A DNA stretch of 64,000 bases. It comes from Paenibacillus sp. sptzw28 (lineage in GTDB: Bacteria; Bacillota; Bacilli; Paenibacillales; Paenibacillaceae). Positions 1-64,000 of the stretch are shown here, piece after piece; position 1 is the stretch's first letter; every line of letters begins with the position of its first letter. The notes below the pieces were generated by a model. It searched no databases. It had not been told where the DNA came from and worked only from the letters and a program-made list of their open reading frames with translations. The position numbers were made by a program, and so were the translations under genes. The DNA lies in the NCBI RefSeq assembly GCF_019550795.1, contig NZ_CP080545.1, positions 1,755,501 to 1,819,500 on the forward strand, given 5' to 3'.

Positions 1-1
1 G

Positions 2-1084
2 CGCGATATGCTGCTGAATTCCCATCGTTCGTTTCGCATGGTAAAAAATAAATACGAGAATGTACTTCAGCACATGGACAGTGGCATCGCGATTTTTGAC
101 GGCGATGGGATCTTGTCCTTTATTAATTTACAGATGGCAAAACTACTCGACATCCCCCGCAAAACGCTCATCGGCTGCAGTCTCCGGGAAATACTTGCAC
201 ATACACAATTAAGGCGGGGTACCAAACGCATTGTACTTCGGCTCTATAAAGAAATGTTTTTGCGAAGGAGCCGGTATTTGGAGTTTCAGGATGCGAACGG
301 TCGGCATTTGCTGGTGACGGTTACGTACGGAGATCAGCTTGACGGCGATTATTTGTTCAGCGTTAAAGATGTTTCGGAGTATAAACAGATCGAGCAGAGC
401 GCCTATCAGAACGATAAACTGGCCATGCTTGGGAAAATCGCGGCTTCCATCGCCCATGAGATCCGAAACCCGCTTACATCGATAAGAGGGTTTATTCAAC
501 TGCTTCGCCCACATTTGCTGCAGCTCGGCAAAGAAGAGTACGCGCGTATTATTCTCGCGGAAATCGACAGGGCCAACGATATTATCTATGAATTTCTCAA
601 TTCATCGAAGCCTTCGGCTCCGATGAAACAGAAAGTACCCATAGCCTCTTTGCTAAAAGAGGTTATTCTGCTCTGCGAAAGCGAAGCGCTCATGAAAGGC
701 TCTCAAATTCAGTTCGAGTCATATGACGAGGAGCTGACGATCTCGATCGATGTGAAGCAAATCAAGCAAGTTATTATCAATATTGTCCGCAATGCGCTCG
801 ATGCGATCGAAGAGCTTAAGGACGAGCGGAACGGCCGCATCGATATCATTACGAGGCGCGACGGGTCATACGCGGAGATAACGATCCGGGACAACGGTAA
901 AGGGATGGACCATTCCACGAAAGCCAGGCTGTTCGATCCTTTCTTCACGACAAAGGCAGCCGGTACGGGGCTAGGGCTTTCGGTGAGCTACCGTATCATC
1001 CGAAACCATGGAGGGACCATACGGGTGTCGAGCAGCATCGGAGAAGGAACGGTGTTTAATATCTATTTGCCATTGGTGGAATAA
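2..1084 (+). CDS. PAS-domain sensor histidine kinase (5' end outside window)
   Basis: Cytoplasmic part of a sporulation-kinase/NtrB-like sensor kinase. Counting from the first Met in the window (base 8), a PAS domain spans about residues 15-125. The dimerisation domain has the phospho-acceptor H150 in AHEIRNPLTSIRGF. An HATPase domain follows, with N box (IVRNALDAIEE), G1 (DNGKGM), F box (FDPFFTTK) and G2 (GTGLGLSV). The frame is open to the window edge (codons CGC GAT precede the Met) and there is no ribosome-binding site in front of that Met. The gene therefore probably starts upstream, perhaps with membrane segments. No response regulator follows, so it may feed a phosphorelay or an unlinked partner. 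An 8-bp hairpin sits just after the stop. Confidence 0.85.
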   Translation, partial: RDMLLNSHRSFRMVKNKYENVLQHMDSGIAIFDGDGILSFINLQMAKLLDIPRKTLIGCSLREILAHTQLRRGTKRIVLRLYKEMFLRRSRYLEFQDANGRHLLVTVTYGDQLDGDYLFSVKDVSEYKQIEQSAYQNDKLAMLGKIAASIAHEIRNPLTSIRGFIQLLRPHLLQLGKEEYARIILAEIDRANDIIYEFLNSSKPSAPMKQKVPIASLLKEVILLCESEALMKGSQIQFESYDEELTISIDVKQIKQVIINIVRNALDAIEELKDERNGRIDIITRRDGSYAEITIRDNGKGMDHSTKARLFDPFFTTKAAGTGLGLSVSYRIIRNHGGTIRVSSSIGEGTVFNIYLPLVE

Positions 1085-1090
1085 AGGATT

Positions 1091-1114
1091 AGAATCGGGT
1101 TAGTGACCGATTCT
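1091..1114 (+). terminator. Hairpin after kinase stop (weak terminator)
   Basis: Perfect 8-bp inverted repeat (AGAATCGG at 1091-1098, CCGATTCT at 1107-1114) with an 8-base loop, 6 bases after the kinase stop codon. No T-run follows, so it may be an inefficient terminator or an mRNA 3' end structure. Confidence 0.4.
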
Positions 1115-1124
1115 GACGCAAAAT

Positions 1125-1376
1125 GCCTCTTAAAAACTATGATGACAACTTATCGAGAGGAGCCGGGAATTCCACTTGCGTCGCTGTTGAAACCGGGAAT
1201 TCTTATTACACTATGCGGTGTATTCCCGGTTTCAAAGGCGATCGCCAAGTCTGAAAGCTTTCCATAGGAAAGCTGCTTCGAAAGCATCAGCCTAGTGGAC
1301 TTCCCTTTTCCTCATTGGAACGTCATCATAAATTCAGAGGCAACAGCAATCAGAAATCGGGGCAACCCGATTTTTT
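1125..1376 (+). ncRNA. Candidate structured RNA with intrinsic terminator, unclassified
   Basis: The 334-base gap before pepA folds as one unit. A long interrupted closing stem pairs 1125-1130 with 1336-1341, 1139-1146 with 1322-1329, 1157-1161 with 1309-1313, 1165-1169 with 1301-1305, 1171-1175 with 1295-1299 and 1183-1186 with 1288-1291. It encloses a multi-branch loop with four hairpins. These are a perfect 12-bp stem (1189-1200/1222-1233, with inner ACAC/GTGT), GGCG-AT-CGCC (1237-1246), 1256-1263/1267-1274 and 1274-1278/1282-1286. A GCAA-loop terminator follows at 1354-1376. I find no T-box, lysine, cobalamin, SRP or 6S signature. It could be a free small RNA or a cis-acting leader of pepA. 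The fold is by hand and covariation is untested. Confidence 0.5.
1354..1376 (+). terminator. Rho-independent terminator upstream of pepA
   Basis: Perfect 8-bp stem AAATCGGG/CCCGATTT closed by a GCAA tetraloop (1354-1373) and followed by T residues. It ends about 40 bases before the pepA start, so it either ends the structured RNA at 1125-1341 or works as an attenuator for pepA. Confidence 0.8.
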
Positions 1377-1418
1377 GTGTTGAGAGAACAGAAAAGAGAG
1401 TAGAGGAGATGAATTATC

Positions 1419-2933
1419 ATGAGTGTTCAGTTTACATATGGTGCGGATAACGGAGAATTCGATACGATCGTTTGTTTTGTCAGCAGCGAGGAGCTTAAGC
1501 GGGATGGCGCTTCAGAGGCCGAATGGGTCCACCCTCAGCTGGACGAAGCGCTCCGGGATCATTTTGCAAGGAAGCTGTTCAAAGCCGAGCCCAAAGAGAC
1601 CCTTGCCCTGTCCACGCTTGGGCTGCTTCCGGCATCCTATGTCGTATACGTTGGAATCTCCCACGCAGGCTTATCCCCGGATGAACTAAGAGATGCAGCG
1701 ACTGCGGCCGCGAAAGCGGCAAAACGGCTCAATGCCAAGGCTGTGAAACAGATTTTGCCGAGAGAGACCTGCACCGGTTCTCAAGAATATTCAATCAGTC
1801 AAGCGGCTCAAGCGATGACCGAGGGATATACGCTCGGGTTATTTGCGCGCAGGACGGAGAAGAAGGACGATGAGAGAAAGCAAACAACGGTGCAGACGGT
1901 GGCCTTCGCGCCTCCAGGCGAATTCGCCGGATCCGAGCAAGCCGGCGGCCAATGGGAAGCGGGCATCAGGCGAGGCGTTATTTTTGCCGAATCGGTTGTA
2001 TTCGCACGGGACTTGACGAATTTACCGGGAAACCGGCTTACACCGGAGATGCTTGCGGAGGAGGCGGAAACGCTTGCCCGGACTTATGGCCTCGACTGTG
2101 AAGTAATGGACGAATGGTCTGCCGCAGAGCAAGGGATGGGCGGCCTGCTCGGGGTCGGACAGGGAAGCGTCAACCCTCCTCGAATGATCGTTCTACATTA
2201 TGCCGGCGCAGCGGACAATGAAGAAACCTGGGGACTCATTGGAAAAGGCATTACATTCGACACAGGAGGTATTTCGCTTAAGAAAGCGGAAGGAATGGAG
2301 GAGATGATATCCGACATGGGGGGAGCGGCGGCCGTACTGGGCGCTATGCGCATCATCGGCGAGCTCAAACCGGCAGTGAATGTCGTTGCCGTCATCCCGA
2401 CCGCCGAGAATATGCCTTCAGACAGGGCGCTCAAGCCGGGCGATATTCTTAAGACCATGAGCGGTCTTACCGTTGAAGTGGTGAATACGGATGCAGAGGG
2501 GCGGCTTGTACTGGCAGACGGTCTTACGACCGCGATCCGCCGCGGGGCGACTAAGCTTATTGATGTGGCGACGCTTACCGGCGCAGTCGGCGTCGCCCTC
2601 GGCAATGTGGCAACGGGAGCGGTCACAAACGATGAAATGCTGCTTCAACAGGTTATTCTCGCTTCGAAGCGGGCAGGCGAACGGATATGGCCGCTCCCTT
2701 CATACCCGGAGTACCGCAAACAGCTCGACAGCGATGCGGCCGATCTTAAGAATATCGGCGGCCGTCTCGGCGGGGCGATTACGGGCGGGCTGTTTATCGG
2801 CGCTTTCTCCGAGGAGCGGCCGTGGGTCCACCTGGACATAGCCGGTACGGCGTGGCTTGAACGCGACAGGTCCTGGGAGTCGAAGGGCGGAACGGGCGTA
2901 ATGGTACGTACGTTAGGAGAACTATTAGTTTAA
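1419..2933 (+). CDS. pepA: Leucyl aminopeptidase (M17 family)
   Basis: Cytosolic two-metal aminopeptidase that removes N-terminal residues, leucine preferentially, in peptide turnover. At 504 residues it has normal M17 length. The family signature NTDAEGRLVLAD starts near residue 356. The metal-binding lysine and aspartate lie in GKGITFDTGGISLK (near residue 280), and SDMGGAAAVLGA follows, as in the catalytic domain of PepA. The N-terminal domain (residues 1-180) is the variable macro-like domain. ATG at 1419 has AGAGGAGATG upstream at good spacing. The gene follows the structured RNA and terminator at 1125-1376, which may regulate it. Confidence 0.95.
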   Translation: MSVQFTYGADNGEFDTIVCFVSSEELKRDGASEAEWVHPQLDEALRDHFARKLFKAEPKETLALSTLGLLPASYVVYVGISHAGLSPDELRDAATAAAKAAKRLNAKAVKQILPRETCTGSQEYSISQAAQAMTEGYTLGLFARRTEKKDDERKQTTVQTVAFAPPGEFAGSEQAGGQWEAGIRRGVIFAESVVFARDLTNLPGNRLTPEMLAEEAETLARTYGLDCEVMDEWSAAEQGMGGLLGVGQGSVNPPRMIVLHYAGAADNEETWGLIGKGITFDTGGISLKKAEGMEEMISDMGGAAAVLGAMRIIGELKPAVNVVAVIPTAENMPSDRALKPGDILKTMSGLTVEVVNTDAEGRLVLADGLTTAIRRGATKLIDVATLTGAVGVALGNVATGAVTNDEMLLQQVILASKRAGERIWPLPSYPEYRKQLDSDAADLKNIGGRLGGAITGGLFIGAFSEERPWVHLDIAGTAWLERDRSWESKGGTGVMVRTLGELLV

Positions 2934-2989
2934 GCAGCTTATTACGCACAAGTTAAATGGACCTGACATCATGAAGGAGCTGCATCACA

Positions 2990-4267
2990 ATGTCATTCTG
3001 GAATCACCTCGTTTCGGTGTTCCGACGAAAACAACTGTCCTCTCAGCGAAGAGGACTGCATACATCCATTATGGAAGGCATACCGGCAGCCATTATTTCC
3101 AACTTGCTTGGCGGTCCCATATTGACGATATACATTGTTTATTTGGGAGGGACTCCCGAGGATGTCGGTCTGGCACTGGCGATTCCTCCGCTTGCTAATC
3201 TCGTTCAGCTGATTGCGGCTTTTTATATGCAGCGCTTCAACAACCGCCGTCTCCTTCTGACCGTATTCGGGGTTGCGCATCGGGCGGTTTGGATTGCTAC
3301 CGGCCTTATCCCTTTCACTGTTTCCGATGAGCTGCAGGTCCCGGTATTTATCGGCATGCTGCTGATGTCGTTTCTTTTTGCCTCGACAGGCGGAATGTTC
3401 TGGACATCCATCATTGCCGATATGGTGCCGGCTCAGGTGCGCGGGCGTTATTTTGGAATCCGCAACACCATTCATTGGGCCGTTGCAAGTATTGCGCTTC
3501 TCATCGGAGGTCAAATTCTTGAACGTTTTAATGCGGAGACGGGTTTTGCAATTCTGTACACCATCAGCGCCGTTTGCATGATTTGGAATGCGCTGGAGCT
3601 GTGGCGCTATCCGAACCCCCCTTTTGAGCGTTCGATGGAATCAAGCTCGGCCGCGTTGTTCTTCAAGCCGCTAAGAGATTCGGCATATATGAAAGCGACG
3701 ATTTTTATTTCCCTGTTTATTTTGCTGCAAAATATCGCGGTGCCGCTGTTTTCGTATGTTATGCTCGAAATTCTTCATATCAGCAAGTGGTGGATTACGG
3801 TCATTACTACCGTTCAAATGGTCGTCATGATGATAAGCTATTATTACTGGGGTACCATGAATTCGCGGTTTGCGACACGTACGCTGCTGCTGTGGACGCT
3901 GCCGATTATTGCCCTCTCCTGCTTGCTTTGGGCGGGGATCGAGATTATGCCGGTGATTGCAGTATTAATCGCGGTTCATATTGCGCTTGGGTTCGGCAGC
4001 GGCGGTTATAATCTGCTCGTCTTCAACTTTATTATCGGCGATACGCCGAAAGCCGATAGGCCGATGTATGTAGCGATGTTTTCCGCGTTGACAGGATTGA
4101 CCGGGTTTATTGGGCCGCTCGTCGGCGGGTCCATTTATAAGCGAATCGAGCAAAGCCCTTTATGGCTGCAAAGCTATGGCGTTTCTTTCGTTATAGGAGC
4201 GGCGCTGCTCATATTGGCGCTGACTGCGGGACCGTTGATTTTACGGACGGAACGCCGCGGCAGTTAA
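2990..4267 (+). CDS. MFS transporter
   Basis: Integral membrane protein of 425 residues with about 12 hydrophobic segments. It carries the MFS loop signature RGRYFGIRNTIHW near residues 152-164, between the N-terminal membrane segments. The start has GAAGGAGCTGCATCACA in front of ATG. The substrate cannot be read from sequence. It is followed with a short gap by an unrecognised protein (4342-6015) and a molybdopterin protein (6055-6627) on the same strand, which suggests one operon. The type resembles MFS proteins often seen beside glycan-processing genes in paenibacilli. Confidence 0.85.
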   Translation: MSFWNHLVSVFRRKQLSSQRRGLHTSIMEGIPAAIISNLLGGPILTIYIVYLGGTPEDVGLALAIPPLANLVQLIAAFYMQRFNNRRLLLTVFGVAHRAVWIATGLIPFTVSDELQVPVFIGMLLMSFLFASTGGMFWTSIIADMVPAQVRGRYFGIRNTIHWAVASIALLIGGQILERFNAETGFAILYTISAVCMIWNALELWRYPNPPFERSMESSSAALFFKPLRDSAYMKATIFISLFILLQNIAVPLFSYVMLEILHISKWWITVITTVQMVVMMISYYYWGTMNSRFATRTLLLWTLPIIALSCLLWAGIEIMPVIAVLIAVHIALGFGSGGYNLLVFNFIIGDTPKADRPMYVAMFSALTGLTGFIGPLVGGSIYKRIEQSPLWLQSYGVSFVIGAALLILALTAGPLILRTERRGS

Positions 4268-4341
4268 TCCGGTTGGCCGGCAAGTTTCATATCGCAGTTG
4301 GTTTGGTTGACGCCAGGCTGCTGATCGTTAAGCGGCATGAG

Positions 4342-6015
4342 ATGGAAAGGAATGAAGGAGATTTGGATGTATATCGTGATAGACGACTTGAAATAATCGA
4401 AAAAGCCGCAGCGAAGGCTTGTGCGCAGCCAATTCTGGACAGCGGCTTATGGTTTCACCAGGACATTCGCGACAACTTCTATTACGCTTCATATTTGTAC
4501 GCAGCTGCAGCGGACGCTGCGGTTCCACTCTCTATAGACCGCGCTCTCGCCAAGGAAACGGCCCTGAAAGTTCTTGCAGAGGTGCTTACGCTTCAGGACC
4601 GCGATCCACAAAGCGCTACGTACGGCCACTGGCCGCTTAATCTTGGCCTCTCTCCGAGGGAAGCAAGGCCGCATGTGCTGCCGGTCGAGCTCATGGGCAG
4701 CTTGATGGTTTACTTCTACCGGACGTATTATCTCTCATTACCCGAATGGGTTCGTGCTGCATTCAGGGCGGCATTCGAGCATATTTACCGCAGTCCCTTC
4801 TACAAGGTACCGCTTGAGCACTATGGTCATCACGAAGCAAAGTATACGGCGGCTAAACTGATTTTCGGGCAGTTATACAAGGACCGCGCCTTGACCGATG
4901 ATGGCCGCCGGAGCTTGCGGCTCACACTCGAGCGGATTCGGCAGCATGGTATGTCCGAGTATGGGTCGCTGCCCTGGTTCTGGCACTGGGTGCAGGCGTT
5001 CACCTGCGCGTGGGAGCTTGCCGATGATTCCGAAATTAAATCGGAGCTGGGCAGTATGCTTGATTATTTATGGAACGAAAGAGCGCGGTACTACTTGAAG
5101 GGAGCATGGGCGGGTGCCCGCGCCCGCTCTCTGCCGCATGATCTGCCGCGGGATCGCAACGTACTGTTCGACTATGTCCAGTTCGGTGATTTCAGCTTGC
5201 CTGATGCAATGCCGCGCACGGAATATGCGGGCTTTCTGTTCTATGAGGCGCCCGCTGCGGCCCGCGATACCGCATTAAACCGTGCGGAGCCTGTCGAGGT
5301 CGCAAGAAGCTGCGCGAAGACGATCGGATCCGTGGAGCGGAAGCTGCACCAATACGTATACATAACGGAGCGGTTTGCTTCCGGAGGAATGTGGGAGCGG
5401 GTCAAGGAGTTTGACAATGAACAGCATCGCTGGGACGTGACGTTCCCTCTTGCGGATTCGGAGAGTGTCAATCACTTGTATTTCTTTCGTCCCGGCGAAG
5501 GCTGGGCGGAGGGCGACCCTCGTCACGAAAGCGAGGGAAGTGAGGTGCTGTTCCACCGAAACACGATTCTCAGTTTATTTCTCAATGAAGAGAAAGAAGG
5601 GGCTTCATACGGCGATATTATCGGCGTGCTACCGAAAGGCTCGTGGCTGAAGACGGAAACGGCCTTGTTCGGTGAAGTCGGCGGGACGTATATCGCAGTT
5701 TTTATGATGAAGAAATTCCTCCTGGAGGAAAAGGCGGACCATATGCTTGTCACAAGCGAAGGCACTGTTAACGGTGTCGTTGTCGAAACGATCGACCGCC
5801 GTGATGCCGGGAGACTTGGCCTGGCCACGCTTGAACAGCTTGCCCGGGCATTTAATTCGAGAATGCCGCAATGGAATGAGGATGGTTCACCTGCAATCGT
5901 CGAATATCTTACGTTAAATGACGACAATCTTCGGTTGTCAATTATGGAGCCGGGTCTTCCGAAAGCGTTCATTAACGGTAAGGCCGTTGATTTTACCAAG
6001 TATGGGGTAAGGTAA
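4342..6015 (+). CDS. Protein of unknown function, (alpha/alpha)-toroid-like
   Basis: Not recognised. About 557 residues from ATG 4342. The frame stays open back to 4162, but that part overlaps the MFS gene and is unlikely to be translated. No convincing ribosome-binding site fixes the start; a TTG at 4363 lies too close to AAGGAG. No signal peptide is seen. The first 300 residues are helix-rich with repeated aromatic patches (DNFYYASYLY, YGHWPLNLG, YFYRTYYL, LPWFWHWVQAF), as in (alpha/alpha) toroid glycan-active enzymes such as DUF2264 and heparinase-type lyases. The last 250 residues look beta-rich, as in the C-terminal sheet domain of such lyases. The toroid reading is inference from pattern only. 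It sits between an MFS transporter and a molybdoprotein. Confidence 0.7.
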   Translation: MERNEGDLDVYRDRRLEIIEKAAAKACAQPILDSGLWFHQDIRDNFYYASYLYAAAADAAVPLSIDRALAKETALKVLAEVLTLQDRDPQSATYGHWPLNLGLSPREARPHVLPVELMGSLMVYFYRTYYLSLPEWVRAAFRAAFEHIYRSPFYKVPLEHYGHHEAKYTAAKLIFGQLYKDRALTDDGRRSLRLTLERIRQHGMSEYGSLPWFWHWVQAFTCAWELADDSEIKSELGSMLDYLWNERARYYLKGAWAGARARSLPHDLPRDRNVLFDYVQFGDFSLPDAMPRTEYAGFLFYEAPAAARDTALNRAEPVEVARSCAKTIGSVERKLHQYVYITERFASGGMWERVKEFDNEQHRWDVTFPLADSESVNHLYFFRPGEGWAEGDPRHESEGSEVLFHRNTILSLFLNEEKEGASYGDIIGVLPKGSWLKTETALFGEVGGTYIAVFMMKKFLLEEKADHMLVTSEGTVNGVVVETIDRRDAGRLGLATLEQLARAFNSRMPQWNEDGSPAIVEYLTLNDDNLRLSIMEPGLPKAFINGKAVDFTKYGVR

Positions 6016-6054
6016 TAATAGATTGTTTATACTTTCCAGGAGGTATCAGAACCG

Positions 6055-6627
6055 ATGCAGCATAAAGAGCGTGTACCGCCGGGTCAGAGGCAGACGGAAG
6101 GCTTCCCCGTGCTTCACTACGGCGAAATCCCCTACTACCGCGATATGAGCAAATGGGACCTTCGTCTATTCGGCCTGGTGGAGCAGGAAGCGACGATATC
6201 GTATGCGGAGATCATGAAGCTGCCGCGGAATGAATTCAGCAATGACATCCATTGCGTCACAGCCTGGTCCAAGCTTGACAATGTATGGGAAGGTATCCGT
6301 ATTGCCGAAATTATGAGCAAAGTGAAGCTGTTGGATTCCGCCAAATATGTAATGCTGCATGCTGAGCATGGCTGGACCACCAACCTGCCGCTCGAGGATT
6401 TTTTGCGAGAGACTTCATTTCTTGCGATCAAGCATAACGGCGAATTGCTGACACCCGAGCACGGCTATCCTGTCCGCATGGTCGTACCGCATCTGTACTT
6501 CTGGAAGAGCGCCAAATGGCTGCGCGGCATCGAATTTATGGAGTCGGATAAGCCGGGCTTCTGGGAGCAGAACGGTTATCATATGTATGGAGACCCTTGG
6601 CAGTCTCAACGCTATGATTATGATTAA
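6055..6627 (+). CDS. Sulfite oxidase-like molybdopterin-dependent oxidoreductase
   Basis: 190-residue protein with the oxidoreductase molybdopterin-binding fold (COG2041; YuiH/MsrP-like). The conserved Cys that ligates molybdenum is C67 in NDIHCVTAWSKLDNVWEGI. Further family motifs are HGWTTNLPLEDFL, LLTPEHGYPVRMVVPHLYFWKSAKWLRGIEFM and GFWEQNGYHMYGDPW. It has no signal peptide or Tat motif, so it is probably cytoplasmic. Its length is that of the minimal catalytic domain without a dimerisation domain. The start is preceded by AGGAGGTATCAGAACC. The gap of 39 bases from the previous gene suggests co-transcription. The physiological substrate is unknown. Confidence 0.85.
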   Translation: MQHKERVPPGQRQTEGFPVLHYGEIPYYRDMSKWDLRLFGLVEQEATISYAEIMKLPRNEFSNDIHCVTAWSKLDNVWEGIRIAEIMSKVKLLDSAKYVMLHAEHGWTTNLPLEDFLRETSFLAIKHNGELLTPEHGYPVRMVVPHLYFWKSAKWLRGIEFMESDKPGFWEQNGYHMYGDPWQSQRYDYD

Positions 6628-6690
6628 TCCGAAGCCGCCCTCTCTGGTAAAAAAAGGCAGCCGGGACGGTCAGCATCCCAACAAAGGTTC

Positions 6691-6719
6691 TTGAACGTCT
6701 AAAAAGGGTATGATATGCT
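6691..6719 (+). promoter_or_regulatory. Candidate promoter of antisense (antitoxin) RNA
   Basis: TTGAAC at 6691-6696, a 17-base spacer, and TATGCT at 6714-6719 with an extended TG at 6711-6712. It faces the terminator at 6807-6854 and is convergent to the toxin peptide gene. Each box matches 4 of 6 consensus bases. Confidence 0.45.
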
Positions 6720-6725
6720 TAGAAT

Positions 6726-6856
6726 AACAAAAAGGGACGGTCGCGACCCGTCCCCTGCACAACCTTTCTTGAGCGGGTAGCTCCTCCAAGATCAGATCAA
6801 GGAAAGAATAGCCCCTTCACTCGGCGCCAACCGGAGTGGGGCTATTTCTTTTTTAA
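6726..6856 (+). ncRNA. Candidate type I antitoxin RNA
   Basis: Predicted transcript of about 130 bases from the promoter at 6691-6719 to the terminator at 6807-6854. It begins with a strong hairpin (GGGACGG/CCGTCCC, 6734-6754). Its 3' end is complementary to the last codons and 3' untranslated part of the toxin peptide mRNA on the other strand. This is the 3'-overlap geometry of the TxpA/RatA and BsrG/SR4 systems of Bacillus. Transcription is inferred only from promoter and terminator signals. Confidence 0.45.
6807..6854 (+). terminator. Rho-independent terminator overlapping toxin 3' end
   Basis: Stem AATAGCCCC...GGGGCTATT (6807-6815/6838-6846, extended inside by ACTC/GAGT), then TTCTTTTTT on the + strand. 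On the - strand the same hairpin directly follows the toxin stop codon and could also end that mRNA, though its T-run is poorer. Confidence 0.75.
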
Positions 6857-6922
6857 GAAAGTCAGCAGAGCCAGAACAAACATGGCAAACAGCAGGACAT
6901 CCTGGAAAGAGAAATTCGCCAT
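6842..6922 (-). CDS. Putative holin-like (type I) toxin peptide, 26 aa
   Basis: Very short membrane peptide with N-terminus MANFSFQDV, one hydrophobic helix and a C-terminal TFLKKK. This matches the plan of the Hol_Tox/TxpA-like type I toxins of Firmicutes: about 25-35 residues, a single membrane span and a lysine-rich end. The frame is open upstream to 7072, but the strong ribosome-binding site AAAGGAGG lies 8 bases before the ATG at 6922, which fixes this start. An ATG two codons earlier is too close to the site. A TATAAT promoter lies about 60 bases upstream. A convergent + strand transcript overlaps its 3' end, as expected for an antisense antitoxin. Toxicity is inferred, not shown. Confidence 0.6.
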   Translation of the reverse strand: MANFSFQDVLLFAMFVLALLTFLKKK

Positions 6923-6979
6923 ATGCATGACCTCCTTTCCGGAGGCAGCATATCCACTCAAGTTGTGTTGTACAAATCT

Positions 6980-7008
6980 ATTATATACCAAAGCCTGCCA
7001 ACTATTAA
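6980..7008 (-). promoter_or_regulatory. Promoter of toxin peptide
   Basis: Read on the - strand: TTAATA (7008-7003), a 17-base spacer, and a perfect TATAAT (6985-6980). The transcript would have a 5' untranslated region of about 50 bases containing AAAGGAGG. Confidence 0.5.
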
Positions 7009-7021
7009 AGGTAGGCTTTTT
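6990..7021 (+). terminator. Second + strand terminator hairpin
   Basis: AAAGCCTGCC/GGTAGGCTTT (6990-6999/7010-7019, one G:U pair) followed by a short T-run (7017-7021). It overlaps the toxin promoter on the other strand. It would stop read-through from the antisense RNA or from the upstream operon. Confidence 0.6.
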
Positions 7022-7085
7022 CGGTTTTATCGATGCGGACATTTTTGTGATATCAAGAATTCTTTCGTTCAACCATTATAAAATG

Positions 7086-7141
7086 TAGCGCTTTCACCTG
7101 AGAATTGAGTCACTTGAAAGCGCTAACACTCGTGTTACTAT
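7086..7141 (+). promoter_or_regulatory. cre (CcpA) site and promoter of sugar ABC operon
   Basis: TGAAAGCGCTAACA at 7115-7128 matches every position of the cre consensus TGWAANCGNTNWCA. It overlaps a candidate -35 (TTGAAA, 7114-7119). With 16 bases spacing a -10-like TACTAT follows at 7136-7141, so CcpA bound here would block transcription when preferred carbon is present. The left half of the cre also forms an 11-bp inverted repeat with 7086-7096 (loop 7097-7114). That arm is itself a partial cre, so cooperative or hairpin-based control is possible. Confidence 0.75.
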
Positions 7142-7210
7142 TAAGTTGTGGGCAGGCACAAAGCAAGTGAAAGGTTCAAGTACAAGCGTGTTACTGGGTG
7201 TCTTACGGGA

Positions 7211-7405
7211 GTATCGCAAAAAACTAAGCGTATGCTTCCGAAGAAAGAATCAGGAAGTATCGCAAAAAACTAAGCGTATGCTTCCGAAGTAAGTTTTCTG
7301 CTCTAAATGTAGTGAATCAGGAAGTATCGCAAAAAACTAAGCGTATGCTTCCGAAGTAAGTTTTCTGCTCTAAATGTAGTGAATCAGGAAGTATCGCAAA
7401 AAACT
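7211..7405 (+). repeat. 67-bp tandem repeat in leader of binding-protein gene
   Basis: The core GTATCGCAAAAAACT starts at 7211, 7257, 7324 and 7391. Units 7257-7323 and 7324-7390 are identical 67-mers. The first unit is shortened to 46 bases, and the last is a 15-base stub that runs straight into the ribosome-binding site TTTTAGGAGG. Each full unit contains TATGCTTCCGAAGTAAG, related to the 39-bp repeats at 8811-8925. The array lies wholly in the 5' untranslated region of the gene at 7425. No ORF, and no unique spacers as in CRISPR. Confidence 0.9.
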
Positions 7406-7424
7406 TTTAGGAGGTTCTTAACTT

Positions 7425-8738
7425 ATGAGAAAAATGACCTTCAGTATGCTGACAGCACTACTGGCGATTGCGATTGTGCTGGGCGGTTGTTCTCAGCGTC
7501 CGAGCGGATCAACAGATGCTTCCGGCAGCGGTGCCAGCCCGGCAGCGGGTGACAGCAGTGCCAACGCGAGCGGCGACAAAATCCGGCTCTCGGTGTACAG
7601 CACAATCAATGAAACCAAAAACCAGGAAATGATGAAAAGCATCGCCGCCGATTTTATGAAAGAGAATCCGAACATTCAGGTGGATTTTCAATTTCCGGGG
7701 TCCGAGTATGAGAACATTCTGAAGGTTAAAATGGCTGCGAACGATTTGCCGGACGTATTCGACACACATGGCTGGGCGATTATCCGCTACGGCAAATATT
7801 TGGCCGACCTTCGAGACGAATCGTGGGCTTCTCAAATGACGGATACGATCAAGCCGGTCGTAACCGACAAGGACGGCAAAGTATACGCTCTCGTTTTGAG
7901 CGAAGCGAAAGACGGTATTACTTACAATGCCGACGTTTTGAAAAAATATAATATCGAACCTCCAAAGACATTCGAGGAACTGATGGCGGCCTCTGAAAAA
8001 ATTAAAACGGAAAGCAATGGCGAAACGTCTCCATTCTTCATGTCCGGCGTCGATACCGGCATGATCGGTGGATTCCTCGACCAGTACGCAACGTCGCTGC
8101 TGATCAGTCCGGAAAAGAACGATGCCCAAAGCTTGCTTGACGGCACCTTTGACTGGAACAAATGGACACCGCTTGCCCAAAGTCTTCTTGATATGAAAAA
8201 TAAAGGCTACATTAATAAAGACGTGCTGACCGCCAAATATAGTGACCTGCCGCAGCGCTTTGCGCAAGGGAAAGTGGCCTTCGTCATGGGCGGCCCAGCC
8301 TTCGCGGACGATGTGTACAAAGTAAACCCGAACGTAAAAATCGGTTATATGCCGGTCACATCCATGGTTGCCGGCGACAGTCAGAATTTCTCCGGCGGTG
8401 AGCGCTACACGATGGGTGCATGGAAGGACGGCAAGCATTTGGCAGAAGCCAAGAAGCTGATCGCGTTCTTTGCGAAACCGGAAAATATGTCGAAGATCGC
8501 AAATGCTACCAAGCTGCCTTCCGGACTTAAAGACATCAAATCCCAGCATGAATTCACGCAGTACTACGAGGAATTTGCCAACATTCGCGTGTTCCCGTAT
8601 TTTGACCGCGTATATCTGCCTAACGGCATGTGGGATGTCATGTGCAAAACTGGGGCCGCGCTTCTCGCAGGAGGAGTAACGCCGGAACAGTTCTCCCAAA
8701 AGATGAAGACCGAATACGAGCGTCTGCGCAATCAATAA
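7425..8738 (+). CDS. Sugar ABC transporter solute-binding lipoprotein (family 1)
   Basis: Extracellular substrate-binding protein of a CUT1-type sugar importer, 437 residues. It has a lipoprotein signal peptide with lipobox VLGGC, so the mature N-terminal Cys would be lipidated and anchored outside. A Ser/Gly/Ala-rich linker follows, then the family 1 binding fold (KIRLSVYSTINE..., ANDLPDVFDTHG, GKVAFVMGGPAFADD). ATG 7425 follows TTTTAGGAGG. Two permease genes come next, after a leader with three hairpins, and then a YesM/YesN pair. No ATPase gene is present. The sugar is unknown. A cre site upstream indicates catabolite repression. Confidence 0.92.
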   Translation: MRKMTFSMLTALLAIAIVLGGCSQRPSGSTDASGSGASPAAGDSSANASGDKIRLSVYSTINETKNQEMMKSIAADFMKENPNIQVDFQFPGSEYENILKVKMAANDLPDVFDTHGWAIIRYGKYLADLRDESWASQMTDTIKPVVTDKDGKVYALVLSEAKDGITYNADVLKKYNIEPPKTFEELMAASEKIKTESNGETSPFFMSGVDTGMIGGFLDQYATSLLISPEKNDAQSLLDGTFDWNKWTPLAQSLLDMKNKGYINKDVLTAKYSDLPQRFAQGKVAFVMGGPAFADDVYKVNPNVKIGYMPVTSMVAGDSQNFSGGERYTMGAWKDGKHLAEAKKLIAFFAKPENMSKIANATKLPSGLKDIKSQHEFTQYYEEFANIRVFPYFDRVYLPNGMWDVMCKTGAALLAGGVTPEQFSQKMKTEYERLRNQ

Positions 8739-8810
8739 CTGCAATGCCGGGAGGGTGAATGCCCTCCCCTTTCCAGTGATGTGTTTTCTATGAGAACGCC
8801 AGTTTTTTTG

Positions 8811-8925
8811 CTTCGAAGTGACTTTCCTCAGGGAAAGTTTAACCTATGCTTTCGAAGTGACTTTCCTAACGGAAAGTTTAGCTTATGCTTTCGAAGTGAC
8901 TTTCCTAACGGAAAGTTTGAGGAGG
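8811..8925 (+). repeat. 39-bp tandem repeat forming three hairpins before permease RBS
   Basis: TCGAAGTGACTTTCCT starts at 8813, 8852 and 8891, an exact period of 39. Each unit forms ACTTTCC-(4-base loop)-GGAAAGT: 8821-8827/8832-8838, 8860-8866/8871-8877 and 8899-8905/8910-8916. The third hairpin ends 2 bases before the GAGGAGG ribosome-binding site (8919-8925) of the permease. The first loop differs (TCAG against TAAC) while its stem is preserved. This suggests an mRNA-processing or translation-tuning element between the binding protein and permeases. Confidence 0.85.
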
Positions 8926-8932
8926 ATCAATT

Positions 8933-9874
8933 ATGTCCGAAACGAATGCTGCACCGATGCAGGCTTCACATGCTCAGCCGGTGAACAAGGGGTATTTCAG
9001 AAAACTCGTCCATAGCGGAGCACTGCTGAATTTGTTGTACTTACCGGCGCTTATCCTGTTTATCATTTTTATATTTTACCCTTTTCTGAAAGGGATTCAG
9101 ATTTCTTTCACGAATTGGGACGGATACAACCAGAATTACAAGTGGATCGGATTCAGCAATTATGCCCGCATGCTTGGCGACCCGGATATGACAACCGTCA
9201 TAAAAAATACCGTTATATATGGGGTGGGCAGTACCGTTTTTCAGAATGTGATCGGCCTGCTTTACGCCCTTTTTCTGAACACGAGCATTCGTACCCGCGG
9301 CTTTGTCAGAACGGTCATTTATTTACCGGTCATTGTAAGCGCGCTTATTATGGGCTATATATGGTACTTTTTCTTTCAATATGATGGTGGTGCGATCAAT
9401 GATATTTTGCTGTTGTTCAAGGATCAGCCTGCCAACCTGCTCGGCGACCCGAAGATTAACGTATGGATTATTACATTTGTCAACACGTATCAGTATCTCG
9501 GCATCGCCATGGTACTCTTCCTCGCCGGTCTGCAATCCATCCCGAAAGATTATTACGAGGCGGCGACGATTGACGGCGCCGGCCCCCTATCGCGCTTCTT
9601 CCGCGTAACGTGGCCGCTGCTCGCACCGTCGTTTACCGTGAGCATGGTGCTTAACTTGATCGGCGGACTGAAACTATTCGACGTCATAGTAGCGATGACG
9701 AACAGCGGTCCAGGCTATGCTTCGGCCTCACTTTCTTCAATGATGTACCTGCTTTACTTCGGCAGAGAAGATGCCGGTTACGCGTCAACAATCGGCGTCC
9801 TGATGTTCGTGATGATTTCCGTAGTCAGCATTACTGCACTTATTTTGCTAAGAAGACGGGAGGTCGCGTCATGA
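8933..9874 (+). CDS. Sugar ABC transporter permease (MalF/UgpA type)
   Basis: 313-residue inner-membrane subunit with about six membrane helices, starting after a soluble N-terminal stretch of some 35 residues. The EAA loop that contacts the ATPase is visible as EAATIDGAGPLSRFFRVTWP (near residues 208-227). ATG 8933 follows GAGGAGG at 8919-8925. It overlaps the next permease by 4 bases (ATGA), which indicates translational coupling. Together with 7425-8738 and 9871-10692 it forms an importer without its own ATPase. A shared MsmX-like ATPase elsewhere is the likely partner. Confidence 0.93.
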   Translation: MSETNAAPMQASHAQPVNKGYFRKLVHSGALLNLLYLPALILFIIFIFYPFLKGIQISFTNWDGYNQNYKWIGFSNYARMLGDPDMTTVIKNTVIYGVGSTVFQNVIGLLYALFLNTSIRTRGFVRTVIYLPVIVSALIMGYIWYFFFQYDGGAINDILLLFKDQPANLLGDPKINVWIITFVNTYQYLGIAMVLFLAGLQSIPKDYYEAATIDGAGPLSRFFRVTWPLLAPSFTVSMVLNLIGGLKLFDVIVAMTNSGPGYASASLSSMMYLLYFGREDAGYASTIGVLMFVMISVVSITALILLRRREVAS

Positions 9875-10692
9875 TGAGTAAAAACAAGAAATTCTGGCTC
9901 ACGCTCCTGTCGGCGGTAATATGTCTCATTCATATCCTCCCGTTTTATATATTGATCACGACGGCATTTAAAGCCGATGACGATTTAAGCTCCAAGTGGG
10001 AGTTCCCGGGCTATTGGTATTTGGATAATTTCATAAACGCCTGGAATCAAGCCGATTTGGCGTCCGCATTCCGCAATAATATCATCGTAACAGCAGTTTC
10101 CGTTGCGCTGATCGTCCTTGTCGGCTCGATTGCCGCATACCCGTTAGCCCGGCGCCAAACGAGCTGGAACAAATTTATTTATGCGTTGTTCGTATCCGCA
10201 TTAATCGTACCGCCGCTGACGATATTAGTGCCGCTGTACAAATATATGGTTGACATCGGGGGTATGAACACCTATTGGGGGATCATACTGCTGCATGTCA
10301 CGTTCAATTTGCCAATGACGATCTTCCTGTATACCGGATTTATAAGCACGATTCCTCGGGAGCTGGATGAAGCTTCGATGATTGACGGGGCTGGGCGCTT
10401 CACATTGTTCTACCGGATCATTTTGCCCCTGCTCAAGCCGATTACGGCGACTGTCATTATTTTCACGGGAGTTGCGGTTTGGAACGATTATCAGTTTTCC
10501 GTCTTTTTCCTGCAAAAACCGGAGCTGCGCACCTTTACCGTCGCATTGGCCAGCTTCTTCGGCTCATATTCCAACGAGATCGGCTGGGTCGCAGCGGGTT
10601 CGTTAATTGGCGCACTCCCGATGGTGGTTACCTATTTATTCCTGCAAAGGTATTTCATTTCCGGGCTGTCGTCCGGGGCTGTTAAAGGGTAA
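9871..10692 (+). CDS. Sugar ABC transporter permease (MalG/UgpE type)
   Basis: 273-residue second permease with six predicted helices. Its EAA-type loop is LDEASMIDGAGRFTLFYRIILP (near residues 166-187), and its C-terminus FISGLSSGAVKG is typical of MalG-like proteins. The start overlaps the previous stop and is preceded by CGGGAGG; the first of two adjacent ATG codons is used here. It would pair with the permease at 8933-9874. Confidence 0.93.
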   Translation: MMSKNKKFWLTLLSAVICLIHILPFYILITTAFKADDDLSSKWEFPGYWYLDNFINAWNQADLASAFRNNIIVTAVSVALIVLVGSIAAYPLARRQTSWNKFIYALFVSALIVPPLTILVPLYKYMVDIGGMNTYWGIILLHVTFNLPMTIFLYTGFISTIPRELDEASMIDGAGRFTLFYRIILPLLKPITATVIIFTGVAVWNDYQFSVFFLQKPELRTFTVALASFFGSYSNEIGWVAAGSLIGALPMVVTYLFLQRYFISGLSSGAVKG

Positions 10693-10806
10693 TGAATTAT
10701 TGAGGCTATTTGCATGAATTGGAAACGAAACAACAGCTTGCGGCGGTGAAGAGCATGTTAAAATAGATCTAATAGGGACATGTTCTTGACGCGAAGGGGA
10801 GCTTGC

Positions 10807-12558
10807 ATGCTGCAATCAATCCGATTTAAATTGTCGCTGCTTTTTTTTGCTGCGGTTGTCGTACCCGTGGTCGCGCTCGTTATTGCGCTTCCTTCGTATT
10901 ACCACAAGTTGATTGTCAGCCAGGCGTTAACGCTCACGGAAGGGACTTTAACTGCACTGACGTTTGAAATCGAAACCTATTTGGACGATCTTGACCGGAT
11001 GACGATTACGCCTTATATGAACGACGATGTTATGAGGGCGTTAAAGGACAAATCGACCTTTCAATGGGAATTGCTCACACCCTATGAACAGTGGTACGCG
11101 GATCAACAGCTGTATGCGACGCTGCCGAATTATTTCAGAAATCTGCGTCAGGATATATTGGGCACGATTCTGCTGCCAATGGACGGCTCCGTGTATGTTA
11201 CATCACCGAACGGCTATTCAAATCAGGCGGTCAAGGGTTTTCCGTTCGAGAAACAGGACTGGTACAAACAGGCGCTTAAGGCGGACGGCGACGTTGCATT
11301 CATAAGCGTCCATGACCAGAATTATTTGCAGGGCGGAGGATCGAAGGTGTTTTCCGTCGCCCGCTTGATCAAGGATCCTGATACGCAGCGGCCGCTCGGA
11401 GTCATTATGGCCGATGCGGACACCGTCGTGTTGCAGCGCATGATCCGCGGGATCAAGCCTACATCCGGTTCGATCGCCGCTGTATTGGACGATAAGAAGA
11501 AATTGATTTATTCCAGCAGTCCGTTGTCGACGGATATGCAGCGTGAATTGGCGGCCGGTTATAAGGTGTTGAGTGATTCGGAGGACAGTTATTCGGTGGT
11601 AGGCAAAACGGTAAGCCGTTCTAACTGGAGAATCGTCATGCTTTTCCCCGAATCGGTCATTAAAGGGCAGCTTAGGAGCATTTACAGGATCGGATTTCTC
11701 TTTATATTAGCCGGCTTGCTGATCGGCCTTCTGCTTTATTTCACGGTAACACGCTGGCTGGTTACACCGTTTAAACAAATGGTCCGGGTGATGAAGAGGG
11801 TGCAGCTCGGAGATTTGCAAACGTTCTATCCTTTGCGGGGAAAAGACGAGGTTGATCAGCTGGGCAAACATTTGAATACGATGATTTCCCGGCTCGGGGA
11901 GCTTATCGACCGTGAGTTTCGCGCTGTGCTGGAGCGGCGCAACTCCGAATACCGGGCGCTGCAGGCGCAAATTCAGCCGCACTTCTTGTACAATACCTTA
12001 AACAGCTTCATCGGTTTAAATCGTACCGGACAAAGCATTCTTCTTGAACGGGCGATCTTGTCGCTGAGCGGCATGCTCCGCTATACGCTCGAACACATAG
12101 ACACAGTGACGATTAAAGCGGAGATGGATTTCTTGGCCAAATATTGTGAGCTTCAGCGCATCCGCTTCGCGGAAAAGCTGAACTTGCGCATTGAATGCGA
12201 TCCCAGGGCCGAGAAAGTGCCGATCCCGAAGCTGCTGCTTCAGCCGATCGTCGAGAATTCGCTCATCCACGGTATTGAACCCAGCGAATCAGCTTGCACC
12301 TTGACTATTGAAGCTTTAATAAGCACGGCTGCGAGCGGCGAGTCCGGCGAATCGGGCAAGTCCTGGGTGGATATCCGAATCACGGACAACGGAATAGGAT
12401 TCGATCCGGATGGCGCACGTGCAGGAGTTGGGCTCGCCAATGTTCGAGAACGCTTGAAATTCGCATATGAGAGTGCCGAATTGAACATGCAGACGGGAAT
12501 CGGCCGCGGAACGGTCGTCCATATTCGAATTCCGTTAAAGGATGTGAACGGAGAATGA
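10807..12558 (+). CDS. YesM-type sensor histidine kinase
   Basis: Membrane sensor of about 583 residues. It has an N-terminal helix, an extracellular dCache-like domain (about residues 35-290), a second helix near 295-320 (FLFILAGLLIGLLLYFTV), HAMP, and the His_kinase/HATPase module. The phospho-accepting His is in QAQIQPHFLYNTLNSF; the ATP-binding boxes include DNGIGFD and GVGLANVRERL. ATG 10807 is chosen because AAGGGGA lies 6 bases before it; the frame is open to 10780. It overlaps the regulator gene by 4 bases. It probably senses the sugar moved by the preceding importer, directly or through the binding protein. Confidence 0.92.
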   Translation: MLQSIRFKLSLLFFAAVVVPVVALVIALPSYYHKLIVSQALTLTEGTLTALTFEIETYLDDLDRMTITPYMNDDVMRALKDKSTFQWELLTPYEQWYADQQLYATLPNYFRNLRQDILGTILLPMDGSVYVTSPNGYSNQAVKGFPFEKQDWYKQALKADGDVAFISVHDQNYLQGGGSKVFSVARLIKDPDTQRPLGVIMADADTVVLQRMIRGIKPTSGSIAAVLDDKKKLIYSSSPLSTDMQRELAAGYKVLSDSEDSYSVVGKTVSRSNWRIVMLFPESVIKGQLRSIYRIGFLFILAGLLIGLLLYFTVTRWLVTPFKQMVRVMKRVQLGDLQTFYPLRGKDEVDQLGKHLNTMISRLGELIDREFRAVLERRNSEYRALQAQIQPHFLYNTLNSFIGLNRTGQSILLERAILSLSGMLRYTLEHIDTVTIKAEMDFLAKYCELQRIRFAEKLNLRIECDPRAEKVPIPKLLLQPIVENSLIHGIEPSESACTLTIEALISTAASGESGESGKSWVDIRITDNGIGFDPDGARAGVGLANVRERLKFAYESAELNMQTGIGRGTVVHIRIPLKDVNGE

Positions 12559-14066
12559 AGTTGGTCATTGCCGATGATGAGAGCCTCATCAGAGCAAGCT
12601 TGGCGAGTATGATCAGGGATATGGATTCGGCCTGGAGTATTGTCGGAGAGGCGACGAACGGCGAGGAACTGCTTGAACTGATCGCGGAACATAAACCGAA
12701 TATCGCAATTGTGGACATTCGCATGCCGAAGCTGGACGGACTAGAGGCAATACGCGCAGCCAAAGCTGTTTCCCCGCTCACGAATTGGATCATTCTGAGC
12801 GGTTTTTCCGATTTCGCTTATGCGCAGCAGGCGTTGAAGCTTGGCGTATCGGAATATCTGCTCAAGCCTGTCGCTCCGGCCGAATTGGAGAAGACGCTGC
12901 TGCACATATACCGGGATAACAAAGACTATATCACACTGCTGAATCAGCAGTGTGAGAACCATTTGTTTGCGCTCTGCAACGGACTTTCTTCACTTAACTA
13001 TGAAGACCGGGACAGCATGCTCTATAACGGGCGGTTTATCGGCTCGATATTCATTCTTGATTCGCAGCAAACTGCAAGCGGCGCAGCTGCCCTGGAACGG
13101 GAATTTTATGAGGAACTGCGGCGGCTGTCGGACCAGTATCTTGTCTATGGCATGAATTTGGCGCTGCTCTCTCTACCTGGCGGCGAGCTCGCTGCAGTCG
13201 CGGCCTGGGATCAGGAGAAAGGTAATGCCGGTGAAGAACATGTCATCCGTTTCTTGGAGAAGGTGAAGGATTCGGCGCTGAGACGCTGCAATGAGGCAGT
13301 AATGATGACCGTGTTGAAAACAGAGGAATGCAGCGGTTTTGAAGCGTTGAATAGTCAGCTTGAGCAGTTGATGCAGTGGAGCGAGATTCGCGCCCTTTGC
13401 GGCATTGGCCGAAGCCTCGCTTACCGGGAGCTGCAGAAAGAAGCAGTCATCCCGGATAAGCTCGAGGCGGCCAGGCTGCTCACTTCAATCGTTGAGCAAT
13501 TTCAGAACCAGTTGCATCTGCAGGCTCAAAATTCGGTGTGCTGCTTCAAAACCAAGCTGCATAAATCCCGTCTTTGCGATGATATGAGCACTCGGGAAGC
13601 TGCCCGTCTGTTCATACGATATACGCTTGGGATCGAACTGACGGGAGAGGCGCCGACTTCGCAACTGGTCGAAGAGCTCCATAAGTTCGGGGAACGAATG
13701 CTGCGGGAAACGAAGGAGCCGGTACCGGCGAATTTGACGGATCAAGTCATTCAATACATCCATGAGCATTATATGGATGATATTGGCATCGGTCAAATAG
13801 CGGGCGAGCTTAACGTTTCCGCAAACTATTTGAGTACGCTGTTTCACAAAACAACAGGTATCACCTTTGTCAAATACTTGACTCAAATCCGCATGTACAA
13901 GGCAAAAGAGCTGCTCTTGAACACGAACCTGCAGATCAAGCAGGTGGCCAAGCAGGTCGGGTACTACAGTACACGCCATTTCACGAAGCTGTTTACAGAA
14001 ATGTTCGGCAGGTACCCATCTGATTGCCGCAGTATCGACAATAACGCAATTGAACAGCCTTCGTGA
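12555..14066 (+). CDS. YesN-type response regulator (receiver + AraC HTH)
   Basis: 503 residues. The receiver domain at 1-120 has acidic residues DDE at the N-terminus, phospho-acceptor D54 (VDIRMPKLDG), and the conserved K in LLKP. A central region of unknown fold follows, then two AraC helix-turn-helix motifs at the C-terminus (IGQIAGELNVSANYLSTLFHK and QVAKQVGYYSTRHFTKLFTE). It is the cognate partner of the kinase ending at 12558 and likely activates the ABC operon at 7425-10692. The start overlaps the kinase stop (ATGA) and lies after GGAGA. Confidence 0.93.
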   Translation: MKLVIADDESLIRASLASMIRDMDSAWSIVGEATNGEELLELIAEHKPNIAIVDIRMPKLDGLEAIRAAKAVSPLTNWIILSGFSDFAYAQQALKLGVSEYLLKPVAPAELEKTLLHIYRDNKDYITLLNQQCENHLFALCNGLSSLNYEDRDSMLYNGRFIGSIFILDSQQTASGAAALEREFYEELRRLSDQYLVYGMNLALLSLPGGELAAVAAWDQEKGNAGEEHVIRFLEKVKDSALRRCNEAVMMTVLKTEECSGFEALNSQLEQLMQWSEIRALCGIGRSLAYRELQKEAVIPDKLEAARLLTSIVEQFQNQLHLQAQNSVCCFKTKLHKSRLCDDMSTREAARLFIRYTLGIELTGEAPTSQLVEELHKFGERMLRETKEPVPANLTDQVIQYIHEHYMDDIGIGQIAGELNVSANYLSTLFHKTTGITFVKYLTQIRMYKAKELLLNTNLQIKQVAKQVGYYSTRHFTKLFTEMFGRYPSDCRSIDNNAIEQPS

Positions 14067-14093
14067 GCGATTAGAAATTGACGGCGTCTAGTC

Positions 14094-15530
14094 TTAGCTG
14101 AACTGCGTATCCCCGTTCGGGATAACCTCTTTGCCCGGTATAAGGGCCTGAGTTTTTGGGGAAGACCATAAGGCTTCGATTTGCTCCAGCGTTTTCCCCT
14201 TCGTCTCGGGAACTACGCGCAATGTAAAGATGAAAGTAAACAAGGACATAAAGCCGAAAATCCAGAATGTTACGGCCGGTCCTGCGCCGCTCAGCATCGG
14301 TGGAAACGACTGGGAAACGACATAATCAGCCGTCCACAGCGCCATCGAAGCAATGGCGGTGGCTCTGCCTCGGATGCGGTTCGGAAAAATTTCGGATAAC
14401 AGCACCCAAACGACCGGACCGAGCGAAATCGCGAAAGAGGCAACATAGAGCAGAATAAAGATAAGAACCAGCGGTCCGGAGGTATATCCCGTCTGAAATG
14501 CGATACCGATAACCGCCAAACATACGGTCATCGAAGCTGAACCGACAAGCAGCAGCGCCTTCCTGCCTACTTTATCAATAAGCCAAACGGCCAAAATCGT
14601 GAACAGAAAATTAATCAGGCCGACCAGAATCGTTTGGATCAGCGAGGCATTGGTACCGGCTCCCGTTTCCTCGAAAATTCGGGGGGCGTAGTACATAATG
14701 GCGTTGATTCCCGTTACTTGCTGAAGAATGGCGAGCATGACGCCCACAAGTAAAGCGATGCGCAGCCCCGGTTTAAACAGCTGCCGGAGAGAACCGCTCT
14801 CCTGATTGAACGATGCCTTAATATCCATCACTTCTTGTTTGGCTAATTGTTCACCGTGAATGCGGAGCAGAATTGGCAGCGCCAGGGCGGGTTTACCCTG
14901 CTTGATTAGCCATCTGGGGCTTTCGGGTACGAAGAAAAGCAGTACAAGGAATAATAAGCCGGGCAGCACACCCACGCCGAACATCCATCTCCAGGCCGTG
15001 GAGACATCCCATGCATCGTTGCCGTAGCCGGCGATGCCAGAATTGACGAAATAGACTAGGAAAATACCGGTTACCGTAGCAAACTGATTGAGCGCAACAA
15101 GTCGGCCGCGGTATTTCGCCGGTGCGATCTCCGCATTATAGAGCGGGCACAGCGTAGAGGTAATCCCAATTCCGAGTCCGCCGATAATGCGGGCAATAAT
15201 GTATCCCGAGAATGTATCGGGTACAGCAGAGCCAATGGAGCCGATAATAAAGAGGATAGCTGCAGCTATCAATACTTTCTTCCGTCCGAATTTGTCGCTG
15301 AGCACGCCCGAGGCTGCGGCTCCGGCAATACAGCCGACTATTAAGGAGGATACCGCCCAGCCCACCTGTACCTCATTCAGTTCGAAACGATCCTGCATAA
15401 AACCGATTGCGCCGGACACAACAGCTGTGTCGAAACCGAACAGCAATCCGCCGAGCGCGGCTACAATTGAGACGAGTGTAACAAACTTCATGCTTACCTG
15501 ATCGCCGGTCTTGTCTATAGTTGGATTCAC
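14094..15530 (-). CDS. MFS sugar:proton symporter (XylE/AraE/IolT family)
   Basis: 478-residue, 12-helix transporter of the sugar porter family. Family signatures are present: GGLLFGFDTAVVSGAIGFMQ near the N-terminus, DKFGRKKVL and DKVGRKALL (the two R-x-G-R-R/K loops), PESPRWLIKQGK in the middle, and PETKGKTLEQIEALW at the end. The start is GTG at 15530 with GAGAGGAGAAGAG upstream. A TATAAT-like box at 15625-15620 would be its -10. It lies downstream of the three-component sensor 15797-19567 on the same strand but behind a terminator, so it is probably a target of that sensor. Xylose or arabinose are reasonable substrate guesses. Confidence 0.9.
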   Translation of the reverse strand: MNPTIDKTGDQVSMKFVTLVSIVAALGGLLFGFDTAVVSGAIGFMQDRFELNEVQVGWAVSSLIVGCIAGAAASGVLSDKFGRKKVLIAAAILFIIGSIGSAVPDTFSGYIIARIIGGLGIGITSTLCPLYNAEIAPAKYRGRLVALNQFATVTGIFLVYFVNSGIAGYGNDAWDVSTAWRWMFGVGVLPGLLFLVLLFFVPESPRWLIKQGKPALALPILLRIHGEQLAKQEVMDIKASFNQESGSLRQLFKPGLRIALLVGVMLAILQQVTGINAIMYYAPRIFEETGAGTNASLIQTILVGLINFLFTILAVWLIDKVGRKALLLVGSASMTVCLAVIGIAFQTGYTSGPLVLIFILLYVASFAISLGPVVWVLLSEIFPNRIRGRATAIASMALWTADYVVSQSFPPMLSGAGPAVTFWIFGFMSLFTFIFTLRVVPETKGKTLEQIEALWSSPKTQALIPGKEVIPNGDTQFS

Positions 15531-15756
15531 TTTGCTCTTCTCCTCTCGAACCCCCTCATCTATGCGGGTTCCATGAATTCCAATCCGATTGAATGTGATG
15601 ATTCATCAGAAACGAGTTCATTATATCACGCGGTGGAAACGGTGAAGGGAACAATGACCTGCACTAATTCGTGTTGTTCCCGCATTTAAATCACTATACC
15701 GGTACCTACCCTCGAAGCGCAGCGAAACTAGCACATTCTTGGCATCCGAAACGCAA

Positions 15757-15792
15757 AAAAGTCCATGCCCGGTTAAGGCATAGACTTTTAGT
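15757..15792 (-). terminator. Terminator of the sensor operon
   Basis: 13-base stem AAAAGTCTATGCC/GGCATGGACTTTT read on the - strand, with a loop of 7 and trailing T residues (15756-15755). It lies just beyond the stop of the AraC regulator at 15797. Confidence 0.8.
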
Positions 15793-15796
15793 TTGA

Positions 15797-17146
15797 TTAT
15801 TTTGTTTGACCGCCGCGGAACTCGGTCGGCGTGACGCCGGTCACTTTTTTGAATACCCGGCTGAAGTAATTGGGATCCTTATAACCAACCTCGTAGCAAA
15901 CTTCCTTAAGACTGAGGTCTTCCGATGCCATTAGCTCTTTGGCTCTGTCAATCCGCAAACCGGTTACATAGTCGATGAACGTTTCGCCAACCTGCTGCTT
16001 GAACACCTTGCTGAAGTAATGCGGGTTAAGGTGGACGAATTCTGCAACCTCCTCGAGAGAGAGGTCTTCGGTAAACCTTCCCTGGATAAAACCCTTCGCC
16101 CTGTCAAGAACGGTTAAGGTTTGACGCTCTCGATCCTCCCTGATTCGCTGCAGCGCGGAGATGACGTAGGATTGGCGGGCTGTATCATCGTTTGCGGGAT
16201 TGTGCCCCGTTTGCCTGGATGAATATCCATGCTCCTCGCGCCTTAGCTCATCGAAGAGGCATACCCGTCCGCTTTCCTCAAAATATGTGGATGCGAACAC
16301 CGCTTCAAAGTATGATTTGCGCAGCCCTTCATAGCCGCTTCGGGCAGTGCCGATGCCTATGGAAACCGTCAAGCCCTGCTGCCGCCCGGTGAGAGCGCAC
16401 AGCTTCTCCCCGAACTGCTTCATTTCCATTGTCCATGAATTATCGCGGATGCCCGGTGATTTGGTCATGAAAATTGCCATATGACGGTCGATCAGCGAGC
16501 TGACAACGGAGACTGAGTCTTGCGTCTTCGTAAAGCTCCTGATTATATCGTACATTCTCTTCTTATCCTGCGAATTTGCGAAATCCGGAAAAGCAACCAC
16601 AATGGCGGCGCCCTGGTCGAGGGGGAAATCAAGCCATTCGGAAAGCTGCCCGGCATCGGCGTCCATTACTTGATCGACCATAAACATCAAGGCAAGCTCA
16701 TTTTCCACCAGCGGCAGGAGCTGAGATACTTTATCCAGCAGCGAGAGCTCTTCCGCGCGTTTATTTTTCTCCCGGTCCAGCTCGTCCACAAGCTGCTTTA
16801 GAATCGTTACTACCTGCTCGCGACTGGCCGGTTTCACGATATATTCCTTCACGCCGAGCGAAAGCGCCTCCTTGGCATAGGCAAAATAATCATAGGCCGT
16901 CACCAGCACCATCTTCGTATCAGGAAGACGTTCTTTGATTTCCCGCAAGGCGGCGAGTCCTTGAATGCCGGGCATATTCACATCCATCATAATAATATGA
17001 GGACGAAATTCTTCCGCCCGTTCAATTGCTATCCGTCCGTTCTCGGCATGCAGCACCTCGAACGTATCCGGCATCATACGTTTAACGATCCATTCCAGCC
17101 CTTCCCGCTCCAGCGCCTCGTCATCAGCGATCAATAACCGGTACAT
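15797..17146 (-). CDS. YesN-type response regulator of three-component sugar sensor
   Basis: About 449 residues from MYRLLIADDEAL at 17146. The frame is open 15 codons further upstream, but that part lies inside the kinase gene and lacks the receiver fold. The receiver has phospho-acceptor D55 (IIMMDVNMPGIQG), and the C-terminal AraC domain has LEEVAEFVHLNPHYFSKVFKQ and KEVCYEVGYKDPNYFSRVFKK. AAGGAGG lies 12 bases before the start. It overlaps the kinase 3' end by 23 bases. It likely activates transport genes such as the adjacent symporter. Confidence 0.92.
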   Translation of the reverse strand: MYRLLIADDEALEREGLEWIVKRMMPDTFEVLHAENGRIAIERAEEFRPHIIMMDVNMPGIQGLAALREIKERLPDTKMVLVTAYDYFAYAKEALSLGVKEYIVKPASREQVVTILKQLVDELDREKNKRAEELSLLDKVSQLLPLVENELALMFMVDQVMDADAGQLSEWLDFPLDQGAAIVVAFPDFANSQDKKRMYDIIRSFTKTQDSVSVVSSLIDRHMAIFMTKSPGIRDNSWTMEMKQFGEKLCALTGRQQGLTVSIGIGTARSGYEGLRKSYFEAVFASTYFEESGRVCLFDELRREEHGYSSRQTGHNPANDDTARQSYVISALQRIREDRERQTLTVLDRAKGFIQGRFTEDLSLEEVAEFVHLNPHYFSKVFKQQVGETFIDYVTGLRIDRAKELMASEDLSLKEVCYEVGYKDPNYFSRVFKKVTGVTPTEFRGGQTK

Positions 17147-18575
17147 AGTCAAGATCGTCCTCCTTAGTTTGGGGAATGCGTATCGTAACATTCGTTCCTT
17201 GTCCCGGCTTGCTCCGTATGCTTACAAGATCGCTGCGGCCGTAAAATAACTTCAGCCGCTTGAACACATTTCGGGTGCCAAGACCGGTAGAGTCCTTATC
17301 GGGCACTCCCGCTTCCAGCCGAAGCAGCGCCTGCAGCTTTTCCTCACTCATTCCGCTTCCGTTGTCGGATACGGTAATGCAAAGGCCGCCCTCGGGCTCT
17401 GATTTGATACTCAGACCGATTACCGCTCCCTCTTCCAATGCTTCAACGCCGTGCACGAACGCATTTTCCACCAGAGGCTGAAGCGTTAAAGCGGGGACAA
17501 GCGCTGTTAAGGCTGGCTCCTCAATATCCATCTCGAACCTCACTCTGTCGCGGAAGCGGGCCTGTTGAATCGTGAAATATTGCTTCACGTGTTCAAGCTC
17601 GTCCCGCAGCGTCACCGGCTGATCAAGGCTGCGCAAATTGTAACGCAATAGATTCGACATGGACACAATCAGATCGCTGGTCCTCTTGGACCCTTCAAGC
17701 AGCGCGAGCTTGGAGAGCGCATTCAATGTGTTAAACAGAAAATGGGGATTGATCTGGCTTTGCAGCGCTTGAAGCTCCAGCTCCTTAACCAGTCTGTCTT
17801 TCTCCAGATTTTCTTTATCTCTGGCGATGGATGCTTTAAGGTCGGCAAGCATCTGCTTGAAGGCGTTTGACAGGATACCAAGCTCGTCCGCAGAATGAAG
17901 CGGCGGAGGGTCAACCAGCAGATTGCCCCTGGAAATTTGCTTGGCCATTGTTACGAGACGGCTTACCGGACCTGTTACGCTGCGGGAAATCCAGACCGCA
18001 AGCACAATGCTGAGCAGCGTATTAATGACGAAGACAGCTGCGGCGAGCCGGTTCATCCGCTCGTTCTCAAGCTGGATTTGCTTATAAATCGGCTCATAAA
18101 AGCTCAATTCGGAGTCGACCAGACTTTGTCCGTCCTCTCGGATAAATCCGGTTGTTTTCTCGGCTTCCTCGTAATGGGCCAGAGCTGCGGCTTGTGACAG
18201 ATCGTTCGCCGCTATGATAGCTGCTTGTTCCTGCTCCATCAGCGTATCCAGCATGTTTACGTAGCTGGTAAGCGCGGCAGGGTGAGGGGAGCTGCTCCTT
18301 TTCCCTGAAACAACCGTTTTCAGTTCGAGCAGCGACGCTTGCTTCCGCTTTAATTCAGACTTAGAATTGGCATCCCGGTTGATGAGGTAGCCATAGAGTG
18401 TCTGGAGGTTATCCTCCGCAGTCTGGGCGGTTTGCTTGTAAAGCAGGATGCGGTCCATCATCAAGCCATAGCTTTCCTGTACGACTTTCCCGCTCTGAAA
18501 TAGAAAGAACGTGACCGAATTGACGAGCAGCACCAGCAGCGGTATAAACAATAGCAGCTTTGTCCGGATCGTCAT
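17124..18575 (-). CDS. Sensor histidine kinase (LytS/YesM type) of three-component system
   Basis: 483 residues. It has a membrane helix at about 5-27, an extracytoplasmic helical stretch (about 30-165), a second helix near 168-190, and HAMP (SRSVTGPVSRLVTMAKQISRGNL). The His_kinase domain has the accepting His in QSQINPHFLFNTLNALSKL, and the ATPase has DNGSGMSEE and GLGTRNVFKRLKLFYG. The small sensory domain lacks a large ligand-binding fold. This fits a kinase that reads a separate sugar-binding protein, the product of 18572-19567, whose gene overlaps it by 4 bases. Confidence 0.92.
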   Translation of the reverse strand: MTIRTKLLLFIPLLVLLVNSVTFFLFQSGKVVQESYGLMMDRILLYKQTAQTAEDNLQTLYGYLINRDANSKSELKRKQASLLELKTVVSGKRSSSPHPAALTSYVNMLDTLMEQEQAAIIAANDLSQAAALAHYEEAEKTTGFIREDGQSLVDSELSFYEPIYKQIQLENERMNRLAAAVFVINTLLSIVLAVWISRSVTGPVSRLVTMAKQISRGNLLVDPPPLHSADELGILSNAFKQMLADLKASIARDKENLEKDRLVKELELQALQSQINPHFLFNTLNALSKLALLEGSKRTSDLIVSMSNLLRYNLRSLDQPVTLRDELEHVKQYFTIQQARFRDRVRFEMDIEEPALTALVPALTLQPLVENAFVHGVEALEEGAVIGLSIKSEPEGGLCITVSDNGSGMSEEKLQALLRLEAGVPDKDSTGLGTRNVFKRLKLFYGRSDLVSIRSKPGQGTNVTIRIPQTKEDDLDYVPVIDR

Positions 18576-19567
18576 GGCCGTTCCTCTCCCGTTCCGGTGC
18601 CGACCGCTGCAGCATCCAGCACCTTGGTTGAGGTATAATTCTCCGGCTGAAGCGGCTTACCCTGAAAGTAATAACTAAGCAGAGAGACCGCTTTATAGCC
18701 CATTTCACGGGGCTGCTGCACGATCGTTGATTTGATTTTATCATGGCGAATCCCTTCGATAGTTTCGGGCAGGTCGTCAAACGCAAAAATCCTTACATCC
18801 TGCCGATGCATGCGGGCCGCGGCTTCCATCAACCCCACGCCATCCAGGGTGCTGAAGCCTATCAAATAACGGATTTGCTTCTCTTTGTTCAGCATGTCTT
18901 CCGCTTCCCCTGAAGCTTGCAGAAGTGAAATATTGGATGCACGCACGCTGACCACATTAAGCTTTGGATAGTGACTGATCACACTGCGAAAACCTTCCAA
19001 ACGAAGCTGTTGATTGGCAGCCTGCTTGCTGCCGACGAGTACCCCGATACCGCCAGGACTTCCCGCTGCAGCCTTGGCAACAAGTTTGCCCATCTGTTTG
19101 CCTGCTTCCAGATTGTCTGTACCCACGTAAGAGAGTCTTCGGCTCCCCGGTTCATCCGTGTCAACGGTAATAACGGGAATCCCCATGGAAACGGCTTTAT
19201 TGATCAGTTCCCGGTACTGAGGATCGTTGATGCCCTGAACCAGAACCGCATCGGCTTTGGCCGCAATCGCTTTCGCCAGAAGCTTGATCTGTTCGGAGGC
19301 GTTGATACGCAAAGGCCCGTCGTACTGTAGGTCGAATTTGTACTTCCGGGAAGCCTCCAGCGCTCCCTGCTCAACGGATCTCCAGAACGGGTTGTCCAGT
19401 TCTTGGGAGATCAGTACGATATGACGGCCCGCTTCCTCTCCGGGGTCTGGCTCCAAGGAATGAACCAGCTCGCGGATGCGCAGCGAAGAGAAGAAAAATT
19501 GCAGCAGCAAACCGGCAAATATGACAAAAAGGATGAGTAAGCCCAAGTACCATTTTCGATTAGACAT
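18572..19567 (-). CDS. Membrane-anchored periplasmic-type sugar-binding sensor protein
   Basis: 331-residue RbsB/ChvE-like type I binding protein. The N-terminal hydrophobic segment (residues 6-27) has no lipobox Cys, so it is probably an uncleaved anchor. The binding fold is visible in HIVLISQELDNPFWRSVEQGALEA, AKADAVLVQGINDPQYRELI, IPVITVDTDEPGSRRLSYVGTDN and IRIFAFDDLPE-like segments (IFAFDDLPETIEGI). No permease or ATPase accompanies it. Instead it is translationally coupled to a kinase, as in the XylFII-LytS-YesN systems of Firmicutes where such a protein presents xylose to the kinase. AAAGGAGAGGCACA precedes ATG 19567. Confidence 0.88.
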   Translation of the reverse strand: MSNRKWYLGLLILFVIFAGLLLQFFFSSLRIRELVHSLEPDPGEEAGRHIVLISQELDNPFWRSVEQGALEASRKYKFDLQYDGPLRINASEQIKLLAKAIAAKADAVLVQGINDPQYRELINKAVSMGIPVITVDTDEPGSRRLSYVGTDNLEAGKQMGKLVAKAAAGSPGGIGVLVGSKQAANQQLRLEGFRSVISHYPKLNVVSVRASNISLLQASGEAEDMLNKEKQIRYLIGFSTLDGVGLMEAAARMHRQDVRIFAFDDLPETIEGIRHDKIKSTIVQQPREMGYKAVSLLSYYFQGKPLQPENYTSTKVLDAAAVGTGTGEERP

Positions 19568-19848
19568 TGTGCCTCTCCTTTAATGCTGTATGATATAAGG
19601 CTCATTATACAGAAATCATCAACTAAACCAAAGACAGCACCTCGTGAATATAAACGTAAATGTAAAAATAAAACTCGTCAAAAGGCTAAATTTAATGATA
19701 TGAGTATATTTCAAAGTTTATCGATAAGGACAAGCTTGCTACAATGAAGCGGCAATCAGCACTCAAAAGGGGAGGTTTCATACAGTCGGTCCGCTATTTA
19801 GCTTAAAGGTTGGAAAATGAAACCAAACATAACAGGAGGTTTTAAAAA

Positions 19849-22263
19849 GTGACAAAGACGTTCAAGACCGCTAAAGTCCGATTGGCCATTGTATCAGTCA
19901 TATGTTTAATCAGTTTGCTGGCTTCATCCATAAACGTCATTGGAGAACCCGAAGCGGCGCATGCCGAAGCGAGCTTCAGCTTCATTCATCCCGGGATGCT
20001 TTTCACGCAAGAGGATCTCGATGTAATGAAGACGAATGCAGCGGCGGGGAAATCGCCTTGGGCTGACGGGTTTAAAAGGATGCAGGCCAATCAATTGGCC
20101 TCTCTAAATTATACGCCGAAATTTCACAGCACTGTATATCGTAACGACGCCGTATACGGCAATCAAGGAAACGCCGACTTACAGTTCAGCGGCTCCGCCG
20201 CGCTGTTCGATGCCGTCCAGTGGTATGTCACCGGGAATCAGGCCTATGCCGATAAGGCGATTCAAATCTTGAACGGCTGGTCTAATACACTGACCTCCAT
20301 TCAAGGGCGTGACCAGCAGCTTGCGGCAAGCTTGTACGGTTACAAATTGCTCAATGCGGCGGAAATCCTCCGTTACAGCGGCTCCGGCTGGTCCTCCGCC
20401 GATATGGACAAATTCACGAGCATGATGCGCAGCGTTTTCCTTCCTATTGTCAGCACCTGGGGATGGGTTAACGGAGGATGGGCCAACGGCAACTGGGATG
20501 CAGCGGATGCCTTATTCTACATGTGCTTCGGCATATGGTCGGATGATGAGGAGCTTTATAATGAAGGGGTCGAGTACTACAAACACGGTGAGGGCAACGG
20601 TTCTCTGACTCATTACATCCAGACAGATTACGGTCAAGCTCAAGAAAGCGGCCGGGATCAAGGGCACACCCAGGGTGGAATCGCTCTTCTCGCCATGTCC
20701 GCACAAGTCGGGTGGAATCAGCGTACCGTAAGCGCAAACGGAGCCGACATGTATTCATATCCGGACAATAGCTATTTGCTGCTGAAAGGGGTCGAATATA
20801 CTGCCAAATACAATTTGGGCTATGACGTTCCTTATACACCGCTTCCGGGAGTTGGCTACGATAAGCCTTGGTGGCCGAACGAGGTCATTTCACCAATAGG
20901 GCGTGGAACATTTTCTGCGATTTATCAGCAAATATATAACTTCTACAAGTACGATATCGGCGTCCAGGATTCGGCTTTGGCCTATACGAAGCAAATTATC
21001 GACAGAACGAAGTTTGAAACGTTCACAAACGATCAGGTATCTTACGGCGAACTAGTATATGCGGCCGATCCTGATGGTTACGACTATAAGGCATCTCAAT
21101 GGCGAACGACAACGGTTACGATCGGAAATACCGCCAAAGTGCTCAAATCACCGGGCACCGGCACATTAATAAACGTTGCGGACGGGACGAGTACTGTAAA
21201 AGCAAACGGCATGACCGCCGGATTGTCGAACGAATTCGAGATGCAGTACATGGGCGAATCGAACAATTTCGCATTCAAATCTCTGCTGAGCAATAAATAT
21301 CTCACCGTTACCGCGAGCGGAGCTGTTGTTGCGAGCGGCGACACTGTCGGACCGGCCCAAACGTTCTTCCTCACCTACACAGGCAATTCGAACGGCACAC
21401 TGAAATCGCTCGCGAATAACATGTATGTTTCGATGGATCCGACGACATTCGAATTGTCCGCCAACGCCGGATCTGTAGTAAATGATAATGGACGTTTCTA
21501 TATTTATTATCCGATCGACCCGCCGGTTACAATGGCTGCTCTATCGCCGGCAGCTCCGGAAGGGCAGCAGGATTGGTATACACATCCGGTTACACTGACT
21601 TTGACCGCAAATGACTCTGTTCTGGATACGGCAAAAACCGAATACAGCATCGATGGTGGGGCAACATGGAACACCTACACCGGTCCGGTTACCTTCGACA
21701 AGGACGGACAGTACACCGTAGTGTACGGTTCGTCGGATGTCGGAGGGGGGGTGGAGCTGCCGAAAACCGTCTCATTCAAGCTCGACATCGCGCCTGTCAT
21801 CAATGTTACATCGCCAGGTGCTGCCATTTATATGGACTCGGATGTGTTGAAGCCGCAGTTCACCGTAACCGATGATACGTACGGCGACGGCCAAATCGCC
21901 GTAACTGCGCTTTTAGACGGCAGTCCGGTTCAAGCAGGATCGGAAATTCCTCTTTACAGCCTGACGCTGGGTAAGCATACCTTTACGGTTACCGCAACGA
22001 ATCCTACCGGCAGCAGCTTGACGAAATCAGTGGACTTCGAGGTGGCCACGAGCATAGCTGCGCTGAAGGCATTGGTGCAAGGCTTTGCGGCAAACGGCTT
22101 GATCGACAATCGAGATATTGCGGGCAGCCTGATCGAGAAATTAGAGTTAAACCAATTAACCGATTTTATCAACCTGGTCAAAGCGCAAAGCGGCAAGCAC
22201 ATTGACAAATCAGCGGCAGGATACCTGCTTCGCGACGCACAAGCGATTATGCAGGATAAATAA
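19849..22263 (+). CDS. Secreted alginate lyase-family protein with trefoil, OmpL47 and FIMAH-like modules
   Basis: 804 residues from GTG 19849 after AGGAGGTTTTAAAAA. It has a signal peptide ending near residue 38 (EAAHAEA). Domain order: an alginate_lyase (PF05426-like) helical toroid at about 45-390, with FIHPGMLFTQEDLDVMK, NGNWDAADALFYMCFGIW and GRDQGHTQGGIALLA containing the Asn and His residues expected in the cleft; a fascin-like beta-trefoil at about 425-560 (NAKVLKSPGTGTLINV-type strand, NKYLTVTASG); an OmpL47-type Ig-like unit at about 565-650 (TEYSIDGGATWNTYTGPVTF); a further Ig-like part; and a C-terminal helical FIMAH-like domain (about 730-800). It is probably an extracellular, surface-interacting polysaccharide lyase. 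Alginate itself is not certain. Confidence 0.85.
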   Translation: MTKTFKTAKVRLAIVSVICLISLLASSINVIGEPEAAHAEASFSFIHPGMLFTQEDLDVMKTNAAAGKSPWADGFKRMQANQLASLNYTPKFHSTVYRNDAVYGNQGNADLQFSGSAALFDAVQWYVTGNQAYADKAIQILNGWSNTLTSIQGRDQQLAASLYGYKLLNAAEILRYSGSGWSSADMDKFTSMMRSVFLPIVSTWGWVNGGWANGNWDAADALFYMCFGIWSDDEELYNEGVEYYKHGEGNGSLTHYIQTDYGQAQESGRDQGHTQGGIALLAMSAQVGWNQRTVSANGADMYSYPDNSYLLLKGVEYTAKYNLGYDVPYTPLPGVGYDKPWWPNEVISPIGRGTFSAIYQQIYNFYKYDIGVQDSALAYTKQIIDRTKFETFTNDQVSYGELVYAADPDGYDYKASQWRTTTVTIGNTAKVLKSPGTGTLINVADGTSTVKANGMTAGLSNEFEMQYMGESNNFAFKSLLSNKYLTVTASGAVVASGDTVGPAQTFFLTYTGNSNGTLKSLANNMYVSMDPTTFELSANAGSVVNDNGRFYIYYPIDPPVTMAALSPAAPEGQQDWYTHPVTLTLTANDSVLDTAKTEYSIDGGATWNTYTGPVTFDKDGQYTVVYGSSDVGGGVELPKTVSFKLDIAPVINVTSPGAAIYMDSDVLKPQFTVTDDTYGDGQIAVTALLDGSPVQAGSEIPLYSLTLGKHTFTVTATNPTGSSLTKSVDFEVATSIAALKALVQGFAANGLIDNRDIAGSLIEKLELNQLTDFINLVKAQSGKHIDKSAAGYLLRDAQAIMQDK

Positions 22264-22277
22264 TTTTGTTTATGTCA

Positions 22278-22322
22278 GGGGCTGTCCGAAGTGGAAATAC
22301 TACTCCCGGACAGCCCCTTTCT
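22278..22322 (+). terminator. Terminator of lyase gene
   Basis: Perfect 11-bp stem GGGGCTGTCCG/CGGACAGCCCC (22278-22288/22307-22317) followed by TTTCTT. It lies 15 bases after the lyase stop codon. Confidence 0.8.
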
Positions 22323-22359
22323 TAAATACTCTATATTAATCTGTAACCCCACCCAGGGT

Positions 22360-24669
22360 TCATTTGCTTCCGTACATTTTCCGGTACTGCCCCGGGGTCA
22401 TATTCTCCTGCTTGCGGAAGAAGCGGATGAAGTTCTGCGGATTCGTATACGCAAGGCTTTCCGCTATTTCCTTAACCGGCATATCCGTATCAACGAGCCA
22501 TTTCTTTGCCATTTCGAACCGGTACTGGGACAGATATTCACTGAATGACATGTCGGTTTCTTTCTTAAAGATGCTGCTCAGATAAAAGACATTGTAATGG
22601 AGCCGCAAGGCGCACTCTTCCAATGTGAGGTCCGTGTTGTATTCCTTCTGGATGATCTCGATAATTTTCCCTGACAGGTTGTGGTACTGAGACTCCTGGC
22701 GATCGCGGAATACCTGAATCATGGGATGAATCAACCGCGATTTGAACCAGTGCCCGATTTCGGAGCTTACATAGAGATGCATCAGCTCTTCGTACAAGGA
22801 GCTTTCATGAATATTCAACTGATCAGGCGCAATGCTTGCCTCCTGGCTGACAATCATAAGATCGTTCAATAATCGGATCAGTGAGGTCTGATACTCCTGG
22901 GGCGAGCGCTCCTTCTGAAATACTTCTTCCAGCCACTGCTTTAATAATTCGTCCGCACGCGCTTCGTCCGCAAGCTTTATTGCATCGAACAATTCGTTCT
23001 GGACCTGCTTCGGGTAGAAATACACTCGCGTGTGTTTCCCGGAATTCAGGCTGAAATAAGGGACGATTACACCTTTCCCCAGCTTCAGTCTTTGTTTCAA
23101 AGCCTCCAGACCTTCTTTATATGCCCGCGGCGCTTTATGCACGTCCTTGAAAGGCAGGCTGATTCCGATGCTCACGTCCAGGTCGAGATAGGAGCGCATG
23201 TTTTGTTGTATATCCTCGGTAAGCTTATAAACGTAATCGTTAAACGCTTCCAAAGTTCGGCTGCCGCATCCTACCATCGTCACCTGTGTCTGATCGATGA
23301 TTACGGGAGGGAGCCGGTCGGATGGAGGTATCATTTCTTCTATCATGTTATTAATGGCGAATAGGAGCAGATCCGCATCTTCCGGCTCGTAACGCGTCTC
23401 CTCCAAAATGTCAATTTGAAGCGTTATCACCGCAAGATGCTCCCATCCCGCTATATGACCGCTATAGCCGAAAAAAGCCAATTTCTCGTTCGTTTCGACC
23501 GGATTTATATTCCCCTGATACCATTTATGCAGGAAAAAAGCGCGAACCTGCTGGCTGTTCTGATGCAGCTCATGCCGCAAATTGGCGTTGGATGCAAATA
23601 AATCACGGATATGCTCATCGATAATCTGCAGCTCATTCTTGCTTCGTCCTGCCTCGGGCAGTCGCTCTGTTATACCCTGAAAAATCTTCCGGATAGGGCT
23701 GTAAACGCGGCGGCTTCCAAGCCAAACGAACAGGACGGACAGCGCGATGATAAGCAAGCTGACGTACAGCGTAAACCAGCCGATCGACTTGGATTCTTTC
23801 GTAATTGCCGCAATTTCCGTAAAAGAAACGTAAATCCATCCGTTGAAGCCGGAGCGCACATAGGTGACCGTCACCGGCTGCTCCCCCGATTCCGTCTCGA
23901 ACTGGCCGGAGGGAGCGTTGAAACGTCGCAGATCAGACGGTTTGACATAATTCGCATCTGCCAGTGACTTCCCGATTTTGTTCTGATCGGGGTGAACGAT
24001 AACCCGGTAGTCCTTATCGAGCACCATAACCTTGCGCGAAGCGGTCTCCTTGTCCATCATGGCCGCTAATTTGCAGCTGGGAATCGTGGCTAATGCAAGT
24101 CCCCGTTTGGACGTCGTATGGAGAGGCATCTTCTTTACGAGCGCGATCGTATATTTGCAGCCGTAGCTTTGTGTTTCGCTGGACCCGAGATCGTCCGTGC
24201 CGAGCAGCACCCAACTTGTGCTGTTCGGCAATTGCGCCAATTGGAGAAGCGTATTTTTGGCCTCATTCTCACTGAATTTGTATAACCCGCGATTATTAAT
24301 CAGCCAGTTGGAAGCAGTGTTGGCAAGAATAACATCCGTAACCTTGGTATCGGGGGATTGAAGAAGACTAAGCTCTAACTTTAAGTTATTATAAAGTTGG
24401 AAATCGTAATACGTTAATGGATGATAAAGCGCTTCCTGAACTAAATTTGAATTAATGACATAATTGAGCGTATAGTCGACTGTTCTTAGCACCTGCTCCA
24501 TATTGCCGTTCATCTGGTCCATCAGATGGACATTGCTCTCATTCACATGATGTTGAATCGATTTGGAAGATTTCATGTAAGAGAAAAACCCCAGCGCCAG
24601 AAGCGGGATTATGCTTGCCATGCATCCGAATATAACCATTTTTCTGTAAAAGCTGAGTTTGTGCATCAT
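22360..24669 (-). CDS. Membrane-bound AraC-family regulator (YesS-like)
   Basis: 769 residues. It has a membrane helix at about 12-32 and an extracellular cache-like sensing domain to about 295. A second helix (FTLYVSLLIIALSVLFVWLG) follows, then a long cytoplasmic linker. A C-terminal AraC DNA-binding domain has LTLEECALRLHYNVFYLSSIFKK and PVKEIAESLAYTNPQNFIRFFRK. There is no kinase or receiver domain, so it is a one-component regulator that couples outside sensing to DNA binding. It is divergent from the importer and GH105 operon at 24887-29448, its likely target, as YesS is beside pectin genes in Bacillus. Two adjacent ATG codons at 24669 and 24666 both sit close to GGCGGAG, so the exact start is unsure. 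Confidence 0.88.
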   Translation of the reverse strand: MMHKLSFYRKMVIFGCMASIIPLLALGFFSYMKSSKSIQHHVNESNVHLMDQMNGNMEQVLRTVDYTLNYVINSNLVQEALYHPLTYYDFQLYNNLKLELSLLQSPDTKVTDVILANTASNWLINNRGLYKFSENEAKNTLLQLAQLPNSTSWVLLGTDDLGSSETQSYGCKYTIALVKKMPLHTTSKRGLALATIPSCKLAAMMDKETASRKVMVLDKDYRVIVHPDQNKIGKSLADANYVKPSDLRRFNAPSGQFETESGEQPVTVTYVRSGFNGWIYVSFTEIAAITKESKSIGWFTLYVSLLIIALSVLFVWLGSRRVYSPIRKIFQGITERLPEAGRSKNELQIIDEHIRDLFASNANLRHELHQNSQQVRAFFLHKWYQGNINPVETNEKLAFFGYSGHIAGWEHLAVITLQIDILEETRYEPEDADLLLFAINNMIEEMIPPSDRLPPVIIDQTQVTMVGCGSRTLEAFNDYVYKLTEDIQQNMRSYLDLDVSIGISLPFKDVHKAPRAYKEGLEALKQRLKLGKGVIVPYFSLNSGKHTRVYFYPKQVQNELFDAIKLADEARADELLKQWLEEVFQKERSPQEYQTSLIRLLNDLMIVSQEASIAPDQLNIHESSLYEELMHLYVSSEIGHWFKSRLIHPMIQVFRDRQESQYHNLSGKIIEIIQKEYNTDLTLEECALRLHYNVFYLSSIFKKETDMSFSEYLSQYRFEMAKKWLVDTDMPVKEIAESLAYTNPQNFIRFFRKQENMTPGQYRKMYGSK

Positions 24670-24886
24670 ACTCCGCCTTTCTATCCCAGCGTGTACTATA
24701 TATTCTAAAGATTATGTCTGGGTGGAGCAATAATCAATTTATAAAAAATAATCCTTCTATTTGATACATTGCCGGAGCGCCTGAGGAAACCAGCCCAAAT
24801 CTATGGATTATGGACGTAATCGGTGGGCCGGGTTATGCTGGGCCCATCAAGTGCAAAAATCATTCATAAACACGGAGGTCTTGAAA

Positions 24887-26431
24887 ATGAGCATGAAAAG
24901 TAGAAAGAAAAGGGTCCATTTATTACTTACCGGATTGACAACGCTTGCATTGTTAGCCGGGTGCGGCGGTAACGCCGGCAATGGCGGTACAGGTGCGGCG
25001 GGTTCCGAAAATGCGGGCCAGGCGGACGGCACCGACAGCTCGAAAAAAGGCCCCGTCAAAATTACGATGATCGCAACGCTCCATACTCCTGAAGTGCCTT
25101 CCGATAAGATAGAGAAGCTGCTGGAGGAAAAAACGAATACCGAGCTGGACATTCAATGGGTTCCTCAAGGCAGCTATGACGATAAGGTGAACGCCTCTTT
25201 CGCGACAGGCACTCTGCCGATGGCGGTTAACACAGGGCTCATTTTCTTCCGGGATGCGATCCGGAACGGACAGTTCTGGGAGATAGGACCTTATCTTGAG
25301 CAGTTTCCCAATTTGAAAAATTTGAAGCCCGAAGTTCTCAAAAACACATCAGTCGACGGTAAAATATATTCGCTGTATCAAGAGCGGCCATTGTCTCGCC
25401 AAGGCGTTATTTACCGTAAGGACTGGGCAGACAATCTCGGACTTCAGGCGCCGAAGACGATCGATGATATCTACAACATGGCCAAGCTGTTTACGGAGAA
25501 GGACCCCGATAAGAACGGTGCAAACGATACGATTGGCCTGGCTGACCGTAACGATATGATTTACGGTGCGTTCAAAACCGTCAGCTCATACTTCGGGACT
25601 CCGAACGGCTGGGGCGAGCAGGATGGCAAGCTGATGCCGGAATTCATGTTCCCTGAATATATGGACACGATGAAATTCATCCAGAAGCTTCATAAGGAAG
25701 GTCTTATCAACAAGGATTTCCCGGTTACGAGCAAGACGGATCAGCGCAATCTGTTTATTTCCGGAAAAGCCGGCCTATATATCGGATCCTTGCCGGATGT
25801 GGTGGGATTGCTGGAAAAGGCTGTAGAAATTAATCCGAATGCGAAGATGGATGTTCAAAATCGGATTGAAGGTCCTAAAGGGGTTGGGATATGGTCCATT
25901 CCCGGATACGCCGCTGTTGTTCTGTTCCCTAAGTCCTCGGTGAAATCCGAAGAGCAGCTCAAAGACGTTCTTGCCTTCTACGATAAATTGATGAGCCCCG
26001 AGTTGGCAAATTTAATGCAGTACGGAATCGAGGGTGAGCACTATACAATTAAAGACGGCAAGGTAATCCCTTCCACAGATACGAAGCTGACCGAACGCGA
26101 AGTGAAGCCATACGCAGCGGTAGCTATAGGGGGACCCAGAACAATTCAAATGTTGGAATCTAACTACTCTACTCCGGAGAAAGCAAAAGCGGAAGAGCTT
26201 GTCAAGGATAACGATAACATTCTGATTAACGATCCTACTGCACCGCTGGACTCCAAGACATTCAACGAGCAGGGCACCCGTCTTCAAGAGATTATTAAAG
26301 ACGCCACGTATCAATTTATGCTGAGCAGCATCGATGAAGCCGGCTTCAAAGCGCAAGTCGACAGATGGCTTAAGGAAGGCGGTCAACAAATCATAGACGA
26401 ATACAACGCTTCTTACCAGAAGGGAAACTAG
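24887..26431 (+). CDS. Solute-binding lipoprotein, LplA-like (CUT1 oligosaccharide importer)
   Basis: About 514 residues from ATG 24887, chosen because CGGAGG lies 7-8 bases upstream; the frame is open to 24803. It has a lipoprotein signal with lipobox ALLAGC. The long binding fold of the LplA/YtcQ type follows, with KIMTMIA-like first strand (VKITMIATLHTPEV) and DWADNLGLQAPKTIDDIYNMAKLFTEKDPDKNG, a calcium-loop-like DPDKNGANDT, typical of this family. Four bases separate it from the first permease. Context with GH105 suggests it binds unsaturated rhamnogalacturonan oligosaccharides. Confidence 0.92.
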   Translation: MSMKSRKKRVHLLLTGLTTLALLAGCGGNAGNGGTGAAGSENAGQADGTDSSKKGPVKITMIATLHTPEVPSDKIEKLLEEKTNTELDIQWVPQGSYDDKVNASFATGTLPMAVNTGLIFFRDAIRNGQFWEIGPYLEQFPNLKNLKPEVLKNTSVDGKIYSLYQERPLSRQGVIYRKDWADNLGLQAPKTIDDIYNMAKLFTEKDPDKNGANDTIGLADRNDMIYGAFKTVSSYFGTPNGWGEQDGKLMPEFMFPEYMDTMKFIQKLHKEGLINKDFPVTSKTDQRNLFISGKAGLYIGSLPDVVGLLEKAVEINPNAKMDVQNRIEGPKGVGIWSIPGYAAVVLFPKSSVKSEEQLKDVLAFYDKLMSPELANLMQYGIEGEHYTIKDGKVIPSTDTKLTEREVKPYAAVAIGGPRTIQMLESNYSTPEKAKAEELVKDNDNILINDPTAPLDSKTFNEQGTRLQEIIKDATYQFMLSSIDEAGFKAQVDRWLKEGGQQIIDEYNASYQKGN

Positions 26432-26435
26432 CGTT

Positions 26436-27389
26436 ATGAATGATACTGCCATAACAAGCTCGGTATCTGTGCCGGGAAAACGCGATTCGTCGCTTATGAG
26501 GAGAATTGCCAAGAACCGGTCCATCTACCTGATGATTCTGCCGGGCTTCCTGTACTTTGCCATCTTCAAATATATTCCCATGTCAGGTCTGGTAATTGCA
26601 CTTCAGGATTACCAGCCCTATCTAGGGATTACAGGCAGCCCTTGGGTCGGTTTAAAGCATTTTGAGCGGCTGTTCAACGACCCGATGTTTTTCACAATAT
26701 TACGCAACACGCTCTTTCTATTCACGATGAACCTGGTCATTTATTTCCCTGTGCCGATTTTGATCGCGGTAATGCTTAATGAAGTGCGGCACCACCTGTT
26801 CAAGCGTTTTGTACAGACGCTGATCTATATTCCGCATTTTATGTCTTGGGTCATTATCGTTTCCATTTCGTTTGTTATGCTGTCGATGGACCGTGGCCTG
26901 ATCAACGAAGTTTTCTCCATGATGGGCTTGGAGAAAATCAATTTTCTCATGAGCAACGAATGGTTCAGGCCTATGTACATTTTGCAAGTCATTTGGAGAG
27001 AGGCCGGCTGGGGAACAATTATTTATTTGGCGGCGATGGCGGCCATTGATCCTCAGCTGTACGAAGCGTCCCGGATGGACGGAGCCAACCGGTTTCGCCA
27101 AATATGGCACATCACGCTTCCCTCGATCCGCAGTGTCATAGTCGTGCTGCTCATTCTGAAGATCGGAGATGTGCTGGAGCTTGGCTTCGAACATATTTTC
27201 CTTCTGCTCAATTCTATGAACCGGGAAGTGGCGGAAATCTTCGACACGTATGTGTATACGGCAGGCCTCAAGCAGGGACAATTCAGCTTCAGCACGGCTG
27301 TCGGGTTCTTCAAGTCGGTCGTCGGGCTGGTTCTGATCATGGCGGCCAACTGGCTCGCCAAGAAGGCGGGAGAAGAAGGCGTCTACTAA
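26436..27389 (+). CDS. Oligosaccharide ABC permease (LplB-like)
   Basis: 317-residue membrane subunit with six helices after a short cytoplasmic N-terminus (about 30 residues). The EAA loop is EASRMDGANRFRQIWHITLP (near residues 210-229). Other LplB-type features are ALQDYQPYLGI and WVGLKHFERLF in the first periplasmic loop. It lies within the operon 24887-29448, four bases after the binding-protein gene. Confidence 0.93.
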   Translation: MNDTAITSSVSVPGKRDSSLMRRIAKNRSIYLMILPGFLYFAIFKYIPMSGLVIALQDYQPYLGITGSPWVGLKHFERLFNDPMFFTILRNTLFLFTMNLVIYFPVPILIAVMLNEVRHHLFKRFVQTLIYIPHFMSWVIIVSISFVMLSMDRGLINEVFSMMGLEKINFLMSNEWFRPMYILQVIWREAGWGTIIYLAAMAAIDPQLYEASRMDGANRFRQIWHITLPSIRSVIVVLLILKIGDVLELGFEHIFLLLNSMNREVAEIFDTYVYTAGLKQGQFSFSTAVGFFKSVVGLVLIMAANWLAKKAGEEGVY

Positions 27390-27409
27390 CTGATAGAAGG
27401 TGAGATCCC

Positions 27410-28291
27410 ATGCTTCAAGATAAATCTATTGGAAGCCGGTTGTTCGACGGTATAAATTATACATTTCTATTTCTTGTTTCTCTCGTTACTGTACTGCCTT
27501 TCATCAACGTTATCGCGGGTTCGTTTACAACCGTTACGGAGCTTGCGCAGAAACAATTTGTTTTCTTCCCGACGGTATGGTCGCTGGATGCTTACCGTTA
27601 CATTTTCTCGACTAACGTCATCTTTAAATCGCTTGGCGTATCCATCAGTATCACATTGGTGGGAACGGTATTCAGTATGGTCTTGACGGCTCTAATGGCG
27701 TACGGGCTTTCCCGGAAAGATCTGGTCGGCCGCAGTCCGATCATGTTTATGGTACTGTTCACGATGCTGTTCAGCGGCGGACTTATCCCGACGTTTCTGG
27801 TTGTCAAAAGCATGGGCTTGGTCGACAGCTATGCAGCGCTCATCATTCCAAATGCTATTAATGCGTTCAACCTGATCATCATGCGGAACTTCTTCCAGAA
27901 CATACCGGAAGGCCTGGAGGAATCGGCTAAAATCGACGGCTGCAGCAACTGGGGTATTCTGCTGCGGATCGTTATTCCGCTGTCCATGCCTGCGATCGCC
28001 ACGATATCGCTGTTCTATGCGGTTACGTACTGGAACACATACTTTCAGGCGATCATCTATTTGAACGATCCGGCCAAGTGGCCGGTGCAGGTTATCCTGC
28101 GCCAAATTGTCATCCTGGCAAGCGGTTTGACGGCGGACACATCGGGGTTTGCCGACGACTTTGTCAGGCCGCCGGAGCAAACGGTTAAGATGGCTGTTAT
28201 CGTCGTGGCGACGCTGCCGATTCTGCTTGTTTATCCTTTCCTGCAGAAGCATTTCGCGAAAGGCGCCCTGCTCGGTTCAATCAAAGGGTAG
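27410..28291 (+). CDS. Oligosaccharide ABC permease (LplC/YtcP-like)
   Basis: 293-residue second permease. It begins DKSIGSRLFDGINYTFLFLVSLVTVLPFINVIAGSF in the manner of LplC/YtcP, here seen as separate short motifs DGINYTFL and LPFINVIAGS. Its EAA loop is EESAKIDGCSNWGILLRIVIP, and its C-terminus is KGALLGSIKG. AGAAGGTGAGATCCC precedes the ATG. No ATPase gene is present in the operon. Confidence 0.93.
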   Translation: MLQDKSIGSRLFDGINYTFLFLVSLVTVLPFINVIAGSFTTVTELAQKQFVFFPTVWSLDAYRYIFSTNVIFKSLGVSISITLVGTVFSMVLTALMAYGLSRKDLVGRSPIMFMVLFTMLFSGGLIPTFLVVKSMGLVDSYAALIIPNAINAFNLIIMRNFFQNIPEGLEESAKIDGCSNWGILLRIVIPLSMPAIATISLFYAVTYWNTYFQAIIYLNDPAKWPVQVILRQIVILASGLTADTSGFADDFVRPPEQTVKMAVIVVATLPILLVYPFLQKHFAKGALLGSIKG

Positions 28292-28329
28292 CTGTTTAAT
28301 CGTCCGGACTTTTAAATCGGGAGGTAAAT

Positions 28330-29448
28330 ATGTTAACGACAACCTGGTCGCAGGCGGTGACGGATTCATTCATCCGTCGTTATCCGATTGCTGCGGACAT
28401 GCCCCACCATAAGAAGCGAAGCTGGCAGTACGAGAACGGATGTATTTTTACTGCCTTGGAGCGGGTTTGGCGCATAACGGGCGATAAACGCTATTTCGAC
28501 TATATTAAGTCCAATATGGACCTGTTTATACGTCCCGACGGCTCAATCGCAACCTACGAGCTGAACGAATACAACGTCGATCAGATCAATCAGGGCAAAT
28601 CGTTGTTTGTTTTGTTCGAGCAAACGGGTGAAGAGAAATATCGTAAAGCGCTCGAACGTCTTATAGCCCAACTGAAAGGACATCCCCGGACAAGCGAAGG
28701 CGGGCTGTGGCATAAGAAGATCTATCCGTTCCAAATGTGGCTCGACGGCGTTTATATGACCGCTCCGCTCATGGCCGCTTATGCCGGAATGTTCGATGAG
28801 CCCGAATGGTTCGACGAAGCGGCCAATGAAATACTGCTGATGGAGAAGCGGGCGCGCGATCCGTTGACCGGATTGCTCTATCATGGCTGGGACGAAAGCA
28901 AGGAGCAGCAGTGGGCCAATCCGGTGACTGGATGTTCACCTCATTTCTGGAGCCGGGCGATCGGTTGGTACATGATGGCGGTTGTCGATGTTCTTGACTT
29001 CCTGCCGGAAGGGCACCCGAAACGCGGACAAATTGTCGGTATTTTCTACCGGCTCTCGAAGGCGATCGTGCGGATGCAGGACGATGAGTCCGGGCTGTGG
29101 TACCAGGTAACCGACCAAGGCCGCCGTGCGGGGAACTACTTGGAGGCTTCCGGCTCTTCCATGTTTACCTATGCGCTGGCCAAGGGAGCGCGACTCGGTT
29201 ATTTGGACGGCAGTTCACTTACAGCCGCCCGCAAAGGCCATCAAGGGCTGTTAGACCGTTGCTTGAAAACCGGTCCGGATGAAGCTTTGATCCTGAGTAA
29301 CACCTGCAGCGTAGCGGGTCTGGGAGGGGATCCTTACCGGGACGGCTCCTATGCCTACTATATTAGCGAGCCAACCCGTGATGACGATCCGAAGGGCGTC
29401 GCTCCGTTTATTATGGCGTGCCTCGAGATCGAGGCAGAGAGTGAATAG
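28330..29448 (+). CDS. GH105 unsaturated rhamnogalacturonyl/uronyl hydrolase (YteR/YesR-like)
   Basis: 372-residue cytoplasmic (alpha/alpha)6 enzyme without signal peptide. GH105 enzymes hydrate the double bond of the 4,5-unsaturated galacturonate at the end of lyase-made oligosaccharides, releasing rhamnose-linked product and a keto-uronate. The catalytic Asp is D139 in MWLDGVYMTAP, the position of D143 in YteR. Other family motifs are NGCIFTALERVW, GLLYHGWDES, HFWSRAIGWYMMAVVDVLDFLP in short pieces, and EASGSSMFTYALAKG. The final gene of the importer operon; GGGAGGTAAAT precedes ATG. A bidirectional terminator follows. Confidence 0.93.
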   Translation: MLTTTWSQAVTDSFIRRYPIAADMPHHKKRSWQYENGCIFTALERVWRITGDKRYFDYIKSNMDLFIRPDGSIATYELNEYNVDQINQGKSLFVLFEQTGEEKYRKALERLIAQLKGHPRTSEGGLWHKKIYPFQMWLDGVYMTAPLMAAYAGMFDEPEWFDEAANEILLMEKRARDPLTGLLYHGWDESKEQQWANPVTGCSPHFWSRAIGWYMMAVVDVLDFLPEGHPKRGQIVGIFYRLSKAIVRMQDDESGLWYQVTDQGRRAGNYLEASGSSMFTYALAKGARLGYLDGSSLTAARKGHQGLLDRCLKTGPDEALILSNTCSVAGLGGDPYRDGSYAYYISEPTRDDDPKGVAPFIMACLEIEAESE

Positions 29449-29459
29449 GAATTATCTTA

Positions 29460-29498
29460 AGCAAAAGGGCAGCTAAACAGCTGTCCTTTTGCTGTTTT
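29460..29498 (+). terminator. Bidirectional terminator between GH105 and GH12 genes
   Basis: AGCAAAAGG-CAGCT...AGCTG-CCTTTTGCT stem at 29460-29493 with an AAAC-type loop, then TGTTTT. Convergent genes on both sides end close to it. Confidence 0.85.
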
Positions 29499-29524
29499 CA
29501 ATGAACAATTTAGCAGTCAACGCT

Positions 29525-30319
29525 CTACTGAACGTTTACCGAATAGTTGGTGATGTTGAAATTGCCGCTGCCGGTGAAAATTTCTGATCCAAACTCTACG
29601 CTGCTGATAAACTTGGAATTGCTCATCCAATTTTTCGTATAGACCAAATAGTTGATGAAATCGCGGAAGTTCAAGCTGCTGCTGGACGTATTGCTCGTGC
29701 GGACGAAGGAGAATACGTTCCAGCCCGTCGTCGAAGAATCGGCCAGCCAGCCCTTATACACTCTCCAGGAAGCGCCTGCAATCGATACGGTTTCCATATA
29801 GGAGCCGAGCGGGCCGGCATTGGTATTGTTGAGCCACACCATGATTTCGTCGGTCGGCCTGGTGTTGTTGAGAGCATTGTTCGTATTATGAACCCAAATG
29901 TCGTAAGCGGCGTTGTACGTGCCGTTCGCACTAATGGAATAATTCACGGAAGCGTTGATGCTTTTGTTGTCCCAAATCCGGGCAGGGAAGCCGCTGCCGG
30001 CCGTATATCCATCGGTCCAATGCCAGCCGGAGACGATCGAGGGGTATGCCTTCACATCGTTCGGGTTCAAAGTTTTCCAATCCCACGACCAGCCCATATT
30101 CGTGCTGCTGTTGTAATAAATAGACTCCCACCATCCGGCGCCTGCTTTGTTGCTGCCCCACGTGTTATTGAAGATGTAGTACTTGTTGTTCCCCCAGTAC
30201 AGCTTGGCGAAAGGGGTAGATGTGGATGCTGCATAGGCGATCGATCCGAATAACATGCTTAATGCGATTGCCATTACTACCAAACCTTTTTTCGATCCGA
30301 ATAATTTTCTTAAAGACAT
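29525..30319 (-). CDS. Secreted glycoside hydrolase family 12 (beta-glucanase/xyloglucanase)
   Basis: 264 residues with a signal peptide cleaved near residue 30 (SIAYAA). The GH12 jelly-roll is visible from NKYYIFNNTWGS and WSWDWKTLNPNDVKAYPSIVSG. The nucleophile Glu lies in DEIMVWLNN and the acid/base Glu in SVEFGSEIFTGSG. The length is normal for a single-domain GH12 enzyme with no carbohydrate-binding module. It would cut beta-1,4-glucan or xyloglucan outside the cell. CTTTTATTTAGCAGG-type leader and AAGGAGG precede ATG. A cre-like site lies about 150 bases upstream (30466-30479), which suggests catabolite repression. Confidence 0.9.
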   Translation of the reverse strand: MSLRKLFGSKKGLVVMAIALSMLFGSIAYAASTSTPFAKLYWGNNKYYIFNNTWGSNKAGAGWWESIYYNSSTNMGWSWDWKTLNPNDVKAYPSIVSGWHWTDGYTAGSGFPARIWDNKSINASVNYSISANGTYNAAYDIWVHNTNNALNNTRPTDEIMVWLNNTNAGPLGSYMETVSIAGASWRVYKGWLADSSTTGWNVFSFVRTSNTSSSSLNFRDFINYLVYTKNWMSNSKFISSVEFGSEIFTGSGNFNITNYSVNVQ

Positions 30320-30465
30320 TCTCGATACCTCCTTTTATTTAGCAGGAATCTGTCCATCCGCCTTATCCAAACGCGCTTCCGGCGCGTCTCTCTTTGCCTC
30401 GCTCTCTGCATCCCCTCCTTTCCGCACATCATGCAATGGTGGTATTAATTGGGCCTTTTTAACAA

Positions 30466-30479
30466 TGATAACGCTTAAA
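30466..30479 (-). promoter_or_regulatory. cre-like site upstream of GH12 gene
   Basis: Read on the - strand TTTAAGCGTTATCA matches the cre consensus TGWAANCGNTNWCA at 13 of 14 positions (second base differs). It lies in the AT-rich 375-base gap 30320-30694, which holds no gene. The rest of that gap shows only the terminator at 30631-30661. Confidence 0.45.
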
Positions 30480-30630
30480 GTAAATAAAATACCAGCTTTT
30501 CAATTTGATATATACCTCACGAATTTATATTCTTTTCATACAATAATCAGTTAAAACTCCGATAGTATAAGAGATGCTGATACGAGTACGCCTCCGAAGC
30601 GTATAACGATCGGCGAGAACCCAAAATAGA

Positions 30631-30661
30631 CAAAGGAGTTTCCCGGCTGGAAACTCCTTTG
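30631..30661 (-). terminator. Terminator of the oxidoreductase gene
   Basis: Perfect 13-base stem CAAAGGAGTTTCC/GGAAACTCCTTTG with a 5-base loop. On the - strand it is followed by TCTATTTT. It lies 34 bases beyond the stop of the gene at 30695. Confidence 0.8.
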
Positions 30662-30694
30662 TCCTCGTTGTTTAACGGTCAGTTTGTTCAGCAC

Positions 30695-31702
30695 TCAATA
30701 GGAATGTGCGACTTTGACAATTGATTTGCCTATATTGTCCCCTTTAAATAGACCGATCAACGCTCGCGGAGCATTCTCTATACCTTCGATAATATGCTCG
30801 TGGCTGCGTAATTTGCCTTCCAGGTACCACTGAGTTAACCGGCTCAACGCTTCGCCGAACTTCGGCTCGTAGTCATGCATCATAAAGCCTTTCATCAATG
30901 CGCTTTTTTTCCATATTTCGAAAGGGAAGCTTGGCCCCTGAGCGTCCGGACTGCCGTTGTAACGGGATATTTGACCGCAGACGGCGATCCGGGCGTAACG
31001 GTTCAGAACTGTCACGACGTTGTCGGTAACGGTTCCGCCGACATTATCGAAATACACGTCGACTCCGTCCGGGCAAGCTTCCTGGAGACCGGCCCTGAAA
31101 TCAGCTGCCGCTCTGTAGTTGACCACCGAATCGAATCCGACCTCATCGATCAGATACCGGGCCTTGCGATCCGATCCGGCGATACCTACGACCCTGCAGC
31201 CGTGCAGCTTGGCGATTTCCCCTGCTGCAGTTCCCACTGCGCCGGCTGCGCCCGATATGACGACGGTTTCCCCGGCGAGCGGCTTGCCGACCTCGAGCAA
31301 GCCTAAGTAAGCCGTTAAGCCGGTCGTGCCAAGTAAACCAAGTGCGGTAGAGTAGGGAGTTATTTCCGAATTTATTTTCTGCACATTATCACCGCTGGAT
31401 AGCGCATATTCCTGCCATCCGAAGGGCCCTTTGACGATATCGCCAACCGCATAGCTTTCATGATTGGATTGGATGACTTGACCGACTGCCTCTCCGCCAA
31501 ACACATTATTCAAAGGAGATATAGGTATTAATGGCGTAACTTCAGTCATAAAGAAACGAAGATAAGGATCCACGGAAAGATACAGGAGGCGAATCAGCAA
31601 TTCACCTTCTCCCGTTTGTCTCAGCGGCTGCTTCACAATAGTAAAATTATCCTCGCTCGGCTCTCCGTCCGGACGATTGACAAGCACGATCTGACGATTC
31701 AT
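30695..31702 (-). CDS. NADP-dependent oxidoreductase, MDR family (curcumin/leukotriene reductase-like)
   Basis: About 335 residues of the zinc-independent medium-chain reductase family, which reduces activated double bonds with NADPH. Visible motifs are LYLSVDPYLRFFM near the N-terminus; the nucleotide-binding AAGAVGTAAGEIAKLHGCRVVGIAGSD in overlapping short parts (GAAGAVGTAAGEIAK, VVGIAGSD); VDVYFDNVGGTVTD; and CGQISRYN. The ATG at 31702 is listed. TTG and GTG codons 6-12 bases upstream sit better behind GGGAGGGGAG, so the true start may be slightly longer. It is a single-gene unit with its own terminator, with no clear link to the glycan genes. Confidence 0.88.
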   Translation of the reverse strand: MNRQIVLVNRPDGEPSEDNFTIVKQPLRQTGEGELLIRLLYLSVDPYLRFFMTEVTPLIPISPLNNVFGGEAVGQVIQSNHESYAVGDIVKGPFGWQEYALSSGDNVQKINSEITPYSTALGLLGTTGLTAYLGLLEVGKPLAGETVVISGAAGAVGTAAGEIAKLHGCRVVGIAGSDRKARYLIDEVGFDSVVNYRAAADFRAGLQEACPDGVDVYFDNVGGTVTDNVVTVLNRYARIAVCGQISRYNGSPDAQGPSFPFEIWKKSALMKGFMMHDYEPKFGEALSRLTQWYLEGKLRSHEHIIEGIENAPRALIGLFKGDNIGKSIVKVAHSY

Positions 31703-31819
31703 TTCCACTATCAAAATCTCCCCTCCCACTTCAGTAACCGAATTAGTATCTGATCGATTGGTATCGTATCAAAATTCAGCACCGGCGGTCAAGAGTTTTT
31801 ATTCAAATATCTTCCATTA

Positions 31820-32267
31820 TTTCGATATGTCAACTCGGCTGCCCAAACCTACGCGCAGTTCCGCAAAGACGGCACTGTCCCTCCGGCCGATTTGCAGCTG
31901 TCGTTCAAAGAGAATGACCCGATGCTGGACTCGCTGGCCTCCGGCAAAGCCAATGCTGAAGGAAGCAACCGTAGGGTCCGCAAGCGCTGTCGAAGCGCTG
32001 CTTCCCGGGCAGCTGGTCGTGAGCAGCAATCCGATCGGTGCTGCCGGTGGAGGCTGGGCTCAGTCGACCATCTTTTTCTCCATAAGTGAGAAGTCCGCGA
32101 ATAAAGAGCAAGCCAAGCAGTTTATTAAATGGTTTATTTCGAATAAGGAAGCAGGCAAAATATTAGGCACAACGCGGGGGATCCCGATTGATGAGGCGAT
32201 CTTCAAGGACCTCGAGCCTACGCCCACTCCCGGCGAGCGTTTCGGCAAGGATTTGTTGGAAAATTAA
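31820..32267 (+). pseudogene. 3' remnant of a sugar ABC solute-binding protein gene, frameshifted
   Basis: Decayed C-terminal portion of a family 1 binding protein. One frame reads YVNSAAQTYAQFRKDG then LQLSFKENDPMLDSLASGKANA. After a shift near 31945-31970 another frame continues with VGSASAVEALLPGQ, NPIGAAGGGWAQSTIFFSI, KEQAKQFIKWFISNKEAGKIL and a normal end at LLEN. The N-terminal half, signal peptide and start are missing. No permease genes follow, so this looks like the relic of a lost importer. A start codon exists at 31758 but no ribosome-binding site or domain supports that ORF. Confidence 0.75.
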
Positions 32268-32358
32268 CAAGCGGTAAATTCAACGGCCATTAACAGAGAC
32301 GGCAAGCACGTTTCGTTCGAACGTTTAAAAGTGACTGCTTTGAATACAGGATGAAAAT

Positions 32359-32415
32359 AAAACGCCTCAATCTGTTCATTCCGCGAAAGCGGGGAACAGG
32401 TAGAGGCGTGATTTG
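32359..32415 (-). terminator. Terminator of cyclophilin gene
   Basis: Stem CGCCTC...CTGTTC paired with GAACAG...GAGGCG (32364-32380/32393-32408), flanked by AAAA on the left, which gives a T-run on the - strand. It lies 20 bases beyond the stop at 32435. Confidence 0.7.
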
Positions 32416-32434
32416 TCTTGTTTCGTTACATTCC

Positions 32435-33154
32435 TTAAGGCGTAATCTTCTCCGGCTCCGGATAGTCTATACCCTTCGTATCAACGGTAACCTTCTTCAT
32501 CTTGGGCGGATTCGTTGGCCTGTCCTGTGCGCCTCTTGGAACACTCACAATCGCGTCTACAGTGTCCATGCCTTTGATTACCTTGCCGAAAGCGGCGTAT
32601 TCGCCGTCGAGACTCGGTGCATCAGCCACCATGATGAAAAATTGCGATCCAGCAGAGTTTAGATCCGAAGATCTGGCCATCGAAATAACACCACGCTGAT
32701 GGAGCAAGAAATTCTGGAAGCCGTTGGATGTGAATTCTCCCTTGATGCTGTACCCGGGTCCTCCCGCTCCCGTGCCGTCCGGGTCGCCCCCCTGAATCAT
32801 AAAGCCGGGAATAACGCGGTGAAAAATCAACCCCTCGTAGAAGCCCTTCTTTACGAGGGAGATGAAGTTGTTGACGGTGTTGGGCGCTATTTCCGGGTAA
32901 AGCTCGATCTCGATCGTTTTTCCGTCTTCCATTTCGATCGTGACATCGGGATTCTTGGTAGAAGCAGTGGCGCCGCTTGTCTTCCCGCTATCTGCGGGTT
33001 TTGGCGTGTTTGGAGTACCTTTGGCTCCGCATCCCGAGAGTACAACGAGCAGCGAGATGATCGAGACCAGCAGCAAACCCTTCAAAGCTGTTCCCTTCAC
33101 TGCTTGTCCGATACCGGCTTGATGAGCATATCCACCGATGTCTTTCCGTTCCAT
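32435..33154 (-). CDS. Cyclophilin-type peptidyl-prolyl isomerase lipoprotein
   Basis: About 239 residues. A long N-terminal stretch ends in a hydrophobic segment and lipobox VLSGC. A Thr/Pro/Ser linker follows, then a cyclophilin domain with FHRVIPGFMIQGGDPDGTG (active-site Arg and Phe), FLLHQRGVISMA, AGSQFFIMVADAPSLDGEYAAFGKVIKGMDTVDAI in short parts (SQFFIMVADAP, YAAFGKVIKGM). It would catalyse proline isomerisation in secreted proteins outside the membrane. ATG 33154 follows GGGGGAAACAACGG; the frame is open to 33175 but there is no ribosome-binding site there. Confidence 0.9.
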   Translation of the reverse strand: MERKDIGGYAHQAGIGQAVKGTALKGLLLVSIISLLVVLSGCGAKGTPNTPKPADSGKTSGATASTKNPDVTIEMEDGKTIEIELYPEIAPNTVNNFISLVKKGFYEGLIFHRVIPGFMIQGGDPDGTGAGGPGYSIKGEFTSNGFQNFLLHQRGVISMARSSDLNSAGSQFFIMVADAPSLDGEYAAFGKVIKGMDTVDAIVSVPRGAQDRPTNPPKMKKVTVDTKGIDYPEPEKITP

Positions 33155-33234
33155 CCGTTGTTTCCCCCATTTCAATATTTTCTATGCTAGTTTACCACAA
33201 TTCATTCTACTGATCATTCATCTGCCCTCGTAAG

Positions 33235-33465
33235 AAGTATACAAAAGACAACGCTTATAGAAACATTCTCATAGAACCGAATATCAGCCGACTCTATAAT
33301 CGAAGTAGAAGGAGAATCCATCCTGAATAGGTAAAAGGAGGTTATCGCTATCGAGAGCTTCAAAAAGCAAAAATCGCAGTTTCAATAAACGCTCGCGTTG
33401 GCCTCCAGTCACAGCTTGTCTGAAGCAGAGGCGACAATGTGGTTCAATTAAAGATGGGAGGTATA
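33235..33465 (+). repeat. Duplicated leader, copy 1
   Basis: Nearly identical to 35098-35329: the first base pair of a tandem duplication that includes the gene behind it. It holds a TATAAT-like box (33294-33299) and an AAAGGAGG (33334-33341) more than 120 bases before the gene. No usable start codon follows that site, so no leader peptide is called. Confidence 0.8.
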
Positions 33466-35036
33466 ATGGTGAAAAAATATTTTTGTAACAGTATTGTTTA
33501 TGTTGGCCCTATTCGTATTGGGGAGTACCGCCGCATACGCTTATGAAAAAATTCAGGTCGATTCCGTAGACGGAACGATCTGGGATTACAAGGATAGTAG
33601 CATTCTATTCCTGGATGCTAACCAGGCGCTTAAAATGAAAACCAAAGCTCTGGACAGATCACCACCATCGCCCATAGCAAGCTGCCTACCGTTGGTTTCC
33701 TGACCCCGAAAGGGGCTATTTTTCTCGCGAAAAGCGACGGAACGACTTCCACTGTATTGTACGATTGGCGTGACGGCAAATTAACCGATCTGGGACAAGT
33801 TGGCCCTACTCTAATCGTAAAGGGGAATTATGCCGTTTATAATGTCGGCTCGAATATCTATTTGCGGGATTTAACCACAGGTGAAAGCGAGGTTATAACG
33901 GATCAGGCAGATGAACGTGGGTATGATGTAGACAGTAAGGGATTAGTCAATGGCAGGGTGGTTTGGAGCAATAAGGAAGACCACCAAATCTATACCTATC
34001 TGGCCGGCGCAACGACTAAAATCACAAACAATACGGGGAAGCAGCATTTTTCGCCGATTACGGACGGGATAAATATTATTTATACCAGAACACCTGCGTC
34101 CGGCTATGGTGATGTCGAGACGATCGTCATTCATCAAGACGATGCGACGGGGAATTGGATGTCTGAAGTTGTACTGGGGACCTTCTCTACAGTAAGCTAT
34201 CCTAATAAGGGCTACTCTGTAAATAATGGATATGTTGCCGGCTATATGAGTGGTGATAAACAAAGCTTGAAGCACTATGAGAACTACGGTACTCCCTACG
34301 AATATTTTCTCAACATCGGGGAACCGATCCGGTCCGGTCCTTTCAATTAAGTCAGAACGGCGACATTCTATTTACAACGGCGTCGTCCGATAAAGCCTAT
34401 TTTGCAAATTCATACTATACCCCAACGCTGACTTCGATTAGCGCTGATGCAAAAGCTTTTTGGTTGGATGACTTTCGCTTTTTTGTCGCGGAGGGAGGTG
34501 TATTAAGTAAAGTCTTGATATCTTGGTACGACCATCAACCAGTCGCTGCATTGACGCCTAACCTTGGTTCAGCCTGGACGAACGTAACGGAATATACTTT
34601 GACGGTAACAGATGACGGGACAAATGTTAAGATGTACTGGCTTCTCACTTATAATAGTAGTGAAATGGAAAGAGGGGAAGGGACAGCAGTAAAAATCAGT
34701 CGGGATGGCCGTAACTTCCTTATGGTTCTCAGCAAGGATTCTGGCGGGCACGAGTCACATTACGGGTTCTATATCAATGTGGACACAACAGCACCGGTTA
34801 CCACATACAAGGTCACGCCGGTATATGGCACGGATAAACCTGACAAGTACATCAAAGGGTATACCGTTACACTAAACGCTTCGGATCAGTTGTCGGGAGT
34901 TAAAGCCACGTTCTACCGGGTTAATGGCGGCACTTGGAGGAAGTACACGGCTCCAATCAACCTCCAGCCCGGCGGCAATACCAATCTGGAGTACTACAGC
35001 GAAGATAACGCAGGCAACAAAGAAGTTCATTCGTAA
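33466..35036 (+). pseudogene. Frameshifted copy 1 of secreted beta-propeller/OmpL47 protein
   Basis: Homologue of the intact gene at 35330-39478. Compared with it there are at least three frame breaks: an extra T in the TTTTT run near 33480, a lost base in the AAAACC stretch near 33640, and another near 34320-34345. Pieces read FVLGSTAAYAYEKIQVDSV; then YDWRDGKLTDLGQV to about 34350; then ALTPNLGSAWTNVTEYTLTV and a C-terminus ending EDNAGNKEVHS. It has only one OmpL47-type repeat against eleven in copy 2, and ends with the same NKEVHS-type tail. It carries its own terminator (35043-35064). Three separate shifts make sequencing error unlikely as the sole cause. Confidence 0.85.
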
Positions 35037-35042
35037 TGTGAC

Positions 35043-35068
35043 AAGGACGGCTCAGGCCGTCCTTTTCT
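35043..35068 (+). terminator. Terminator after pseudogene copy
   Basis: Perfect 9-bp stem AAGGACGGC/GCCGTCCTT (35043-35051/35056-35064), loop TCAG, then TTCTTTT. Confidence 0.85.
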
Positions 35069-35097
35069 TTTGGGTTTTGGCAGTGACAAATGCCAAT

Positions 35098-35329
35098 AAG
35101 TATATAAAAGACAACGATTATAGAAACATTCTCATAGAACCGAATACCAGCCGACTCTATAATCGAAGAAGGAGGAGAATCCATCCTGAATAGGTAAAAG
35201 GAGGTTATCGCGATCAAGAGCTTCAAAAAGCAAAAATCGCAGTTTCAATAATACTCGCGTTGATCTACTATAACAGCTTGTCTCGGGGCAGCGGCGGCAA
35301 AAGAGGTTGAATAAATGAGTGGAGGGATA
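35098..35329 (+). repeat. Duplicated leader, copy 2
   Basis: Second copy of 33235-33465 with scattered substitutions and small indels. It keeps the TATAAT-like box and the AAAGGAGG (35197-35204). The duplication therefore covers promoter region plus gene, not only coding sequence. Confidence 0.8.
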
Positions 35330-38300
35330 TTGTTGAAAAAGTCTTTTATAACGGTTTTGTTTACTTTTGCTCTATTCGTATTGGGGAGTACCGCCGCATA
35401 CGCTTACGAAAAGATTCAGGTCGATTCCGTAGACGGAACGATCTGGGATTACAAGGATAACCGCATTTTATTCCTTGATGCTAACCAGGCGCTTAAAGTG
35501 AAAGACCAAAGCTCTGGCCAGATCACCACCATCGCCCAGGGCAAGTTGCCTATCGTTGGTTTCCTAACCCCGAAAGGGGCCATTTTCCTCGCAAAAAGCG
35601 ACGGAGGGACTTCCACTGTGCTGTACGATTGGCGCGACGGCAAATTAACCGATCTAGGACAAGTTGATCCTACTCTAATCGTAAAAGGGAATTATGCTGT
35701 TTATAATGTGGGCTCGACGATCTATTTGCGGGATATAACCACAGGTGAAAGCAAGGTTGTTACGGATAATTCGGATGGGCAGGGTTACGACTTAGGCAGC
35801 AATGGAAAAGTCGTGTGGGGGGATAAAACAGACCGCCAAATCTACAGTTTTCTGAATGGTGAAACGAAACAAATCACAAACACCCCGGAAAAACAAAGTT
35901 TTTCGCCGCTTACGGACGGGTCCAGCATCGTTTTTACACGAGTACCGACTTCTGACTACGGTTACGTAGAAACGGTCGTAAACAACGATGACTTTGAGTA
36001 TAACAAAGAAAAGGTTGTAGCTAATTTCCCGGTACTAACCTTGTTTCCCTACGAGGACTATGTCATAAATAATGGGTTTGTTGCGACATATGATAATGAA
36101 CAGAAAAATAGTATCTATTCATTTATCCATAATGATTTATACGGTTATTCTCACAATAGGTTTACTTTCGATAGCGATCCCTTTAAATCATTTTCGTTAA
36201 GTCCGGAAGGTGCATTTCTATTTACATCCGTATCGGATAAAGTTTACTATTATAACCCCAGCAGGAGCAGAGGAGGATGTTGGAGTTGTCCGGGTCCAGT
36301 CTTGACCACAATCAATTCCAGTGCGAAAGTATATTGGTCGAAGAACATTTTTGTAGCTGAAGAAGGGATATTGAGCAGAGTATTGATCGGGGGATATGAT
36401 CGGCTTCCTGTGACAAAAATTACACCGACTCCTAGTTCGGATTGGACCTCCATTACGGAATATACATTGACTGCCACGGACGACGGGTCAAGTATTCGGA
36501 CGTACTGGACATATAGAACGGGTTCTGAAGTCAAAACCTACGAAGGTAACGTCATCAAAATTCCGAGAGACGGCTACTATGAAATATCGTACTACAGCAA
36601 AGATTCCGGTGGACAATCGGATTATAATCCATCATACCGTATAAGAGTGGATACCACACCGCCGGTTACGAAGTCTACCATCACGCCAATCAGCGATAAT
36701 TCTACGGTTAAATTAACGGCAACCGATAACTTCTCGGGCGTAAAAGCTATCTTTTACAGGATTAATAACGGTAAATGGACACGGTATTTATCCCCACTGA
36801 CACTTTCAGCTTCCGAGAAAAACACTTTGGAATTCTACAGCGAAGATATCGCCGGCAATAAAGAAAAGACCAACTCAAACGCTCCAACCGACATCACCGC
36901 CCCGACAACTGAACTGCTCGTCAATTCTGCGGCTCCCGCACCATGGTATAACACCAACGTCAGCGTGCAGTTGAAAGCCGTTGATAACGAGTCGGGTTCG
37001 GGCATAGCGAAAACCTACTATCGCATCAACGGTGGAACATTACAGCAATATTCTGCACCGTTCACCCTATCAGATGCAGGCGACTACGCGATCGAGTATT
37101 ACAGCAGCGATGTCGCGGGTAACAATGAGACGGCCAAGTTTGTGACGCTCAAGATCGATAAATCAGCACCGGTCACGAAGCACACGGTTGTGCCGATAAG
37201 CGGAGGTTACTCGGTCAAACTGACTTCTACGGATAACCTTTCCTGGGTCAAGAAGACATTTTACCGCCTGAATGCAGGTGCATGGACAGCTTATTCAGCA
37301 CCATTTACCGTTCCGGCTGGGCAAGCGCAAGATCTGGAGTTCTACAGCGAGGACAATGCCGGTAACAAAGAAACGGTTATCTCAATCAGGGTCGGAACCG
37401 GCGATACGACAGCCCCGACAACCACGCTGCTTGCGAACGGCGCTGCTCCTACAGCCTGGTATAACACCGAAATTAATGTCCAGTTAACTGCATCCGACGG
37501 AGAATCAGGTTCGGGCGTCGCTAAGACGTATTACCGCACCAACGGCGGAGAGTGGAAAGAGTATTCGGCTCCTTATACACTGTCGCCACCCGGCACGTAC
37601 AAGGTCGAATACTACAGCAGCGACTTGGCGGGGAATAAAGAGGCTGCGAAAACAGTCACACTCGGTATCGATAAGACGGCTCCGATTACCAGCTATAAGA
37701 TCACACCCGTATACGGCCATGATAAGCCGTATCGGTATATCAAGAGCCATTCCGTAACGGTCACCGCTAAAGATATTCTATCTGGTGTGAAAGCCAGTTT
37801 CTATCGGATCAACGGCGGGGCTTGGGCGAGGTATACAGCTCCATTCAATCTGCCTGGCAGTGGTAATAGGAACCTGGAATTCTACAGCGAAGATAATGCA
37901 GAAAATATGGAATCCGTCGCTAATGATGCGGATAAAACCGCTCCAACAACGGAATTGCTTGTAGGTTCGGCTGCTCCTGCCGCCTGGTATAACACCGAGA
38001 TTAACGTGCAATTGAAGGCTGCCGACAACAAGCCGGGTTCCGGGGTTTCCAAGACACTCTACCGCATTAACGGCGGTGAGTGGCAGGAGTATTCGAAGCT
38101 GTTCACGCTAACAGATCCCGGAGCGTATAAAGTCGAATACTACAGCACTGATCTGGCCGGTAACATTGAAAACGCCAAATCAGCTACCGTGAGCATCGAC
38201 AAAACGGCCCCGGTAACAAAATTCAGCCTCTCGCCGGTTAACGAAGGCTACACCGTAACGTTGGCGGCGACAGACGACATCTCAGGGGTCAAACAAACCT

Positions 38301-39478
38301 ACTATCGTCTAAACCATGGAACATGGATAATGTATAGCGCTCCATTCACACTCTCTCGCACCGGGAATCAAATACTGGAGTACTACAGTGAGGATAATGC
38401 GGGCAATGAGGAACAAGCCGCCACCGCCGATACAACGGCTCCAATCACTACTTTGCTTGCGAATGCTGCCGCTCCGGTAACCTGGTATAACAAAGATATT
38501 AACGTAGAGCTCAATGCAATGGATAACGAGTCAGGTTCAGCCGCTGCCAAAACGTTCTATCGAATCAATGGCGGAGCATGGCAGGAATATGCCAAGCTAT
38601 TCACGTTATCAGATGCAGGCCAGTATAAAGTGGAGTTCTACAGCATGGATCTGGCGGGTAACAAAGAGGGTACCCAATCGGTGACACTCGGAATTGACAT
38701 AATCGCCCCGGTCACAAAGTACACCATTACCCCGGTATACGGCACGGATAAACCTGTCAAGTACATTAAAGGGTATACCGTAACGGTCACTGCGACCGAT
38801 GAGCGGTCCGGCGTGAAGGAGACATACTACCGATTTAATCAAGGTGAGTGGACGAAGTATACTTCCCCTTTCCCCCTGCCCGTCACCCGTAATCTGACCT
38901 TGGAATTTTACAGCACCGATAACGCCGGAAATAAGGAGAGTATCACAAATGATGCAGATTTAACAGCCCCAACAACGGAATTGCTTGCTAACTCAGCCGC
39001 ACCTACACCTTGGTACCATGAGAACATCAGCGTGGAGTTAAGTGCAGCTGACAACGCTTCCGGCTCTGGAGTCTCTCAAACATTCTACCGTATCAATGGC
39101 GGAGAATGGCAAGAATATTCCAAGACGTTCACCATATCAGATGCCGGCGAGTCCACAGTGGAATACTACAGCACTGACCTAGCAGGCAACATTGAGAATG
39201 CCAAAGCCGTAACCCTCCGAATTGACAAAACGGCACCCATAACGAAGTATAAGGTCGACCCGGTCTACGGCACGGATAAGCCATACCGATACATCAAAGG
39301 ATACACCGTGAGCTTTACCGCTGCCGATGATTTATCGGGTGTCAAACAGACTTACTATCGACTCAATAAAGGCGAATGGACAATGTACACAACAGGAATA
39401 ACCCTAACTGGAACAGGGGATCAAAATCTGGAGTTCTACAGCGAGGATAACGCCGGTAACCAAGAAGTTCATTCATAG
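35330..39478 (+). CDS. Large secreted protein: beta-propeller-like domain plus eleven OmpL47-type repeats
   Basis: About 1382 residues. It has a signal peptide ending AYA (residue ~24). Residues 25-420 hold repeated short strands (TIWDYKDNRILFLDANQ, STIYLRDITTGE, RQIYSFLNGETKQITN), as in TolB/WD40-like propellers. From about 440 to the end come alternating units. Type B has NGGAWTxYxxPF then LEFYSEDNAGNKE; type A has APxxWYNTxI, SGSGVAKTYYRINGGEW and VEYYSSDLAGNKE. The order is B then five A-B pairs (6 B, 5 A). There is no LPXTG, S-layer or membrane anchor. The start is TTG at 35330, homologous to ATG 33466 in copy 1 and behind GGAGGG; ATG 35315 is the alternative. Function is unknown; the repeats suggest adhesion or glycan/protein binding. 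Confidence 0.85.
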   Translation: MLKKSFITVLFTFALFVLGSTAAYAYEKIQVDSVDGTIWDYKDNRILFLDANQALKVKDQSSGQITTIAQGKLPIVGFLTPKGAIFLAKSDGGTSTVLYDWRDGKLTDLGQVDPTLIVKGNYAVYNVGSTIYLRDITTGESKVVTDNSDGQGYDLGSNGKVVWGDKTDRQIYSFLNGETKQITNTPEKQSFSPLTDGSSIVFTRVPTSDYGYVETVVNNDDFEYNKEKVVANFPVLTLFPYEDYVINNGFVATYDNEQKNSIYSFIHNDLYGYSHNRFTFDSDPFKSFSLSPEGAFLFTSVSDKVYYYNPSRSRGGCWSCPGPVLTTINSSAKVYWSKNIFVAEEGILSRVLIGGYDRLPVTKITPTPSSDWTSITEYTLTATDDGSSIRTYWTYRTGSEVKTYEGNVIKIPRDGYYEISYYSKDSGGQSDYNPSYRIRVDTTPPVTKSTITPISDNSTVKLTATDNFSGVKAIFYRINNGKWTRYLSPLTLSASEKNTLEFYSEDIAGNKEKTNSNAPTDITAPTTELLVNSAAPAPWYNTNVSVQLKAVDNESGSGIAKTYYRINGGTLQQYSAPFTLSDAGDYAIEYYSSDVAGNNETAKFVTLKIDKSAPVTKHTVVPISGGYSVKLTSTDNLSWVKKTFYRLNAGAWTAYSAPFTVPAGQAQDLEFYSEDNAGNKETVISIRVGTGDTTAPTTTLLANGAAPTAWYNTEINVQLTASDGESGSGVAKTYYRTNGGEWKEYSAPYTLSPPGTYKVEYYSSDLAGNKEAAKTVTLGIDKTAPITSYKITPVYGHDKPYRYIKSHSVTVTAKDILSGVKASFYRINGGAWARYTAPFNLPGSGNRNLEFYSEDNAENMESVANDADKTAPTTELLVGSAAPAAWYNTEINVQLKAADNKPGSGVSKTLYRINGGEWQEYSKLFTLTDPGAYKVEYYSTDLAGNIENAKSATVSIDKTAPVTKFSLSPVNEGYTVTLAATDDISGVKQTYYRLNHGTWIMYSAPFTLSRTGNQILEYYSEDNAGNEEQAATADTTAPITTLLANAAAPVTWYNKDINVELNAMDNESGSAAAKTFYRINGGAWQEYAKLFTLSDAGQYKVEFYSMDLAGNKEGTQSVTLGIDIIAPVTKYTITPVYGTDKPVKYIKGYTVTVTATDERSGVKETYYRFNQGEWTKYTSPFPLPVTRNLTLEFYSTDNAGNKESITNDADLTAPTTELLANSAAPTPWYHENISVELSAADNASGSGVSQTFYRINGGEWQEYSKTFTISDAGESTVEYYSTDLAGNIENAKAVTLRIDKTAPITKYKVDPVYGTDKPYRYIKGYTVSFTAADDLSGVKQTYYRLNKGEWTMYTTGITLTGTGDQNLEFYSEDNAGNQEVHS
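36660..39470 (+). repeat. Tandem A-B repeat array within coding sequence
   Basis: Five A units begin near 36907, 37426, 37950, 38451 and 38979, so the A-B period is about 500-530 bases. DNA identity between units is visible in shared stretches such as GTATACGGCACGGATAAACC (38740 region and also in the pseudogene at 34820). Such arrays recombine readily, which would explain the single repeat left in copy 1. Confidence 0.85.
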
Positions 39479-39485
39479 GGATGTC

Positions 39486-39512
39486 GGGGCAGCTTAAGCT
39501 GCCCCCTTTTTC
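39486..39512 (+). terminator. Terminator of repeat-protein gene
   Basis: Perfect 8-bp stem GGGGCAGC/GCTGCCCC with loop TTAA (39486-39505), then CTTTTT. Confidence 0.9.
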
Positions 39513-39530
39513 TGTCAAAAATAAATGAAT

Positions 39531-40532
39531 CTATTTACCTGTATCCTTCTTGTCCCGCCTCAGAAAAGGAATCGAGAGAGAGAACTGCTTGCAGTTCATC
39601 TTCTGCTTCCCGTGCTTGCCGAAGTGGAGGGTGGCGTTGATCTCCCCGCCGAGCACCACAATGATGCTTGACAGATAGAGCCATGTCAGCAGCACAATAA
39701 TACCGCCGATGCTGCCGTATGTTTTCGTATAGCTGCCGAAGTTGTTCACATAGAACGAGAAGCATATGGACGTAATGATCCATCCGAATGTAGCGAACAA
39801 GGCTCCTGGAACAACCTCGCGGAACCGCAGCCGCAGATTAGGCACAAACAGGTACAGCGCGGAAAAAACGACGATCATGACGATAATCGGCAGCGCAAAT
39901 TGAGCGACGCCCCATATTATATCGATATTGCCGGGAAGATGCGTCCATCTGTACAGCATATCCCCGATCACTCTTCCGAAAATCAGCATGATAAAGCTGA
40001 ATGCAATAACGAGTGCCAGAACAACGGTAAAGAAGAGCGCATACGCTTTAATCTTCCAGAAAGGACGAGTCTCGGCAGCGTCGTAAGCTTTATTCAAAGC
40101 TTTCATAACGGCGCTGACGCCGTTCGATGCCGACCATAAGGTCACAATTAACCCGAACGACAGCAGCGAGCCGTTCCGCGATTGCTGAATTTGCCGGAAA
40201 GCATCCGATATCGTCTTGGTCGACATCTCGGGCAGTACAAGGTGGATCCGATCGGTCACATCCTGCACGGTCAGATCGGCGAAGCTGAGGACCGCAATAA
40301 TGAAGATGAGAAACGGGAAAAAGGACAAAACAAGGTAATAAGTCAGCTGCGCCCCCATTGCGGGCACCTCGTCATCCTGAAAACGGCAGTACAATTGCTG
40401 TGCAAAATCGATCACGCGCCCTCGCTTGCTGCTGCGTTTCCCCGAATTGGAAGCGGGACGATAGGCTTCGGGTTTGGGCGACAGAAGGACGACGTTGGAC
40501 TTCGTCGTATTGGATCCCGTCGAACGGGCCAT
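39531..40532 (-). CDS. YihY/virulence factor BrkB-family membrane protein
   Basis: 333-residue integral membrane protein with six or so helices. Family hallmarks are DDEVPAMGAQLTYYLVLSFFPFLIF in short pieces (AQLTYYLVLSFFP), LSFGLIVTLWSASNGVSAVMKALNKAYD and WKIKAYALFFTV, GAIFATFGWIITSICFSFYVNNF, and the late TYGSIGGIIVLLTWLYLSSIIVVLGGEIN motif. The family was once labelled RNase BN in error; its function is not settled. GGAGGAGAATCAT precedes ATG 40532. Monocistronic. Confidence 0.9.
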   Translation of the reverse strand: MARSTGSNTTKSNVVLLSPKPEAYRPASNSGKRSSKRGRVIDFAQQLYCRFQDDEVPAMGAQLTYYLVLSFFPFLIFIIAVLSFADLTVQDVTDRIHLVLPEMSTKTISDAFRQIQQSRNGSLLSFGLIVTLWSASNGVSAVMKALNKAYDAAETRPFWKIKAYALFFTVVLALVIAFSFIMLIFGRVIGDMLYRWTHLPGNIDIIWGVAQFALPIIVMIVVFSALYLFVPNLRLRFREVVPGALFATFGWIITSICFSFYVNNFGSYTKTYGSIGGIIVLLTWLYLSSIIVVLGGEINATLHFGKHGKQKMNCKQFSLSIPFLRRDKKDTGK

Positions 40533-40735
40533 ATGATTCTCCTCCTTCCATTGATTACAAGTTATTTACCCGGGGGTCTTCCGGACAAACCCGAAACCGC
40601 AATGTTGTGCGGGTTCCCTCCCCCGCGCTCATTTTATACTTTCTTTAGATTTGCTTAACGGGCGGTTTAGAGTTGGCGGTTATTCTGTTAACAGGAAGCT
40701 TCGGGAAGGAGCTTCCAGGAACAGGAGGTTAGAAA

Positions 40736-41674
40736 ATGAAGAAGAACAAATTGAAATTCGGTATTCCGCTAGCTGCGGGAGCGGTACTGCTGCTGGTCAG
40801 CGGCTTCACCGCAAGCGCGGGCACTTCGGGGTATGAGGTGTACAAGGAAGCGCTGAAGAATAACGCCGGCGTTAAGAGCGTAACGGCCAATGTCAGCGTG
40901 TCGGTAACCGATAACGGCCAGGATCTCATCAACGCGAAAGCGAACCTCAAGCTCGACAAAGCGAGCGAAGCGGCGAGCGGCTCGCTTCAGCTCGGCGGCA
41001 GCGGAACAGAATCACGTACATTGAACGTCTATCACCAGGATGAAAAACTCATTGTCAAGAACAGCACAAGCAATGTTTATTACTCGGTTCAGCCGGAAGA
41101 CGGGCAGGGACACCCACGAAGGGAGTTCAAAGCTCAAGCTGAAGGCAAAAGCGGTCCCCCTAAAGAATTGGAAAATGTCATTGATGCATTGGTCGGCAAT
41201 CTGCAGCAGCAAATCGGTCTCAATCAGGCATCGGACGGCAGCAAGGAGATTTCCCTGCATTTGACCGGAAGCGAGATCCCGGCTGCAGCCAATGCCATCG
41301 GCTCGCTCATGATCAAGCATGCATCGGGTACCCATGAATCTCATGAACAACCGGGAGTGCAGAAGGACGAGGAAATCGCACGGCAATTGCTCGGCGGAGA
41401 GTGGAAGCCGCAGCTTCCGGCGCTGACGCAGGACGTTCGTATGGAATCCGTTAATATCGACGCGAGCATCGGTCAGGATAATCGGATCAAGCATCAAACC
41501 GTGGAGCTTGCGTTCGAGGGTAAGGACGCCGCCGGTAAGGTCCATGATATTACAATTACGCTGGATGCTTCATTTGAAGGCTATAACAGCACGACTCCGG
41601 ACCACGTGGATTTGGCCGGGAAGCAGGTTGAAACCATCGCGCCCGAAGCCTGGGGCGGCAAGCATAGTCGATAA
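40736..41674 (+). CDS. Secreted/anchored hypothetical protein
   Basis: 312 residues, not recognised. A signal peptide or N-anchor spans about residues 8-28 (IPLAAGAVLLLVSGFTASAG) with no lipobox Cys. The rest is soluble, with repeated amphipathic strands (VKSVTANVSVSVTDNG, SGSLQLGGSGTESRTLNVYHQDEKLIV), a pattern seen in LolA/LppX-like or outer-face beta-barrel-half proteins, but this is only resemblance. AGGAGGTTAGAAA precedes ATG. It sits in front of an ABC-2 exporter and two-component system, separated by a hairpin without T-run (41684-41716), so it may be part of that resistance-type module. Confidence 0.75.
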   Translation: MKKNKLKFGIPLAAGAVLLLVSGFTASAGTSGYEVYKEALKNNAGVKSVTANVSVSVTDNGQDLINAKANLKLDKASEAASGSLQLGGSGTESRTLNVYHQDEKLIVKNSTSNVYYSVQPEDGQGHPRREFKAQAEGKSGPPKELENVIDALVGNLQQQIGLNQASDGSKEISLHLTGSEIPAAANAIGSLMIKHASGTHESHEQPGVQKDEEIARQLLGGEWKPQLPALTQDVRMESVNIDASIGQDNRIKHQTVELAFEGKDAAGKVHDITITLDASFEGYNSTTPDHVDLAGKQVETIAPEAWGGKHSR

Positions 41675-41683
41675 CAATTGCAA

Positions 41684-41716
41684 TGGCCGGACAATTCCTT
41701 TGTATTTGTCCGGCCA
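41684..41716 (+). terminator. Hairpin between hypothetical protein and ABC ATPase genes
   Basis: Perfect 11-bp stem TGGCCGGACAA/TTGTCCGGCCA. No T-run follows (AACCTAATT), so it may be a partial terminator or an mRNA-stability element that sets relative expression. Confidence 0.5.
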
Positions 41717-41746
41717 AACCTAATTAGGGATAGGAGGGAGTTCATA

Positions 41747-42496
41747 ATGACCTCAAGCACAACCAATATCGCGGAAATCGACAATGTGTCCAAAGCTTAT
41801 AAGAATGGCCGGGGAATACGCGATATCAGCTTTTCCATTGGCACAGGCGATATATTCGGACTCTTCGGGCCCAATGGCGCGGGAAAGACGACGCTGCTCA
41901 AAATTATGACAGGACTATGCCAAGCCGATACGGGCAGCGTCCGCTTGTTCGGCTGTTCCACGACGGATCGTTTCGAGCAGGCAATGGCGCGTGTAGGCTG
42001 TGTTATTGAGACGGCCGACGCTTACGAATATATGAGCGGTTATGCCAATTTGAAGCTGGCCGGCCGGTTTTACCGGGGGCTGCCGAGAAGCCGCATCGAA
42101 GAGGCGCTCGAATGGGTCGGCCTCAAGCCTTACGGCAAGGAGCGGGTAAGCGGGTATTCTCTGGGCATGAAGCAGCGGCTCGCACTGGCAGGCACCTTGC
42201 TATCATCGCCCGAGCTTATCATTCTGGATGAGCCGACCAACGGCCTGGATATAGAGGGCATCATCGACGTCCGGAATATTATCCTTAATCTGTCCCGCAG
42301 CAGAGGCATCGCCTTTCTCATTTCAAGCCACATGATGAGTGAGATGGAGATGATCTGCAATCGGATCGGAATTCTGTGCGGCGGGGAGTTAATCCGCGAA
42401 GGCGATGTAAGAGAGCTGCTCGCAGGCGGTGTCACGATGGAGAAGTTTTATCTATCATCCGTAGAGCAGTGGAAAGGTGGAGGTATCCATGCATAG
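41747..42496 (+). CDS. ABC transporter ATP-binding protein (ABC-2 exporter)
   Basis: 249-residue ATPase. Walker A is GPNGAGKTT at 41-49, the signature region is SGYSLGMKQRLALAG (~136-149), and Walker B with D-loop is LIILDEPTNGLD (~157-168). The H-loop His is in ISSHMMSEME. ATG 41747 is preceded by TAGGAGGGAG; the frame is open to 41678 through the hairpin, which is untranslated. It overlaps the permease gene by 8 bases. Adjacent HK/RR genes suggest an antibiotic- or peptide-response exporter, as with bacitracin/lantibiotic immunity ABC systems. Confidence 0.93.
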   Translation: MTSSTTNIAEIDNVSKAYKNGRGIRDISFSIGTGDIFGLFGPNGAGKTTLLKIMTGLCQADTGSVRLFGCSTTDRFEQAMARVGCVIETADAYEYMSGYANLKLAGRFYRGLPRSRIEEALEWVGLKPYGKERVSGYSLGMKQRLALAGTLLSSPELIILDEPTNGLDIEGIIDVRNIILNLSRSRGIAFLISSHMMSEMEMICNRIGILCGGELIREGDVRELLAGGVTMEKFYLSSVEQWKGGGIHA

Positions 42497-43238
42497 CTTT
42501 ACAGCCAATGTTCGGAATGAGCTTGAAAAATGGTGGCTGCACCGGAAGACGAAGTGGTTTCTCATGTTTATCGTCCTTATACCGGTTGCCGCTGCCCTTC
42601 TTCTTGACAATGTGCAGACGAATATCGGGATATCGGCAATCATCGGGACCGATTTTCCGCTTATTATGCTTCAATTTACAACCGTGGTCCTGCTTCCGCT
42701 CTATTTATTTATGGCGGCGGCGGATTCTTTCTCCGGTGAGGCTGCATCGCGGACACTCAAAATTGTGCTTCTCCGTCCGATCTCCCGGGCCAAAGTATTC
42801 GCTTCGAAGCTGGCGGCTCTCGCTGTTATCGCCGTCATAATATTGGCGGGGGGATGGCTCGTCTCCGTGCTGTCCGGATTGCTACTGCCCGGAAGCGGGA
42901 TTGGCGGAGGCTTCCTTGATAGTATGCTCGCATACACTGCCGCGTTCTTCCCGATGCTGATCCTATGCATATTCGCCGCCCTGATCGCCCAGTTTTTCAA
43001 TTCCAGCACAACAACGATTGTCGTTTGTATCGCCTTGTATGCAGCGGCGAAGCTGCTCCCTCTCTTCCTTCCGCAGGCAGCGGTCTGGTCCCCATTCGCG
43101 TATTCCGACTGGCAAGGGATGTGGATCGGCGGAGATGTCTCACCCGGCCGGCTGTTAAACGTCTTCGTCTTTCTCGTCGCATACAGTATAATAGGATACA
43201 CCGCAGGGTTGTATCGATTTACCAACAGAACATTTTAA
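42489..43238 (+). CDS. ABC-2 type membrane permease
   Basis: 250-residue membrane protein with six hydrophobic segments. It begins MHSFTANVRNELEKWW, a typical cytoplasmic N-terminus for ABC-2 permeases (NELEKWWLHRKTKW). LRPISRAKVFASKLAALAVI in short form (LLRPISRAKVFASK) is the coupling-helix region. ATG 42489 is chosen because GGTGGAGG lies 5 bases upstream; ATG 42477 is also in frame. It forms an exporter with the ATPase at 41747-42496. Confidence 0.9.
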   Translation: MHSFTANVRNELEKWWLHRKTKWFLMFIVLIPVAAALLLDNVQTNIGISAIIGTDFPLIMLQFTTVVLLPLYLFMAAADSFSGEAASRTLKIVLLRPISRAKVFASKLAALAVIAVIILAGGWLVSVLSGLLLPGSGIGGGFLDSMLAYTAAFFPMLILCIFAALIAQFFNSSTTTIVVCIALYAAAKLLPLFLPQAAVWSPFAYSDWQGMWIGGDVSPGRLLNVFVFLVAYSIIGYTAGLYRFTNRTF

Positions 43239-43251
43239 CGGGAGAGCTGTT

Positions 43252-44784
43252 ATGTCGATCCGCAAGAAATTATTGCTGTCTTACATCGCAATGATTGTCA
43301 TACCCATTGTCGTATTTGTGCTGACAGCTATTCTGATAGCTTCGCTTTATTTTCATAATGCCATTTCAAGCCCGATCAACAGGCTTCTTGGCGATTTTAA
43401 GAACGTCAAGGAATTCCGGCAATCGATCGAAAATAGCTCGGAATGGATCTCCGGGCTTATATTCTTCGCCAAGCATGAGCCTCAGCGGCTTGCCGATTCC
43501 GCATTTCTGAACGGGGCTGAGCAAGAGCTGAATCCCCTTAAGCTCGGACTCATTATTACCAAAGGCGGTCATATCAGCTATATCTCAACGGATCTGACCA
43601 GCAAGGCCAAGGAAGCCGGTGCAAAGGATATTCTGGAAAAGGTCGAAACCGCTCCGATTAGCGATTACCGGGATAATCAGGTGGACATTGATGAGGTATC
43701 TTATACGCTCAGGAAACAGCCGTTTCAATTCACTGACGGCAGCGCCGGCGTACTGTATATTTTGGAGGAAGACCAGCTGTCGGACTTATTCCGTGTCGTG
43801 TTCCTGTCCATCGTCCTGTTCTTGGTATGTGTGATTGGCCTGACTAACGGGATCCTGACTCTTCTCGTTTCACGCAGCTTCATTAAACCGCTCTTTGCTC
43901 TGAAACGGGCGGCGGAGCATATTAAGGAAGGCGACCTCGGTCATGAGCTGCGGATTACGCGGAGGGACGAGATCGGTCAGCTGGGCGCTGCATTTGAAGA
44001 AATGAGAGTGCGTCTCAAGGATTCCATCCATGTGCAGCTGAAGGTCGAGGAAAACCGCAAGGAGCTTCTCTCGAACATTTCGCATGATCTCAAGACGCCT
44101 ATCACCGCAATCGCGGCATGCGCGGAGGGGATGCGCGACGGTATTGCCGACACCCCGGAGAAGCAGCAGAAATATATTGAGATGATTTATTCGAAAGCCA
44201 CTCATATGGATAGTTTGATTGATGAATTGTTCTTATTCTCCAAGCTCGATTTGAAACGGCTGCCGTTTCACTTCGAACAGACGGATATGGATGCATACTT
44301 GCGTTCGGTCGCGGAGGAGCTGCGGCTGCATCCTCAATATTCGGATATCTCCGTCTATTACGAGCATCCTATCGGCGGACCTGCTTTGGTGATGACTGAC
44401 CGCGAGAAGCTCGGAAGAGTCATTACCAATATCGTAAACAATAGTATGAAGCACATGGATAAAAGCAAGAAGGAAATTCGTATCGTGCTGCAGGAGAGTG
44501 CCGGAAGGCAGGAAGTAACGGTGAAAATAGAAGACAACGGACGCGGAATCGAGTCTGCTGGCTTACCTTATATATTTGACCGGTTTTACAGAGCGGAGCT
44601 GTCGCGAAATACGGATACCGGAGGCAGCGGGCTTGGCCTCGCCATCGTTAAGCAGATCGTGGAGGAGCATGGCGGGAGGACGTGGGCGGAGAGCGTACCG
44701 GGCGAAGGAACGGCGATTTATTTTACGTTAAAGACTCCGCAAGGGTTCAAGGGGGAGCGTCATGAAAAAGATATTGATCATTGA
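43252..44784 (+). CDS. Sensor histidine kinase (HisKA type) beside ABC exporter
   Basis: 510 residues. It has a membrane helix at about 10-33, an extracellular domain of some 145 residues, a second helix near 182-208, and HAMP. HisKA has H278 in LSNISHDLKTPITAIAACAEG, and HATPase has N box (IVNNSMKHMDKS), DNGRGIE, FDRFYRAE and GSGLGLAIVK. GGGAGAGCTGTT precedes ATG. It overlaps the response regulator gene by 23 bases. It likely senses an envelope signal and controls the exporter upstream. Confidence 0.93.
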   Translation: MSIRKKLLLSYIAMIVIPIVVFVLTAILIASLYFHNAISSPINRLLGDFKNVKEFRQSIENSSEWISGLIFFAKHEPQRLADSAFLNGAEQELNPLKLGLIITKGGHISYISTDLTSKAKEAGAKDILEKVETAPISDYRDNQVDIDEVSYTLRKQPFQFTDGSAGVLYILEEDQLSDLFRVVFLSIVLFLVCVIGLTNGILTLLVSRSFIKPLFALKRAAEHIKEGDLGHELRITRRDEIGQLGAAFEEMRVRLKDSIHVQLKVEENRKELLSNISHDLKTPITAIAACAEGMRDGIADTPEKQQKYIEMIYSKATHMDSLIDELFLFSKLDLKRLPFHFEQTDMDAYLRSVAEELRLHPQYSDISVYYEHPIGGPALVMTDREKLGRVITNIVNNSMKHMDKSKKEIRIVLQESAGRQEVTVKIEDNGRGIESAGLPYIFDRFYRAELSRNTDTGGSGLGLAIVKQIVEEHGGRTWAESVPGEGTAIYFTLKTPQGFKGERHEKDIDH

Positions 44785-45460
44785 GGACGATTCGGTTATT
44801 TCCGAAGTCCAGAAGGATTATCTGGAAGCAAGCGGGTATGCGGTCGAAGTTGCGGCAAGCGGCGATGCCGGACTGCAGAAAGCGATGAATGAGCCCGTTG
44901 ATCTCATCATTCTCGATCTGATGCTTCCGGGCGTCGACGGGTACGAAATTTGCAAAAAGGTCCGCCAAGAGAAGAATATTCCGATCTTAATGGTCTCCGC
45001 CAAACGCGAGGAGATCGACAAAATAAGGGGATTCGGGCTCGGCGCAGACGATTTCATCATAAAGCCATTCAGTGTCGGGGAGCTTGTAGCGAGGGTAAAA
45101 GCTCATTTGGCCCGGTTTGAACGGCTGACCGCAGGCACCGGCCAGCAGCCTAATCCTAAGGATCAGATCCGCATTCGCGGCTTATTTATCGATAAGCTGC
45201 CCAGGAAAGTGTTCATTGACGACGAAGAAGCGACGCTTACGACGAAAGAATACGATCTGCTGCTGTATTTGGCGACCAATCCGAACCGGGTATTCGCCAA
45301 AGAAGAGCTCTTTGAACGAATATGGGGTCTCGATTCGCTCGGGGACCTTCCTACCGTTACGGTTCATATCAGCAAGCTGCGGGAGAAGATCGAACAGAAC
45401 CCGTCGAAGCCGCAGTTTATCGAGACGGTATGGGGAGTCGGCTACCGGTTTAATATGTAA
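44762..45460 (+). CDS. OmpR/PhoB-family response regulator
   Basis: 232 residues. The receiver has phospho-acceptor D52 (LIILDLMLPGVDG) and switch Lys in FIIKPF. The C-terminal winged helix (about 130-230) shows LTTKEYDLLLYLATNPNRVFAKEELFERIWG in short pieces (TTKEYDLLLYLA, RVFAKEELFERIWG) and TVTVHISKLREKIE, ETVWGVGYRF. AAGGGGGAGCGTC precedes ATG. It pairs with the kinase at 43252-44784. Confidence 0.94.
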   Translation: MKKILIIEDDSVISEVQKDYLEASGYAVEVAASGDAGLQKAMNEPVDLIILDLMLPGVDGYEICKKVRQEKNIPILMVSAKREEIDKIRGFGLGADDFIIKPFSVGELVARVKAHLARFERLTAGTGQQPNPKDQIRIRGLFIDKLPRKVFIDDEEATLTTKEYDLLLYLATNPNRVFAKEELFERIWGLDSLGDLPTVTVHISKLREKIEQNPSKPQFIETVWGVGYRFNM

Positions 45461-45607
45461 TATTTCGAATGGAGAGAGCATTCGAGGCTGGATGATATCC
45501 TGCTGGAATTCTTCTTTGACAAACCGCCTCATCACGGCTAACATAAGGAATCATCTGACACCCCGGCCGGCAAGGCGGGGGAGGAGAAGGAGAAGGAAAC
45601 CCGAGCT

Positions 45608-46006
45608 ATGGAAGCGCAGCTTGAACTTATCGTTCGTTCCACGGAGATCGATGTGAACGGCCATGTGAATAATGCCAAATATCTGGAATATCTCGAATGG
45701 GGAAGAGAAGAATGGTACGAGCGAGCCGGATTCCATTATGATACTTTCCTGCAGATGGGGATTCAGACGGTGACCGTCAATATCAACATCAATTACCGCA
45801 AAGAATGCAGGCAGGGCGATCACTTAAAGGTAACCACCGTTTCCAGCAAAGCCGGCCGTTCCAGCTATGTGCTGGAGCAGCGAATCGTTAATAATCACGG
45901 TGAACTGTGCGCCGACGCCATGGTTACATGTGTGACGATGGATGACAAGTCGCGTAAGAGCCGGGAGCTGCCCAGCGGGCTGCGGGCGTTATTTCCGGAG
46001 CAATAG
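45608..46006 (+). CDS. Acyl-CoA thioesterase (4HBT hot-dog fold)
   Basis: 132-residue single hot-dog domain that hydrolyses acyl-CoA thioesters. The FadM/YbgC pattern is visible: TEIDVNGHVNNAKYLEYLEWGREEW with the catalytic-position Asp and Asn-His-Asn motif (VNGHVNNAKY), then QTVTVNININYRKECRQGDHLKV. AAGGAGAAGGAAACCCGAGCT lies upstream. It stands alone after the two-component system, with no evident functional link. Confidence 0.88.
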   Translation: MEAQLELIVRSTEIDVNGHVNNAKYLEYLEWGREEWYERAGFHYDTFLQMGIQTVTVNININYRKECRQGDHLKVTTVSSKAGRSSYVLEQRIVNNHGELCADAMVTCVTMDDKSRKSRELPSGLRALFPEQ

Positions 46007-46061
46007 CAGGCTCAGTAGTGAGGTATCCGCAGTCAGGGCTCAAGAGTTCACATAGAAAAAA

Positions 46062-46112
46062 AGGCCGATCGCACGGTGTATAATGCTTATACTCCCGAAC
46101 GATCGGCCTCTT
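46062..46112 (+). terminator. Bidirectional terminator
   Basis: Stem AGGCCGATCG/CGATCGGCCT (46062-46071/46099-46108) with A-run on the left and T residues on the right. It serves the thioesterase gene (+) and possibly the DUF2264 gene (-), 145 bases away. Confidence 0.7.
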
Positions 46113-46252
46113 TACCGTTTTTTAAAAACTGACCATGTTATGCAATTATTTTGACAACTTTCGCAACAAATTTTTCTTTATAATGTGGTTTAAGTTTGTT
46201 CGCAGGGTCGGATAAACGGTGCATCCGCTCGCAGATGCCCCGTCCCCTCGCA

Positions 46253-48112
46253 CTACTTCATTAATCGATACTGCTCCGAACCATTGCAGCGGTATATCAC
46301 AATTTGCTCATCCGTCACTTCGGCGGTTGGCGCCATTCCTCTGCTGACGGAATAACGGTCTGCCGAGGCTTCTCCGTACACCGCGTGGACCATCCAGCTG
46401 CGGCCGATCGGCAGAGACGCCTTGACCGTCGGTATGGCCGTGCGGTTATGGATCAGATTCGTGTTCGAGTTCGGATAAATAAGCTGGGGCTTACCTGTCC
46501 CGTAAAGCACGCGAATCCCGCTCGCGCCCCAGTCCACTTTCAGAGCTGCTTCCGCATCGCCTTCCGTCTTCTCCTGCCTGTACGAAGCGCCTGACGGACC
46601 CTCCAGCCCAAGCGCGAATCCGCCTTCAGCCGCATCCAGCACACGCTCGGAATCGACGCAGTGGATCCGGACATGCCAAGGGGTTCCCGGCAGCAGCCAC
46701 GTACGGACCGTGACGTTGGTCCACGGCTTCCATTCGGCATACACCACGGAACCGTCGACCGCAATTGTCTCGCACTTCCGCTTGACCCTGTACAGATTAT
46801 CACCCTCGCATAACGCAAGCGTCGAATCAAAGGCGCCCTGCGCGAGTCCCCACTCTGCTCGCGGCACACTGAAGCCGAACACATTCGAATAGACGAACTT
46901 CTCGTACTTTGCCGAGGTGTGCGTGTGCTCGTTGGACGAAAGATGACCGGAATTGAAGGCCAGCACATGTCTGCTGTCTTCTTCCCGGCAGATGACCAGA
47001 TGGGGCGGCTTTTGAACCGATTTCGTCGTAAGGCGAGGCAGCGGCAGCTCCTCGGCGGTCCAGAACGGATGATCCGCATGAAGCGCGAGAGGCAGGAATG
47101 ATTTCATCGCCCAGTAAGCAGAGCCGGGAGCGTTGTAGTTCTCCGCCATGACCAGGTTCGGATATGTGTAGCCGACCGACAGTGTGCCGTCGGGGCGGAA
47201 GATCGGCTGCCGGAACCACCAGCGCAGATTGCGGAGCAGCAGCCCTTTCATCACGCCCATTGGGAATGGCTCTATGCCGGCGTACACCGCAGCACTCCAG
47301 AAAGCCGATTGCGCGAACCGGTAGGCAAGGCTTCTTCCATAGGGAAGTGCGGAACCATCCGCGGAGAACCAGTGGATAAAGTCCCGGGCGAACTGTACTG
47401 CCCGGTCTTTATATTGCTGCGCCCGGACCGGATCGGCCTTTTCCATTTGCTTGGCATAGAACAGTCCGTAATAATGGATAGCGAAAGGACCGTAATAATC
47501 GCAATGTCCGTTCAAGCCGTCGGCATACCAGCCGTCCGATAAGTAATAGGTGTCAAGCTCGTCCAGACATTCGTTCATTCGTGTCTGATTAAAGGGCATC
47601 CCGACATTCTTCAAGCCCAGGTTGACCAGGACGAGGAAGAACAGCCAATTGCAGCCCCAGATCTTTTTGTCGTTTATCTGACTGAGCCACGAGGTGAGAT
47701 TGCCCCGTTCCTGCTCCGTGAGCGGCTCCCAAATATGCCCCGGGATCAGGCACAATGCAACCCCCAGCGCGGCCATTTCAACCATGCGTTGATCGTAGTC
47801 GTTCAAATCTCCCCAATATTCCTCATGCTCGGGATTCGTTCCATTTCTGATTCCGGCCAGTTGCTCATCCCAAAGCTCGGATGTACCGCCTCCCGCCATT
47901 AACGGGACGAGCCCCCACAGCACTCTTGAGAACGTCTCGAAGCCGGCCGTTGCGGGCGGGTATGCGGCTCCGGCGTCCTTCAAGTCGATTCTCGCCCGGC
48001 CCGGACTGTAATAGGGCCGCAGCGGGCCGCAGATCTCGGTGAACGCCCGCTCCAGTTCGCCGCGAGTCTGCAGCGGGTTCCGGCTGGCTGGATGAAGAGC
48101 CTCAGGTAACAT
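46253..48112 (-). CDS. DUF2264-family protein, probable glycan-active (alpha/alpha)6 enzyme
   Basis: About 619 residues, no signal peptide, so cytoplasmic. The N-terminal 400 residues match the DUF2264 family: FSRVLWGLVPLMAGGG, YWGDLNDYDQRMVEMAALG, WLFFLVLVNLGLKNVGMP, YYLSDGWYADGLNGHCDYYGPFAIHYYGL in short pieces (DGWYADG, DYYGPFAIHYYGL). A beta-sandwich-like C-terminal part follows. The fold resembles lyases and unsaturated-uronate hydrolases. ATG 48112 is preferred, with GGAG 8 bases upstream; 48118 and 48148 are in-frame alternatives. It is divergent from the uronate importer operon and probably belongs to the same locus, for oligosaccharide breakdown in the cytoplasm. Confidence 0.85.
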   Translation of the reverse strand: MLPEALHPASRNPLQTRGELERAFTEICGPLRPYYSPGRARIDLKDAGAAYPPATAGFETFSRVLWGLVPLMAGGGTSELWDEQLAGIRNGTNPEHEEYWGDLNDYDQRMVEMAALGVALCLIPGHIWEPLTEQERGNLTSWLSQINDKKIWGCNWLFFLVLVNLGLKNVGMPFNQTRMNECLDELDTYYLSDGWYADGLNGHCDYYGPFAIHYYGLFYAKQMEKADPVRAQQYKDRAVQFARDFIHWFSADGSALPYGRSLAYRFAQSAFWSAAVYAGIEPFPMGVMKGLLLRNLRWWFRQPIFRPDGTLSVGYTYPNLVMAENYNAPGSAYWAMKSFLPLALHADHPFWTAEELPLPRLTTKSVQKPPHLVICREEDSRHVLAFNSGHLSSNEHTHTSAKYEKFVYSNVFGFSVPRAEWGLAQGAFDSTLALCEGDNLYRVKRKCETIAVDGSVVYAEWKPWTNVTVRTWLLPGTPWHVRIHCVDSERVLDAAEGGFALGLEGPSGASYRQEKTEGDAEAALKVDWGASGIRVLYGTGKPQLIYPNSNTNLIHNRTAIPTVKASLPIGRSWMVHAVYGEASADRYSVSRGMAPTAEVTDEQIVIYRCNGSEQYRLMK

Positions 48113-48191
48113 TGACATTTCTCCTTCATTAATAAGTTTCTCAAACATGCTTAGCTCTCTTTAGTTTATAGGAGAGACAGAATGAGCGGTA

Positions 48192-48224
48192 GAAACAATT
48201 TTATATCTTTTGAAACGATTTTAT
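48192..48224 (+). promoter_or_regulatory. Direct-repeat operator in divergent uronate-locus promoter region
   Basis: GAAACAATTTTAT (48192-48204) and GAAACGATTTTAT (48212-48224) are direct repeats exactly 20 bases apart, two turns of the helix on one DNA face. AraC-type regulators bind such repeats. The site lies between the divergent DUF2264 and ABC importer genes, and the YesN-type regulator at 53486-55090 is the obvious candidate. Confidence 0.55.
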
Positions 48225-48348
48225 CTATCTGCTCCGAACAAAAAACTCATAATTATTTCGAAAACGAAAAAATAGTGGCATGCATTTTCAGCCGTTTTTT
48301 TTTACACTTACGAATGTCAAATCTAACTTAAGGAGAGGGGGGCCGCAT

Positions 48349-49293
48349 ATGAGCCAATATGCTGCGTCTGATTACTATACCGCAGAGAAGACGCCTGCAG
48401 GAAAAAAACGTATCCGGCATCAGACCAGGGAAACGTGGATGGGGTATTTGTTTGTCGGGCCGATGCTCCTCGGACTTGGCGTCTTTACCGTACTGCCGAT
48501 TCTGGCGACGATCTTCCTCAGCCTCACGGATTGGAATTTCGTATCGGGAATCGACAAGATCAAGCTGATCGGCCTGGATAACTTCGTGCAGCTGTTCAAG
48601 GATCCAATCTTCCTGCAATCGATGAAAAACAACTTTATCCTGCTCGCGGTGATCCCTGTCACGATGATCATTGCGCTCTTGCTTGCGATTGTGATCGACA
48701 AGCATGTGTATATGAAGGGATTTTTCAAGGTCGTCTATTTCATGCCTTACATCTCGAGTATTGTGGCGGTCGCTGTCGTCTACCAAGTGCTGTTCCAGCC
48801 GTCGTTCGGCCCGGTCAATCAGTTCTTAATGTCCATAGGTATCGACAGTCCGCCGAAATGGCTGGCTGATACGAAGTTTGCGCTTGTCTCGGTCATGATG
48901 ATTCAGGTATGGGTCAGTATCGGCTTTTATCTGATTATCTACCTTGCGGGGCTGCAGAACATTTCCAAGGACTTGTATGAGGCAGCCGATATCGACGGGG
49001 CAACGGGTTGGCGCAAGCTCATCTCGATCACGGTTCCGATGCTTTCACCGACTTCGTTCTTCCTGCTGGTTACCGGTATTATAGGTACGTTCCGGATATT
49101 CGATCTGATCTCGGTGCTGACATCCGGCGGACCGGCGAATTCGACTTCGGTGCTGGTCTACTATCTGTATGAATCGGCGTTTATCAATCTCAAGACAGGT
49201 TACGCATCAGCCATGGGCATCATATTGCTTCTGGTAACCCTCATCATTACGCTGCTTCAGTGGGCTGCGCAGAAGCGCTGGGTCAATTATTAA
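48349..49293 (+). CDS. Sugar ABC transporter permease (UgpA type), uronate locus
   Basis: 314 residues from ATG 48349, which follows AAGGAGAGGGGGGCCGCAT; the frame is open to 48280. Six helices follow a soluble N-terminus of about 40 residues. The EAA loop is EAADIDGATGWRKLISITVP (near residues 215-234); TSGGPANSTSVLVYYLYESAF is typical of this subunit. It is the first gene of a long co-directional series through KduD at 60912. Confidence 0.93.
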   Translation: MSQYAASDYYTAEKTPAGKKRIRHQTRETWMGYLFVGPMLLGLGVFTVLPILATIFLSLTDWNFVSGIDKIKLIGLDNFVQLFKDPIFLQSMKNNFILLAVIPVTMIIALLLAIVIDKHVYMKGFFKVVYFMPYISSIVAVAVVYQVLFQPSFGPVNQFLMSIGIDSPPKWLADTKFALVSVMMIQVWVSIGFYLIIYLAGLQNISKDLYEAADIDGATGWRKLISITVPMLSPTSFFLLVTGIIGTFRIFDLISVLTSGGPANSTSVLVYYLYESAFINLKTGYASAMGIILLLVTLIITLLQWAAQKRWVNY

Positions 49294-49317
49294 TACGGAA
49301 GGGAGAATCTGTATAAC

Positions 49318-50151
49318 ATGTCAAATGCGCTGAATCCCGTTAAATTGCTCCTGACCGTTATCATGTTTATACTTGGACTAGCCTTTCTGCTGCCGTTCTT
49401 CTGGATGCTGTCTACCTCGTTCAAGGTTGAAGCGGATGTATTCAAATTTCCAATCGAATGGATTCCTAAGACGTGGAATGCGGTCAATAATTATTCGGAG
49501 GTTTGGAACGGGCAATATCCTTTTGCGGTCTATTATTGGAACACGATCAAGGTGACGGTTGTTACGACCATTACATCCGTGCTGTTCTCCAGCATGGCGG
49601 CTTACGGCTTTTCCAAAGTGAATTTCAAGGGCAAGGATGTCTTGTTTATCGCGGTTCTCGTAACTTATATGGTTCCTCAGCAGGCAATTCTCGTTCCGCA
49701 ATTTATTCTATACCGCTGGCTGGGCTTGTTTGACAGCCATATCGGACTGATCCTGCTCGGCAGCTTCAGCGTCCTGGGTACGTTCATGCTCCGCCAGTTT
49801 TTTATGAGTATCCATAATGAATTCATCGAATCGGCCAAAATAGACGGTGCCAGCCATATCCGCATCTTCGCGGGCATCGCTTTCCCGCTGGTTCGTCCGG
49901 CCATTGCGACTTATGCCATTCTCCGGTTCATCTGGACCTGGAACGACTATCAGAATGCGCTCGTCTTCATTCGGTCCGATCATATGTATACGCTGCAGCT
50001 GGCGATCCGCAAATTCGCGGACGCATACAGCCAGCATTATTCGCTCATTATGGCCGGAGCAGTCTCCGCCATTATACCGCTGCTTATTATATTCATCCTG
50101 GGCCAGAAGCAGGTTATCGAGGGTATTGCCGTCGGCGGGGTCAAGGGATAA
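49318..50151 (+). CDS. Sugar ABC transporter permease (UgpE type), uronate locus
   Basis: 277 residues with six helices. The N-terminal helix is followed by LPFFWMLSTSFK, the usual first-loop motif. The EAA loop is ESAKIDGASHIRIFAGIAFP (near residues 178-197), and the C-terminus is QKQVIEGIAVGGVKG. GGAAGGGAGAATC lies upstream. It forms the membrane channel with 48349-49293. Confidence 0.93.
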   Translation: MSNALNPVKLLLTVIMFILGLAFLLPFFWMLSTSFKVEADVFKFPIEWIPKTWNAVNNYSEVWNGQYPFAVYYWNTIKVTVVTTITSVLFSSMAAYGFSKVNFKGKDVLFIAVLVTYMVPQQAILVPQFILYRWLGLFDSHIGLILLGSFSVLGTFMLRQFFMSIHNEFIESAKIDGASHIRIFAGIAFPLVRPAIATYAILRFIWTWNDYQNALVFIRSDHMYTLQLAIRKFADAYSQHYSLIMAGAVSAIIPLLIIFILGQKQVIEGIAVGGVKG

Positions 50152-50261
50152 ACAGAAAAAATATTTTCGCAATAGAAAAATGTGTTTGATGCGGGAATCG
50201 CTTGTCGAATGTTACCATTTGCTCTGTAAGCGTTTCACCTAAGATAAAGGGAGGCAATAAA

Positions 50262-51623
50262 ATGAAAAAAAAGTTGAGTGCAATCGCGCTTAGCATGGTT
50301 CTGCTCGGTGGCCTGCTCGCCGGATGCGGCAGCGGCAAGGAAAGCGGCACGCAGCAGACCGGTAATTCCACTGCAGGCGGCGCAGCAGAGGAAAAGCCTG
50401 AGGAACAAGTCACACTGAAGTTCTACCACTGGTACGATGATAGTATCGAGAAGTTCGATATGCTGTTCGCCGAGTTCAATAAGAAATATCCCAACATTAA
50501 AGTGGAATCCGTCGTAGGCGCCATCAACGACGCGAATGAAACGATGAAGAAGATTGACCTGGCAGCCGCTTCCGGCGAAACGATAGACGTTATGGCCCTG
50601 AACTCACCTACTAATTACGCGCAGCGCGCTTCAATCGGACTCCTTGAGCCGCTCAACGATTATTTGACGAAAGACGGTGTCGACTATAACGCCGAATTCA
50701 AGTCGGACACGTCCATTGACGGCAAATACTATGCGCTTCCGGGCAAATTAAACCAGTACTTCGTGTTGCTGAACAAAGACCAGCTGGATGAAGCGGGATT
50801 GCCTGTTCCGAAGCAGTGGACGTGGGACGAGTACCTCGACTACGCCAAGAAGCTGACGAAGGGCGAGGGCGCTCAGAAGCGGTACGGCACATACTTCCAT
50901 ACCTGGGCAGACTACGAAATGCTTCCACTGATGGGGCAGCCCGAGAACAACAACCTTATCAAGACGGACGGGACGCCGAACGTTGAGGGCGACTTGTTCC
51001 GCCAGGGCTTCATACTGCGTGAACGCGCAATGAAGGAAGGCTCGGCGGTCCCATACGAGGATACGATCAGCCAGAAGCTTCATTACCGCAACGTATTCAT
51101 GAACGGTCAGGCAAGCATGATCGAAATCGGTTCCTGGATGATTCCGGAAGCCGCGGGCAACGGACCGATCAAGCAGACGTTCAAAACGGCATTCGCACCG
51201 TACCCTACGGCTAAAGCGGGCGATCCGATAGCAAGCAAGACGGACGGCGACTTCCTCGCAATTGCCGCAAGCTCCAAACATAAGGAAGCCGCGTATACCT
51301 TCATCAAGTGGATGGCCACCGAAGGAATGGTTCTTCAGGGCAAGTACCTTTCATCCTGGAAAAAGGCCGATATGAACAAGGTGATCGATTCGCTTACTTC
51401 CGGTGAGAATGCCGAGAAGCTTATCGATAAGGATTCGCTGAAGCATGTGCTTGAAGTGACGAAGCCGGCGAAGATGTATATTCCCGTTCCATATCAGGCT
51501 GAACTGGAGAAGGCGCTCCACACGGAAGTAGAAAAGATGCTCCTGGGCAGCCAGGATGTCGAAACCTCAATCAGCAATGCGAAGAAAAACATTCTGAACC
51601 TGATTGAAGCCAATAAAAAATAA
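50262..51623 (+). CDS. Sugar ABC solute-binding lipoprotein, uronate locus
   Basis: 453 residues from ATG 50262 behind AAAGGGAGGCAATAAA; the upstream frame to 50202 lacks support. The lipobox is GLLAGC (Cys ~23), followed by a Gly/Ser/Thr/Glu-rich linker. The family 1 binding fold shows VTLKFYHWYDDSIEKFD, FNKKYPNIKVESV and VMALNSPTNYAQR. It probably binds oligosaccharides with an unsaturated uronic acid end, which the cytoplasmic GH88 and lyase genes then process. Here the binding-protein gene follows the permeases rather than preceding them. Confidence 0.92.
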   Translation: MKKKLSAIALSMVLLGGLLAGCGSGKESGTQQTGNSTAGGAAEEKPEEQVTLKFYHWYDDSIEKFDMLFAEFNKKYPNIKVESVVGAINDANETMKKIDLAAASGETIDVMALNSPTNYAQRASIGLLEPLNDYLTKDGVDYNAEFKSDTSIDGKYYALPGKLNQYFVLLNKDQLDEAGLPVPKQWTWDEYLDYAKKLTKGEGAQKRYGTYFHTWADYEMLPLMGQPENNNLIKTDGTPNVEGDLFRQGFILRERAMKEGSAVPYEDTISQKLHYRNVFMNGQASMIEIGSWMIPEAAGNGPIKQTFKTAFAPYPTAKAGDPIASKTDGDFLAIAASSKHKEAAYTFIKWMATEGMVLQGKYLSSWKKADMNKVIDSLTSGENAEKLIDKDSLKHVLEVTKPAKMYIPVPYQAELEKALHTEVEKMLLGSQDVETSISNAKKNILNLIEANKK

Positions 51624-51637
51624 TAGGGACGACTGCA

Positions 51638-51676
51638 GAAGCAAGGACCTGTGAACAGGTCCTTGCTTCCCGGTTT
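51638..51676 (+). terminator. Hairpin after binding-protein gene
   Basis: Perfect 13-bp stem GAAGCAAGGACCT/AGGTCCTTGCTTC (51638-51650/51657-51669) with a 6-base loop. The T-run is poor (CCGGTTT), so it is probably a partial terminator or a 3' stabiliser that separates transporter from regulator expression. Confidence 0.6.
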
Positions 51677-51732
51677 ACGGCTGTAGCCGGATACACTACA
51701 ATGGAAGGACACAAGCAGCAGGAGGACGGCAT

Positions 51733-53499
51733 ATGAGGGACTGGATGAAGGAAATATCATTGCGGAATCTAATAATCGTAACCTCGCTCTTGTGTCTGAT
51801 CGCCCCGCTTGCCGTCTCGCTGTTAATCGGCAGCATTTTCTCGAACAATCTGATCAGGAAGCAGGCGACCATGAATGCAAATGAATCGCTGAAGCTGATC
51901 CGGTCTCAATTGATCAACGAGGTCGAGAGCATGTTTAAGATAGCCAACAGTATCGAATTCGACGCGGAAATTGCCCCGTATTTAAAAAGCCCGCTTTATT
52001 ATACGACTAATTCGACCGTTTCGATTGTTACGTCGACGCTGGGAAATCTGACGAATAACACGACAGGCGTATTCGTCACCCTACTTACGAAGGACGGCCG
52101 CTTCTTTACCAATTACCTGCTTTACGATGGCTTTAATCCGCTGCAATTTACGAAGGAGCCCTGGTTCGGACGATTGAATTCGCTTGCCGCTTATGAGAAT
52201 TATTGGCTCGGACTGATGCCGACTTATTTGGACGTCGTGAAGCAGCGGGATCCGTACGTCATTTCATTCGCCAGGACGATCAGTACGGCTAAGCGTCCGT
52301 ATGCATATGTAATCATCAGCATTTCGGAGAACCGGGTCCGCTCGCTGTTTGCCAATTATACCGAACAGAACATCATGCTCCTTGATAAGAGCGGCACGGT
52401 GATCTCGGGCAGTGAGCATTTGGGCGAGCGCTTCCCGTATTATGAGAAGCTTCAAGAGGGAAGCGGGAATCCGATCGTAGAGATCGGCGGGATCAATTAT
52501 TTGTATGTGCTGGAGAAGCTTCCATTCGACGATTGGACGCTGGTCAGCCTGATGCCCTACGAGAATGCAACCGAAGAAGTCAACCGGATCTACAAGATGA
52601 ACTTTCTTCTGCAGATCGGCTTCGTTGCATTATTTCTCGTAGTACTTGTGCTGCTGCTTCGCCGCTTCACCCATCCGATTATACGGCTCGGCAAAGTTGC
52701 TTCCAGCATCGAAAGCGGCAATATGTCCATTCGTTCGGAGGTCAGAGGGTCTAATGAGATCGGCAGGCTGGGCCGTTCGTTCGATCATATGCTGGATCGT
52801 ATCGAGGAGATGATCGAGCAGATCAAGCGGGAGCAGGAGCAAGCCCGGAAATCGGAGCTTTCCATGCTGCAGGCTCAGATTAGCCCTCATTTTTTGTTCA
52901 ACATCTTAAACTCCATCCGGATGCGGATTCAGCTGAAGGGCGACCGGGAGAATGCGGATTTGATCAGTTCATTGTCGCAGCTGCTCCGTATGACGATTCA
53001 GCGGCAGGACAAGATGGTTACACTCCGTGAGGAAGTTACGATTGTAACGAAATATATCGAGCTGATGAATTCGACGATGAGGGAGCCGATCAGCTACCAG
53101 CTGGACATCAGGGAAGAGACGGAGTATGAGCTGGTCCCCCGATTCCTGCTGCAGCCGATCATCGAGAATGCTTTGATACACGGGTTGAACCGAAGCTCGG
53201 GCACGATCTACATCGGATCGGAGCTCCATGCGGAGCGGCTTCATCTTCTGGTTCGCGATAACGGTAGAGGCATGACGCAGGAGGAGCTTGAACGCTTGAG
53301 AACCAAGCTTGACGAGAGCAAGCGGGGACCGGTTGCCGAGTCGGCGGGCGGGTTGTCCGGTATCGGAATAACGAACGTATACAGTCGGCTGCATATGCTG
53401 TTCGGCAGCTTATGCGCGATGACGATAGAGAGCGAGCCCGGCAGAGGAACGACCGTGTATCTCTCCATTCCACTATTGAGGGGGCATGAACTTGATTAA
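51733..53499 (+). CDS. YesM-type sensor histidine kinase, uronate locus
   Basis: 588 residues. It has a membrane helix at about 12-35, an extracellular dCache-like domain to about 290, a second helix (LLQIGFVALFLVVLVLLLRR), and HAMP (HPIIRLGKVASSIESGNM). In the kinase module the His is in QAQISPHFLFNILNSIRMR, and the ATPase boxes include IENALIHGL, DNGRGMTQE and GIGITNVYSRLHMLFG. CAGGAGGACGGC precedes ATG. It overlaps its regulator by 14 bases. It presumably reads the presence of the locus substrate outside the cell. Confidence 0.93.
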   Translation: MRDWMKEISLRNLIIVTSLLCLIAPLAVSLLIGSIFSNNLIRKQATMNANESLKLIRSQLINEVESMFKIANSIEFDAEIAPYLKSPLYYTTNSTVSIVTSTLGNLTNNTTGVFVTLLTKDGRFFTNYLLYDGFNPLQFTKEPWFGRLNSLAAYENYWLGLMPTYLDVVKQRDPYVISFARTISTAKRPYAYVIISISENRVRSLFANYTEQNIMLLDKSGTVISGSEHLGERFPYYEKLQEGSGNPIVEIGGINYLYVLEKLPFDDWTLVSLMPYENATEEVNRIYKMNFLLQIGFVALFLVVLVLLLRRFTHPIIRLGKVASSIESGNMSIRSEVRGSNEIGRLGRSFDHMLDRIEEMIEQIKREQEQARKSELSMLQAQISPHFLFNILNSIRMRIQLKGDRENADLISSLSQLLRMTIQRQDKMVTLREEVTIVTKYIELMNSTMREPISYQLDIREETEYELVPRFLLQPIIENALIHGLNRSSGTIYIGSELHAERLHLLVRDNGRGMTQEELERLRTKLDESKRGPVAESAGGLSGIGITNVYSRLHMLFGSLCAMTIESEPGRGTTVYLSIPLLRGHELD

Positions 53500-55090
53500 G
53501 GTACTGCTTGCAGACGACCATTACCCCGTTCTTGAATTTCTCGCGCAATCGGTGGCATGGAAGGAACTCGGCATGGAAGTCGTCGCGTTATGCTCGGACG
53601 GAGAGGAAGCGCTTGCTCAGTGCAAAGCGCATCATCCGGATATTCTCATAACCGATATCGGAATGCCGCGGATGGATGGCCTGGCGCTGACAGAAGCGCT
53701 GCGAGATGAGGGCGGGGATGTCGAAGTCATCATTCTGTCTTGTCTTGATGAGTTTCAATACGCACAGAGAGCGGTCAAGCTCGGTGTGCAGGATTACCTG
53801 CTCAAGGAATCGCTTCAGCCGGAGGAGCTGACAGAGGTGCTTCGGAGGCTTACGGACCGGATTAAGACCCGGCACGGGGTTCGCCTCAAGAACGATGAGC
53901 TGATTCGTGTACTGGATCGGAATACTCCCTCCATCAAGGCCGAATTCATACGGAATACGATCAGCAATCCCATCATCAACGAGCACAAATGGCTGTCGGA
54001 GCTGAGGGAATTCGGTATTGAAGCTGTGACGCAGCCGGTCATGCCGGTGCTGCTCTATCCAAACCGATACCTGGAGCTGAAGGAGAGATTCCGAACGGAG
54101 GAGCTATTTTCGTATGCGGTCGATAACGTGATCACCGAGATGATTGACAAACCGGGGGCGGGAGCGAGCTTCCGGTACAGCACCAAGCAAACGTTCCTTC
54201 TGTTCCCGTTCGTCAAGAGCCTGAAGGTCAATCCATACGAAGGAATCCGTGCTAATCTTAACGCGCTGTTCAAGACGTTCCAGCGGCTTGGGATCACGAT
54301 GTCCGCAATGACATGCGAGCCTGCCTCCAACTTGTCGGAGTTGAAGATGAACCTGATGACGCTGGCATCGGCCTTCGATCAGCGCTTCTATGCTTCGGAA
54401 GAAAGCATTTACAAATGGATCCCGTTCCAAACCTCGAAAACCAACATCTTCTTTCATTACCAGAAAGCATTAGACGATTTCAGGCAGCTGATTGCGCTTG
54501 AATCGGGCGATTATCAATTGGTGGTGAAGGAATGGATGCAGCTGCTGCGCGACGAACGGTTTCCGGTCGATTCGGTGCGTGCGTGGGTTCTCAAGCTGAT
54601 GATGGATATAGAACTGAAGCTCAGCTCGCTCTCGCATTTTCATGACCGCCAAACGGTGAAGCCGTTGTATGACAGCCTTACGCATGTGGAATCGCTATCC
54701 GAGATCGAGCGGTTTCTTAATGAGTTTCTGCAGGAGAAGATCAGGCATGCAGGCACGATCAAGCACGTCTCGCAGCGCCAGGAGATCTATGAGGCCAAAA
54801 AGTATGTCTCCGCGCGGCTTCATGAGAAGATCAGCATGGAGGATGCCGCTCAAATTCTGCATATGAATCCGAGCCATTTCAGCCGGATATTCAAGCAGGA
54901 GACGGGAGAAACCTTCATCGAATACGTTACCAGAGTAAAGATGGAAAGGGCGAAGGAATCGCTCGATCGCACGGACAAAACAGTCGAGCAGATCTCGGAG
55001 TCGCTCGGATATGACAATACGAGCTATTTCATCAAGCTGTTTAAAGCATTCAGCGGTTATTCCCCGAAGGATTACCGTGTGCAGAAATAA
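53486..55090 (+). CDS. YesN-type response regulator, uronate locus
   Basis: 534 residues. The receiver has D57 as phospho-acceptor (DILITDIGMPRMDG) and K in YLLKES. A long middle part of unknown fold follows, then an AraC DNA-binding domain with ISMEDAAQILHMNPSHFSRIFKQ and TVEQISESLGYDNTSYFIKLFKAFSG in short form. It is the likely activator at the 20-bp-spaced direct repeats 48192-48224. Its stop is 19 bases before the lyase gene start, so the regulator and enzymes are probably co-transcribed. Confidence 0.93.
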   Translation: MNLIKVLLADDHYPVLEFLAQSVAWKELGMEVVALCSDGEEALAQCKAHHPDILITDIGMPRMDGLALTEALRDEGGDVEVIILSCLDEFQYAQRAVKLGVQDYLLKESLQPEELTEVLRRLTDRIKTRHGVRLKNDELIRVLDRNTPSIKAEFIRNTISNPIINEHKWLSELREFGIEAVTQPVMPVLLYPNRYLELKERFRTEELFSYAVDNVITEMIDKPGAGASFRYSTKQTFLLFPFVKSLKVNPYEGIRANLNALFKTFQRLGITMSAMTCEPASNLSELKMNLMTLASAFDQRFYASEESIYKWIPFQTSKTNIFFHYQKALDDFRQLIALESGDYQLVVKEWMQLLRDERFPVDSVRAWVLKLMMDIELKLSSLSHFHDRQTVKPLYDSLTHVESLSEIERFLNEFLQEKIRHAGTIKHVSQRQEIYEAKKYVSARLHEKISMEDAAQILHMNPSHFSRIFKQETGETFIEYVTRVKMERAKESLDRTDKTVEQISESLGYDNTSYFIKLFKAFSGYSPKDYRVQK

Positions 55091-55109
55091 CGTTTGGGGA
55101 GTGGGAGCC

Positions 55110-57068
55110 ATGGAAGCGGTGCGGCTGCAATCCGTATTGGAGCAAGCGGGGAGAGACTGGGATGGGCTGACGGGCGAGACCGCAGGGGAGCGGCTGCGAA
55201 GGATGGCTTCATCTCTGGCGGAAGCGGGAACGGAAGACCGTGCGGAAGACAACGCGGGGTCGGAAGTAAATATTGGCGGTGAGCTGATGGAGGAGATACG
55301 CCGGTATGCGCAGCGGCATATCGGCGAGCCGATTCCACAAACGACGTATTCGCTGTTCCGGAAGTTCGGGGATACGGGCTCGAGGCTCGAGTTCGAGCGC
55401 GTCTACTTCGAACGCCGGAGACGGCTGAATGCGTTTGCCATTATGGCTATGGCGGAGCAGCAGCGGGGCGATTACCTGAACGGCTTTATCGACCTGCTGT
55501 GGGCAATCTGCGATGAGCATACATGGTGCTTGCCTGCGCATGTGGGCGACCGCACGGAATCAACCGGCCTCGGCGCCGCCGAGTCGGCAACCGGGCATGA
55601 GTGGCTGGTGGAACGAATGCGCGATACGACTATCGATTTGTTCGCGGCCGAGACCGCATTTGCTCTGGCGGAAATCACCGCAATGACGGCCGGGCAGCTT
55701 CCGGAAGCCGTAACGCGGCGCGTACGCAGCGAGATATACCGGCGGGTGCTGTGGCCTTATGTGAACGGCGGGCCATTCGGTTGGGAAACGGCTACGCACA
55801 ATTGGGCCGCCGTATGCGCCGGCTCGGTCGGAGCTGCGGCGATCTACCTCATCCAGGATGAGCGTGAACTCTCTGTGATACTGGCCAAGGCGCTTGGTTC
55901 GACCGAGTGTTATTTAAGCGGTTTCGAAGATGACGGTGCGTGTAAGGAAGGTTTGGGGTATTGGAACTACGGCTTCGGATTTTTCGTCTATTTCGCCGAT
56001 CTTCTAAAGCGGCGGACACGTGGTGCGGTTGACTTGTTCCGCAGCGACAAGGTCCATAGTATCGCGCTGTTTCAGCAGAAATGCTTCCTAAGCGGAAGCG
56101 CGGTAGCGAATTTCTCGGATTCGATCGCGCATATTCGCATCCATATGGGCATTACGCATTATTTGAACGGCATTTATACGGATGTCGAGATCCCGGACCG
56201 GTCGCTGCGTTCACGGTTTGAAGACGATCATTGCGGCCGCTGGGCGCCTGCGGTCCGCAGCTTGCTGTGGCTGAGGGAGCCAGGAGAGTCGGGGCAGGCC
56301 GAAGAGTCTCCGGAGCGGGGTTCTTCCGGAACGCTTTGGGCGGATTCCGCGAACTATCTGCCAGATGCTCAGTGGCTCGTATCGCGATACCGCGGCTACG
56401 GCTTCGCGGTTAAGGGCGGCGACAATGACGAGCCTCACAATCATAATGACATCGGCCACTTTATGCTGCATGCCGACGGGACAGGCTGCCTGATTGACTT
56501 GGGCTGCGGCGAATATACGAAGGACTATTTCGGGGAGAAGCGTTATGCGTACGATTGCAACGGCTCGCAAGGGCACTCAGTGCCGATAGTTGACGGCGGC
56601 ATGCAGCTTCCCGGAAAATCATACCGGGCTAAGGGCGTTATAGTTGACCTCAGCGAGGATGTCGACCGGTTCGAGCTGGATATGGCCGAGGCGTATGGGA
56701 GCTCCTGCTTGATCAGTCTCAGAAGAAGGCTCGAGTGGCATAAGTCGGATATTCCGGAACTTCGGCTCACTGACGATTATGTGTTTGCCGGGAAGCCCGA
56801 GTCGGTTATCGAGCGGTTTATATCAGCTCACGAGGTTCTCCGGGCCGGGCGGGGAACGCTCGTAGTGCAAGGCAGCAGGAAGCTTATGATTTTTTATGAT
56901 GAGCATCAATGGGTACCGGCGATAGAGGCTGCTGCGTACCGGGATCATTTCGGAGCAGAGCAGGTTTATTACCGCATTGATTTTCGCTGCAAGCCGGATA
57001 AACTTGAGTTAGGGCTATCCGGGACATTCCGGTTCAGCTTCAAGGGAGGAACCTTGCACGGCCGCTAG
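55110..57068 (+). CDS. Heparinase II/III-family polysaccharide lyase
   Basis: About 652 residues from ATG 55110, after GGGGAGTGGGAGCC; the open frame back to 55011 overlaps the regulator and is not used. The N-terminal (alpha/alpha) toroid shows ATHNWAAVCAGSVGAAAIYL and CKEGLGYWNYGFGFFVYFADLL in short parts (EGLGYWNYGFGFF). The beta-sheet half has EPHNHNDIGHFMLHADG, GEYTKDYFGEKRYAYDCNGSQGHSVPIVDG in short parts. The Asn, Tyr and His residues used for beta-elimination on uronic-acid glycans are in these motifs. No signal peptide, so it acts on imported oligosaccharides. It would produce 4,5-unsaturated uronates for the next gene's product. Confidence 0.9.
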   Translation: MEAVRLQSVLEQAGRDWDGLTGETAGERLRRMASSLAEAGTEDRAEDNAGSEVNIGGELMEEIRRYAQRHIGEPIPQTTYSLFRKFGDTGSRLEFERVYFERRRRLNAFAIMAMAEQQRGDYLNGFIDLLWAICDEHTWCLPAHVGDRTESTGLGAAESATGHEWLVERMRDTTIDLFAAETAFALAEITAMTAGQLPEAVTRRVRSEIYRRVLWPYVNGGPFGWETATHNWAAVCAGSVGAAAIYLIQDERELSVILAKALGSTECYLSGFEDDGACKEGLGYWNYGFGFFVYFADLLKRRTRGAVDLFRSDKVHSIALFQQKCFLSGSAVANFSDSIAHIRIHMGITHYLNGIYTDVEIPDRSLRSRFEDDHCGRWAPAVRSLLWLREPGESGQAEESPERGSSGTLWADSANYLPDAQWLVSRYRGYGFAVKGGDNDEPHNHNDIGHFMLHADGTGCLIDLGCGEYTKDYFGEKRYAYDCNGSQGHSVPIVDGGMQLPGKSYRAKGVIVDLSEDVDRFELDMAEAYGSSCLISLRRRLEWHKSDIPELRLTDDYVFAGKPESVIERFISAHEVLRAGRGTLVVQGSRKLMIFYDEHQWVPAIEAAAYRDHFGAEQVYYRIDFRCKPDKLELGLSGTFRFSFKGGTLHGR

Positions 57069-57119
57069 CGGGGCCATAGCCGTTTATTCTTGGCTGTCGA
57101 ACAGCACAAAACTTAGGAG

Positions 57120-58268
57120 ATGGAGTTGATCGGTGTGTCGGTTGCGGTCAGTCTGGAATGGGTAAACGAAGCATGGAGACGAACGTTGGAGAAGGTGGGC
57201 CGAACGAGCGGCAGAATCGGATCGGGCTTTCCTCATGCCTCGAACGGAGGCGCCTATCGGCTTGAAGAGCCGCATTGGTGGACGGCGGGCTTCTGGCCAG
57301 GGCTGCTGTGGCATCTGTACCGTGAGAGCGGCGACGGAAGGTTCAAGATGCTGGCCGAGCAGTGCGAGGAGCGGCTCGATGATGTGCTTAACGGTTTCGA
57401 GCGGCTCGATCACGATCTGGGCTTTATGTGGTCGCTGACGAGCGTAGCCAGATTCAAGCTGCTCGGCGAGAGCAGCTCCAGGCGCCGCGCACTGGCTGCA
57501 GCGAGCCATCTTGCGGGTCGGTTCAACCTGAAGGGGAACTACATCCGGGCTTGGAATTCATGGCGCGAGGGGGATGACAACCGCGGGCTTGCGATCATCG
57601 ACTGTACGATGAATTTGCCGCTTCTGTTCTGGGCGTCCGAGGTAACCGGAGATCCAAGGTTCAAGCACGTCGCCGCGGCGCATGCGGAGACGGTGCTGAC
57701 GCACTTCATCCGGCCGGACGGATCGGTGTACCATATCGTGACGTTCGATCCGTTTACGGGGGAGCGTACCGGAGCTTTGGGCGGCCAAGGGTTTGCCGAG
57801 GAGTCTGCATGGTCAAGGGGTGCGGCTTGGGCGATCTACGGCTTGGCGTTATGCTTCCAGTATACCGGTGAGCGCAAATTTCTCGATGCTGCGAAGCGGG
57901 TCGCCCATTTCTTCATAGCGAATCTGCCCGAGGATCATGTTCCGCTGTGGGACTTCCGCCTGTCGCCGGAGGCCGGGCAGTTCCGCGACAGCTCGGCAGG
58001 CGCATGCGCCGCATGCGGCCTGCTGCTGATTGGCGAGCTGGCTGAGCCGGCCGAGTCAGCGCTCTATCGCGACGCCGGCATTCGCATCGTCCGCTCGCTT
58101 TATGAGAATTACGGAGCATGGGACGATCCTAATGAGGAAGGGCTTGTGCTGCATGGTACAAGCCATTATCCGGAGGGCCGTAACATCGACGTGCCGCTGA
58201 TTTACGGCGATTATTTCTTCGTTGAAGCTTTGGCGAAGCTGAGGGGCAACCCCGTATCGTTCTGGTGA
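57120..58268 (+). CDS. GH88 unsaturated glucuronyl hydrolase
   Basis: 382-residue cytoplasmic (alpha/alpha)6 enzyme that hydrates the double bond of a terminal unsaturated glucuronate and so frees the uronate. The two key Asp residues are D99 (DHDLGFMW) and D161 (IIDCTMNLPLLFWAS), the positions of the nucleophile-side and general acid Asp in the Bacillus GL1 enzyme. Also seen are PHWWTAGFWPGLLWHLY, WSRGAAWAIYGLALCF, and PLWDFRLSPEAGQFRDSSAGACAACGLL in short pieces. ATG 57120 directly abuts GGAG, so TTG 57126 or GTG 57135 may be the real start. Position between a lyase and KduI fits its role. Confidence 0.93.
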   Translation: MELIGVSVAVSLEWVNEAWRRTLEKVGRTSGRIGSGFPHASNGGAYRLEEPHWWTAGFWPGLLWHLYRESGDGRFKMLAEQCEERLDDVLNGFERLDHDLGFMWSLTSVARFKLLGESSSRRRALAAASHLAGRFNLKGNYIRAWNSWREGDDNRGLAIIDCTMNLPLLFWASEVTGDPRFKHVAAAHAETVLTHFIRPDGSVYHIVTFDPFTGERTGALGGQGFAEESAWSRGAAWAIYGLALCFQYTGERKFLDAAKRVAHFFIANLPEDHVPLWDFRLSPEAGQFRDSSAGACAACGLLLIGELAEPAESALYRDAGIRIVRSLYENYGAWDDPNEEGLVLHGTSHYPEGRNIDVPLIYGDYFFVEALAKLRGNPVSFW

Positions 58269-58283
58269 GATTCATCATACTGT

Positions 58284-58317
58284 CAGCCCGGTGCTATGCA
58301 GCTCCGGGCTGTTTCTT
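58284..58317 (+). terminator. Terminator after GH88 gene
   Basis: 8-bp stem CAGCCCGG/CCGGGCTG (58284-58291/58304-58311) followed by TTTCTT. It ends the regulator-enzyme transcript and sets off kduI as a separate unit with its own promoter. Confidence 0.8.
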
Positions 58318-58463
58318 GTACATTTTGAGGAACCCTGCCCTTCTTTCCAAGGGGGTGCGTAATCATTCTGATCCGACAAAGTGTCAAAAGGCTCCGGGCG
58401 GGCGAAAATTAGCCGAAATAAAGATATATTTTATTTCTCTTCCTTTTCCCGGCCTAGTTATAC

Positions 58464-58493
58464 TATAATGATAAAAAACGAACCAAAACAAAC
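58464..58493 (+). promoter_or_regulatory. kduI promoter -10 and DeoR-type direct-repeat operator
   Basis: A perfect TATAAT lies at 58464-58469; no good -35 is seen 17 bases upstream. Just downstream are direct repeats AAAACGAAC (58475-58483) and AAAACAAAC (58485-58493), period 10. Tandem direct repeats over the start site are common operators of DeoR-family repressors, and such a regulator is encoded two genes away (59387-60160). Confidence 0.5.
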
Positions 58494-58513
58494 ATTTTAG
58501 GAGGAAATCAATA

Positions 58514-59350
58514 ATGGGAATCGAAGTTCGTCACACCACGCACCCTGATGATTTTAAGAAGTACGACACGGAAGCTTTAAGAAAGCATTTTCTCATTGAA
58601 ACCTTGTTTGAACAAGACCGCATTCATATGACATACAGCCATTACGACAGGATGATTATCGGCGGGGCCATGCCAACTGAGCAGGCGCTGAAGCTTGAGG
58701 CGGCCGACACGCTGAAGACCGAATATTTCTTCGAACGCCGCGAAGCGGGCTTCGTCAATATCGGAGGGACAGCGGTTATTACCGTTGACGGCGAAACACA
58801 CACGCTCGCCCGGCTCGACGCTCTTTATGTAGGTAAAGGAACGAAGGAGCTTACGCTCGCCAGCGCCGACGCATCCAATCCGGCGAAGATTTATTTCTGC
58901 TCTGCAAATGCGCATGCACAGCTTCCGACCAGCAAGATGGCGATTGACAAAGCCAATCCGCTCCATCTCGGCTCGATTGAAACGTCCAATGAGCGGACCA
59001 TTTACCAGTTCATACACGAGGGCGGTCTGCAAAGCTGCCAGCTTATGCTCGGCATTACGATTCTGAAGACCGGCAGCATCTGGAATACGATGCCTGCTCA
59101 CGTGCACGATCGGCGGATGGAAGCTTATCTATACTTCGATCTTAATGCGGACGCACGTGTTATCCATCTTATGGGGCAGCCGGAAGAAACCCGCCATCTT
59201 GTCGTAGCCAACGAGCAAGCGATCATCTCTCCGCCTTGGTCCGTACACTCGGGCGCAGGCACGTCCAACTATTCCTTCATTTGGTCGATGGCAGGGGAGA
59301 ATTACACGTTTAAAGATATGGACATCGTTTCGCTGAACGATTTGAAATAA
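58514..59350 (+). CDS. kduI: 5-dehydro-4-deoxy-D-glucuronate isomerase
   Basis: 278 residues, full length. It isomerises the keto-deoxy-uronate that forms spontaneously from unsaturated uronates into 2,5-diketo-3-deoxygluconate. The zinc ligands fall exactly at the positions of the E. coli enzyme: H196, H198, E203 (MPAHVHDRRMEAY) and H245 (PPWSVHSGAG). The cupin halves and the end NYSFIWSMAGENYTFKDMD are typical. TTAGGAGGAAATCAATA precedes ATG. It has its own promoter and probable operator. Confidence 0.97.
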   Translation: MGIEVRHTTHPDDFKKYDTEALRKHFLIETLFEQDRIHMTYSHYDRMIIGGAMPTEQALKLEAADTLKTEYFFERREAGFVNIGGTAVITVDGETHTLARLDALYVGKGTKELTLASADASNPAKIYFCSANAHAQLPTSKMAIDKANPLHLGSIETSNERTIYQFIHEGGLQSCQLMLGITILKTGSIWNTMPAHVHDRRMEAYLYFDLNADARVIHLMGQPEETRHLVVANEQAIISPPWSVHSGAGTSNYSFIWSMAGENYTFKDMDIVSLNDLK

Positions 59351-59386
59351 GCGGCTCAACATGAATTAGCTTGGGAGGACGGAACA

Positions 59387-60160
59387 ATGCTGGCCGTAAC
59401 GAGGCAACGGAAGATCATCGATACTCTGCAGCAAACCGGCGCCGTGAAGGTCTCCGAGCTTAGCGCAATGCTGCAGGTCACCGAGAAAACGATTCGCGAC
59501 GATCTGGAGAAGCTTGAAGGCAAAGGACTGCTGAGAAGAACGCACGGCGGCGCTGTTCCGCTCGAACCGAGCGACGAGAATATTTATCCGCTTGTATACC
59601 CGAACAACAAGCTGGAGGAAGCCAAGGAAGCGATTGCCGCATCTGCCGTGAAACAGATCGAGGCAGGGGATATCATTGCGCTGGACGGCGGCAGCACGAC
59701 GCTGCAAATTGCGAAGCAGCTGGGCAATATGCCTTTGACCGTTGTTACGAACGACGTAATGATCATACGGGAGCTTGCACTCCTTGACCAAATCCGGCTC
59801 GTGGTGCCCGGCGGTTACAGGCATCTCAATCTGCTTCTGCATCCGGAATCGCTTGAATGGGTAAGCAGGATGAACATTCACAAATTTTTTCTTTCCACAA
59901 CGGGGATCCATACGGAATACGGGCTCAGCGTCTTTACGCCAGAGCTCGCTCCGATCAAGCGGATGTTCATTGAAACGTCGAAGAAGGTCATCTGCGTTGC
60001 GGATCACAGCAAGTTCGACAAAGGCGCTTTGTTTACATTCGCAGCCCTGGGTGAAGTTGAAACTTTTATTACCGACCATGAGCTTGGCAGCTCGGTCGTA
60101 AAGCGGTATAAAGCGTTAAACGCGCACATTCAACAGGCGGACAGGAGTGGGAGTAAGTGA
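59387..60160 (+). CDS. DeoR/GlpR-family transcriptional repressor
   Basis: 257 residues. The N-terminal helix-turn-helix is VKVSELSAMLQVTEKTIRDDLEKLEGKGLLRRTHGGAV in short parts (LQVTEKTIRDDLEKLE, LLRRTHGGAV). The sugar-phosphate-binding C-terminal domain has DIIALDGGSTTLQIAKQL and TNDVMIIRELA, ending in the VADHSKFDKGALFTFA region. GGGAGGACGGAACA precedes ATG. It overlaps kduD by 4 bases (GTGA). It probably represses the kdu operon through the repeats at 58475-58493 and responds to a pathway intermediate. Confidence 0.93.
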   Translation: MLAVTRQRKIIDTLQQTGAVKVSELSAMLQVTEKTIRDDLEKLEGKGLLRRTHGGAVPLEPSDENIYPLVYPNNKLEEAKEAIAASAVKQIEAGDIIALDGGSTTLQIAKQLGNMPLTVVTNDVMIIRELALLDQIRLVVPGGYRHLNLLLHPESLEWVSRMNIHKFFLSTTGIHTEYGLSVFTPELAPIKRMFIETSKKVICVADHSKFDKGALFTFAALGEVETFITDHELGSSVVKRYKALNAHIQQADRSGSK

Positions 60161-60912
60161 GTTTATTTGATCTAACCGGTAAAACGGCGCTTGTAACCGG
60201 AGCCTCACGCGGCATCGGCAAGGCGATCGCGCTGGGTCTTGCTGAAGCGGGAGCGGATGTCGCGCTCGTGACAAATCAGAGCAGTCCGGCGGACATCGTG
60301 CAGGCAATCGCGGCGCTGGGCCGGAAGTCCATCGTAATCAAAGCGGATCTATCGGATGAGAGCAAGCTTCCGGGCATTATCGGGCAAACGGTCGAAGCGT
60401 TCGGCAAAATCGACATTCTCGTTAATAATTCAGGCATTATCCGGAGAACCCCGGCCGCAGATCACGCATCCTCCGATTGGCATGATGTGATCAATCTCAA
60501 TTTGAATTCGGTGTTCTTTCTGTGCCAGCTGGCAGGAAGAGAAATGATCAAGCAGGGATCGGGCAAAATCATCAATATCGCATCGATGCTTTCTTTCCAG
60601 GGCGGGATCAACGTTCCCGGCTATACGGCAAGCAAGCACGCGGTAGCAGGCGTCACCAAAGCGCTCGCGAACGAATGGGCTTCCAAAGGCGTTCAAGTGA
60701 ACGCTATAGCCCCCGGCTACATCGAAACTGACAATACCGAACAGCTGAGAGCGGATCCCGATAGAAGCAAATCCATTCTGGATCGGATTCCGGCAGGTCG
60801 CTGGGGAAGGCCGGAAGACTTGAAGGGGCCTGTCGTCATGCTCTCCTCGGCGGCTTCGGATTATATGAACGGCCATGTGCTGTGCGTGGACGGCGGCTGG
60901 ATGAACCGTTAA
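60157..60912 (+). CDS. kduD: 2-dehydro-3-deoxy-D-gluconate 5-dehydrogenase (SDR)
   Basis: 251 residues from GTG 60157. It reduces 2,5-diketo-3-deoxygluconate, the KduI product, to 2-keto-3-deoxygluconate with NAD(P)H. SDR motifs are the GASRGIGKAIALG dinucleotide loop (15-27), NNSG (90-93), and catalytic S143 (IASMLSFQGG), Y156 and K160 (YTASK). PGYIETDNTEQLR and the C-terminal VDGGW are as in KduD. Co-translated with the DeoR gene. The enzymes for the next steps, KDG kinase and KDPG aldolase, are not in this window. Confidence 0.95.
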   Translation: MSLFDLTGKTALVTGASRGIGKAIALGLAEAGADVALVTNQSSPADIVQAIAALGRKSIVIKADLSDESKLPGIIGQTVEAFGKIDILVNNSGIIRRTPAADHASSDWHDVINLNLNSVFFLCQLAGREMIKQGSGKIINIASMLSFQGGINVPGYTASKHAVAGVTKALANEWASKGVQVNAIAPGYIETDNTEQLRADPDRSKSILDRIPAGRWGRPEDLKGPVVMLSSAASDYMNGHVLCVDGGWMNR

Positions 60913-60924
60913 TCTCATAACAGT

Positions 60925-60962
60925 AGAGTGCCCCCGGAAGTTTCCCGGGAGGCACTCTTTCA
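60925..60962 (+). terminator. Bidirectional terminator between kduD and TPR gene
   Basis: AGAGTGCC/GGCACTCT outer stem with inner CCCGG/CCGGG (60925-60958), T-rich on the right. On the - strand it directly follows the TPR gene's stop. Confidence 0.8.
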
Positions 60963-60964
60963 TT

Positions 60965-61951
60965 TTAAGGCGCAGCAAGGCGCTCCAGCCGCTCATTGGC
61001 TCTGGCTATGCTCATGGGCAGCCGTAATTCTTGGGCAATGTCGAGAGCTTTTTCATAATTGGCTTTCGCTTGTTTTTCCTCTTTTCGGTCAACCTGCATA
61101 TCTCCAAGGCTGATCAGAGCGCTGGCGAGAGCACGCTTATAGCCCATCTCTTCGGCAAGGACATAAGCCCTCTGCGTATGAATGAGAGCATTGGCCTCAT
61201 CACCCAGCTTGATATAAATATCGCTAAGCAGTAGATGATCCAAAGGAAGGTAAGGCCTGAAGCCCGATTCTTCGCGCAACGATAAAGCTTCCAATGCATA
61301 GGACAGTGCCTGATTCAAATTTCCTTTCATGACAGCATAGTAGGCAAAATGACGGGCAGGTTCCGTCTTTTCATTTAGATGGCCGTATTGATCCGCGATT
61401 TCCCAAGCTTTCTTATAGTATTCCACAGCCGTATCACCCTGCTGCCGACGCTCATAAACATTGCCGATGAGAAAGTTTGATTCGCTGATTCCTCTCGTAT
61501 CGTCTAACGCCTTCCTGTGTTCCAAAGCCTGCAGCTGACAGGCTAGCGCTTCATCGTAATTCTGCTGAGAATCAGCCGCTGCCATGCTGTTGTTCAGCGT
61601 TACAAAATAGTGGGCCGCTCCGAGTAAACTGAGCGCGTCCGCTATGCCTCGTCGATCATCAATCTCCTCGGCAATCCGCTTGGCTTTCGTAATAACCGAA
61701 AACATACCGTCAGCGTCCTGGTTGGTATAAACATACTCGATGACCAGAATCTTTCCATATTGAAGCAGAAGCTTTAGAAGAAGCCGTTTCCCGCTCCCTT
61801 CAACCAGCTGCAAGGAATGATGAAGAAGACTCCGGGCATCGGCCGCTTTACCAAGTGCGTGATAAACTCCTGCAATCTTGCAGATCGAATCGACTGCTAT
61901 CGTATAGTATCGATCGAGCTCTGCATAAGCATCCTCTGATGATCGCATCAT
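60965..61951 (-). CDS. Tetratricopeptide repeat protein
   Basis: About 328 residues, almost all helical, with TPR-like pairs: ICKIAGVYHALGKAADARSLL, FLIGNVYERRQQGDTAVEYYKKAWEIA in short form, LSDIYIKLGDEANALIHTQRAYVLAEE, and LGDMQVDRKEEKQAKANYEKALDIA at the C-terminus. No DNA-binding or enzyme domain is attached. ATG 61951 is chosen because AAAGGAGAACGAAAT lies in front; the frame is open to 61969. It is likely a scaffold or signalling protein; it could be the TPR part of a Rap-like system but lacks evidence for that. Divergent from the TetR gene. Confidence 0.85.
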   Translation of the reverse strand: MMRSSEDAYAELDRYYTIAVDSICKIAGVYHALGKAADARSLLHHSLQLVEGSGKRLLLKLLLQYGKILVIEYVYTNQDADGMFSVITKAKRIAEEIDDRRGIADALSLLGAAHYFVTLNNSMAAADSQQNYDEALACQLQALEHRKALDDTRGISESNFLIGNVYERRQQGDTAVEYYKKAWEIADQYGHLNEKTEPARHFAYYAVMKGNLNQALSYALEALSLREESGFRPYLPLDHLLLSDIYIKLGDEANALIHTQRAYVLAEEMGYKRALASALISLGDMQVDRKEEKQAKANYEKALDIAQELRLPMSIARANERLERLAAP

Positions 61952-62066
61952 ATTTCGTTCTCCTTTCACCTGCCGAAAAGTCGTTTATAATGGAATTCTA
62001 GGGTTCACAGCCCGTGAATCAATAATCAATCCAGCGCTCTTGTTGAGAAATGAACATTTCAGAGAA

Positions 62067-62091
62067 ACTGTTGAGCCAACTTGAACAGTTC
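62067..62091 (+). promoter_or_regulatory. Inverted repeat in TPR-TetR divergent promoter region
   Basis: AACTGTT (62067-62073) and AACAGTT (62085-62091) form an inverted repeat with an 11-base gap, 38 bases before the TetR start. It is a candidate operator for that regulator, controlling itself and perhaps the TPR gene. Confidence 0.4.
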
Positions 62092-62128
62092 CCTTGCCTA
62101 CTCTATTAGATGAGAGAGGAGAAGCGCT

Positions 62129-62767
62129 ATGACGAGCATAGAGCGGCGCCACGACAGGCGAATACAGCGGACGCAGCAGTTGCTGCGGCAGGCATTCATT
62201 GAAATCATGCGGGAAAAAGGCTTCGCGGCGATGAGCGTTCGGGATATTACCGAGCGGGCCAACGTAAACCGGGGAACTTTTTATATTCATTTTACGGACA
62301 AATATATGCTGCTTGATGAAGTCGTACGTGACAAATTTGGGCAGCTGGTGACGAGTTCACTCCCTCCCGATCCCAAGTGGGACAAAAGGACGCTTCATTT
62401 GCTCATCCTGACGGTATTGGACTGCTTTGAGGGCAAATATCACCACCGGCTTCCCGCCTCGCGATTCCCCGCGGCGCTGCTTGAACGTGCGATTCATAAA
62501 GAACTGACGGGTCTTCTTTTCACTTGGCTGAAAAAGGAGAGTTCTGAGTCTTGCCTGGAGCGGCTGAATGAGGAGATTCCTGAGGATTCCGAAGAGCTTC
62601 TAACGCTGGAAGCAAAGGCCCAGGCGGCAGGTTGGGCAATCTTCGGTTCAGCGATCGATTGGAGTCAGAAACCGATAAAGATTCCTGCGGAGCAGATGGC
62701 GGATGCGATATTAATGCTGATTATGGAGGGTGTTAGCCGGGAAACACCCGGCCAAACACCGGGGTAA
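62129..62767 (+). CDS. TetR/AcrR-family transcriptional regulator
   Basis: 212 residues. The N-terminal DNA-binding domain has RIQRTQQLLRQAFIEIMREKGFAAMSVRDITERANVNRGTFYIHFTDKYMLLDEV in short parts (FAAMSVRDITERANVNRGTFYIHF). The C-terminal ligand domain is variable (TetR_C of YfiR/YvdT style). GAGAGGAGAAGCGCT precedes ATG. Its ligand is unknown. Confidence 0.92.
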   Translation: MTSIERRHDRRIQRTQQLLRQAFIEIMREKGFAAMSVRDITERANVNRGTFYIHFTDKYMLLDEVVRDKFGQLVTSSLPPDPKWDKRTLHLLILTVLDCFEGKYHHRLPASRFPAALLERAIHKELTGLLFTWLKKESSESCLERLNEEIPEDSEELLTLEAKAQAAGWAIFGSAIDWSQKPIKIPAEQMADAILMLIMEGVSRETPGQTPG

Positions 62768-62774
62768 TCGTCAG

Positions 62775-62879
62775 ATTAACCAGCGGGCTAACCGCACGGA
62801 ACGCATCACATTAACTAAGGGTTAACCACGCGGCAAATCACCGGATTAACCCAAGGCTAACACGAGGCATCGCCCTGAC
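62775..62879 (+). repeat. 35-bp degenerate tandem repeat, three units
   Basis: ATTAAC starts at 62775, 62810 and 62845, a strict 35-base period. Each unit has ATTAAC followed about 10 bases later by GGCTAAC or GGTTAAC, an imperfect inverted pair of TAAC half-sites. Units share about half their other bases. The array lies between the TetR gene and the small protein gene on the other strand, with no ORF. Confidence 0.65.
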
Positions 62880-62920
62880 AAACCGCCGGCAAGAGAATTG
62901 ATTGTTAGTTAGCGGTTGGC

Positions 62921-63115
62921 TTAATGTCCTTTCTTGCGCACCTGCTTATGACGGTCCTCGGCCCATTCTTTCGCTTGTGCGGTCGCGATTGAAATCGCCC
63001 GGCCTTCTTCATAGCCGTCTTCGAGCAGGGCATTGGCGATTTCGACCGCTTTCTCGCGAACCGGCGCGGTGAAATTTTTAAGCGAATCCGGATAATCGTT
63101 TTTACTCCAAGGCAT
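62921..63115 (-). CDS. Small YdaT-like protein (conserved hypothetical)
   Basis: 64 residues beginning MPWSKNDYPDSLKNF. It matches from memory the N-terminal part of Bacillus YdaT, a general-stress protein with MPW..DDYPxSLKN, VRxKAIxIANA, DGYEEGRAIxIATxxAKEWAE. The rest of YdaT is absent, so this is either a short family member or a truncated form, but the lysine-rich end RKKGH looks natural. AAGGAGGACGACTTT precedes ATG. Charged, helical and soluble. The role is unknown. Confidence 0.8.
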   Translation of the reverse strand: MPWSKNDYPDSLKNFTAPVREKAVEIANALLEDGYEEGRAISIATAQAKEWAEDRHKQVRKKGH

Positions 63116-63266
63116 AAAGTCGTCCTCCTTCGTAAATCGTAGATTTAGTAAATATTTAGCCTAATTCGCCCTCTGCAAAACAGACTCGATGTTACAGAAG
63201 TCCGGATTGACGTTAATGATTTAGGTGGATCGACGAACAATAAGCTTGAGGAAGAAGGGTTGGAAG

Positions 63267-64000
63267 ATGGATTTCAGAATCGAGAAAGATTCCATGGGTG
63301 AAATCGAGGTCCCCTCGGAACGGCTGTGGGGCGCACAGACAGAGCGGAGCCTGCGCAATTTTAAAATCGGAACGGAGAAAATGCCGCTTGAGCTTATACA
63401 CGCGTTTGCACTGCTCAAGAAAGCGGCTGCACTCGTCAACAAGGAGCTTGGCAAGCTGGATGCCGTCAAAGCGCTGGCGATTGCGGAAGCGGCCGATGAA
63501 ATTATGGAAGGGCGCCTGGACGGCGAATTTCCGCTGGCGGTATGGCAGACCGGCAGCGGCACGCAGTCGAATATGAACGTGAATGAGGTTATCGCGCGAA
63601 GGGCGGTGCAGCTTCTTAAGGAGAAGGGCGAGAATGAGAGCATCGTTATTCATCCCAATGACGACGTCAACCGGTCACAAAGCTCCAACGATACATTCCC
63701 TACCGCAATGCATATAGCCGCGCTTACGGTCGTTGAGGATACGCTTCTTCCCGCGGTTGCGAGGTTGAAAGAAACCTTGCAGCGCAAGAGCGAAGAGTTC
63801 GCCGGTATTGTGAAGATCGGCCGCACTCATTTGCAGGATGCGACTCCGCTTACGCTTGGGCAGGAAATCAGCGGCTGGGTCAGCATGCTTGAGAAGGGTG
63901 AGCGCAACATCAAGAGCAGCCGGGAAGAGCTGCGTGAGCTGGCGATCGGCGGGACGGCCGTAGGAACCGGGCTTAACGCGCCGCCCCGGTTCGGGGAGTT
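63267..64000 (+). CDS. fumC: Fumarate hydratase class II (3' end outside window)
   Basis: Partial: 244 codons before the window edge. It catalyses fumarate to malate in the TCA cycle, as a cytoplasmic tetramer. Motifs of the fumarase/aspartase family visible: [21 protein letters not shown] at the start (in short parts), [40 protein letters not shown], and [18 protein letters not shown], which holds the family's active-site Thr-His pair. ATG 63267 ([11 protein letters not shown]) lies after GAAGAAGGGTTGGAAG, a modest ribosome-binding site. The final signature (GSSxMPxKxN) lies beyond the window. Confidence 0.93.

Follow-up and report, generated by a model that had tools for sequence, protein, structure and literature searches.

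A dispersed palindromic repeat upstream of pepA in Paenibacillus sp. sptzw28, probably mobile and lying beside terminator hairpins

The 64,000-nucleotide stretch of Paenibacillus sp. sptzw28 DNA analyzed here (the window) carries a strongly folding segment between a sensor histidine kinase gene and pepA. With good though incomplete confidence, this segment can be assigned to a dispersed DNA repeat, palindromic and non-coding, whose behavior is that of a non-autonomous transposable element of miniature size and whose active lineages insert at intrinsic-terminator stem-loops. The copy belongs to a sequence family that is dispersed and occurs as bounded units, and a minority of copies lie next to hairpins more often than background. 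In one genome the locus-specific hairpin stood on both sides of the element at 8 of 12 sites, and a single comparison with an empty site was obtained. The repeat is one of the Paenibacillaceae and neighboring families, measures about 200-230 bp when the insert termed module B is left out, and is probably mobile. The sequence-only reading had described the segment as an RNA; its membership of a dispersed repeat family, and the presence of terminator hairpins at the site in relatives lacking the element, went beyond that reading.

Results

Organization and predicted fold of the segment upstream of pepA

The features of the locus are as follows (window coordinates).

8..1084, plus strand: sensor histidine kinase gene (PAS, HisKA and HATPase_c; open reading frame and Pfam), upstream of the element
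1067..1095, plus strand: promoter-like TTGCCA-17-TAGAAT, lying across the 3' end of the kinase gene
1091..1114, strand unassigned: 5'-flanking hairpin AGAATCGGGTTAGTGACCGATTCT, upstream of the element
1125..1341, plus strand: palindromic element, with outer stem GCCTCT/AGAGGC around modules A and B; the outer limits are putative and may reach both flanking hairpins
1181..1252, plus strand: module A; its conserved core reads TCGCTGTTG-(variable hairpin)-CAAAGGCGATCGC, and covariance model R1 recovers it as a held-out copy at 66.9 bits
1189..1233, plus strand: perfect 12-bp inner stem, 1189-1200 with 1222-1233
1251..1292, plus strand: module B, two-hairpin insert (GAAAGCTTTCC..GGAAAGCT and GCTTCGAAAGC), from BLASTN blocks
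1354..1377, plus strand: intrinsic-terminator-like hairpin AAATCGGGGCAACCCGATTTTTTG with T-run
1419..2933, plus strand: pepA, leucyl aminopeptidase (Peptidase_M17; open reading frame and Pfam)

The segment 1125-1376 was predicted to fold with a minimum free energy (MFE) of -109.5 kcal/mol, compared with -61.9 +/- 4.6 for shuffled sequences (z -10.5, 0 of 200 as good), and the earlier claim of pairing far beyond that expected of a spacer was thus upheld. The reverse strand folded nearly as well (-105.5, z -8.3), in keeping with a palindrome. In the predicted structure GCCTCT (1125-1130) paired with AGAGGC (1336-1341) and TATGATGAC (1138-1146) with GTCATCATA (1322-1330), and two short hairpins formed inside 1251-1292. 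The complementary blocks and the perfect 12-bp stem noticed previously were recovered, but in place of the four enclosed hairpins then proposed the MFE structure had three hairpin loops within the segment, in addition to the terminator hairpin.

No match to Rfam 15 at the curated gathering threshold was found in the whole window. The best sub-threshold match in 900-1600 was to a microRNA family (E 0.43), and the single match among 13 member loci also fell below threshold (E 0.66). The segment had been said to carry no signature of known riboswitches, T-box, SRP or 6S RNA, which agrees with the Rfam results for both the window and the member loci; a known RNA family was rejected as an explanation on these grounds. 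Group II intron RNA domains likewise had no Rfam match in the window or the 13 loci. An origin from a plasmid or phage was rejected because the window segment had no blastn match (E <= 1e-3) in either collection.

The segment belongs to a dispersed family

BLASTN of 1085-1418 against 98 genomes returned two recurrent blocks in unrelated surroundings: one, module A, covers about 1175-1252, and the other, module B, about 1251-1291. R1 was built from 28 module A copies aligned with their stems, the window copy being held out. The held-out copy (1181-1252) scored 66.9 bits (E 8e-16 in its own genome) and contained the core hairpin TCGCTGTTG/CAAAGGCGA by which R1 family members are recognized, and 7 other places in the same genome matched at E <= 1e-3.

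Matches to R1 were present in 72 of the 98 genomes and in 27 of 41 genera, with at least 36 matches in each of six genomes, G007 and G013 included, 36 being as many candidates as were scored; when four genomes were scored again with 150 candidates, their counts stayed at 25, 15, 19 and 17. The model was specific: a scan of named genomes for the core pattern gave at least 117 stretches, and among the 80 of 117 that were scored with R1 all 17 from Paenibacillus matched, compared with 0 of 63 from other organisms. In a class-wide sample of 299 genomes 27 matched, every one in the family of the window; the 20 non-matching genomes that were identified belonged to other families, and a further 252 had no match.

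At pepA, module B sits inside the palindromic element. Module B-like blocks of two adjoining short hairpins were also seen without module A, sometimes in tandem (L004, L026, L006). Tandem same-strand copies of the element, spaced at about 219-260 bp, occurred at L035, L038, L149, L386, L418 and L202, and a longer unit starting GGGGCTGTCCC / GGGGCTGTCCCATAAGTC was common to three copies in the genome of the window (L070, L071, L074).

Copies form bounded units, some between duplicated hairpins

Five recent paralog pairs in G045 and G074 shared common units of 206-232 bp. In a sixth pair (L306/L307, in G093) an identical 302 bp carried the element and extended to the contig end in L306. The G074 units ended in CAGAGTGACGAGAAACCC and GGGTTTCTCGACAGCCTA, which are terminal inverted repeats; the window copy ends at GCCTCT/AGAGGC or further out.

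A search of G074 with the unit-end pattern gave 13 matches at 12 sites, one of which (L451) had no recognized core. At 8 of the 12 sites the terminator hairpin specific to that locus was found on both sides of the unit with a direct score of at least 25, compared with 1 of 132 cross-pair controls reaching at least 24 (score 32). At L449 the inverted score nearly equaled the direct score. Outside the eight, L452 was weak and L445, L451 and L453 had no duplication, the apparent repeat at L453 (score 22) being an internal match that was not counted. Among the 213 of 223 copies whose flanks were long enough for the family-wide comparison, 21 had outer-flank direct repeats scoring at least 30, compared with 0 of 1063 mismatched pairs; tandem copies contribute to the 21, as do several of the G074 sites above.

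An empty site was found by comparison of relatives. In G003 and G014 the element lay between two terminator copies, and the counterparts in G001, G005, G012 and G018 had one terminator and no element. On visual reading the flanking hairpin pairs appeared inverted, not direct, at the G003/G014 site, at L399, at L300 and at L081/L086.

Genomic placement and neighboring hairpins

Of 223 copies sorted by crude open reading frame calls, and in raw counts, 50 had convergent neighboring genes, 99 had co-directional and 10 had divergent ones; a further 25 overlapped a reading frame and 39 were unplaced. The co-directional copies, orthologs included, occurred in both orientations (35 and 64). Matches in which the core motif was not located were left out, 10 from the placement set and 5 elsewhere.

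After removal of copies with short flanks, 189 of the 223 were available for analysis of hairpin adjacency. In 32 of these a perfect hairpin of at least 7 pairs started at a distance of 60-79 bases on the 3' side of the core (34 counted as starts), and in the 20-base bins at 100-399 the background was 3-11, with a mean of 6.7; the remaining 157 had no such hairpin at the 3' peak. On the 5' side, hairpins ended at -70 to -51 in 11 of 189. Where a 3' T-run could be assigned it mostly suited the neighboring gene (5 of 6 in class co-, 3 of 4 in class co+ and 4 of 4 convergent copies, for the right-hand gene), and it was absent in 30 of 46.

In the pur operon a copy sits between the genes purC (SAICAR synthetase) and purS, in antisense orientation, and was kept in 10 genomes (L073, L091, L093, L096, L103, L311, L316, L320, L328 and L329; genes assigned by Pfam for L073 and by flank alignment for the other nine), which suggests age or use. 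The flanks of L105 are as at this site, and the element there looks different.

The pepA upstream region in relatives

pepA was found in all 22 same-genus genomes, and in two of them R1 detected the element ahead of this gene: in G000 at 66.9 bits and in G013 at 62.7 bits. A single terminator hairpin occupied this region in three others (G019, G020 and G021), and most of the rest had, by reading, two small hairpins and a spacer of varied sequence, some with other hairpins. The promoter-like TTGCCA-17-TAGAAT was aligned without gaps in 22 of 22 (TAGAAT in 21, TAAAAT in 1). A site of this kind at 1067..1095 is found once, compared with 0.7 expected in shuffled sequences. Conservation at pepA thus concerns the promoter-like site and the hairpins, not the element.

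Since a hairpin with a T-run stands there in genomes without the element, the terminator does not belong to the element. The terminator noticed earlier was accordingly found where it had been placed, at 1354-1377, but as a feature of the site. A simple terminator scan of 1000-1450 predicted the hairpin at 1114-1091 on the minus strand, and 1354-1377 was not among its predictions. The two hairpins flanking the window copy matched each other weakly (direct 14, inverted 19, by repeat scoring applied to 217 of 223 copies after those with short flanks were dropped), and the 5' hairpin lies at a fitting distance from the core. Duplication of a terminator hairpin around the pepA copy is, from these comparisons, only suggestive, and the pair may at most represent an insertion duplication because many element-less genomes have two hairpins here.

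Transcription through the pepA copy is possible because the promoter-like site upstream is conserved, and an RNA of about 270 bases may be made from it. The succession of a conserved promoter-like site and terminator hairpins before pepA could possibly constitute an attenuated leader or a small RNA.

Changes in the inner stems are closer to those of a DNA palindrome than to those of an RNA gene

Pairing was maintained among divergent copies. In alignment A1, 94.6% of cells were paired compared with 77.7% in shuffles, and 18 of 26 pairs had double changes. In A3, a set of 82 further copies (79 distinct) that leans towards R1 because it was fitted to the model, 94.1% were paired compared with 66.0% in shuffles, 22 of 26 pairs had compensatory changes, and 10 of 500 shuffles reached its number of pair types. 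Covariation, proposed earlier as a check among regions upstream of pepA, was therefore strong among copies located elsewhere, but conservation upstream of pepA itself was limited to 2 of 22 genomes.

The kind of change in the inner stems differed from that of a riboswitch. With the invariant T.G column excluded from all three alignments, A3 contained 1311 Watson-Crick, 6 G-U, 10 A-C and 15 other pairs; A2 contained 1418, 5, 7 and 28, and A1 463, 1, 2 and 10, respectively. The SAM riboswitch control (29 sequences from related genomes) contained 656 Watson-Crick, 95 G-U, 2 A-C and 2 other pairs. Mismatches were conserved within the core, T.G and G.A in GCTGTTG/CAAAGGC.

The outer stems gave a mixed result. 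Isolated mismatches in 156 copies comprised 19 G-U, 22 A-C and 60 other pairs, compared with 5796 Watson-Crick pairs, and at the eight outer pairs of the alignments fitted to the covariance model G-U exceeded A-C (44 to 8 in A3, 59 to 9 in A2, 18 to 7 in A1). In MFE folds the G-U share of the element was 6.3% on the plus strand (7.7% with the invariant pair) and 5.8% on the minus strand, compared with 9.1% and 5.1% for SAM and 12.0% for random 200-mers; the gap between element and SAM by this measure (6.3% and 9.1%) is small. Mean MFE over 157 copies was -69.9 and -72.2 on the two strands. Among co-directional copies, orthologs included in the counts, wobble pairs were in excess on the transcribed strand (42 to 16 when 2-base flanks were required, Fisher p 0.002; 17 to 8 under the stricter requirement of 3-base flanks, p 0.18).

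Copies at orthologous positions lost pairs. In 17 orthologous pairs, for which some loci were used twice, 1357 comparable base pairs showed 256 single changes, 53 double Watson-Crick changes and 30 other double changes, a decay that is exaggerated because the first sequence of each pair served as the reference structure. As the orthologous pairs decay and the arms nevertheless covary, fixed copies appear to lose pairs and different lineages to keep paired arms. Taken together, the inner stems seem closer in their evolution to palindromic DNA than to a gene for RNA, the outer stems appear mixed, and some RNA-level constraint on the element is possible.

Discussion

The main alternative, which we consider unlikely, is that the copies form a new family of structured RNAs. 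Many loci would then produce a small RNA or RNA-stability element whose palindrome is under selection for RNA pairing. The compensatory changes in A1 and A3, the absence of an Rfam match, the G-U excess both in the outer stem of the fitted alignments and on the transcribed strand, and the promoter-like site upstream in the window would all be expected of such a family. Against it stand the inner stems (6 G-U and 10 A-C in A3, compared with 95 and 2 in the SAM control), the equal folding of both strands, the use of both orientations relative to flanking genes, the patchy presence at pepA and the loss of pairs from orthologous stems. The new small RNA suggested by the sequence-only reading was thus correct in being unclassified and highly structured, but its inner stems change more in the manner of DNA. 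A strict DNA-only reading is itself weakened by the transcribed-strand and outer-stem wobble excesses, and for this reason the DNA reading is put forward as the better of the two and not as proven. Regulation of the aminopeptidase gene, also raised earlier, fared worse: an attenuator or riboswitch-like regulator in the pepA leader would agree with a promoter-like site present in 22 of 22 genomes and with an element lying among the hairpins between that site and pepA, but the element precedes pepA in just 2 of the 22, whereas 72 of 98 genomes carry it at one place or another, and elsewhere it adjoins unrelated genes, even within the pur operon. A pepA-specific regulator was rejected as the main reading and is now improbable.

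Least probable of all is a REP-like repeat moved by a Y1 transposase of the REP-associated or IS200/IS605 type. The element is palindromic, mostly extragenic and multi-copy and has conserved core mismatches, as this would predict, but the Y1 family (PF01797), which was the family looked for in the 98 genomes, was found in 20 and was absent from G000-G015, a group in which G007 and G013 carry at least 36 matches each. Because its distribution does not follow that of the element, Y1 was rejected as the mover, and the search for a mobilizing enzyme, which covered this family, was negative. A possible link to an insertion sequence at L071 was also rejected; the frame following the longer shared unit looked like a broken transposase by eye, yet at that place the strand had no stop-free frame of at least 70 residues.

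Miniature inverted-repeat elements (MITEs) are characterized by short non-coding bounded copies, terminal inverted repeats, target-site duplication and a parent autonomous transposon. Like those of bacteria, the element is short, non-coding, palindromic and multi-copy; its bounded units came from G045 and G074, its terminal inverted repeats and flanking duplications from G074. The parent transposon was not found in a search with one end pattern in G074. Unlike MITEs, the element is most conserved at the mid-arm core and not at its ends, its outer arms vary between genomes, and the duplicated target is a terminator stem-loop whose length depends on the locus. The REP/BIME, ERIC and BOX repeats differ from the element in bacterial group and in unit, a comparison of general features and not of sequences. 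The element resembles them in folding strongly, in having many, mostly intergenic copies and in being rare between divergent genes (10 of 223, as a raw count). It is unlike them in that its arms vary while pairing is kept, and in that Y1 is absent from several high-copy genomes.

Extragenic palindromic and miniature elements are a known kind, to which this element would belong; it is absent from Rfam. Searches of open-licence PubMed Central papers with exact phrases returned no fitting description of it or of a terminator-targeted repeat. Group IIC introns target intrinsic terminators, according to the relevant passages of PMC4424553. The element differs from them in that its hairpin is duplicated, which those passages do not describe, and in the lack of an intron match in Rfam.

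In the proposed mechanism, active lineages would insert at intrinsic-terminator stem-loops: the target would be cut at either foot of the stem-loop and then filled in, leaving the element between two copies of the hairpin. Movement would depend on a recombinase acting in trans. The pepA copy presumably arrived by the same route, and any effect on pepA would come from the placement of a large hairpin in its leader. Fixed copies would then drift, and paired arms would be kept through selection on copies that still move, templated copying from arm to arm, or both. Template switching, as described in PMC8794818, can alter both arms of a stem at once with no G-U step. Such quasi-palindrome mutation is a mutation process rather than an element, and is one possible route to covarying arms.

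We propose tentatively, and at somewhat less than even confidence, that the element represents a new mobile class in which a recombinase reads the terminator stem-loop as its target and every insertion duplicates the whole terminator, so that longer hairpins give longer duplications. In that case the covarying arms would be a large natural case of RNA-type covariation arising at the DNA level. The family also carries a warning, in that covariation tests alone would yield a 'new RNA family' even though the inner stems lack the wobble signature of a riboswitch. Many genomes in its family and order carry the element in abundance, and it has no Rfam match. If recent copies truly duplicate terminators, the element would both increase the number of points at which transcription ends and displace them.
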